Below, in pieces: positions 1 through 35,842 of a stretch of 35,842 nucleotides of DNA. A model generated the notes under the pieces. That model saw only the letters and a list, made by a program, of their open reading frames with translations, searched no databases and was not told the origin of the DNA. The stretch spans positions 1-35,842 of the forward strand of contig JAGLTQ010000061.1 of the NCBI GenBank assembly GCA_023135195.1. The letters are read 5' to 3'. The position numbers were made by a program, and so were the translations under genes. Within the stretch, counting starts at the first letter, position 1. Every line of letters begins with the position of its first letter. Source of the DNA: Gammaproteobacteria bacterium (GTDB taxonomy: Bacteria; Pseudomonadota; Gammaproteobacteria; UBA6429; Thiohalophilaceae).

Positions 1-879
1 TACTTTCTTTTTGGCTTTTTTCTTCACAACTTTTTTCTTGCTAGAAGTCTTCTTCTTAGTTGTTTTTTTCTTTTTAGCCGTTTTCTTCTTACTTGTTGCT
101 TTTTTCTTGGTTGTTTTTTTCTTGGTCGCTTTTTTCTTTTTCGTTGTTTTCTTTGCAGTTGTTTTAACCGCTGCTTCAGCAACTGGCTCAGCAGCCAAAT
201 CTGATGCTTCTTTAGCGGCAGTTATGCCACTCGGTAAGCTATTTAATACCCGCTGAATGGCAGAAAAAATAGATTCAACCTCTCCAACACCACGCACAGT
301 GCGTAATTTTCCTTGCTTGCGGAAATAATCAACTAAGGGTGCTGTTTCAGCTTCATAAACTTTCAAACGATTACCTATTGTTTCTTCATTATCGTCTGCA
401 CGGTGTTCTAAAGCACCACCACATTTATCACAACGCCCTTCAATTCGAGGAGGAGAAGTATGAATGTTGAACATTTGTCCACATGAACCACAAGTGCGTC
501 GACCAGTTAAACGCTGCATTAATATATTAAATTCAACATCAATCAATAAACCCGCTTGAAGTGGTTTATCCTCATCATCAAGCATACTATCCAGTGCTTC
601 AGCCTGGGGAATATTGCGCGGGAAACCATCCAGAATAAAGCCATTTTGAGCATCAGCCTGTGCAAGACGTTCCTTGATCATACCCAATACAATATCATCT
701 GAAACAAGTTGTCCTGCATCCATTGCTTGCTTGGCTTTCACCCCTAAAGGAGAGCCGGCTTTTACTGCTGCACGTAATAAATCACCAGTAGAAATTTGAG
801 GAATACCGTACTTGTCTACGAGTAATTTAGCTTGTGTACCTTTACCACCACCTGGGGCACCTATTAATACGATTCTCAT
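1..879 (-). CDS. adk: Adenylate kinase with zinc-type lid and long Lys-rich C-terminal tail (partial, runs off left edge)
   Basis: Cytoplasmic enzyme interconverting ATP plus AMP and two ADP. The start is the ATG at 877-879, and the product opens with a P-loop (GAPGGGKGTQ, residues 8-17). The AMP-binding region (STGDLLR) and DGFPRN follow. The lid carries four cysteines, C130, C133, C150 and C153, in the spacing of zinc-binding Adk proteins; E. coli Adk lacks them. The catalytic core should end near residue 214-220. The frame instead continues through an Ala/Glu/Val linker into at least 50 residues made almost only of Lys, Thr, Ala and Ser (runs such as KKKATKKKTTKKK), with no stop before the window edge (293 codons seen). 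Such tails resemble histone H1-like or AlgP-type nucleic-acid-binding tails, so a DNA or polyanion contact is an inference. The core call is very sure; the role of the tail is unknown. Confidence 0.96.
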   Translation of the reverse strand, partial: MRIVLIGAPGGGKGTQAKLLVDKYGIPQISTGDLLRAAVKAGSPLGVKAKQAMDAGQLVSDDIVLGMIKERLAQADAQNGFILDGFPRNIPQAEALDSMLDDEDKPLQAGLLIDVEFNILMQRLTGRRTCGSCGQMFNIHTSPPRIEGRCDKCGGALEHRADDNEETIGNRLKVYEAETAPLVDYFRKQGKLRTVRGVGEVESIFSAIQRVLNSLPSGITAAKEASDLAAEPVAEAAVKTTAKKTTKKKKATKKKTTKKKATSKKKTAKKKKTTKKKTSSKKKVVKKKAKKKV

Positions 880-1239
880 TGTTCTTATACTCCATTAATT
901 CGGGTTTATTCTGATTGTTTTAGTTAGGTTTGAATTTAGTCAACTCCAACACGTTCCAATTAATAATATGCAATAAACGTTAAAACTAATCGTTGATCTC
1001 TGTTAAGTCAATGCAAATAACCTCGATTTTTGATGTCCTTTTACTATTTTGTGAAATTTGCAATTCTCATATTATTAGCCGTTATAGGTAAAGACCGCTA
1101 CTGGCATGGCTATCCCCAGCGCAACTGATTAAAATCCACTTGGTTATGTATTTTTTGCAGCATGCTGCTAGAATAGCCGGCCTTTTTCTGCTTCTATCAG
1201 TAAGCAGCTCAATAATGAATTAGCACGAGGATTAAACGC
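880..1239. other. Intergenic region between divergent adk and ppa
   Basis: This 360-bp AT-rich gap separates two divergent genes and must hold both promoters. I see no convincing ORF, RNA gene or strong hairpin. The only candidate elements are a TAGAAT hexamer at 1169-1174 as a possible -10 for ppa, without a good -35 partner, and a ribosome-binding GAGG just upstream of the ppa ATG. Confidence 0.5.
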
Positions 1240-1788
1240 ATGAATCTGGATAGAGTAAGCACCGGTAATAATGTCCCGGATGAAATAAACGTCATTATTG
1301 AAATCCCTTCTCATAGTGATCCCGTTAAATATGAAGTAGACAAAGAAACCGGAGCCATGTTTGTTGACCGTTTTATGAATACCGCAATGCATTACCCGTG
1401 CAACTACGGCTATATTCCTCATACTCTTTCTGAAGATGGCGATCCAGTTGATGTTTTGGTTATTACCCCGATTCCATTAATCAGCGGTTCCGTCATTCAA
1501 TGCCGTGTGGTTGGCATGTTAAGCATGACGGATGAAGCAGGCCCGGACGCTAAATTACTTGCAGTACCTATCACCAAGTTATGCAAAACATATAAAGATA
1601 TGAAAAAGCCAGAAGATGTGCCGCAATTGTTATTGGATCAAATTAAGCACTTTTTTGAGCACTACAAAGACCTTGAAGAAGGTAAATGGGTGAAAGTTGA
1701 AGGCTGGTTAGGGGCTGACGCTGCAAAAGCTGAAATAACCTCTGCGATTCAACGTTTTCAGGATGCACCTGAAAAACCTTGTTTCTAA
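1240..1788 (+). CDS. ppa: Inorganic pyrophosphatase, family I
   Basis: Soluble, Mg-dependent enzyme that hydrolyses pyrophosphate to two phosphates and so drives biosynthetic reactions forward. The 182-residue length fits bacterial family I enzymes (E. coli about 176). The family signature DGDPVDVLV lies near residues 66-74, preceded by the conserved NYGYIPHT segment. Downstream, [14 protein letters not shown] and the [20 protein letters not shown] block are also typical. A GAGG motif lies about 10 nt before the ATG. It is divergent from adk and followed 44 nt later by the phosphodiesterase gene on the same strand, so the two may be co-transcribed. Confidence 0.97.
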
Positions 1789-1832
1789 TCAAGAGAACAC
1801 CACGTCAATAAAACATCACTAAGAAAAAAATA

Positions 1833-2390
1833 ATGAAAGTATGTATTGTTTCAGATAGTCACGATAATCGATTTTTGCTTGCTGCTGCAGTAGAAGATGC
1901 TAAAGCACGCGGTGCAGAAGCGGTTATTCACTGTGGTGATGTGGTTGCCCCCACGACATTGAAAATATTAAACCCTATCGGTTTACCGGTGCACGTGATT
2001 CATGGCAACAATACCGGCGATATGTTCAGCCTTTCCCGTCTCTCGCACAATGAAGACAGCGTGGTGCAATATTATGGTCAGGATGCAGGTATTGAGTTGG
2101 CAAAGAAAAAAATCTTCATGGTTCACTACCCTCATTATGCCGAAGCGATGGCCACCACAGGCGATTGGGATATTGTTTGTTGTGGGCATGACCACAAAGC
2201 CAGTGTACGAGATATTAAAAACATGAAGAATGGGACAACACTCTATGTTAATCCCGGTACCGTGGGTGGTGTTGGCGCAGCTCCGACCTATGTGATGGCA
2301 GACCTTGAAACAATGGAGTTTGAAATTATTGCAGTGCCCGTGGACGAGAAGCTGAGCTATAACAAGACTTCTGTTTCAAAACACAACTAA
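1833..2390 (+). CDS. YfcE/MJ0936-family metallophosphoesterase (phosphodiesterase)
   Basis: Predicted cytoplasmic metal-dependent phosphodiesterase of the calcineurin-like superfamily, 185 residues, the usual size of the single-domain YfcE/VPS29-like group. All metal-binding motifs are visible: D8-x-H10 (SDSH), G35-D36, G58-N59-N60, H98 in MVHYPHY, and G118-H-D-H121. The closing VNPGT-GG block is also characteristic. The physiological substrate is unknown for this family; members cleave bis-pNPP in vitro. There is no good Shine-Dalgarno before the ATG, only an A-rich stretch. It follows ppa on the same strand and ends against a large palindrome. Confidence 0.9.
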   Translation: MKVCIVSDSHDNRFLLAAAVEDAKARGAEAVIHCGDVVAPTTLKILNPIGLPVHVIHGNNTGDMFSLSRLSHNEDSVVQYYGQDAGIELAKKKIFMVHYPHYAEAMATTGDWDIVCCGHDHKASVRDIKNMKNGTTLYVNPGTVGGVGAAPTYVMADLETMEFEIIAVPVDEKLSYNKTSVSKHN

Positions 2391-2400
2391 AGTAAAAAAT

Positions 2401-2464
2401 GAACCACGGGGCACACAGGGAAAATAATAAAAAATCTCCGTCTACCCAGTGTTCCCCGTGGCTC
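2401..2464. repeat. Palindromic hairpin repeat, copy 1 (CCACGGGG family), possible bidirectional terminator
   Basis: The first 20 bases (GAACCACGGGGCACACAGGG) pair with the last 20 (reverse complement GAGCCACGGGGAACACTGGG) at 17 of 20 positions, around an A/T-rich loop. It sits exactly between the convergent ends of the phosphodiesterase gene and moaE, where a bidirectional terminator is expected. A related copy lies at 5595-5667. Confidence 0.75.
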
Positions 2465-2477
2465 AATGTTTTTTATA

Positions 2478-2906
2478 TCAAGTGTTTTTCTCAACCCAAC
2501 GAGTTTGTTCAACCAAACTTTCTTTTTTCCAAAACGGTGCGCGTAATTTAAGCTCTTCCATTAAGTACCGACTCGCATCAAAAGCTTCTGCCCGATGTGC
2601 TGACCAGACCGCCACTAATACAATCGGATCATTGGGCAACATTTCCCCGACCCGATGAACAATTAACGAATCCAGAATATCCCATTTATCAGCAGCTTCT
2701 TCACTAATTTTTTGCAGGTACTTTTCAGTCATCCCAGGATAATGCTCTAACGACATTGCCGATACATCATCGCCCTGATTAAACTCACGCATACTGCCAA
2801 CAAATACCGCGGTAGCACCGTATTTTCCAGAAAAACCAGCTTCAGCCTGATACTCGAGCAACCGTTGATACGGTTCAAATGAAGAGTCTTTTATTTCAAT
2901 TAGCAT
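2478..2906 (-). CDS. moaE: Molybdopterin synthase catalytic subunit MoaE
   Basis: Large subunit of molybdopterin synthase. It transfers sulfur from the MoaD thiocarboxylate to precursor Z (cPMP), making the dithiolene of molybdopterin. The product is 142 residues, close to E. coli MoaE (150). I chose the ATG at 2904-2906 (MLIEIKDSSF), 4 nt after the moaD stop. A longer in-frame start at 2981 would overlap moaD and add 25 residues of non-homologous sequence. Visible family blocks are VGSMREFNQGD-VSAMSLEHYPGM near the N-terminus, HRVGEM, and the C-terminal HRAEAFDASRYLMEELK followed by PFWKKE, which holds the active-site lysines. It is translationally coupled behind moaD. Confidence 0.96.
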   Translation of the reverse strand: MLIEIKDSSFEPYQRLLEYQAEAGFSGKYGATAVFVGSMREFNQGDDVSAMSLEHYPGMTEKYLQKISEEAADKWDILDSLIVHRVGEMLPNDPIVLVAVWSAHRAEAFDASRYLMEELKLRAPFWKKESLVEQTRWVEKNT

Positions 2907-2910
2907 GTCT

Positions 2911-3153
2911 CTAACCACCCGTAACAGGAGGAAAAAAGGCGACCTCGTCACCCGCTTTAATCGGGTGAGATGCTTCAACATAATCCATATTGACAGCCAT
3001 TAACGTATTTTCTGGCATGGCCATATTATTTGTTGCCTTGTTCCAGGCTTCGATAACTGTTTTTGCATCTGTATCGCTCGTCTCGGCTTCACCTTGACCA
3101 ACATGTTCACGTAAACTGGCAAAAAATTTTATTTTGATTACAGCATTCGACAT
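2911..3153 (-). CDS. moaD: Molybdopterin synthase sulfur-carrier subunit MoaD
   Basis: Ubiquitin-like sulfur carrier of 80 residues, the normal MoaD size. It ends in the diagnostic Gly-Gly tail (FFPPVTGG), which is adenylated and converted to a thiocarboxylate before docking into MoaE. The N-terminal strand IKIKFFASLRE and the segment NTLMAVNMDYV match the fold. It forms a two-gene operon with moaE and is divergent from moaC across 109 bp, which should contain both promoters. moaA and moaB are not in the window. Confidence 0.94.
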   Translation of the reverse strand: MSNAVIKIKFFASLREHVGQGEAETSDTDAKTVIEAWNKATNNMAMPENTLMAVNMDYVEASHPIKAGDEVAFFPPVTGG

Positions 3154-3262
3154 AAAAAGTACTTTCTCTGATTTGCGTATTTAATCCTGCAAGCCTATCA
3201 TGATTTAACCTTTGAATGAACCAACCACAATAAACGTAAGCTGTTGATATATAAGGACTAGC

Positions 3263-3736
3263 ATGTCGGAATTAACCCATTTTAATGAACAAGGCAAAGC
3301 CCACATGGTGGATGTCGGAGAGAAAAGTGAAACTCATCGCATCGCTATTTGTGAAGGCACCATCACCATGAAAGCCGAAACGCTGGAAAAAATATTACAG
3401 GGCGATCATAAAAAAGGAGATGTGCTTGGTATCGCGCGTATAGCCGGAATTATGGCTTCAAAAAGAACCGCAGATTTAATTCCATTATGTCACCCACTCA
3501 TGCTCACCCATGTTGACCTTGATTTTATTCCTGATACAAAAAACAACAGCATTTACTGTACTTGCCAGGTAGAAACACGAGGCCAGACAGGGGTTGAAAT
3601 GGAGGCTCTCACAGCCATTCAGGTGGCTTTATTGACGATATATGACATGTGTAAAGCGGTCGACCGGGGCATGACGATGGGTAATATCCGGCTAATCGAG
3701 AAAAAAGGCGGGAAATCTGGCCATTGGCAAGCCTAA
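3263..3736 (+). CDS. moaC: Cyclic pyranopterin monophosphate synthase MoaC
   Basis: Second enzyme of molybdenum cofactor synthesis, converting the MoaA product 3',8-cH2GTP to cPMP. The 157-residue protein shows the whole conserved core: [20 protein letters not shown] (from K50), the CHPLM segment at 76-80, EME at 112-114, and D128 and K131 in [11 protein letters not shown], which correspond to catalytic residues of E. coli MoaC. The C-terminus IEKKGGKSG is typical. An AAGGA ribosome-binding site lies 5 nt before the ATG. The gene is divergent from moaDE, so the cofactor genes are split into two transcripts here. Confidence 0.97.
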
Positions 3737-3863
3737 TACAAATAAGCCTTATTAATTTATCAGGAATTGTTAACTTCGTTAACTTTTACGTCTACTATTA
3801 GTGCATGATTGGTACATTGTTTCATTTCTGTCACTTTTAACATGTAGTTTAGGAGTTAGAGTT

Positions 3864-4868
3864 ATGCGCTATCGTTTTACCCCCAAAACAGTCTCCCTAT
3901 TTCAAATTTTCTTCGCCTTTTTATTAACACTATCACTGGGCCTGCCTTTGTCAGCAAGTCAAGGTGACTGGGTTCTGGTCGAACGTTTTGAGAAACAACT
4001 GACTGCAGCAAAGGCCGGTAAGCTTAAAGCAATGTATGACGTTGGCAGACTCTATGAACGTGGTCGTGGTGTAGACATCGATTTAGCCGAAGCAACAAAG
4101 TGGTATAAAAAGGCCTCAAGTTCAGGACAGCATAGTGCGCAGGCAAGACTAGGCATTATGTATTTTGAAGGGCGTGGCGTTAAACAAAATTATAAAAAAG
4201 CCCTTAAACTCTTAAATACTGCAGCAAAAAATAAAGTACCCAGCGCACAATTCCAACTCGCAAATATGTATGAACTCGGGACGGGCGTTCCGCAGAATTT
4301 AAAGAAAGCCATTTATTGGTATAGCGAGTCAGATAAATACGGTTACTATCTTGCCAAAAATAGAATTACACGTCTAAAAAACTTACCTGCTTCAACATCA
4401 GGAACAGTTAACCGCACCACCGCAAAACCAATTCGCGCAGCAACTCGTAGAGCAACACCAACCGCTATCCTTAGCACCATAACAAATGGCCAATGGTTCA
4501 AACGAAAAAAAGCGGTAGGCTACTTACCCTCAAATATTACAAATTGTGTAAATGGATCAGAGAGCACACTACACTGCATCTCTACCTCACAAGAACGTAG
4601 CACGGGTACTGAACTGATTAACTACTATATTGAAAGTCGCATCAGGGTAAAAAACAAATCATCTTTCGATATTGTCTATTCCAACAATGTATTAAGCATC
4701 GAATCATTATCTATTGAAGATGGTGATGGTAATCTTATCGAAAAAACAGCCTCTCGCATTAAAAAAGGCAAGCAGGGTAAGAAGCGAAAACTATCCTGCC
4801 GTATTAAAAATAAAAATATTATTTCCTGCACTAAAAACAGCTCTTCCTTTGATTTAGTAAGTCGTTAA
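3864..4868 (+). CDS. Exported Sel1-repeat protein with unknown C-terminal domain
   Basis: Predicted periplasmic or secreted protein of 334 residues. I prefer the ATG at 3864, which has TAGGAG about 7 nt upstream and directly begins a signal peptide (MRYRFTPK, hydrophobic stretch, cleavage near LSA-SQ). The in-frame ATG at 3801 would add 21 residues in front of that signal. Residues about 50-165 hold three Sel1-type repeats (for example YDVGRLYERGRGV and LGIMYFEGRGVKQN). After a Thr/Ala/Arg-rich linker, the last 120 residues form a predicted beta-rich domain with four cysteines in two pairs (NCVN...HCIS and SCRI...SCTK) that I do not recognise. Sel1 repeats usually mediate protein contacts. 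No function is assigned. Confidence 0.85.
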   Translation: MRYRFTPKTVSLFQIFFAFLLTLSLGLPLSASQGDWVLVERFEKQLTAAKAGKLKAMYDVGRLYERGRGVDIDLAEATKWYKKASSSGQHSAQARLGIMYFEGRGVKQNYKKALKLLNTAAKNKVPSAQFQLANMYELGTGVPQNLKKAIYWYSESDKYGYYLAKNRITRLKNLPASTSGTVNRTTAKPIRAATRRATPTAILSTITNGQWFKRKKAVGYLPSNITNCVNGSESTLHCISTSQERSTGTELINYYIESRIRVKNKSSFDIVYSNNVLSIESLSIEDGDGNLIEKTASRIKKGKQGKKRKLSCRIKNKNIISCTKNSSSFDLVSR

Positions 4869-4905
4869 ACTTTTTAAATAACAATGACTGACATACAATA
4901 GCGGT

Positions 4906-5583
4906 ATGTCAGTCCCCCCTCCTACACCACCAAAGAGTGAAGAAGAATTATTAAGTCGCGCAAGAAATCTTGCTGGTTTAACACTGCAACAGTTGTCCAG
5001 CAACTTTAATCAACCTTTACCAAAAGATATTCGGCATGCAAAAGGCTGGATGGGGCAACTGCTTGAAACAAGTTTAGGCGCCACTGCATCATCCCGAGCC
5101 GAACCTGACTTTCAACTTATTCAGGTTGAACTTAAAACGTTACCACTTACTCCATCAGGCAAGCCAAAAGAATCTACCTATGTTTGCACCGTTCCCTTAA
5201 CCAAATCACATGAACAGGAATGGGCGACATCCTGGCTAAAAAGAAAGTTGCAGCGCGTACTTTGGTTGCCCATAGAAGCAGATAAACGCATTCCTCTGGC
5301 TGAACGTCATATTGGTAATGCTATTTTGTGGAGTCCAAATGAAGCCGAAGCAACACAACTGCAACAGGATTGGGAAGAATTAATGGAGCTCGTTTGTCTT
5401 GGCAGACTTGAAGAGATAACATCTCACATGGGACGATATTTACAAATTCGTCCTAAAGGTGCAAATTCAAAATCGTTAACAACAACACTTGATGACGAAG
5501 GCAACACTATTCAAACTTTGCCTCGCGGATTTTATTTACGACCGGAGTTTACTCAGCAGATTATTCAAAATAATTACGCATAA
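4906..5583 (+). CDS. mutH: DNA mismatch repair endonuclease MutH
   Basis: Methyl-directed mismatch repair endonuclease that nicks the unmethylated strand at hemimethylated GATC once activated by MutS and MutL. The 225-residue product is collinear with E. coli MutH (229). The PD-(D/E)xK-type catalytic residues are present: E54 in GQLLETSLGA, D68 in EPDF, and E75 and K77 in QVELKTLP. Conserved downstream blocks KRVLWLPIE, LWSPNE, DWEELMELV and YLQIRPKGANSK, and the C-terminal LPRGFYLRPEF, are all intact. This implies Dam methylation and a gammaproteobacterial host. Only a weak ribosome-binding site (AGCGG) precedes the ATG. Confidence 0.96.
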   Translation: MSVPPPTPPKSEEELLSRARNLAGLTLQQLSSNFNQPLPKDIRHAKGWMGQLLETSLGATASSRAEPDFQLIQVELKTLPLTPSGKPKESTYVCTVPLTKSHEQEWATSWLKRKLQRVLWLPIEADKRIPLAERHIGNAILWSPNEAEATQLQQDWEELMELVCLGRLEEITSHMGRYLQIRPKGANSKSLTTTLDDEGNTIQTLPRGFYLRPEFTQQIIQNNYA

Positions 5584-5594
5584 AAACTAGATTA

Positions 5595-5667
5595 AACCAC
5601 TGGGGTCACGGAGAGCACGGGGAAAACCTTTTATTTTTTCCCTCTGTTCCCCGTGATCCCCGTGGTT
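5595..5667. repeat. Palindromic hairpin repeat, copy 2 (CCACGGGG family)
   Basis: The left arm starts AACCACTGGGGTCACGGAGA and the right arm, read on the other strand, starts AACCACGGGGATCACGGGGA, with an A/T-rich centre. It shares the CCACGGGG and CACGGGG words with the copy at 2401-2464. It lies between mutH and the methyltransferase gene, both on the + strand, where it could act as a terminator or mRNA-stabilising hairpin. Confidence 0.72.
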
Positions 5668-5712
5668 ATATCTTTCTGTTACAATAAACCTTATTAGTTC
5701 CTGGAATATAAC

Positions 5713-6525
5713 ATGGACGAGAAACAAGCAATCACGAGTGTCTTTGACTTAGTTGCCACAAAATATGACAACCCTTCTTTACGTTTTTTTCCTGTTTGTG
5801 CCGACAAGCTCATTGATTACGCAAAAATAAAACCAAATCAAAAAGTCCTCGATGTAGCAACCGGAACAGGTATGGTTGCTATGGCTGCCGCACAATGCTT
5901 AGGAAATGGTGGTCGTGTTCATGCAATTGATTTATCTGAAAACATGATCAATCAAGCCATGGCGAACCTTAAACACGCCGGGCTGGATAATATTGATTTT
6001 CATGTCATGGATGCAGAAAGTCTGGAGTTTAAAAGTAATTACTTTGATGTCATCACATGCTCATACGGTTTATTTTTTATGCCGGATATGTCAGCGGCAT
6101 TAAAAAGCTGGTTGCGTGTTTTAAAACCCGGAGGGAAACTTATTTTTACCAGCTTCGCACCCTCTTCATTTCAACCACTAACAGAAATATTTATGAAGAA
6201 TCTTGCAGAATACGACATTGTGCCGCCAACACCACGTTGGTTACAACTGGCTGAAGAAGACTTATGTAAACAGATATTAGTTGATAATGGTTTTGAAGCA
6301 CCACAAGTAACTCAAGCACAACTAGGGTATCACTTAGGTCAGTTCAACCATTGGTGGGAAGTCATACAAAGTGCAGGCTACCGTGGTTTATATGAGCTGT
6401 TACCACAAGAACATCGAACTGAATTTGAAAGCAAACATCGTTTTGAAATAAATAAACTAAAAACCGAAGATGGGATCTGGATGGACGTACAAACTTTATT
6501 TTCTACCGCATCAAAACCTGAATAA
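5713..6525 (+). CDS. Class I SAM-dependent methyltransferase (UbiE/COQ5-like)
   Basis: A 270-residue protein with a complete class I methyltransferase fold. SAM-binding motif I is VLDVATGTGMVAMAA (near residues 50-64). The acidic end of strand 2 (VHAIDLSENMI) and the motif DAESLEF follow. Motif IV/post region is FDVITCSYGLFFMPDM, and the helix-strand block is LRVLKPGGKLIFTSFAP. These resemble UbiE/COQ5 and the Methyltransf_11 group. The C-terminal 90 residues differ from UbiE, so I do not assign ubiquinone synthesis. The substrate is unknown. It stands alone between two palindromic repeats, with a modest ribosome-binding site. Confidence 0.85.
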   Translation: MDEKQAITSVFDLVATKYDNPSLRFFPVCADKLIDYAKIKPNQKVLDVATGTGMVAMAAAQCLGNGGRVHAIDLSENMINQAMANLKHAGLDNIDFHVMDAESLEFKSNYFDVITCSYGLFFMPDMSAALKSWLRVLKPGGKLIFTSFAPSSFQPLTEIFMKNLAEYDIVPPTPRWLQLAEEDLCKQILVDNGFEAPQVTQAQLGYHLGQFNHWWEVIQSAGYRGLYELLPQEHRTEFESKHRFEINKLKTEDGIWMDVQTLFSTASKPE

Positions 6526-6564
6526 AAGACACCTTTGATAAGTGACTCCAGTACATCAAATTAC

Positions 6565-6684
6565 TGTAGGTCGAGCTTCAGCCCGACGCGGTATTGAATC
6601 ATCAACCAAAGAACTTTCACAAACAAAGTTAATGGTTTAGCAAAGCTCCGAGCTTGCATTATTTGGCCTGAAGGCCAACCTACA
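6565..6684. repeat. REPIN-like doublet: two TGTAGGT hairpins in inverted orientation
   Basis: The left end TGTAGGTCGAGCTTCAGCCC contains a hairpin (GTCGaGC-TTCA-GCcCGAC). The right end on the other strand reads TGTAGGTTGGCCTTCAGGCC, with a perfect stem TTGGCC-TGAA-GGCCAA at 6664-6679. Two head-to-head hairpins that share a conserved 5' tail and are separated by about 70 bp is the layout of a REPIN. A single hairpin of the same type lies at 17234-17259. Confidence 0.72.
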
Positions 6685-6766
6685 AAAAGCATCGCATATT
6701 CAATACTCTGTGCTCCGCCGTGGTCAGAATACTTTTATCTTACAAGTTCCCTACATGTAAAATACT

Positions 6767-8275
6767 CTATTTATACTTTTCTAACACCTCTGGCTCAGGA
6801 TATAAAACATCAAGCGCTACAGATTTTCCGTCTGCCTGCACAATACGACAATGCATCCGGGATAATTCCCGCGGATGTTTTACTCCACATGAATGCGCAA
6901 TTAAACCTAGACCATAATGTATTTTTTCTACAAAGTTTTTAACCCGTACAGATTTTTCTTCTACATCTAAACCTTTTTGCAAACCTTTGTTATGTGTCGT
7001 GATTCCAGTAGGACAAGTATTCTTATTACATTTTAATGCCTGAATACATCCTAAAGAAAACATAAAACCACGCGCAGAAGTAATAAAGTCAGCGCCACTA
7101 CACAAAGCCCATGCAACACCGGATGGTGTTATCAATTTACCTGATACGATAATTCGAATACGATCACGTAAACCATACTGCGATAAAATATCAACCAGCA
7201 TGGGCAAAGATTCTTTAATAGGCAGACCAACATCATCCATTAATGGCATAGGTGCAGCACCGGTTCCGCCATCACAACTATCAAGGGTTATAAAATCCGG
7301 AGCACACTCAGTACCACACTGCTGAATTTCTTCACACATTTGTATTAACCAACCATAAGCTCCCATTACGGCTTTAAAACCTGTTGGTTTTCCTGTGACC
7401 TCACGTACGTGTTTTATAAAAGCCAGTAACTCGCTGATGTTACTAATCTCAGGATGACGATTCGGTGATATAGAATCTTTACCCGCTTCGATACCACGAA
7501 TTTTTGCAATCTCCGGAGTAACTTTTGCTCCGGGTAAAATTCCGCCCTTACCCGGTTTGGCACCCTGGCTCATTTTAATTTCAAACATTTTTAGTTGTGA
7601 GATGTTGGCTATTTCACGCAACTTATTATCATCAAGTTTTCCATCTGCCGTACGCACACCGTATTTTGCAGTGCCTATTTGCATCACAAGATCGCAGCCC
7701 CCTTCCAGATGATGTTTTGATAGCCCACCTTCACCGGTGTTCATCCAGCATCCTGCTAATTTTGCACCTTTGGATAAAGCACGAACGGCAGGTTTTGATA
7801 TCGCACCAAAACTCATACCCGATATGTTTATTACCGAGCCTGCTGCATACGGTTCCCTGCAATGTGGCCCAATAATAACAGTCGGTGCAGAAGTCGCATG
7901 TTCATCTAAGGTAGGAAAAGGACAGTTAATAAATAAGGGTGTGCCCGGAGGTGTCAGGTTTTTAGTTGAACCAAACGCCATGGTGTTATCAATGGCTCTG
8001 GAAGATTTATTTACCCATTCTCGTTCCGCACGGTTAAACGGCATTTCTTCACGATCCATGGCGAAAAAATATTGTCTAAAAAACTCACCCAGGGTACTGA
8101 ACAAATAACGAAAGCGCCCTATAACAGGATAATTGCGCCGGATTGCATCTTTAGTTTGGGAAATATCTGCAATAAATAAAAGTACGATAATAAAAACAAT
8201 AAACCCCACCATAAAAATAAAGAGGGAGGAGAGGAAATCTAAACCTTGAGTCGTAATCTCAGATAATGGCGACAT
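6767..8275 (-). CDS. Membrane-anchored FMN-binding glutamate synthase-like protein (GltB central/FMN domain)
   Basis: A 502-residue protein carrying only the FMN/synthase domain of the large glutamate synthase subunit, preceded by one transmembrane helix (about residues 14-36) and a short basic linker. There is no glutaminase domain. FMN-barrel blocks are visible: GAISKPAVRALSKGA, NTGEGG, QIGTAKYGVR, KMSQGAKPGKGG, LDSCDGGTGA, and ISARGF-like SARGFMF. Cysteines 410, 416 and 421 (C-x5-C-x4-C) match the 3Fe-4S spacing of GltB. I start at the ATG at 8273-8275, with AAGG 9 nt upstream; an upstream in-frame ATG at 8386 adds 37 residues lacking family likeness. Stand-alone versions are common, but their true substrate and electron donor are unsettled. 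Confidence 0.85.
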   Translation of the reverse strand: MSPLSEITTQGLDFLSSLFIFMVGFIVFIIVLLFIADISQTKDAIRRNYPVIGRFRYLFSTLGEFFRQYFFAMDREEMPFNRAEREWVNKSSRAIDNTMAFGSTKNLTPPGTPLFINCPFPTLDEHATSAPTVIIGPHCREPYAAGSVINISGMSFGAISKPAVRALSKGAKLAGCWMNTGEGGLSKHHLEGGCDLVMQIGTAKYGVRTADGKLDDNKLREIANISQLKMFEIKMSQGAKPGKGGILPGAKVTPEIAKIRGIEAGKDSISPNRHPEISNISELLAFIKHVREVTGKPTGFKAVMGAYGWLIQMCEEIQQCGTECAPDFITLDSCDGGTGAAPMPLMDDVGLPIKESLPMLVDILSQYGLRDRIRIIVSGKLITPSGVAWALCSGADFITSARGFMFSLGCIQALKCNKNTCPTGITTHNKGLQKGLDVEEKSVRVKNFVEKIHYGLGLIAHSCGVKHPRELSRMHCRIVQADGKSVALDVLYPEPEVLEKYK

Positions 8276-8450
8276 GCTGTTAACCTTTTTTTTGATTATT
8301 ATAAAATGGCTATTTAAATTAGACGTAAATACATGACAGTGAAAACATCTTATAAGTTCACTGTTTATAAGGAAGGTATATGTCAAATACCCTTCTTATA
8401 TTAAAGGTTAAATTAGTTTATATATAAGCAAATTCTGATGCTTTTTTCGT

Positions 8451-8456
8451 TATAAT
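8451..8456 (+). promoter_or_regulatory. Consensus -10 hexamer upstream of the unknown gene at 8497
   Basis: A perfect TATAAT lies 40 nt before the chosen ATG and is followed by GGCCGACC, a GC-rich start region. No good -35 hexamer is seen at 16-18 nt, so the promoter may rely on an activator or the AT-rich upstream tract. Confidence 0.45.
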
Positions 8457-8496
8457 GGCCGACCCGATTTTTAGATAGTGGATGCAGGAGTTTTAC

Positions 8497-9204
8497 ATGA
8501 GCGAATCAAATACCCCTAGCGCAGCGAATACCCTTAGCGCAGCTTTATCTGGTGATGAACGCCAGGCATTAGCTGATCAGCTGGTAAGTTATCAGGACAA
8601 ACTTAAATCTTTACCTGCAGACAGTAGTGACCTCGAACGAGCATTAGTTCAATTAGATATTTCTGAACTGTTACTGGCATTAGACCAGAAAGAAGATGCA
8701 TGGAATCAGGCTCGCTCAACTTTCAACACATTTATTGAAACAGAAGAATGGCAACATGCTGTTGAAGCATGCAATGTCATGTATCAAACAGAACAACCTG
8801 CTTCGATTGTTGCATTAGGTCATGGTGTTTGGTTAGCTGTAACCTATCCTATTGAAGCAGATACCTCGGTTGCAGTTCTAAATCATATTGTTGATGAAAC
8901 CCCTGCTGATTCAGATGGTGCTGCAGTAGCCGCAATGGTGGGTTATTACATTGCAGACATCCGCTCAACAGATGAAAATCATGACAGCATGACATTTTTA
9001 GCTAAAACAATTTTAGGTAATGTTGCTAAACGTCATAGTAATGTGCAAACACAAAAAGAAATGGATGCCTGGTTATTCAAACTTGAACTTAACGATCCGG
9101 CAGTCTTTCTGCCCCGCTTATCATTAGTGGTCAATTCTATTGTTGGGGAAGAAAGCTGGTGGTTTGATCGTGATGCTTTACGCTCACACCTCCCTATCAA
9201 TTAA
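8497..9204 (+). CDS. Conserved-looking protein of unknown function
   Basis: I do not recognise this 235-residue acidic, largely helical protein. I chose the ATG at 8497 because AGGAG lies 6 nt upstream; the in-frame ATG at 8482 would place that site inside the gene. The N-terminal third has a heptad-like pattern (LADQLVSYQDKLKSLPADSSDLERALVQL). The middle has ALDQKEDAWNQARSTFNTF and EEWQHAVEACNVMYQ, which look like helical-repeat (TPR-like) pairs, but no motif is diagnostic. There is no signal peptide or membrane segment. It is followed 62 nt later by the DUF2058 gene on the same strand. Confidence 0.75.
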   Translation: MSESNTPSAANTLSAALSGDERQALADQLVSYQDKLKSLPADSSDLERALVQLDISELLLALDQKEDAWNQARSTFNTFIETEEWQHAVEACNVMYQTEQPASIVALGHGVWLAVTYPIEADTSVAVLNHIVDETPADSDGAAVAAMVGYYIADIRSTDENHDSMTFLAKTILGNVAKRHSNVQTQKEMDAWLFKLELNDPAVFLPRLSLVVNSIVGEESWWFDRDALRSHLPIN

Positions 9205-9266
9205 AAACCATTTCTCGCTATCCGTGAAAGCGATTTTATATAATCTAAATAAACAACGAGATAAAC

Positions 9267-9809
9267 ATGGGTAATCCTTTTCAAGATCAGTTTCTTAAAG
9301 CCGGCGTAGTAACGAAGCAACAAGTCAAAAAAGCGCAATCAGTATCGAATAAAAAGAAAAAGGAACAGCGTTCAAAGAAGAATACTGCTGTTGACGAAAA
9401 TAAACTTAAAGCTCAACAAGCAGCTAAAGACAAAGCTGATCACGATAAAGCATTAAACCTGCGTAAAGAAGAACAAGCTAAACAAAAAGCCACTTCGTCA
9501 GAAATAGATCAACTGATCAAAACAAACTGTGTAAAGCGAAATGATGAATATGACATCATCTATAACTTTGAACATCGTAAAAAAGTTAACCGTATTTATG
9601 TTAACGCTGAAATAAAACAACAAGTTATCGATGGTAAGTTAGGGATTGCTCGTATAGAAGGTCGTTACGAACTCATTCCTAAAATAATTGCTGAAAAAAT
9701 TCAGCAACGAAATGAAAAACGCGTTATTTTATTCGAGAAAGAAGAACAGGTAATTGATGAGAATGATCCTTACGCAGAGTTTCAGGTACCTGATGACCTG
9801 ACTTGGTAA
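9267..9809 (+). CDS. DUF2058 (YaiL-like) protein
   Basis: A 180-residue protein matching E. coli YaiL along its length. It opens with FQDQFLKAGVVTKQQVKKA and a highly basic coiled-coil stretch to about residue 75. A folded C-terminal part follows (IYNFEHRKKVNRIYVN, QQVIDGKLGIARIEGRYELIP) and it closes with DPYAEFQVPDDLTW, the family hallmark. YaiL-type proteins have been reported as nucleoprotein or polysome associated, so an RNA or ribosome-linked role is plausible but unproven. It ends 18 bp from the convergent aldehyde dehydrogenase gene. Confidence 0.9.
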   Translation: MGNPFQDQFLKAGVVTKQQVKKAQSVSNKKKKEQRSKKNTAVDENKLKAQQAAKDKADHDKALNLRKEEQAKQKATSSEIDQLIKTNCVKRNDEYDIIYNFEHRKKVNRIYVNAEIKQQVIDGKLGIARIEGRYELIPKIIAEKIQQRNEKRVILFEKEEQVIDENDPYAEFQVPDDLTW

Positions 9810-9827
9810 AACTTGGTTTGGTAAAAC

Positions 9828-11237
9828 TTACTTTAAAAGCCATTTAACAATATCCAGCTTATATTTTTTATAGGGCGGATATAATAATGAAAAATGATCA
9901 AACCAGGTCACCGGCTTAAATATACTTTTCGTATGAGAAAAACATTCAAAACCTGCCAAGCCGTGATAACTCCCTATTCCACTGTCACCAACACCACCAA
10001 AAGGTAAATTGAAATTTCCCAAATGCTGCAAACAATGATTTACGCAGCCGCCTCCGAACTGAAGGTTTGAAATAAATTTTTCCTGTATTATTTTACTTTC
10101 ACTAAAAATATAACCTGCCAGTGGATGCTGTGAGAGCTCACTGATCACCTCAAAAGCGTCTTCAATATTTTCATACTCCAAAACAGGAAGAATTGGCCCA
10201 AATATTTCATCTTGCATAACTTCATCGCCGGGCACGATACCAGTCATTACTGTCGGCGCAATAAATTTACTCGCTTTATCTGAGTATCCGCCCACAACAA
10301 CTTTATCTTGATCAATAAGTTCAATTAATCGAGCATGATGATGTTTGCTAACAATTCGACCATAATCATCTGATAATGATGCATCTTCACCATATATTTC
10401 AATAATTCGCTGTTTAAGTTTACCAAGGAATTTTTCTTTAATACTTTTATGAACCATGACAAAGTCAGGAGCGACACAGGTCTGCCCGGCATTCATAAAC
10501 TTTCCATAAACAATACGCTTCACGGCAATATCAAGATTTGCATCTTTATCAACAACACAAGGACTCTTACCGCCTAACTCCAGGGTAACCGGTGTTAATT
10601 TTTTTGCCGCGGCACTCATCACTATCGAGCCAACCCGGGGACTGCCGGTAAAGAAAATATGATTAAATTTTTGTTCTAACAAAAGAGTTGTTTCGGGAAT
10701 CTCACCTTCGATATAAGCCACATAGTCAGATTCAAAAGTTTCATCGACAATGTTTTTAATAATCAAACTAACATTAGGCGTTAATTCAGATGTTTTTATA
10801 ACAGCCGTATTGCCTGCCGCAATAGCAGCGATTAACGGAGCAAAGGTTAAGCCAAAAGGATAATTAAAGGGTGAGATAATTAAATTCACACCCAGCGGAC
10901 TATAAAGTTTTTTACTTGTTGCTGGCCACATTATTAATGGAGTTTTAACCCTTTTGGGCTTCATCCATTTTTTCAGGTTTTTAATTGTGTCACTTAAATC
11001 AAGAAGAACGAATCCTGTTTCAGTAAGGTATGATTCGAATTCAGACTTACCTAAATCTATTTTAAAAGCACGAATAAATTCATCTTCATGTTTTCTTATT
11101 GCGGCTTTTAGTTTCTTTAGTTGTTCGATCCTGAATTCATAAGAGAAGGTAGAAGATGATTTAAAAAAATCGTGTTGAGATTTAACAATATCAATTATTT
11201 TTTGTTCGTTATTATTAGACATGTTTATGCTTGTCAT
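9828..11237 (-). CDS. Aldehyde dehydrogenase, ALDH3-like family
   Basis: NAD(P)-dependent oxidation of an aldehyde to the acid. The 469-residue protein shows the Rossmann FTGSP loop (196-200), the general base E220 in TLELGGKSP, and the nucleophile C254 in GQTCVAPD. The C-terminal GSYHGLAGFECFSHTKSIF is typical of class 3 and coniferyl-aldehyde-type enzymes. The substrate could be a long-chain or aromatic aldehyde; the sequence does not decide. The start is uncertain: ATG at 11237 overlaps the upstream HD-GYP gene by 23 nt, ATG at 11222 (MSNNNEQ) by 8 nt, and neither has a strong ribosome-binding site. Either way translation is probably coupled to the HD-GYP gene. Confidence 0.93.
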   Translation of the reverse strand: MTSINMSNNNEQKIIDIVKSQHDFFKSSSTFSYEFRIEQLKKLKAAIRKHEDEFIRAFKIDLGKSEFESYLTETGFVLLDLSDTIKNLKKWMKPKRVKTPLIMWPATSKKLYSPLGVNLIISPFNYPFGLTFAPLIAAIAAGNTAVIKTSELTPNVSLIIKNIVDETFESDYVAYIEGEIPETTLLLEQKFNHIFFTGSPRVGSIVMSAAAKKLTPVTLELGGKSPCVVDKDANLDIAVKRIVYGKFMNAGQTCVAPDFVMVHKSIKEKFLGKLKQRIIEIYGEDASLSDDYGRIVSKHHHARLIELIDQDKVVVGGYSDKASKFIAPTVMTGIVPGDEVMQDEIFGPILPVLEYENIEDAFEVISELSQHPLAGYIFSESKIIQEKFISNLQFGGGCVNHCLQHLGNFNLPFGGVGDSGIGSYHGLAGFECFSHTKSIFKPVTWFDHFSLLYPPYKKYKLDIVKWLLK

Positions 11238-13179
11238 ATACTTCCATTATTTGTGGTAAAGCGCTGTTAAATGCTTTAACAACATCAGGATCAAAATGCT
11301 TACCCGACTCATCATCAATCAATTTTAATGCTTTTTCAACAGGCCATGCTTCTTTATAAGGACGCCGCGACGTTAAGGCATCAAATACATCCGCAAGAGC
11401 AACTATACGCGCAGATAAAGGAATCTCCTGCCCTTTACGTTGATAGGGATAACCCGTGCCATCATATTTTTCATGATGCCCTTCTGCTATCTCAATGCCA
11501 ATTTTAAACATTGAGTATCCTGCCTGATTAACCTGACTTTCACATTTACGTAATACATCTGCGCCGATCACCGGATGCTTTCTCATTTCTATCCATTGTT
11601 CATCCGATAGCTTGCCTGGTTTTAATAAAATACCATCCTCAATACCTACCTTACCAATATCATGCATAGGGGCAAAATGATAAACATGACGTGCATAACT
11701 GCTTTTGTATTCCCCCTGATAAATACCGGCATCATAAAGCTCTTTTGCCAGAATGTAGGAATACAAACTCATTCTAACAAGATGATCGCCTGTTTCCGGA
11801 TCTCGACTTTCTGCAAGCTTCGCTAATCCTTCAACTGCCGATACCACGAGGCTTTCCATTCCAATAGAACGGTCAAAAGCATGACTCACCTGTGAAGTAA
11901 TATTAGTGAGTAGTTCTCTATGAGATGTCCGATAGGCATTTTCTGTTCGAGTCACAAAAACCAATAATGCTCTTTCATCCCCACTAATACATAAGGGAAA
12001 AACGATCATTGATTTCATATTCATTTGCACCAGGTTAATAAAAAAGGAATCATCTCCATTATATTTTTTCAATTCTTCTTTAAGGTTATCAAAACTAATG
12101 ACTTTGTTTTCATTAAATACGTTTTGAATAACCGGATGTAATATTGAAACAATATCACCTTCTTTCAATATTTGTTCTTCTTTGGAATAAATATGCCCTA
12201 CCACCATATGTTGTTGTGATACATCCATTCTTAACATGGCTACCCATTCAATGGGCAAAAGACCATTAAACTCTTCATATATGAACTTAATAATTTCATC
12301 CAGATTTGTAGCCTGATAAATACGGTCGGTTAAACTAAATAATGAATGTAATCTAGCGGTTAAGCGGTTAAAGCTTTGCGTTAACTTACCCAGTTCTTCT
12401 GTATTACTTACTTCAATTTGATGAGTTAAATCTCCCTGAGCGACACGCTGAAAAGCATCTACCGTCATGGCCATAGGTTTGAAGACTTTTTTATAGACTA
12501 CAATGAATATAGTAATCGCAATAAGTAGTGAAAGAAGAATCGATATCTGGTTTAACCAGGTTATTTGTTTTAACTTATACTCCATCATATTTCGAAACGC
12601 AGCTGTAAGATCTGTTGCAGCGAGCATTAAACTATCTTCATTGTATAAGACGTAATGCGCTGCTGCTTCAAGTCGAGGTTCTTTTAAATTTGTTCCTAAC
12701 TCTTTATATAACCCGCTCTTAAAATCATCCCAAAACTTCGCAGCCTCAACCAGTTCATTTCGCGCTTCTTTATTCCATGTGCAATAAATAGGATCGTATT
12801 GTTCTGATATTTTTGGAATGCTTTTATTATTTTTACGTACGGAAAGAAAGTCATTCTGAAAAAGTTCTGGTGCAAGTTTACGCGCCTTAAAGGATTCAAT
12901 TATTTTATCGTAACGGGCGATCAACATTTGTAACTGCTGATGGTATAGTTTTACATCCCTGTAATAACTGTCATAATTTCTGGGGGCATTATCGGCATAT
13001 GATGCGCTGTTATTAACAATTAACTGACTAATGACTCTTAGCTGTCCAGAGAGATTTAAAATCAGATAATCATGTTTTCGCAGATCGAGTAAAAAAAGCG
13101 TACTTGAAACAATAGCAACCAGCACAAAAAACTGAATACCTAACGCTGTTCCAATTTGTACTTTTAATGATCGAAACAA
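11215..13179 (-). CDS. Membrane sensor with PilJ-like input, HAMP, GAF-like and HD-GYP domains (c-di-GMP phosphodiesterase)
   Basis: A 654-residue inner-membrane protein predicted to degrade c-di-GMP. Order: TM1 (about 12-30); a periplasmic PilJ/NIT-like helical sensor (NLSGQLRVISQLIVNN); TM2 (about 203-225); HAMP (226-280); a GAF-like region (about 290-440); HD-GYP (about 460-640). The catalytic signatures are complete: HDIGK from residue 506 and HHEKYDGTGYP from 568. The start codon is TTG (13177-13179) with GGAG about 7 nt upstream; no ATG fits near the N-terminus. The 3' end overlaps the aldehyde dehydrogenase gene. The signal sensed is unknown. Confidence 0.93.
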   Translation of the reverse strand: MFRSLKVQIGTALGIQFFVLVAIVSSTLFLLDLRKHDYLILNLSGQLRVISQLIVNNSASYADNAPRNYDSYYRDVKLYHQQLQMLIARYDKIIESFKARKLAPELFQNDFLSVRKNNKSIPKISEQYDPIYCTWNKEARNELVEAAKFWDDFKSGLYKELGTNLKEPRLEAAAHYVLYNEDSLMLAATDLTAAFRNMMEYKLKQITWLNQISILLSLLIAITIFIVVYKKVFKPMAMTVDAFQRVAQGDLTHQIEVSNTEELGKLTQSFNRLTARLHSLFSLTDRIYQATNLDEIIKFIYEEFNGLLPIEWVAMLRMDVSQQHMVVGHIYSKEEQILKEGDIVSILHPVIQNVFNENKVISFDNLKEELKKYNGDDSFFINLVQMNMKSMIVFPLCISGDERALLVFVTRTENAYRTSHRELLTNITSQVSHAFDRSIGMESLVVSAVEGLAKLAESRDPETGDHLVRMSLYSYILAKELYDAGIYQGEYKSSYARHVYHFAPMHDIGKVGIEDGILLKPGKLSDEQWIEMRKHPVIGADVLRKCESQVNQAGYSMFKIGIEIAEGHHEKYDGTGYPYQRKGQEIPLSARIVALADVFDALTSRRPYKEAWPVEKALKLIDDESGKHFDPDVVKAFNSALPQIMEVYDKHKHV

Positions 13180-13386
13180 GACACTCTCCGAATATAATTC
13201 AACGACAAAATATTGACCTGATTATTCACTCAGTATGCTCTTATAATTAAAAAGAAGCTCATTTCTACATAGCTATATCGGAAACCACACCTAAAACTTT
13301 ATTAAGTTTAAATAAAAAGTGAAAAATATCCTTATTAAAAGACTTTTATGCCTGCAAAAATCAATATTCTGACATAAAATTAAGGT

Positions 13387-13719
13387 ATGACGAGTTTTAA
13401 AATAGTTAATGATGATGTCGGCGTTCGAGGATTACAGAAAGGCAATAAAACACCTGTAATTTCAGGTTCGGTTATGCCCGTGAAAGCAAGTAATCCGTTA
13501 CAAAAGTCTCCTGAAAATTTACCTATAAAACCCATCCAGACTGATCGTGGTGGTGGCCAACCTCATCATACAGAACGCAGACAGGTTGATAAACGTAGAA
13601 TTGATAATCCCGTTTTACTGGAGACTCGCAACCAACATGACCGTCGCACTAAAACAAAAAAAACAGATGACAGCGATGATGCCGTGCCAAAATTACATGG
13701 TGTTGATGAAATCGTTTAG
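13387..13719 (+). CDS. Small Arg/Lys-rich hypothetical protein
   Basis: A 110-residue, mostly disordered-looking hydrophilic protein with no signal peptide or membrane segment. I do not recognise a domain. Its clearest feature is a charged motif near residues 63-89: ERRQVDKRRIDNPVLLETR, then HDRR. Short double-arginine/PVLLETR/DRR motifs like this recur, as far as I recall, in other gammaproteobacterial small proteins, but I cannot verify it. The ribosome-binding site is poor (AAGG almost touching the ATG). It is divergent from the HD-GYP gene across 207 bp and ends 16 nt before a MITE-like element. Confidence 0.6.
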   Translation: MTSFKIVNDDVGVRGLQKGNKTPVISGSVMPVKASNPLQKSPENLPIKPIQTDRGGGQPHHTERRQVDKRRIDNPVLLETRNQHDRRTKTKKTDDSDDAVPKLHGVDEIV

Positions 13720-13735
13720 ACTTAATATTTAGATA

Positions 13736-14016
13736 TTAAATCCTTGCATGGACTGTGAGAGGTCAAAGAGCAAGGCGAGAGCCGACGAAAAATGTGAGTT
13801 TACATTAAGGCCGCTCACGCACTCCCTCGGTAATTGCTCCTGCATTACTCTACCTCCTACATCCGTGTAGTCGTGTGCTATGCGTTGAACGTCCTGTTCA
13901 TTGTAAATGAGCACCCAGGAGTATTTCCTCGTATTGTTTACAACAATACTCAGGGCACTTTTGAGGAGGTTATCAACGCAGCTATTTGGTTTCTCACTGT
14001 TCATGCATGGATTTAA
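13736..14016. mobile_element. MITE-like element with ~36-bp terminal inverted repeats
   Basis: The left terminus TTAAATCCTTGCATGGACTG and the right terminus on the opposite strand TTAAATCCATGCATGAACAG continue in parallel for about 36 bp, with 29 identities. Both ends carry TTAA. The 281-bp interior has no credible gene, but has a perfect 8-bp hairpin (GTATTGTT-TAC-AACAATAC, 13931-13949) and a Gly/Cys-poor 91-codon open frame that I treat as chance. The right end coincides with the stop codon of the pirin gene. No transposase is in the window, so it would be non-autonomous. Confidence 0.75.
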
Positions 14017-14750
14017 TCAACGAAGGGGCCATATTGGCGTATAGGTTCACCATGAGGTAATCCCATACACAACATGAAGTGACTTTCTGTTAACGCTTCA
14101 ATATCAAGCTCTTTGATTTTCTCAAAGAAATACGCTTCGCGTTCGTTTACTGTTTCTTTATTAACCTTAAGTTTACCATTAAGGATATAAATAAAACCTC
14201 TAAAACCTTCCGGTACGTTTTCGCTTAGCCTTGCAGCAGAATCAAGATTGACTCTTAAATAACGAACCGCTGTATGCAACTTTACCGGCGACTCATCACC
14301 AACGATAACGCGTATATGTCCGCCTTCAATGTCAAATTGAGGGATATTTTCTTCATCCACCTGTTGATAATCAGGATCAATTGTTTTTTTACTTTTAGCC
14401 AGGTTAATCCACAGTTGAATGCCATTGCTGTCTACTTCTGAGTCCGGCATTTCTGAATGCTCCAGTCCCCGGCCTGCGGTAAAACGTTGTGCGCCACCCG
14501 CTGTTACCCTTGATTGATTTCCAAGATTGTCTTTGTGTTCAAGGCTGCCTGTGAACATATAGGTTATGGCTTCGAAACCTCGATGTGGATGTGTTGGAAA
14601 GCCACGATCTGGCCCGAGATTAAAATTGTCCCATAAAACAAAAGGATCGTAGTTCATCATTTTACTGCTTACGGGGAAGAGGCGATGAACATCAACACCA
14701 TCACCTTCGCTCATTTCAACGGCGGGATGAATAAAAACATTACTGTCCAT
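14013..14750 (-). CDS. Pirin family protein (quercetin 2,3-dioxygenase-like)
   Basis: A 245-residue bicupin. The metal ligands of pirin are present: H54 and H56 in FPTHPHRGFE, and H98 and E100 in AGRGLEHSEMP. Bacterial pirins such as E. coli YhhW bind Fe or other divalent metals and can open quercetin in vitro; the cellular role is often linked to redox or stress. The start overlaps the upstream reductase stop by 1 nt (TAATG), so the two are translationally coupled. The TAA stop lies within the TTAA end of the adjacent MITE-like element. Confidence 0.93.
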   Translation of the reverse strand: MDSNVFIHPAVEMSEGDGVDVHRLFPVSSKMMNYDPFVLWDNFNLGPDRGFPTHPHRGFEAITYMFTGSLEHKDNLGNQSRVTAGGAQRFTAGRGLEHSEMPDSEVDSNGIQLWINLAKSKKTIDPDYQQVDEENIPQFDIEGGHIRVIVGDESPVKLHTAVRYLRVNLDSAARLSENVPEGFRGFIYILNGKLKVNKETVNEREAYFFEKIKELDIEALTESHFMLCMGLPHGEPIRQYGPFVD

Positions 14751-15709
14751 TATATTTTTTCTCTATTATGTTTTTGCATCAGGTCTTGTTCTGGACCTAA
14801 TGGTACGATTCTGGTTGAATTGATCATGTCGTGACTGCTGTAATAATGATATTTAATATGATCCAGGAACGTCGTATCAGCTACACCGGGCCACTGATAT
14901 AACTCCAGCATAAAATTATATAAATTAGGGTAATCATAAATCCGTTTTTTATTACATTTAAAATGACCAACATAAACTTCATCAAATCGTATTAAAGTGA
15001 CAAACAAACGCCAATCTGCTTCTGTTATTTTCTCACCGGTTAAATAACGTTTTTGACTTAATATTTTTTCCATTTCATCTAACGCATTAAATAAACGGTT
15101 ATAAGCTTTTTCGTAAAACTTTTGTGTTGTTGCAAATCCTGTGCGATAAACACCATTATTTATATTTTCATAAACAAGATTATTTACTTTATCAATTTCC
15201 ACTTGTTTTTCTTTTGGATAAAGATCCAACTTACGTGCATCTTCGTCCTCAATTAAATGATTAAATGCACTATTTAAAATTCGAATTATTTCCGATGATT
15301 CATTATTAACGATTGTTTCTTCTTTTTTATCCCATAAAACCGGCACGGTCACAATGCCACTGTAGTCTGCTTGCGCCTTGGTATAAATTTCATGCATACG
15401 TTTGAAGTTATATAAACTATCCCCTGTTGCTGCGGGAAAATCATCATTAAAATCCCAACCGTGGTTATCCATAAAAGGATGAACAACCGAGACGCTGATT
15501 ATATCTTCGAGTTTTTTCAACTTTCGAAATATCAAAGTACGATGAGCCCAAGGGCAAGCATAAGAAACATAAAGATGATAACGATCTTTTTCTGCTTCAT
15601 CGGCTGTTATCACGTTACGAAACTGAGAATCCTTTCTCACGTATTCGCCGTCTGCACTGACCTTATCGAACCAGTCTTCTTTTATCTCACCCTTGATTAA
15701 CAAGCTCAC
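14750..15709 (-). CDS. yqjG: Glutathionyl-hydroquinone reductase (YqjG/ECM4-like, Xi-class GST)
   Basis: A 319-residue glutathione transferase of the Omega/Xi type, which reduces glutathionyl-hydroquinones to hydroquinones using glutathione. The catalytic Cys52 sits in SYACPWAHRTLI. The WDKK-E--VNNESSEIIR glutathione-binding stretch, the FATTQKFYEKAYNRLF helix, and the C-terminal TEADWRLFVTLIRFDEVYVGHFKCNKK are characteristic of YqjG. The start is GTG (15707-15709) with AAGGA about 8 nt upstream. It lies 12 nt after the DoxX gene and overlaps pirin, forming a three-gene operon aimed at quinone or electrophile stress. Confidence 0.94.
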   Translation of the reverse strand: MSLLIKGEIKEDWFDKVSADGEYVRKDSQFRNVITADEAEKDRYHLYVSYACPWAHRTLIFRKLKKLEDIISVSVVHPFMDNHGWDFNDDFPAATGDSLYNFKRMHEIYTKAQADYSGIVTVPVLWDKKEETIVNNESSEIIRILNSAFNHLIEDEDARKLDLYPKEKQVEIDKVNNLVYENINNGVYRTGFATTQKFYEKAYNRLFNALDEMEKILSQKRYLTGEKITEADWRLFVTLIRFDEVYVGHFKCNKKRIYDYPNLYNFMLELYQWPGVADTTFLDHIKYHYYSSHDMINSTRIVPLGPEQDLMQKHNREKI

Positions 15710-15721
15710 AGTATTATTCCT

Positions 15722-16093
15722 TTATTTACGCTTATCTAAACTAAAGGCACCAGCACCATGATCGGCTAACAAGAGTAGACCACCGGCTATGGCAAAGTTC
15801 TTCATAAACATGATCATTTGAGTTTGATCTCCAAGATTACTATGGAAGATAACAGCAGAAACAACCGTAAAGCCTGCTAAGGCATACGCCGCCCAACGTG
15901 TTTGCCAACCAACCAATACCGCCAGGCCAGCCCCCACTTCTACAAGAATGACCAATGGCAATAATATCCCTGGTACGCCCATTGATTCCATGTAGCCCTG
16001 AGTACCGGCATATCCCATGATTTTGTTCATTCCCGCCAAAATAAAAATATGAGCCAGCAATAGCCGTGCAATTACGCTACTATATTTGTTCAT
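15722..16093 (-). CDS. DoxX family membrane protein
   Basis: A 123-residue inner-membrane protein with four predicted helices (about 8-27, 44-62, 68-84 and 96-115). It has typical DoxX features: ARLLLAHIFILAGMNKI, the VEVGAGLAVLVGWQTRWAA block, and FMKNFAIAGGLLLLA. DoxX proteins are often paired with redox or thiol enzymes, but the biochemical role is uncertain. An AGGAG site lies close before the ATG. It is the first gene of the operon with yqjG and pirin and is divergent from the LysR gene. Confidence 0.9.
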   Translation of the reverse strand: MNKYSSVIARLLLAHIFILAGMNKIMGYAGTQGYMESMGVPGILLPLVILVEVGAGLAVLVGWQTRWAAYALAGFTVVSAVIFHSNLGDQTQMIMFMKNFAIAGGLLLLADHGAGAFSLDKRK

Positions 16094-16178
16094 TTTCCTT
16101 CTCCTTTATTTTTTTAATCACTAAACTCATTTTAGGCCAATTAATTAGATGTAAAAGTACAATATACTGCTGAAATCA

Positions 16179-16193
16179 ATCAGTTTAGCTGAT
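16179..16193. promoter_or_regulatory. Probable LysR-type operator (AT-N11-AT palindrome)
   Basis: ATCAGTTTAGCTGAT is a perfect 5-bp inverted repeat that fits the T-N11-A rule of LysR regulators. It lies 11 bp before the LysR start, in the 111-bp gap shared with the divergent DoxX operon, the classical position for joint autoregulation and activation. The sequence is seen; the binding is inferred. Confidence 0.6.
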
Positions 16194-16204
16194 ATATTTA
16201 TACG

Positions 16205-17101
16205 ATGAAAAACTACCCCCGAGTGACATTAGAGCAATGGCGAGTATTTCAAGCCATTATTGAGCAAGGCGGTTATGCTCAGGCTGCAACCTACCTACAC
16301 CGTAGCCAATCGGCGATCAGTTACTCCATGTCTCGTCTTCAGGAACAACTGGGAATTTCACTATTAAGGGTCAAAGGTAGAAAAGCGGTTTTAACCGAGC
16401 AAGGTGAGATTTTATTAAACCGATCACAGCGACTCATTGAAGAAGCTGCTGAAATTGAAAATTTTGCCCAGCATCTTTCTCAGGGACGGGAAGCGGAAAT
16501 CAAACTTGTTGTTGATGCTGCCTTCCCTAATGACTTGCTCATGAGCGCACTTGCACAATTTGCAAAACGAAGTCAGGGCACACGGGTGCAGCTACGTGAA
16601 GTCATTCTCTCGGGTGCCATTGATGCGCTGGTAAGTGATGAAGCAGAACTCGTTATAGGTGTCGAAACGCCTTCAGGCTACCTTGCCGACCCACTTATTG
16701 AAGTTGAATTAATTGGCGTAGCACATTCGGATCATCCCTTACACAAACTCGATCGTGAAATCACTTCTGCAGATCTCGCTCAACACATGCACGTTGTCAT
16801 TCGAGATTCGGGGCAACATGAAAAAATGGATGTGGGTTGGTTAAGCTCACAAGATCGCTGGACGGTGAGCAGTATTGATAATGCACTCAATGCAATTAAA
16901 CATGGTTTGGGATATGGCTGGATACCACGAAACAGATTGGTTGATGCATTTGAAACGGGGCTCCTTAAACCTTTGTTGCTTGAACAAGGTTCAACCTATA
17001 ATGCATTTTTATTTATAAGTTTTGGCCACCCGCAAAATATCGGGCCGGCGACAAGAGAGCTTGCGAACATAATAAAAAATACAGTGGAAAATGTAGCTTA
17101 A
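16205..17101 (+). CDS. LysR-type transcriptional regulator
   Basis: A 298-residue regulator with an N-terminal winged helix (residues about 7-66: VTLEQWRVFQAIIEQGGYAQ, then AATYLHRSQSAISYSMSRLQ, then LGISLLRVKGRKAVLTEQG) and a LysR effector-binding domain. The recognition helix QSAISYSMSRLQ is clear. The ligand is unknown. It is divergent from the DoxX-yqjG-pirin operon, with a palindromic candidate site in between, so it most likely controls that operon and itself. There is no evident Shine-Dalgarno before the ATG. Confidence 0.94.
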   Translation: MKNYPRVTLEQWRVFQAIIEQGGYAQAATYLHRSQSAISYSMSRLQEQLGISLLRVKGRKAVLTEQGEILLNRSQRLIEEAAEIENFAQHLSQGREAEIKLVVDAAFPNDLLMSALAQFAKRSQGTRVQLREVILSGAIDALVSDEAELVIGVETPSGYLADPLIEVELIGVAHSDHPLHKLDREITSADLAQHMHVVIRDSGQHEKMDVGWLSSQDRWTVSSIDNALNAIKHGLGYGWIPRNRLVDAFETGLLKPLLLEQGSTYNAFLFISFGHPQNIGPATRELANIIKNTVENVA

Positions 17102-17233
17102 AAATTGCAGTATTCTGTTAAGTCTTGATACACATACATACCCTGCAGGTTAAAATTCATTCTAATAGAACATATCACTTTGTTCGGATGTGAACGATGG
17201 GATATACAAACCGTTATGATTAATTTTTACTTC

Positions 17234-17259
17234 GGCCTTCGAATGAATTCGAACCTACA
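17234..17259. repeat. Single REP-like TGTAGGT hairpin
   Basis: On the minus strand this reads TGTAGGTTCGAATTCATTCG followed by AAGGCC. It contains a perfect palindrome, TTCGAAT-GA-ATTCGAA (17238-17253), behind the same TGTAGGT tail as the doublet at 6565-6684. It lies between the convergent ends of the LysR and sensor kinase genes. Confidence 0.6.
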
Positions 17260-17290
17260 TTCCTGATCGCGATTAAGTCCATAGAGGCTA

Positions 17291-19588
17291 TTATTCATCT
17301 AAAGTACGACGAATAGCGAAAGCAAGTTCTTTTATAGAGTAGGGTTTCTCAAGCAAACCCTTTATCAATGTGAGATAGATTTGCTGATGCCCATTACTGT
17401 ATTCAGCATGTTTAGAACTAAATCCAGAGGTTAATAATATCTTCAGGCCTGGCCACTTTTTAACGACCTCGAATGAAAGTTCAAAGCCGTCTATACCAGA
17501 CATGACGACATCACTGAAAACAAGATCAATATCCTGTGTTGTTGACAAAATATCAATTGCTTCTTTGCCACTATATGCCAGTAATGTCTTATAACCCAGC
17601 CGTTGCAGATACATCTTTGCTGTCTCAGCAAGAGACCTTTCATCGTCAACTATTAGAATCGTTTCCTCTCCACCTGGTAATTCTATTTTCTCTTCACCTT
17701 GCTGAGCATCATGTCCTTCAATAGCACGGCGAAGATAAATATGAAATGACGAGCCCACGCCTTCTTCAGAATAAAGTCTAATGGCTCCACCAGAACGTTG
17801 TACAAAGCCATAAACCATACTAAGTCCAAGCCCACTTCCTTTACCAAACTCTTTGGTAGTAAAGAAAGGATCAAAAATTTTCTTACGATTTTCTTCACTT
17901 ATCCCGGTTCCGGTATCGCTAACCGAGATCATGACATAGTCACCTTCACTGGCAATGTGTTCTTGTTGAACAAAAGCGGTATCCAGATGCTTATTGGCTG
18001 TCTCAATGATCAGCGTTCCACCTTCAGGCATAGCATCACGAGCATTAAGTGAGAGATTAAGGATTGCATCTTCAAGGTCGCCCGGATCAATATTAACAGG
18101 CCAAAGGTTTTCTGCGAGATGAACCTCTACCTGAATCACAGCAGTAACAGACTTAGCAATTAACTCATGAATATTTTCAATAAATGAGTTTATATAGGTC
18201 AACTCTTGCCCCTGATTATCTTGTCGTGAAAAATTAAGTAATTTACGTGTCAGTTTTGCTCCTCTCTCAGTACCAGCAAGGGCTTGCTCAATTCTCTCTA
18301 ATGCAACAGGTTGCCCACCTAGATCCATTTTAAGTAACTCGAGATTTCCCATGATGATACCCAAAAGATTATTAAAATCATGCGCTATACCACCGGTAAG
18401 TTGTCCGACCGCATCCATCTTTTGGCTATTACGTAACAACATTTCATTTTTTCTAAACTCTGTAACATCTTCTGCAACATAAATATAATGAGAGACGCTA
18501 CCATTATCATTTAAAATCGCTGAGGCTGACATCTGAATGCAGTACTCTATACCACGTGATGTGACCGTTGTTATTTCACAAATATATTTTTTATCTGCAT
18601 TAAGATATTCCTGAAGTAAGTTAAGTTGTTTTTTATCTGCCTCACTCTGTTCAAATAAAAATGAAATTGAACGTCCAACAACTTCACTTACCTCAAAGCC
18701 ACTAATTTTTTCAAACTGTGGATTTGCATACTCAATTATATTATCTGGACTACAAACAATAATTGAAACAGGACTCTGTTCTGTTGCCATTGATAAAATT
18801 TTCAACTGTTCTTCACGAGCCTTAAGTTCATCATATTGTTCATCAAGTCTTACTTTAGAATCTCTGATTGATAAAAGCATATTATTCATCGTATGTGAAA
18901 GTGTAGAAATTTCTGTAGAGCCATGACTGGGAATTAGTCCTGAAGGGATTCCTTCTTTATCGGTATGATTAATAGCTGTAATAATATTTGAGATTGGTTT
19001 TAAGATGAAAAAACGTATTGTTATAATAAGTGAAAAAATCAGTAATAAAGAAATGACTATTGAGTTTATTATTGTGTCTCTGATTATCTTATTGAGCTCT
19101 TGAGTCATAGACTGATTCGAAATGTATATGGTAACTGTACCAAGTTTTTTTCCTGTCGAAGATATAATGTTATCTTTATCTGAATAATAACAAGCTTCTA
19201 ATCGTTTAAGTTGCTCCTCATTTTCTGAATCAAAATTAATAATCTTTCCATTAATGTCCTGAATCTTCCCACTAATATAGGCATCTTTACCTAAAATTTT
19301 ACCCATATTGTAATCTTCTACAACAATGGAAAAATATGAACGATGCTCTATTTCATTAAATATTATATTGTCATACTCGTTAATTGAGTATGCGGCCATT
19401 AAATTGGTAATATTCTTTTGCAATGAAGCAATAGTCTGCCGTGAGCTCTGCTTCATCTCCTGAATAATCTTATTTTTTGTTGATATATAGGTATAAGATG
19501 ATTGTACTGACATTATTATAGTAACCATTGAAATAATAATTATCCCAAGGGTTACATAAAGCGTCGGCTTATAAGTAAATTTCTTCAA
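17291..19588 (-). CDS. Hybrid sensor histidine kinase (periplasmic sensor, HAMP, PAS, HisKA, HATPase, REC)
   Basis: A 765-residue inner-membrane kinase. TM1 about 11-30; periplasmic sensor 31-172; TM2 about 173-195; HAMP 196-248; PAS about 262-375; phosphoacceptor H403 in [15 protein letters not shown]-binding N-box NLSLNARDA (511-519); G1 box SDTGTGIS; G2 box [11 protein letters not shown]. The C-terminal receiver domain has phosphoacceptor D693 ([11 protein letters not shown]) and Lys748 (EKPYS). The H-box of HDFNN type is common in hybrid PAS kinases. No output domain or separate regulator is adjacent, so the partner is elsewhere. It lies 23 nt behind the binding-protein gene and probably shares its transcript and its signal. 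Confidence 0.95.
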
Positions 19589-19611
19589 TGCTCAATATCT
19601 ACCAGTTATGT

Positions 19612-20616
19612 TTACTCTATGCCAAGAACATTTCTTTTAATTATTGGCAGTTTTTTTGCAATATTTTCTGTTGATATTGCAAGAATGGGTAATTGCAGAT
19701 TCTTTTTAACTTGTTTACCCTTTAAATGCATATCCATTGCGATAACGGCTTCTTGTCCCATTAAATACGGTTGTTGCATTGCTGAACCAACAAGGACACC
19801 TTGAGGAATCAGATCAAGGAAAACAGGTTCTGCATCAAATGTAATTAATAGAATATCATTTTTTTTACCCGCGTCCGCAATTGCACGTAATGCACCATTA
19901 TATCTGTCTGACCCTTGCAACCAGATTGCACGAAGATCCGGGGTATTATCAATTATCTCTTTACTCAACTTATAGGTTTCTTCTTCAGAAAAAGTAACTT
20001 GTTGCTTAATATCCGCACCTTTAATATTGGCCTCATCCATTGCCTGCATAAAACCAGCTGTTCGTAGCTGACCATTCAACCTTCTTTGAGGAATTGCAAC
20101 AATGCCAACCCTGCCCTTATCCCAGCCGAGTTTATGTAGTTTTTTGGTAAGCACTTTCCCTATGTCATAGGCGCCGAGTTTATTGTCTGATGAGATAAAA
20201 GATACGTACTCACCACCATCGGTTCCAATATCAGATATAACAACAGGTATCCCGGCACTTTTCGCAAGTTTCAAAATGGTAACGCATGCAGACGAGGTAG
20301 TAGGAGAAACAATGATTCCTGCAACATTATCTTTTAATGCCTTTGCAGTAAACTCTAATTCACGCCGAGCACTATTTTCAGCGCTATAAATTTGTAGCTC
20401 ATACCCTAATACGCTAGCTCTATTTTTAATGCCTCGGCCCATAATTTTCCAAAAAGGAATACGGGTATCAGAAACAAGATATACTAATTTTTTATTGTCG
20501 CGTACTTGTGCGCTGGAAAAGGCTCTATTGCCAGAAAAGGAAAAAAGTAGAAGAAGTAAAATTATTGCGATTATAGAAGGTGAATTATGAATTGTGTGGA
20601 TTCTTCTCGCATTCAT
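19612..20616 (-). CDS. Periplasmic substrate-binding protein, LacI/ribose-binding type (Peripla_BP_4)
   Basis: A 334-residue exported protein: a basic N-terminus, a hydrophobic core near residues 16-28 and cleavage around AFSSA-QV, with no lipobox. The mature part follows the type I periplasmic binding fold: VYLVSDTRIPFWKIMGRGIK, GIIVSPTTSS, GIPVVISDIGTDGGEYVSFI, GRVGIVAIPQRRLNGQLR, and LITFDAEP. These resemble sugar- and TorT-like binders. No ABC permease or ATPase is nearby, but a hybrid sensor kinase follows by 23 nt. A sensory co-receptor role is therefore more likely than transport. The ligand is unknown. AGGA lies 9 nt before the ATG, directly after a perfect inverted repeat. Confidence 0.9.
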   Translation of the reverse strand: MNARRIHTIHNSPSIIAIILLLLLFSFSGNRAFSSAQVRDNKKLVYLVSDTRIPFWKIMGRGIKNRASVLGYELQIYSAENSARRELEFTAKALKDNVAGIIVSPTTSSACVTILKLAKSAGIPVVISDIGTDGGEYVSFISSDNKLGAYDIGKVLTKKLHKLGWDKGRVGIVAIPQRRLNGQLRTAGFMQAMDEANIKGADIKQQVTFSEEETYKLSKEIIDNTPDLRAIWLQGSDRYNGALRAIADAGKKNDILLITFDAEPVFLDLIPQGVLVGSAMQQPYLMGQEAVIAMDMHLKGKQVKKNLQLPILAISTENIAKKLPIIKRNVLGIE

Positions 20617-20628
20617 TTTAGATTATCC

Positions 20629-20655
20629 TAATATATCTTAATGTAAGATATATTA
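20629..20655. promoter_or_regulatory. Perfect 12-bp inverted repeat upstream of the binding protein/sensor kinase operon
   Basis: TAATATATCTTA and its exact complement flank a 3-nt centre. It ends 13 bp from the ATG and abuts the AGGA ribosome-binding site. On the minus strand a TATAAT (20652-20657) overlaps one arm. It may be a repressor operator over the -10, or an mRNA hairpin that hides the ribosome site. A terminator for the upstream ligase gene is less likely, as no T-run follows and the stem is almost all A/T. Confidence 0.6.
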
Positions 20656-20737
20656 TAGACAAAATAAAATAAAACATAGTTATAACTTTAAATTTTATGA
20701 GAATATATTTCCTCGTCAAATTAACGCATTATAAATG

Positions 20738-22684
20738 CTATAATTTTTCCTGCAAAAACTTAGCTAATTCAACAATGGTCTGATACTCAAACAAATCGAC
20801 CACATCAACTTTATCTGGATATCTATCATCTATTTGTTGATGAATTTCCGCCAGGGTTAGAGAACTTATACCAGAGTCAAAGAAGTTATCATTAACACCT
20901 AAGGTACTACCTTCAATAACATCATCACATATATCTTTTAGTTCTTGCTGTAATGGCGATAATGATTCATCTGAAGATGTTTCTTTAGGTTTATTTAACG
21001 CATTTATTTCATTTAAGACATCAGCATATTCACCTTCCGCATAGGCATCCCCTAAAATACGACGTTGTACTTTTCCACTGGTTGTTTTAGGAATGCGTTT
21101 AACCGGAATAACATGGTCAATTTCAAGTCCTGACTGTTCATTTAAAACATGAGACGCTTGTTTAGCTAAAGCTATGAAGTCTTTAATGTCTGCACGATAT
21201 AAAATAAAGATAATGAGTTCATCTCGCTGTAATTTTTCATTCCATACGCCGTAAACAACAACTTTACCTAATTCCAGACCTTCTAGATTTAATAATAAAT
21301 CTTCCAGATCGTGCGGGTAATAATTTAAACCGTTAGCAAAAATAATATCTTTTGCTCGACCGGTAATAATAAGTTCACCATTGTGAATAAAACCTAAATC
21401 TCCGGTATCTAACCAGTTATCTTTTGATATAGCCGCATGGTTAGCTTCTTCATTTTTATAATAGCCTTGAGTTACGTTGGAGCCACTAATTTGAATACTG
21501 CCAACGGTATCATCAGCTAATACCTTTTCTTTATCTGCGATACGCACCAAACAATCTAAAACAGGTTTGCCAACAATGGCGAAACCTAATGCATCTTTAT
21601 TATCAGCATCGACAAATTTAATTTTTTCACTGACATTTAAACTATGACGATCAACATGTACAGCACGGTATTCTTCACCAGCAACTGGGAATGAAACCGC
21701 TAATGTTGCTTCTGCCATACCATACACAGTGAACATGGTTTCACGCTTTAAACCATACTCTTTCATTGTGTCTAAAAAGGTATCACACAAATCAATCGAG
21801 ATAGGTTCTGCACCGTTGTAGATAAGGCGAACGGAAGAGAGATTAACGTCTTCTATTGGTTTTTTACTTAAAGCTTTTAAAAAGTGTTTGTAACCAAAGT
21901 TAGGTGAACATAAAACGGTGGCTTTTTTCTCGCTAACTTTTTGCATCCATAATAAAGGACGGCGACTAAATAAATCCGTTGCCATCAAACACTGATTCAT
22001 ACGGTAAGCAATCATGTTTAAATGAAAACCAATTAACCCCATATCATGCGTTAAAGGCATCCAGCTAAAGCTGGTATCATTTTCGTTATACAAACCACCT
22101 TCGCCAATCGCATTAAGGTTAGTCATAATGTTTTTATGTGTCAGCATGACACCTTTTGGATCACTGGTAGAACCGGATGAAAACTGAATAAAGGCCAGAT
22201 CATCTGGCGCAGGTTCATGAACCTCACCTTTTTCTTTAGATGTTATATCTGCTACTAATAACGTTTTTTCTTTAATGAGCGTATAAGCCGCAGATAGTTT
22301 ATTATCTTCTGCATACTGTTGAAGCCGTTCTACATTATCTTCAGTTGTATATAAATGAGGACGTTCAAGCTTTTCAAAAACTTTAAATAATTTTGAACGG
22401 TGCTCATCACTGATACCAACAGCAATGGGGACTGGAATAATGCCACCTAAAATACAGGCCCAGTAAATATCAATAAATTCTTCATTACTGCGTAAGAAAA
22501 TAATGCATTCATCACCCGGCTTTAAACCACGTTGTTGTAGTGCATGAAGTTTATTTAAAGCACGTTCATATAAATCAGCATAGGTAATGATGACTTCTTT
22601 ATCTTTGGCTTCAATAAAAGTTATAGTACGGTCAGTGCACGCTTGCTTTTGCAAGGTTTCGACCAGGGTTGAGAATGTAATCAT
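20738..22684 (-). CDS. Fatty-acyl-AMP ligase fused to a C-terminal acyl carrier domain
   Basis: A 648-residue cytoplasmic two-domain protein. Residues 1-555 form an ANL-family ligase: P-loop FSSGSTSDPKG (168-178), WMPLTHDMGLIG typical of FAAL enzymes, YGMAEAT (321-327), WLDTGDLG (424-431), hinge region after GRAKDIIF, and Lys538 in TTSGKVQR. Residues about 572-648 form a carrier domain whose phosphopantetheine serine is S608 in DSGISSLTL. It should activate a fatty acid as acyl-AMP and load it onto its own carrier arm, the usual entry step of lipopeptide or polyketide routes. It lies 12 nt after the P450 gene, in one transcript. No ketosynthase, condensation or thioesterase domain is in the window. 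Confidence 0.93.
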   Translation of the reverse strand: MITFSTLVETLQKQACTDRTITFIEAKDKEVIITYADLYERALNKLHALQQRGLKPGDECIIFLRSNEEFIDIYWACILGGIIPVPIAVGISDEHRSKLFKVFEKLERPHLYTTEDNVERLQQYAEDNKLSAAYTLIKEKTLLVADITSKEKGEVHEPAPDDLAFIQFSSGSTSDPKGVMLTHKNIMTNLNAIGEGGLYNENDTSFSWMPLTHDMGLIGFHLNMIAYRMNQCLMATDLFSRRPLLWMQKVSEKKATVLCSPNFGYKHFLKALSKKPIEDVNLSSVRLIYNGAEPISIDLCDTFLDTMKEYGLKRETMFTVYGMAEATLAVSFPVAGEEYRAVHVDRHSLNVSEKIKFVDADNKDALGFAIVGKPVLDCLVRIADKEKVLADDTVGSIQISGSNVTQGYYKNEEANHAAISKDNWLDTGDLGFIHNGELIITGRAKDIIFANGLNYYPHDLEDLLLNLEGLELGKVVVYGVWNEKLQRDELIIFILYRADIKDFIALAKQASHVLNEQSGLEIDHVIPVKRIPKTTSGKVQRRILGDAYAEGEYADVLNEINALNKPKETSSDESLSPLQQELKDICDDVIEGSTLGVNDNFFDSGISSLTLAEIHQQIDDRYPDKVDVVDLFEYQTIVELAKFLQEKL

Positions 22685-22696
22685 AGATTTAGTTTC

Positions 22697-24013
22697 TTAT
22701 CTTTTGCTAAGTTTCATCATAATGCTGTTTTTGCTACGCAAGTTTACCTGGGGATCGAGTTCAACACCCTTTTCATCCGCAACATATTCAAGTTTAAATT
22801 TTTTCGCCATTGTGCCTAAATGAATTTGCATTTCGACAATACTAAAATAATCACCAATGCAACGACGTGGCCCGGCTGAAAAGGGAATAAAGGCAAACTT
22901 GTGGCGTTTTTTAATTTCTTCTGGCAAAAAACGATCGGGCTTGAACGCTTCAGGCTCATCCCAAAAATCCGGATGGCGATGTAAATAGTACGGTGCAAAG
23001 AAAATATTTGTTCCGGCAGGAATATCATAACCACACACTTTATCATCTACGATAGCAGTGCGTGAATACAACCAAACAGGAGGGTATAAACGTAGGGCTT
23101 CTTCAATTACCTGACGACTAAAAGGCATATTCCCCACTTCTTCAAAGGTCGGAATATCACCAGAAATAACCTTATCTGCTTCATCCTGAAGTTTTTTCTC
23201 TTCGGCTGGATTTTGTGAGAGTAAATACCACGCCCAGTTAAGCGTTGTTGCTCCAGTTTCGTGTCCGGCAATAATCAGCGTCATGACTTCATCGATAATT
23301 TCCTTATCAGTCATGCCTTCGCCGGTTTCTTTATCCTTCGTTTCCATAAAGGCTTCAAGAAAATCATCATAACGCGTCGAGGACTCACGACGTTCATCCA
23401 TAAGTTGTTGCACTAATGATTTTAAGGCCCGGAATTTCAGGACAAATTGCATATCACGAGCTAAATCATAAGTTAGAATCTCAAAGGGATTCTTTCCTTC
23501 TTGTTCAATCAACTTGTCCATGTCGTCGCTAAACAAACAGCGCAGAATAATTTCAAGCGAGAGTTCACTGGTTTCACTGGAGACATCCAGCAGTTCACTC
23601 TTTTCTGCTTTTTCCGTCCAGCGTTGCAGCCAGACTTGATTGGCCTTTTGCATCTTCTTCGCCAGGCCATCAATACACTTGCGGCTAAAGGCAGGTTGAA
23701 TCAAGCGACGCTGTCTGCGCCAAAATGCGCCATCACTGACAATAATGCCATTACCTAACAGCATTTTTACCCGCTCAAAACCGGGCCCTTTTTTATAATT
23801 TTCATGGTTTTTGACAAGAATTGCTTTTACAGCATCCGGGGCATTGATCAAAATGGTATTATTGCCCCTTGAAACAGGCTTGATCAGGGTAAAGTTGCCA
23901 TATTCTGCAATATAATCCGCAATTATCGGGAAAGATTCATCCGTGGTATTAATGTCATACGGCGTTTCCGGACCAGCCGGTAAATTGAGTGATTTAGTAT
24001 CTATTGAGGTCAT
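22697..24013 (-). CDS. Cytochrome P450
   Basis: A 438-residue soluble heme-thiolate monooxygenase. The I-helix oxygen-activation motif is AGHETG (249-254), the ExxR pair is E305-R308 in EEALRLYPP, the meander has [10 protein letters not shown], and the heme loop [10 protein letters not shown] (378-387) carries the axial Cys385. The sequence style ([32 protein letters not shown]) resembles the CYP4/CYP102-like bacterial groups that oxidise fatty chains, but I do not assign a family. No ferredoxin or reductase gene is nearby. It is first in a two-gene unit with the ligase and is divergent from the PPTase across only 22 bp, so promoters must reach into the coding regions. The ribosome-binding site is weak. 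Confidence 0.95.
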
Positions 24014-24035
24014 TTTTAAGAACTTTTAGGACAAT

Positions 24036-24716
24036 ATGTCAGTAGCGATACTATATTATAAAGTCAGTCAGGAAAGAATAAGTTCAGCCAAACTATCTGA
24101 ACAAATTGCCAACTGGATTGCTGAATTACCTGTACAAAAACAACAACAGGTTAAAAAAATACGCCAGCAAAACGATCAGGTATTATCTTTAGCAGGCCTG
24201 CAATTACTTAAATTAGGCATGGCTGAATTTTCTGATATTCCTTTTTCCTTATCTCAGCTCGAGTTTCCTAAGCAGGCAAAACCCTTCATTACTGCTGATA
24301 TTGATTTCAATATTTCTCACTCTGGTGATATCGTTTGTTGCATTATATCCGATACCGTCAAAGTGGGTATCGATATTGAGTTACAACGGGAAGTGAAGCC
24401 GGCAACACTAAAAAAGTTTTTAACTGAAACGCCCAACGCCGCAACGAGCGGTAATACTGAAAATAATATGCACGCGTTTTTCAATCTCTGGACAAAAAAT
24501 GAAGCCATTATAAAAGCGGCTAATTTTGGTTCTATTTATAATATGCATGATATTAAACACGAAGCCCATGGTGGCCACTACCAAAATCATTTTTGGTATA
24601 GCTATCCTATTGAGCTGGTTTCTGCGAATGACAATAAAGAATATACTTGCCATATGGCCTGCTCTGAAAAGATCACAGCACAAGATATTAAACTTAAACA
24701 AATTGATACATTATAA
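24036..24716 (+). CDS. Sfp-type 4'-phosphopantetheinyl transferase
   Basis: A 226-residue enzyme that moves the phosphopantetheine arm of CoA onto a carrier-protein serine. Diagnostic motifs are FNISHSGD (91-98), the Mg-binding GIDIE with D113 and E115, and FFNLWTKNEAIIKA (148-161) with E156 and K160. The size fits Sfp/EntD-type enzymes rather than the about 120-residue AcpS. Its most obvious client is the carrier domain of the ligase encoded next door. AGGA lies 4 nt before the ATG. It is divergent from the P450 gene and followed 14 nt later by the acyltransferase gene. Confidence 0.93.
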   Translation: MSVAILYYKVSQERISSAKLSEQIANWIAELPVQKQQQVKKIRQQNDQVLSLAGLQLLKLGMAEFSDIPFSLSQLEFPKQAKPFITADIDFNISHSGDIVCCIISDTVKVGIDIELQREVKPATLKKFLTETPNAATSGNTENNMHAFFNLWTKNEAIIKAANFGSIYNMHDIKHEAHGGHYQNHFWYSYPIELVSANDNKEYTCHMACSEKITAQDIKLKQIDTL

Positions 24717-24730
24717 AAAGGTACTTCAGC

Positions 24731-25411
24731 ATGCGTGCTATGACATGGAAGCGTAAATTGGGTTACGCCATTATCCGCCCTATTGTAAAACTTTTGATTT
24801 CCAGCTTTTGGTGGACATGTCGGGTAGAAAAAATCATCGGTGATGAGCATGCATTAAAACTCATCGAAAAAGGTGAACCTATTATTCCCTGCTATTGGCA
24901 CCAGATGCATATCTTTGGTTCATGGTACATGCGCAAGTTACAAAAACGCGGCTTAAAAATAGGTTTCCTCATTAGCCCATCGGTTGATGGAGAAGTAGCG
25001 GCAAAAATTGTTGAGTCATGGGGAGCAGTCGCTATCCGCGGTTCAAGTAATCGTACTGGCGCAAGAGCTCTAAGAGATATGTATAACACTATCACTAAAG
25101 ACAAGGTATCACCTGTCACAACATCCGATGGTCCAACTGGACCAGTGCATGAGTTTAAGCAAGGTGCGGTCATGCTGGCACAATTAACGCAAAGTCCTAT
25201 GTTACCCATTGCATACATGGCGAGTCGTTACTGGGAGTTAAAAACATGGGATAAATTTATTATCCCTAAACCTTTTTCACGTATCGTAATCGCAGTGGGT
25301 GAACCACATAGGATCGACAAAAAATCAAATGCAGAAAAACTTGAAGAAGAACGCGTAAAAATGGAAACAAATATGAATAACTTAAGTGAAGTTGCTAAAG
25401 CAGCGCTTTAA
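24731..25411 (+). CDS. DUF374-type lysophospholipid acyltransferase-like protein
   Basis: A 226-residue protein with the DUF374/LPLAT pattern: an N-terminal membrane-associating helix (IRPIVKLLISSFWWTC), the catalytic-type histidine in CYWHQMHI (near residue 57), ISPSVDGEVAAKI, RGSSNRTGARALR, and the signature TTSDGPTGPVHEFKQGA with LPIAYM after it. Relatives transfer acyl chains to lipid A or similar acceptors at the inner membrane. The acyl donor here could be the loaded carrier of the neighbouring ligase; that is an inference from location only. AAGG precedes the ATG by about 9 nt. It probably forms an operon with the PPTase gene. Confidence 0.88.
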   Translation: MRAMTWKRKLGYAIIRPIVKLLISSFWWTCRVEKIIGDEHALKLIEKGEPIIPCYWHQMHIFGSWYMRKLQKRGLKIGFLISPSVDGEVAAKIVESWGAVAIRGSSNRTGARALRDMYNTITKDKVSPVTTSDGPTGPVHEFKQGAVMLAQLTQSPMLPIAYMASRYWELKTWDKFIIPKPFSRIVIAVGEPHRIDKKSNAEKLEEERVKMETNMNNLSEVAKAAL

Positions 25412-25431
25412 TCTCCCTAATTAAGGATATA

Positions 25432-26823
25432 TCAACCAGCAAGTTCTATACGTACTTGCTCCAGTATATTTTTCATATGCATAGAGTCTTGCTGAATTTT
25501 AGTAAACTCATCAACGGATAAGGGTTTACTGAAAAGGAAACCCTGAATTGTTTTACAGCCTAACGCATGTAAGTAAGCCAGCTCTTGTGCGGTCTCAACA
25601 CCTTCGGCAACAACATCTAAACGTAAGCTATGTGATAAAGCCATAATAGCAGTCACAATGGCAGCATTATCACCACCGCTTCTATCTTGTACGTTGGTAA
25701 TAAAAGAACGATCAATTTTCAATGTGTCGATAGGGAATTTTTTTAGATAACTTAAAGAAGAATAACCGGTACCAAAATCATCTATTGATATAGCAACGCC
25801 CATTTTTTTAATTTCATATAACACATCAATATTTTTTGTTACATCGTCCATCAAGCAACTTTCTGTTAGCTCAACGTCAAGATAATCAGCAGAAAGCCCG
25901 GTATCTTTTAATGCCAGAGCAATGCGCTCAACAAAATCACCTTGTTTAAATTGTACGCTTGAAACATTAACTGAAACCCGAAGCGGTTCCAGCCCTTGAT
26001 CTTGCCATAATTTATTCAAACGACATGACTCTCGTAATACCCAGTCACCGGCTTCAACAATCATCCCGCTTTCTTCCAGCAAAGGAATAAATTCAAGTGG
26101 AGAAACAATACCGCGTTCAGGATGAAGCCAACGAATTAATGCTTCCATACCTTTAATATTACCAGTGGCCGCATCTACCTTAGGTTGAAAATATAAAACA
26201 AACTCTCCATTCTCTAATGCTTTACGTAAATCATATTCTTTTCTTAAGCGTTTAGAGTTATCAACATTCATTTCGCTATTATAATAACGATGGACATTGC
26301 CACCTGCCTGCTTGGCATTGTCTAATGCCAAACTAGCATAGTGACTTAATTCATCGACACTGCCCTGATCAGTCGGGTACACACAAATGCCATAGCTGAT
26401 TTTTAAAATAATATTTTCACCCGCAACAGAAAATGGCAGCCTCATCCCCTTCATAATTCGCTGCAAAGCTTTATCTACTTCTTCGCCACGCTCAATGAAG
26501 TTCATAATCAAACCAAAGCCGCTGCCACCAAGACGTGCAATAATGTCACTGTCCCGGGTTAAATCAACCAGGCGATTAGCTGTTTCAGTTATTAACGTAT
26601 CACCATTTTTATAACCGTACTGCTGATTAACTTCAGATAATTTCTCGATATCCAGATTCACGACCGCAAGCACCTTCTCATGCCTTTTGACCATTGAAAG
26701 AGCGTAATCCAGGTGTTCCATAAACAGCGAATGCGTGGGGAGATGCGTTAAATAATCATGTAGCTTGTCTCCAAATTTCACCTCTGCTGTAGCAAGTGAA
26801 TTTTGTCTAATGAAACTAATCAT
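25432..26823 (-). CDS. GGDEF/EAL protein with degenerate GGDEF and intact EAL (c-di-GMP phosphodiesterase)
   Basis: A 463-residue product if read from the ATG at 26821-26823, which has AGGA 6 nt upstream. The GGDEF site is degenerate (GGSGF, 99-103), so cyclase activity is unlikely, but the inhibitory-site motif RDSD (90-93) five residues before it is kept. The EAL domain has E227-A-L, NVSSVQF, ELTESCLMDD, the SIDDFGTGYSSL loop, KIDRSFI and VVAEGVET, so it should hydrolyse c-di-GMP. As read, the protein has no membrane segment. In the same frame, 168 nt of upstream sequence encode two hydrophobic helices broken by one TAA, so the gene is probably a truncated form of a membrane protein of about 519 residues. 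Confidence 0.92.
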   Translation of the reverse strand: MISFIRQNSLATAEVKFGDKLHDYLTHLPTHSLFMEHLDYALSMVKRHEKVLAVVNLDIEKLSEVNQQYGYKNGDTLITETANRLVDLTRDSDIIARLGGSGFGLIMNFIERGEEVDKALQRIMKGMRLPFSVAGENIILKISYGICVYPTDQGSVDELSHYASLALDNAKQAGGNVHRYYNSEMNVDNSKRLRKEYDLRKALENGEFVLYFQPKVDAATGNIKGMEALIRWLHPERGIVSPLEFIPLLEESGMIVEAGDWVLRESCRLNKLWQDQGLEPLRVSVNVSSVQFKQGDFVERIALALKDTGLSADYLDVELTESCLMDDVTKNIDVLYEIKKMGVAISIDDFGTGYSSLSYLKKFPIDTLKIDRSFITNVQDRSGGDNAAIVTAIMALSHSLRLDVVAEGVETAQELAYLHALGCKTIQGFLFSKPLSVDEFTKIQQDSMHMKNILEQVRIELAG

Positions 26824-26991
26824 TGAGAGTCCTGCTAACGCCAGAAAGGCCAGAGCTTAATAAATAATTGAAAGAGAGAGATATCCCAACATCTGTAACC
26901 CGCTCACAAGCAAAACAGAGAGAGATAATATTAAGAGCAGGAAAGTAAAACGACTCGACTGAGAAAGCGTAATTTTAGATTGTTTTAACAT
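26824..26991 (-). pseudogene. Disrupted N-terminal membrane anchor of the GGDEF/EAL gene (in-frame TAA)
   Basis: Reading upstream in the EAL frame from 26823 gives ALAFLALAGLS, then a TAA at 26857-26859, then 44 codons back to an ATG at 26989-26991 that begins MLKQSKITLSQSSRFTFLLL. The residues on both sides of the stop form two adjacent hydrophobic helices, as in two-helix membrane anchors of GGDEF/EAL proteins. AGGTGA lies 11 nt before the upstream ATG. A single base change to a sense codon would rebuild the full protein. Reinitiation at 26823 or readthrough is possible. Confidence 0.7.
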
Positions 26992-27157
26992 TATGTCCGA
27001 CATCACCTACAGGGGCAGGATTCTTAATAATATTATTTATATCGGTAAGAGGCTTAAAATCTTTAGATCTTTTTAAAGAAAAATGCAGGAATAATGAGAA
27101 AGAAAGTAGCAAGTCCTACTACACATAAAACAGGGGAATCAATTGATTTTATTGTAA

Positions 27158-27622
27158 TTACACCACTTCTGCATTTGGTAGATGTTCACGTAACAGATGG
27201 AATAGCTCAGCGCGATCAACGGGTTTAGCTAAAAATCCATTCGCACCTACCCGTAAGCCCCAAAATTTCTCGGTTGCCTGCTCATTGCCACTAATAATAA
27301 CAATGGGGATATCTTGTGTATCAGTATCTTTACGTAAAATTCGTGTCGCCTGAAAACCATTTAAGCCGGGCATGATGATATCCATTAGAATTAAGTCTGG
27401 CTGATGCAGTTTAGCCATTGCAATGCCTTCTTCACCATCTTCTGCGCTAAGAATATCGTATCCGGTTGGCGCTAATGTTTTCTTTAATACCGCGATTGCC
27501 GTCCGTGAATCATCAACAATCAGGATCGTTGCATTATCAGGTAGTTTTATCCGTTCTTCATCGCGCCTTTCATCGGACGTATTTTCAGCAGCAGAAAAAA
27601 ATGATCTCAGGTTAAAAGCCAT
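27158..27622 (-). CDS. CheY-like response regulator (PilG/PilH-like), receiver domain only
   Basis: A 154-residue single-receiver protein with a charged N-terminal extension of about 30 residues. Phosphorylation-site features are complete: D37-D38 in LIVDDSR, phosphoacceptor D81 in LILMDIIMPG, the T/S site in VIISGNEQ, and K133 in LAKPVDR. The style (ILIVDDSRTAIAVLKKTLAPTG) resembles twitching-motility and PilH-type regulators. It has no output domain, so it signals through protein contact. No cognate kinase is adjacent. It lies 166 bp before the disrupted GGDEF/EAL gene in the same direction. Confidence 0.9.
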   Translation of the reverse strand: MAFNLRSFFSAAENTSDERRDEERIKLPDNATILIVDDSRTAIAVLKKTLAPTGYDILSAEDGEEGIAMAKLHQPDLILMDIIMPGLNGFQATRILRKDTDTQDIPIVIISGNEQATEKFWGLRVGANGFLAKPVDRAELFHLLREHLPNAEVV

Positions 27623-27773
27623 ACCTATTCCGTTAAAATGTTAAAAACGCCATTTTATAGCATATTTCAAAAACAGCAAGAAAACACTTTTAGTTATGCG
27701 TTCAAGATATACATTAATAACATTTCCATCTACTATTTCTACTTAACATCAATGGTAAAGGGATCTTATTCAT

Positions 27774-29054
27774 ATGCAATTCAAATCAATTTCATTAGGA
27801 ACTCTACTAACTCGCCTTCTTATTTTCAGCACTTTAATTTTCAGTGTTCTTTTCATAAGTCCAAGTTATGCTGAAAATGAAATTACCGTAACGGTCTCAT
27901 CAGAAGATGAAATAACAGTCGAAATTTTCCCGGCTAAAGGAAAATATCTCATCTTATGGCTCTCCCCTGAATACGGTATACGTGAAGGTCATCGTTCACT
28001 TGCCCGTTTATTAACTCAATACGATCTGGAAATATGGCAGGCGAATGTTGTTGAATCTCTTTTTATGCCGCAAGGCACTGCTTCATTAAAAAAACTTAAC
28101 GGCCAACATGTTGCTGATTTAATAAAATATGCACACAAAACAAGTGGTAAGAAAATTATTGTTTTAGGTGATTCTTATGCATCGTTAAGTGTTTTACGTG
28201 GCGCACATAAATGGCAAGAAAAAAATCTGAACAAACCTTATTTAATTGGCGCTATTCTTTTTTCCCCATACACTTTTGCATCAATCCCCCCTTTAGGTCA
28301 GTTGCCGGAATACATGCCCATTGTATCTGCAACGAATATTCCCATAATGATCTACCAGGCAAAACGAGGCGGTACATACAGCCAATTTAAAACATTAATC
28401 ACAAAACTGGGACAACACGGTAGCCCTGTATACACACGTTTTTTACCCAATATTATGAGTTTATTTTATGAAGATAAACCGACAGAAATAATGATTGAAA
28501 AAATTAGACCAATAGCAAATAACATAAAAAAAATGATTCCAGTTTTAGAAAAACATACTATCCCGGCTAAACCTGTCGCCTTAAAAAAACCTCATAAAAT
28601 TAAAAGTGGTATTGATATTTATTTAAAAGAATATAAAGGTTTCATATCTCCTCTGGCAATAAAACTTGAAGACACAAATGGGGAAATCATAGAAAAAAAC
28701 AACTATAAAGGACAAGTAACTATTATTAATTTTTGGGCTACATGGTGCCCTCCTTGTGTTCAGGAAATACCATCGTTAAATCGATTAAAGAAAAAAATGC
28801 AAGGCTTACCCTTTGAATTAATTTCAATAAATTATGCTGAAGAGAAAAAAACAATTCTCGAATTCATGAAAAAAGTAAATGTGGAGTTCCCTGTCTTACT
28901 TGATAAAGATGGCGGCTTTGCAAAAAAATGGAATGTTATTACTTACCCTTCAACTTTCATTATCGATAAAGAAGGTAAAATAAAATATGGTGTGAATGCG
29001 GCCATCGAATGGGATGACCCGGAATTTATTAAAAAAATAAAAGCACTGTTATAA
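27774..29054 (+). CDS. Exported fusion of an alpha/beta-hydrolase-like domain and a TlpA/ResA-type thioredoxin domain
   Basis: A 426-residue protein with a signal peptide or N-terminal anchor (hydrophobic 9-30, cleavage near SYA-EN). Residues about 45-260 resemble an alpha/beta-hydrolase, with a nucleophile-elbow-like GDSYAS (132-137) and LIGAILFSPY after it. Residues about 290-426 are a TlpA/ResA-like thioredoxin domain with C325-P-P-C328 in INFWATWCPPCVQE, SINYAEE, and the cis-proline loop YPSTFIIDKEG. The thioredoxin part should reduce or exchange disulfides in the periplasm. Whether the first domain is an active hydrolase is open, as I could not place the acid and histidine. The joint architecture is unusual. 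Confidence 0.85.
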   Translation: MQFKSISLGTLLTRLLIFSTLIFSVLFISPSYAENEITVTVSSEDEITVEIFPAKGKYLILWLSPEYGIREGHRSLARLLTQYDLEIWQANVVESLFMPQGTASLKKLNGQHVADLIKYAHKTSGKKIIVLGDSYASLSVLRGAHKWQEKNLNKPYLIGAILFSPYTFASIPPLGQLPEYMPIVSATNIPIMIYQAKRGGTYSQFKTLITKLGQHGSPVYTRFLPNIMSLFYEDKPTEIMIEKIRPIANNIKKMIPVLEKHTIPAKPVALKKPHKIKSGIDIYLKEYKGFISPLAIKLEDTNGEIIEKNNYKGQVTIINFWATWCPPCVQEIPSLNRLKKKMQGLPFELISINYAEEKKTILEFMKKVNVEFPVLLDKDGGFAKKWNVITYPSTFIIDKEGKIKYGVNAAIEWDDPEFIKKIKALL

Positions 29055-29095
29055 AAACCTAACAGTTAAAATCCAGAATTTTATTTACAAGATGA

Positions 29096-29152
29096 GACGT
29101 TAAACATGGCACAGTATTTTTACTGTCAATATTTTATATCATTGGGCTTGCA
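29096..29152 (+). pseudogene. Out-of-frame 5' end of the ion-channel gene (missing first helix)
   Basis: Upstream of the GTG at 29153 the same frame stays open back to 29096 and reads TVFLLSIFYIIGLAVLIHYE, a hydrophobic helix expected at the start of this channel family. No ATG, GTG or TTG in that frame can start it. An ATG at 29106, with a weak purine-rich site before it, is one frame off. Adding one base after about codon 3 would join this ATG to the helix. Confidence 0.5.
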
Positions 29153-29533
29153 GTGCTTATACATTATGAATTTCTATACCACATGACAACACACTTGCCT
29201 AAAATGACAATTAAACATCGCTTTAGAATCATTATAGGCGTCTTTGGTGCTCTAATTGCACATACACTTGAAATATGGATTTTTGCCAGCGCTTATTATT
29301 TTCTTCCTTATGTTGATGGCTGGGGACATTTCACTGGTGAATTTAATGGCTCATTTATGGACTGCGTTTATTTTTCATATACCACCTTTACCACATTAGG
29401 CTTTGGCGATATTCAGCCCCATGGTTTAATTCGTCACCTTGTAGGTATTGAGTCATTAATGGGGCTGCTTTTAATTACCTGGACGGCTTCATTTCTGTAT
29501 TTTGAGATGCAGCGTTACTGGGATCGTACATAA
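29153..29533 (+). CDS. Potassium-channel pore-domain protein (Ion_trans_2)
   Basis: At least 126 residues if read from the GTG at 29153. Two clear membrane helices (about 25-50 and 94-115) flank a pore loop with the potassium selectivity filter TTLGFGD (filter TLGFGD, 81-86) in SYTTFTTLGFGDIQP. It should form a tetrameric cation channel in the inner membrane. The GTG has no ribosome-binding site and the likely first helix is upstream in the same frame, so the true N-terminus is uncertain and the gene may carry a frameshift. No gating domain is attached. Confidence 0.8.
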   Translation: MLIHYEFLYHMTTHLPKMTIKHRFRIIIGVFGALIAHTLEIWIFASAYYFLPYVDGWGHFTGEFNGSFMDCVYFSYTTFTTLGFGDIQPHGLIRHLVGIESLMGLLLITWTASFLYFEMQRYWDRT

Positions 29534-29661
29534 TATATTCCATTTGTAGGAAATATCTTACATATAGACTGCATCTATGCTTCAAGCACTTAACCTTACT
29601 AGAAATAGGCAATTTTTTACGCTAGACTCGAACAAAACAACATACATATAAAGGGGAAAAG

Positions 29662-30288
29662 ATGATTAACTTAATAAGGAATATTACTGCTCTAGCTGCT
29701 ATAGCGCTTGTAGCTTCAGCTTGTTCCACAATGAATAAAGGCGAATGTATAAATGCAGACTGGAATACAATTGGTTATGGAGATGGCACAAACGGTCATC
29801 CTGCATCAAGACTTAGCCAACATCGTTCAGCTTGTGCAGAACATGGCGTAAAACCAAATTTAAATGCCTATACTGATGGTAGAAATAAAGGATTAAATCA
29901 ATATTGCATCCCTTCTCGAGGCTATTATAAGGGGCTCGCTGGATCGGGTTACAATGGTGTATGTACAAATCATAATGAAAAAGCGTACTTAGAAGCACAT
30001 GGCTATGGCTACAATGTTTATAAACAACAAAAAGTATTAGATGGTCTTAAGTCAGATCTTCGAGGTCAGGAACATCTTATTAATAACCTGGAAAATCAGC
30101 TTAATTTTAATGAACGCAGAATCACGAGTGGTAAACTTACAAAATTAAAAACATATAAATTACTACAAGAAAATAAAAAGCTTACAGCTGATATAACTAA
30201 TGCTGAAGCGAGTCTGGGCCCAATAAGTCATGACATAAATCAGCAATCGCTACACATTGCAGATTTAAAAGCTAATAAGGTATTTTAA
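29662..30288 (+). CDS. DUF2799 lipoprotein
   Basis: A 208-residue predicted outer- or inner-membrane lipoprotein. The signal peptide ends in a lipobox (LVASAC, Cys21), preceded by a strong GGGGAAAAG ribosome site. The DUF2799 hallmarks are visible: DWNTIGYGDGTNGHPASRLS, HRSACAEHGV, YTDGRNKGLNQYC, GYYKGLAGSGYNGVC and EAHGYGYNVY. The last 75 residues are a predicted coiled coil. The function of the family is unknown. A strong terminator follows the stop codon, so the gene is probably monocistronic. Confidence 0.93.
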   Translation: MINLIRNITALAAIALVASACSTMNKGECINADWNTIGYGDGTNGHPASRLSQHRSACAEHGVKPNLNAYTDGRNKGLNQYCIPSRGYYKGLAGSGYNGVCTNHNEKAYLEAHGYGYNVYKQQKVLDGLKSDLRGQEHLINNLENQLNFNERRITSGKLTKLKTYKLLQENKKLTADITNAEASLGPISHDINQQSLHIADLKANKVF

Positions 30289-30316
30289 GAAAAGACTTAA
30301 ACAATAAGTTAACTAA

Positions 30317-30348
30317 AAGCCCGCTCTCTTTGAGAACGGGCTTTTTTT
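30317..30348 (+). terminator. Rho-independent terminator after the DUF2799 gene
   Basis: An AAGCCCG stem with an inner TCTC/GAGA pairing closes around a short T-rich loop and returns as CGGGCTT, followed directly by a run of seven T residues. It lies about 30 nt after the lipoprotein stop codon. Confidence 0.92.
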
Positions 30349-30374
30349 ATAAATATAATCACTGCTGTCCCGTT

Positions 30375-30469
30375 AACCACCTCTCCCTTACGACTGCATG
30401 GAGAAGGTGAAACCAGAGGTTGAGAAGCTGGCCTGAGCCACGCAGGAGCAGTTGCCGAGGGAGATGGTT
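30375..30469. repeat. Imperfect palindromic repeat sharing a core with the MITE-like element
   Basis: The ends form an imperfect inverted repeat (AACCACCTCTCCCT at 30375-30388 against AACCATCTCCCTC on the other strand at the right). The minus strand of 30435-30463 matches 13822-13850 at 24 of 29 positions; both contain CTCCCTCGG and TGCTCCTGC. No gene is present here. It fills most of the gap between the terminator and the DCC gene. Confidence 0.6.
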
Positions 30470-30527
30470 GGGGTGAGAGAATCATTATAGATAACTCATT
30501 CCTGGAATATTGTATTGACTAAAATTT

Positions 30528-30956
30528 ATGAATACTAAAAACAACAACATTCCGTATATAAATAATAAAGACAAACTCATTCTTTTTGATGGCATATGCA
30601 AGTTATGTAATGCATGGTGCCGATTTATTATTCGCTACGACAAAAATCATATTTTCAAATTAGCTTCAATGCAGTCAGAAAAAGGACAGGCTATTCTTAA
30701 AAATTTAGAACTGCCTACCGAACATTTTGAAACCATGTTATATATTGAACATAATATTATTTACGAAAAGAGCAATGCATTTATAAAAATAGTAAAACAT
30801 CTGCCCTTACCAATAAAACTACTGTTTTTATTAAAGATTATTCCTGGGCTATTTCGAGATTTCATATATGATCGTATAGCACTTAATCGATATAAAATGT
30901 TTGGGGAATATAACAAATGCACTCTGCCTACAGATGATGATAATCGTTATTTATGA
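30528..30956 (+). CDS. DCC family thiol-disulfide oxidoreductase-like protein (DUF393)
   Basis: A 142-residue protein with the family-defining FDGICKLCNAWCRFIIRYD (C24-x-x-C27) and the following LASMQSEKGQAIL segment. The C-terminal LLKIIPGLFRDFIYDRIALN and a YNKCTLP ending also fit. The fold is thioredoxin-like, so a redox role is likely but not proven. It overlaps the next gene by 4 nt (ATGA). DCC proteins commonly occur next to or fused with HTTM-type membrane proteins, and one lies two genes downstream. Confidence 0.92.
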   Translation: MNTKNNNIPYINNKDKLILFDGICKLCNAWCRFIIRYDKNHIFKLASMQSEKGQAILKNLELPTEHFETMLYIEHNIIYEKSNAFIKIVKHLPLPIKLLFLLKIIPGLFRDFIYDRIALNRYKMFGEYNKCTLPTDDDNRYL

Positions 30957-31420
30957 GTTTTTTAAAGCCAATAAAATTATTACTCCCCGCACTAATTCCA
31001 TCATGGAATTTCTTTGATGTTATCGCTCCCTCACCTCGTATTCAGTTTGCTCTATTAAAATCAGAACATGACTCAGTACAAAAATGGCAAGAGTTTCGAC
31101 CGCGCCCGGCACAGCTATCATTTTCGCAAATGCTAAAACGTATGTTATGGAATCCAAAGTGGAATGAATCATTATTTATGGTTAGTTGTGCTGAACGTAT
31201 CATGGGTGATTCCACTCAACAGATGATTCAACATAGTGAAAACGAAATATTAAAACGTATTGAAAACAATCTTATTGATACAAATTCAAGATCAAGTATG
31301 CCCGATGCAACACATCTTCAATTTCGATTGAAATTTATACAACGACAAGGGACTGAGTTGCATGAAGAAGTTACTTTCCACTCACGGATCCAAGCCTTAT
31401 CTATGGTTAAAGCATCGTGA
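30953..31420 (+). CDS. Hypothetical protein in the DCC/HTTM-like operon
   Basis: A 155-residue protein that I do not recognise. It has a hydrophobic, proline-rich N-terminus (KLLLPALIPSWNFFDVIAPS) that may bind the membrane, then a mixed region (RIQFALLKSEHDSVQKWQEF) and a C-terminal strand-like stretch (HLQFRLKFIQRQGTELHEEV). It overlaps the DCC gene by 4 nt upstream and the next gene by 4 nt downstream, so the three are almost certainly translated together. Its conserved placement between a DCC protein and an HTTM-like protein suggests a shared process. Confidence 0.8.
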   Translation: MSFLKPIKLLLPALIPSWNFFDVIAPSPRIQFALLKSEHDSVQKWQEFRPRPAQLSFSQMLKRMLWNPKWNESLFMVSCAERIMGDSTQQMIQHSENEILKRIENNLIDTNSRSSMPDATHLQFRLKFIQRQGTELHEEVTFHSRIQALSMVKAS

Positions 31421-32109
31421 GTTTTGAACTGGCGATTCGTTTAACTGAAATCCTTATGGGCTTTGCTTTTATTCAACAAAGCCTTGAACATTTAACTTTA
31501 TTCACAAATGAAAGGCGTCTATTCCTGGCACGTCTTATTTTATCACTATTGCTTATTATCGGATTTCAAACAGCATGGATATTACTATTGTTACTCCTGT
31601 TAACTTTAGCCATATTGCATCGTTTCCAGGGCCCCTATAACGGTGGTGCTGATCGTATGAGTTTGTTAATTTTATGCTGTTTGTGCCTGGTACATTTTTC
31701 TCCTTCATTGCGCTGGCAAGAAATGGCTTTTGGTTATCTTTCTTTACAATTAATTTTATCTTACTTCATATCAGGCTGGGTAAAAGTAATAAACCCGGAC
31801 TGGCGTAGTGGTCGTGCTCTCCAAGATGTTTTTCAGTTCTCAGCTTATCCAGTGAGCGAGTCTTTAAGGCAATGGTCGAATTCACCACGATTACTTTTAT
31901 CCATGTCATGGGGCGTCATACTATTTGAATTGCTTTTCCCCTTCTCTCTTATTTCAAGTACCAGCCTTACGGTAGCGCTTATTATTACTGCAAGTTTTCA
32001 TTTCTCAAATTCATGTTTATTCGGACTGAATCGCTTCTTTTGGATTTGGATAACGGCCTACCCGTCAATACTCTGGTTTCATCAGCGAATATTTGAATCA
32101 TTTACTTAA
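31417..32109 (+). CDS. HTTM-like (vitamin K carboxylase-related) multi-pass membrane protein
   Basis: A 230-residue inner-membrane protein with about six hydrophobic helices. Diagnostic-looking blocks are SYFISGWVKVINPDWRSGRA near residue 115-135 and FHFSNSCLFGLNRFFWIWIT near 190-210, both in the style of HTTM domains. It is shorter than full vitamin K-dependent carboxylase relatives, so only the membrane part is present. The start is GTG (31417), overlapping the upstream stop by 4 nt. Function is unknown; pairing with a DCC protein suggests quinone or thiol chemistry in the membrane. Confidence 0.75.
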   Translation: MSFELAIRLTEILMGFAFIQQSLEHLTLFTNERRLFLARLILSLLLIIGFQTAWILLLLLLLTLAILHRFQGPYNGGADRMSLLILCCLCLVHFSPSLRWQEMAFGYLSLQLILSYFISGWVKVINPDWRSGRALQDVFQFSAYPVSESLRQWSNSPRLLLSMSWGVILFELLFPFSLISSTSLTVALIITASFHFSNSCLFGLNRFFWIWITAYPSILWFHQRIFESFT

Positions 32110-32184
32110 AATAGATCTTTAATGGAACTAATGTAATTTATTACTTACTAATTAAGTCTTCATACAGACAACAGTGGTGAGCTT

Positions 32185-32718
32185 ATGCGATTAAAAACCA
32201 GCACTCAAATAAAACACATCCGTCTCCCTGCTATTGATGGCTCCACCTTTAATTCTGAAACTATCAAGGGAAAACCTGTTTTACTTTCCTTTTTCCGTTT
32301 TGCCAGCTGTCCATTTTGTAACCTGCGTGTCAATGAACTTGTACAACGTTTTAATGAATTTGGTGATGACTTTACCATTATTGCAATTTTTGATTCACCG
32401 CTTGATAATTTAACTCGTCATACAGAAGGTCACAAAGCACCCTTTCCTATCCTGGCGGATGAAGGAAATAAGTATTACAAGGAATATGGTATAGAACATT
32501 CATTTATCGGAATGTTAAAAGGCATGTTTTTCCGTATGCCAATATTATTTAAAGGCATGTTGAAAGGATACATCCCTCTTATTATTAAAGGCAGTATGAC
32601 AACCATGCCTGCGGACTTTTTAATTGATCGAGAAGGAAATATTAAAACAGCGCATTATGGAAAAGATGAAGGCGATCATTTATCTTTTGATAAAATAAAA
32701 GCCTTCTCAAATAGCTAA
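32185..32718 (+). CDS. Peroxiredoxin-like (AhpC/TSA-type) protein
   Basis: A 177-residue thioredoxin-fold protein without a signal peptide. The active segment is FFRFASCPFCNLRV with C42 and C45. The VLLSFF strand before it and the NLTRHTEG...FPILADEGNKYYKEYGI block are typical of AhpC-like proteins. The C-terminal DFLIDREGNIKTAHYG closes the fold. The two-Cys motif in place of the usual peroxidatic T-x-x-C makes a peroxidase or a thiol oxidoreductase both possible. It sits 75 nt after the HTTM-like gene and overlaps the convergent hydrolase gene by 4 nt. Confidence 0.85.
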   Translation: MRLKTSTQIKHIRLPAIDGSTFNSETIKGKPVLLSFFRFASCPFCNLRVNELVQRFNEFGDDFTIIAIFDSPLDNLTRHTEGHKAPFPILADEGNKYYKEYGIEHSFIGMLKGMFFRMPILFKGMLKGYIPLIIKGSMTTMPADFLIDREGNIKTAHYGKDEGDHLSFDKIKAFSNS

Positions 32719-33509
32719 AAGGTTTTTTCTAAAAGCTGTTTCATTGCTGCCCATGATTTTTTATCAGCATCAGCGTTATATGCCAGAGGTATTTTGAATT
32801 TTTTACCAAATTTATCTGCCCCCGGGTTGGTAAAGGCATGTTTAGCACCAGGATAACTAATAAACTTGAAATTAACTCCAGCTGCCGTCATTTCTTTTTT
32901 GAAACTTGCAATACTCTCTGCTTTAACAAAAGGATCTGCCTTGCCATTTAACACAAGAACCTTTGCTTTAACTTTTCCTTTTATTGCTTTCTCTTTTGTT
33001 CCAAGGCTACCGTGAAAACTCACAACGGCATCGAGATCAACACCACGACGTGCCATCTCCAGAACAATGCCGCCACCAAAACAATATCCAATAGCGGCCA
33101 TTTTATCCTTTTCGACATTATCCTGTTTTTGTAATAGATTATAAGCAGCCATAAAGCGTTTTTCAGCTACCGCCATATTTGCTTTAACTGCACCAGAGAA
33201 TTTACCCGCATCTTTAGGATGAGATGCATTTTTCCCGTTACCATACATATCAAGTGCTAGCGCTCTATACCCCAGCTTAGCTAACATGCGTGCACGTCTT
33301 TTAGCATAATCGTTATGGCCCCACCATTCATGCACAACAATAATACCCGGACGTTGTCCTTTTATACTGTCATCATAGGCGAGATAGCCTTTCATTTTTA
33401 TATCACCATCTGAATAATCAATCGTTTTAGTAATAACTTCTGCCTGTGATTGAATTGACAACAGCGAAAATAATAATGCCGTTACTGGAATAAAATATTT
33501 AATTTTCAT
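32715..33509 (-). CDS. Exported dienelactone hydrolase family protein
   Basis: A 264-residue protein with a signal peptide (MKIKYFIPVTALLFSLLSIQ, cleavage near SQA-EV), so it is periplasmic. The Cys-His-Asp triad of the dienelactone hydrolase family is present: C143 in GYCFGGG, D192 in NGKADPFV, and H224 in GAKHAFTNPG, with E61 in VVHEWWG, the residue that activates the cysteine. The classical substrate is dienelactone, but exported homologues act on unknown esters or lactones. An AAGGAG site precedes the ATG. Its 3' end overlaps the convergent peroxiredoxin-like gene by 4 nt. Confidence 0.93.
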   Translation of the reverse strand: MKIKYFIPVTALLFSLLSIQSQAEVITKTIDYSDGDIKMKGYLAYDDSIKGQRPGIIVVHEWWGHNDYAKRRARMLAKLGYRALALDMYGNGKNASHPKDAGKFSGAVKANMAVAEKRFMAAYNLLQKQDNVEKDKMAAIGYCFGGGIVLEMARRGVDLDAVVSFHGSLGTKEKAIKGKVKAKVLVLNGKADPFVKAESIASFKKEMTAAGVNFKFISYPGAKHAFTNPGADKFGKKFKIPLAYNADADKKSWAAMKQLLEKTF

Positions 33510-33540
33510 AACACTCTCCTTAAGTTTTACATTGAGACCT

Positions 33541-33676
33541 TTACATGGATGTTATGAAGTTAGAGAACAAGGCAAAGCTTCCGCTCCTGCTCCTGCTCAC
33601 GCCCCTTACCTACGTCCATGTAGGTAAAACCGATGAGTACATGAGCATTTTGAAAAGTTTTCGCCGTACCCAACAT
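33541..33676. repeat. Palindromic intergenic element between dlh and nnrS
   Basis: A perfect inverted repeat, TTACCTAC-GTCCAT-GTAGGTAA (33606-33627), lies in a region whose left part (CATGGATG...GAGAACAAGGCAAAG) resembles the left part of the MITE-like element (CATGGACTG...GAGCAAGGCGAGAG). A GCTCCTGCTCCTGCTC stretch also recalls the shared core. No gene is present. Confidence 0.45.
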
Positions 33677-33737
33677 TTAAATTATATTATGTAGGGTAAA
33701 CGCTGTTATCTAGCTTCATAGCATTCGTGTAATGGTC

Positions 33738-34934
33738 TCAACCTGGTCTGCCATCTATTCGTGGTCTGATCCACATAGGAGTATAGATGACAAAGAAAAT
33801 AATAAATGCGGACACCCACAGCCAACCCGAGAACTGAATAAAAAACAGATAAAGATGAGGCATAAACATTGGCATAATGACTCTGGTTATAGCTGCAATG
33901 TTGATTAAAATAAATGCTAACGTCATCCAGCTACTTAATACCATTTCTCGACCTGTATGCCCGATACTAACGCGAGCCATCATACCGAGAGTCATAATGC
34001 CGATACCACCGACAGTAAAAGCATGAAAAGCGAATAAACTTTCATTGATATCAAAAATCACCCAGCCTTTGATCACAAATCCAAACACGATCCAGAGATA
34101 CGCAATCTGTAATATCCAGACAAGCGGTACCTGCCAGATTTTATTTGAGTACCAACCTGCAACTCGAATGAAGTTAGTAACAGCAGCAAACATCGCTAGA
34201 TAGCCAATTATTACACTATCCGAAAAAAATACTTCTCCTAGCACCATTAAAATCACACTAAGAGATGATAAACGCTCTATCCAAACCCACGTTTTTGTCG
34301 TTACACCAACTACCCCACGTTCGGTAAAAAAGGGGATAACGCGACCACCCATAATAACGATTAACAATATAACCAGATAAATCATTAATCGACTTCCGAG
34401 CACAATAGAAATATCAATCATACCTAGCGCACTTAAATGAACCATTAAGTTGGCGGCTGCCATGGTGAGTAAAAGAGGAACAAATACAAAGTTCGACCAC
34501 TGCTTTACTTTAAAAACGGGTATGGCAATTAAAAGCGCGACTAAAGGTAAAAAGGCAAGATCAACTGTAGCGATAATCCAATGGGGAAGTTCAGGTATAA
34601 ATGGCGCAAAACGACCTAACAAGAAGACAACCGATAATAATACCAGTTGTTTGCCATTGATCATTTTCATACCGGTCCAGTTACCTGCGGCGGTTAACAA
34701 AAAACCTGCAATCACTGCAACGGCATAACCAAATAACATTTCATGAGCATGCCAACCTGCGGGCGTGTAGTATCCTGAAATAGTTATTTTTCCAGATAAC
34801 TCATAAAGCCATAAAACAATAAGTGCAAAAGATGAAAAAGCGGCGAAGAGAAAAAATGGGCGGAAGCCTAGAGCAAAAAGCGCAAAAGATTTTTCATTCC
34901 CTTTCTCTTTAGGATCTTCAATATTCATAACCAT
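33738..34934 (-). CDS. nnrS: NnrS family membrane protein
   Basis: A 398-residue polytopic inner-membrane protein with about 12 hydrophobic helices. The family pattern is clear: ALGFRPFFLFAAFSSFALIV, the GWHAHEMLFGYAVAVIAGFL block with conserved histidines, LLTAAGNWTG, and GGRVIPFFTERG. NnrS is a heme- and copper-containing protein linked to tolerance of nitric oxide and other nitrosative stress. AAGGA lies 7 nt before the ATG at 34932-34934; a second ATG two codons later is less well placed. No denitrification gene is adjacent here. Confidence 0.94.
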   Translation of the reverse strand: MVMNIEDPKEKGNEKSFALFALGFRPFFLFAAFSSFALIVLWLYELSGKITISGYYTPAGWHAHEMLFGYAVAVIAGFLLTAAGNWTGMKMINGKQLVLLSVVFLLGRFAPFIPELPHWIIATVDLAFLPLVALLIAIPVFKVKQWSNFVFVPLLLTMAAANLMVHLSALGMIDISIVLGSRLMIYLVILLIVIMGGRVIPFFTERGVVGVTTKTWVWIERLSSLSVILMVLGEVFFSDSVIIGYLAMFAAVTNFIRVAGWYSNKIWQVPLVWILQIAYLWIVFGFVIKGWVIFDINESLFAFHAFTVGGIGIMTLGMMARVSIGHTGREMVLSSWMTLAFILINIAAITRVIMPMFMPHLYLFFIQFSGWLWVSAFIIFFVIYTPMWIRPRIDGRPG

Positions 34935-34946
34935 TCGTATTTCCTT

Positions 34947-35075
34947 TTATTTTTTCTTCAGTTTATTAGCAATAAGAATTAATTCTTTTGCCTGTTCAAT
35001 CAAAGTATTGAGGGCTTTAATGATTTCATCAGGGACTTTAAAGTATTTTCTAACATTAACTATTCGCCACCTCAA
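34947..35075 (-). CDS. Possible 42-residue basic protein overlapping the end of yheS
   Basis: A TTG-started frame (35073-35075) reads VRKYFKVPDEIIKALNTLIE in its middle and ends in IANKLKKK. The regular helix and charged ends look protein-like rather than random. The start lacks a good ribosome site and overlaps the 3' end of yheS by 20 nt, so translation would depend on coupling. I do not recognise it. Confidence 0.3.
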   Translation of the reverse strand: MRWRIVNVRKYFKVPDEIIKALNTLIEQAKELILIANKLKKK

Positions 35076-35842
35076 GTTCTTCACTTACGTCGAGCCAGTC
35101 CATTTCAACCTGTTTTAAGTTGTTATCAACCTGCCCTTGCTCTTCTAATAATAATTTTAAAGTCTCTTTATTATCATTACTGTAAATATCATTATCTGCT
35201 AATTTTTCTTCCAGTGATTCTTTACTTAAAGTTAACGCTTCCATTTGTTTTTCAAGTTTTTTTAACTTGTTTTGTAATGGTCTAAGTAGTTTTCTTTTTT
35301 CAGCAGAATTTTGTCTTGCTTGTTTTTTATTGGGCTCATCATTATTACTCGTTTTTTTAACCGTGGCCGTGCCAGCAACCTCTTTGGCTTGTTGACTTAA
35401 CCATTGACGATAATCATCCAGACTACCATCAAATTCTACAACACGCCCATTTGCAACCAGTAGAAAATTATCAGTAACCGTTCTAAGTAAATGACGATCG
35501 TGCGAAACAATAATCATTGCACCTTCAAACTCTTGCATCGCAACAGTTAATGCATGACGCATTTCTAAATCCAGATGATTGGTAGGTTCATCCAGCAATA
35601 ACAGGTTTGGCTTTTGATAAACTACCAATGCTAAGACTAAACGTGCTTTTTCACCACCGGATAATGGAGCAACAGGATCCATCGCCATATCATTATTAAA
35701 AGCAAAACCACCCAGGTATTTACGCAAATCACTTTCTGTTGCTTTTGGATCAATACGCTGTAAATGCAGTAAAGGGCTTGCTTCAAAATCAAGCTGTTCA
35801 AGTTGATGTTGAGCAAAGTATCCAATATTCAGTTCTTTTGCC
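35056..35842 (-). CDS. yheS: ABC-F family ATP-binding protein YheS (C-terminal part, runs off right edge)
   Basis: Only the last about 262 codons are inside the window; the frame is open to the right edge, so a TTG at 35727 is not the real start. The second ABC domain shows the signature LSGGEKARLVLAL, Walker B LLLLDEPTNHLD, and the switch histidine IIVSHDRHLL. The segment DLRKYLGGFAF and the stretch VEFDGSLDDYRQWLSQQ match E. coli YheS. The C-terminus is a Lys-rich coiled coil. ABC-F proteins act on the ribosome rather than in transport. Confidence 0.93.
   Translation of the reverse strand, partial: AKELNIGYFAQHQLEQLDFEASPLLHLQRIDPKATESDLRKYLGGFAFNNDMAMDPVAPLSGGEKARLVLALVVYQKPNLLLLDEPTNHLDLEMRHALTVAMQEFEGAMIIVSHDRHLLRTVTDNFLLVANGRVVEFDGSLDDYRQWLSQQAKEVAGTATVKKTSNNDEPNKKQARQNSAEKRKLLRPLQNKLKKLEKQMEALTLSKESLEEKLADNDIYSNDNKETLKLLLEEQGQVDNNLKQVEMDWLDVSEELEVANS

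Follow-up and report, generated by a model that had tools for sequence, protein, structure and literature searches.

A conserved two-helix membrane anchor is cut off a GGDEF-EAL protein by a single in-frame TAA in the draft genome GCA_023135195.1, and we give about an even chance (roughly 50%) to the reading that initiation at an ATG shortly behind this stop yields a soluble c-di-GMP phosphodiesterase. The window, by which we mean the whole stretch of DNA analysed, comprises positions 1-35,842 of contig JAGLTQ010000061.1, and the gene under study lies on its minus strand, as do all features of it given below. In favour of a soluble enzyme we count the intact orthologues in related genomes, the standing of the TAA as the sole internal stop in 87 genes, an ATG and the A of an AGGA motif that occur only in the window, the intact EAL motifs with 2:23 codon changes in EAL, anchorless homologues in the genus g12, and the precedent of Shigella flexneri dgcQ. 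Against it we count the draft state of the assembly, a higher ratio of nonsynonymous to synonymous changes (N:S), predicted structure at the restart, and the drop in reinitiation reported for E. coli (PMC10666635).

In the scenario that we favour, the ancestral protein was a membrane-anchored c-di-GMP phosphodiesterase, encoded beside a receiver protein, in which GGDEF was degenerate and EAL active, and one substitution in the window lineage would have turned codon 45, in the second transmembrane helix, into TAA. Translation would now start at ATG 26823, for the most part without help from the 44-codon frame before it, and yield a soluble phosphodiesterase of 463 aa that would have lost its place at the membrane and any input passed on by the anchor. 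As for the peptide of 44 aa, it would probably be a by-product that is degraded.

The interrupted frame and its membrane anchor

The frame spans 519 codons from ATG 26991 to the stop at 25434-25432, with one internal break. Opening at ATG 26991-26989, 44 codons precede the TAA (26860-26991; MLKQSKITLSQSSRFTFLLLILSLSVLLVSGLQMLGYLSLSIIY) and correspond, as judged from alignment, hydropathy and a structure model, to helix 1 of the ancestral anchor (residues ~13-34) and the very beginning of its helix 2. The TAA itself, at codon 45 (26857-26859), aligns with a Tyr codon (TAT) in the two closest relatives, and a 33-nt in-frame remnant of helix 2 (26824-26856; ALAFLALAGLS) leads from it to the restart codon. 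The 44 codons, the TAA and the 11 codons of the remnant make up the 56 codons of 26824-26991, and on re-reading the sequence both these coordinates and the single TAA in an EAL frame starting with ATG, as given in the initial annotation, proved correct.

Kyte-Doolittle hydropathy reveals two hydrophobic stretches in the N-terminal part, and a structure model of the intact orthologue in genome G001 places helices at residues 13-34 and 42-68 (local pLDDT about 72-86, in a model whose mean pLDDT is 48.5 and whose quality is low except at the N-terminus and in parts of EAL). Because this model puts helix 2 at 42-68, the TAA is predicted to fall at its start.

That a two-helix anchor had been cut off a GGDEF/EAL protein was the central claim of the initial annotation, which proposed a search of close relatives for an uninterrupted gene. 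Such a gene was found in four genomes of the same genus (G001, G003, G004 and G005), in all of which the frame is open at the stop position and the N-terminal hydrophobic hairpin aligns without a frame change; the anchor is thus real and conserved, and the relatives neither share the stop nor lack conservation upstream of it. G001 and G003 are the two closest, each about 95% identical to the post-stop part. Since frame and hydrophobic pattern are kept in all four, the upstream part is not a non-coding 5' leader. A TAA detected by tblastn in G005 was rejected as a shared stop, as it sits upstream of the start of the G005 gene; the orthologue in G002 runs off the end of its contig. No relative was found in viral contigs.

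The predicted enzyme behind the stop and its putative start

The 463-aa frame behind the stop (25432-26823), identified from the ORF and Pfam matches, encodes a predicted soluble GGDEF-EAL protein. Its GGDEF domain (26296-26763; PF00990, E = 1.5e-32) keeps RxxD as RDSD and is degenerate: the cyclase motif GG(D/E)EF is replaced by GGSGF in the window, G001, G003 and G004, by GGSNF in G005 and by SGSEF in G006. The EAL domain (25522-26232; PF00563, E = 9.5e-73) passes the Pfam cut-off of 31.3 bits with a score of 244.9, and alignment to Pseudomonas MorA (PDB 4rnh) recovers all of the catalytic motifs EAL, N, ExxxS, DDFGTG, KIDR, EGVE and QG, in the strings EALIRW, SVNVSS, ELTES, DDFGTGYSSL, LKIDRSF, VAEGVET and QGFLFSKP. 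MorA is the best solved-structure match over GGDEF and EAL together (E = 5.7e-104), with the same EAL catalytic motifs, but has GGDEF where the window protein has the degenerate GGSGF. The best NCBIfam match is the DibA phosphodiesterase (NF045675; residues 22-439), at 387.4 bits against an equivalog cut-off of 980, with a model that is longer at the N-terminus; at this score the protein does not belong to DibA. Because the EAL motifs are intact and the GGDEF motif degenerate, established family knowledge predicts a c-di-GMP phosphodiesterase without cyclase activity, and the phosphodiesterase proposed in the initial annotation is credible.

The putative restart codon, ATG 26821-26823 (Met57 of the ancestral frame), reads ATT in both G001 and G003 and follows, by 6 nt, an AGGA ribosome-binding-like site (26830-26833) whose first A also occurs only in the window (GCA, against GCC or GCT in G001 and G003). 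AGGA-type sites at a distance of 4-10 nt accompany 4.4% of internal ATGs and 26% of first-ATG starts in the window's genome, and from a random codon an in-frame ATG with such a site is met within 15 codons in 1.5% of cases (3.2% for any start codon). Since an ATG with a site that near follows only 1.5% of codons, initiation at ATG 26823 to give the soluble 463-aa phosphodiesterase is plausible. A start lying just downstream may also be why the break is tolerated, but this argument is post hoc and of modest weight. The site had been described as a good one, and it is indeed present, but its strength is only moderate by anti-SD pairing energy (-4.0, equalled or bettered by 32% of first-ATG starts and 13% of internal ATGs). 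The restart also lies in a 68-nt stretch predicted to form a local structure of -12.9 kcal/mol.

In E. coli reporter pairs, reinitiation was reduced by 80-90% or abolished at a 38-nt gap (PMC10666635). Set against this fall, the 33-nt gap between stop and start would be too long for efficient translational coupling, which makes it more likely that initiation at ATG 26823 is mostly independent of the upstream 44-codon frame. A weak AGGA site combined with poor reinitiation would mean that little protein is made.

A close precedent is dgcQ of Shigella flexneri 2457T, which has a premature stop at aa 56 and a Met at 59; the degenerate c-di-GMP genes of S. flexneri are intact in other Shigella species, and expression of dgcQ, dgcE and dgcN raised c-di-GMP despite their nonsense codons, with several products seen (PMC11327459). 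Like dgcQ, the window gene has one N-terminal nonsense codon with the catalytic domain still open after it, close relatives whose orthologues are intact, and an in-frame start soon after the stop (here the ATG with its AGGA, 33 nt past the TAA). Unlike in dgcQ, this restart ATG is itself lineage-specific, and whereas the dgcQ-type genes are experimentally tested cyclases with more than one product, the window gene encodes a predicted EAL phosphodiesterase whose GGDEF is degenerate. Its break is an event of the dgcQ type, here in a phosphodiesterase, and an ordinary strain-specific one of a kind already known from other bacteria. If the stop is real, the gene offers a small natural experiment on the role of the anchor in a degenerate-GGDEF/EAL phosphodiesterase, and it recalls what Shigella has already shown, namely that a c-di-GMP gene classed as a 'pseudogene' for a single stop may still give rise to a functional catalytic domain.

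Selection, assembly quality and competing explanations

Within EAL, the window branch carries 2 nonsynonymous and 23 synonymous unique codon changes, a constraint equal to that in the relatives. Over the whole post-restart part the N:S counts are 14:52 on the window branch and 3:43 and 5:42 on the other two (Fisher p = 0.035 against the pooled 8:85), with the excess mostly within GGDEF. As a recent stop would leave little trace, these counts do not distinguish a soluble enzyme that is being kept from an early pseudogene. The raised ratio could reflect early relaxation, in a gene with a genuine stop that yields scarcely any enzyme or none and whose downstream frame is simply too young to have decayed. 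We regard such an early pseudogene as unlikely, while placing it first among the alternatives. It would fit the instability of the locus in the genus, where G006 has lost EAL and G007 has no match, and one loss would be tolerable in a genome with 7 matches to the protein at E up to 1e-60; arguing against it are the absence of any second lesion in 463 codons, the intact EAL catalytic set and the window-only restart site, which would have to be an extra coincidence.

As a separate observation, the first 86 codons of the frame (26734-26991) show fewer synonymous differences from G001 than the remainder (7/86 codons against 112/434, Fisher 2e-4), a depletion that was not reproduced against G003.

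The TAA might instead be an error of sequencing or assembly, or come from a minority strain whose variant entered the consensus, with the organism's own gene intact, which we hold to be slightly more improbable than a pseudogene. The assembly is indeed a draft (232 contigs, 86% complete, 5.5% contamination), the difference is a single base, the relatives are all intact, and in G001, a draft of the same genus, two genes of the neighbourhood match in two frames. When ORFs from 755 kb of G003 were matched to some 516 kb of the window's genome at an orthologue identity of at least 78%, however, the codon-45 TAA was the only internal stop among 87 genes with close orthologues (26,659 aligned aa), and an assembly with one internal stop in 87 compared genes has no litter of false stops. 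The change is, moreover, a substitution and not a change in homopolymer length, and a random error would have had to fall, with a chance of 1.5-3%, right beside the window-only ATG and AGGA. We read the codon-45 TAA as a lineage-specific nonsense substitution in one genome, a consensus error being less likely. A candidate second internal stop in the window's assembly (L055) was rejected as a C-terminal end difference.

The reverse comparison found 2/90 genes disrupted in G003. An apparent short insertion lies in the G003 locus L074 (14840-15950), where the match to an ORF that is uninterrupted in the window's genome (L108, 18293-19199) falls into two parts in different frames, separated by additional sequence and a stop.

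It is doubtful that the change was selected, as a recent relocalisation of c-di-GMP breakdown from membrane-bound to soluble through a window-only stop and a start with its own site, before the anchor remnant decayed. Far less probable is a functionally split gene, in which a stable one-pass membrane peptide of 44 aa and the soluble enzyme would act as two parts: the initial annotation had raised this option, and the peptide does keep helix 1 and its own start, but the arrangement occurs in one genome only, helix 2 would be truncated a few residues in according to the model, and a separate gene for the peptide is absent from every relative, so that the proposal is not upheld. Readthrough or suppression of the stop is more improbable still: no known recoding signal was recognised at the stop, and no suppressor tRNA was seen in the roughly 18% of the genome that was scanned (weak evidence), even though in Shigella a full-length band did appear for dgcQ and dgcN in spite of their stops (PMC11327459).

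Neighbourhood and homologues

A stand-alone receiver (response regulator), assigned by domain match and synteny, is encoded upstream on the same strand (27158-27622). It keeps this place next to the gene in G001, G003, G004, G005 and G006, and receiver and phosphodiesterase may be functionally linked. Beside the same receiver in G006 (L050, 8613-9365), the orthologue has lost EAL, leaving the two helices and the degenerate GGDEF (SGSEF).

In genus g12, anchorless homologues of ~454 aa, 46-48% identical, adjoin NnrS, a gene for which is also present in the window (33738-34934); no receiver was found beside these homologues in the g12 DNA examined. As putative orthologues, they indicate that a soluble form exists in nature.

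Elsewhere in the neighbourhood, two stretches of the G001 locus L046, 4241-4605 and 2988-3423, are homologous to the window's ion-channel ORF and to ORF 30528-30956, respectively, and each matches in two frames, apparent frameshifts in the G001 draft assembly. Positions 20738-24716 of the window may form a small biosynthetic cluster, with adjoining genes for an AMP-binding enzyme with a carrier domain, a cytochrome P450 and a phosphopantetheinyl transferase. A 7.6-kb contig of the window's genome (L111, G000:C40) carries 13 tandem tRNA genes at 2147-5173.
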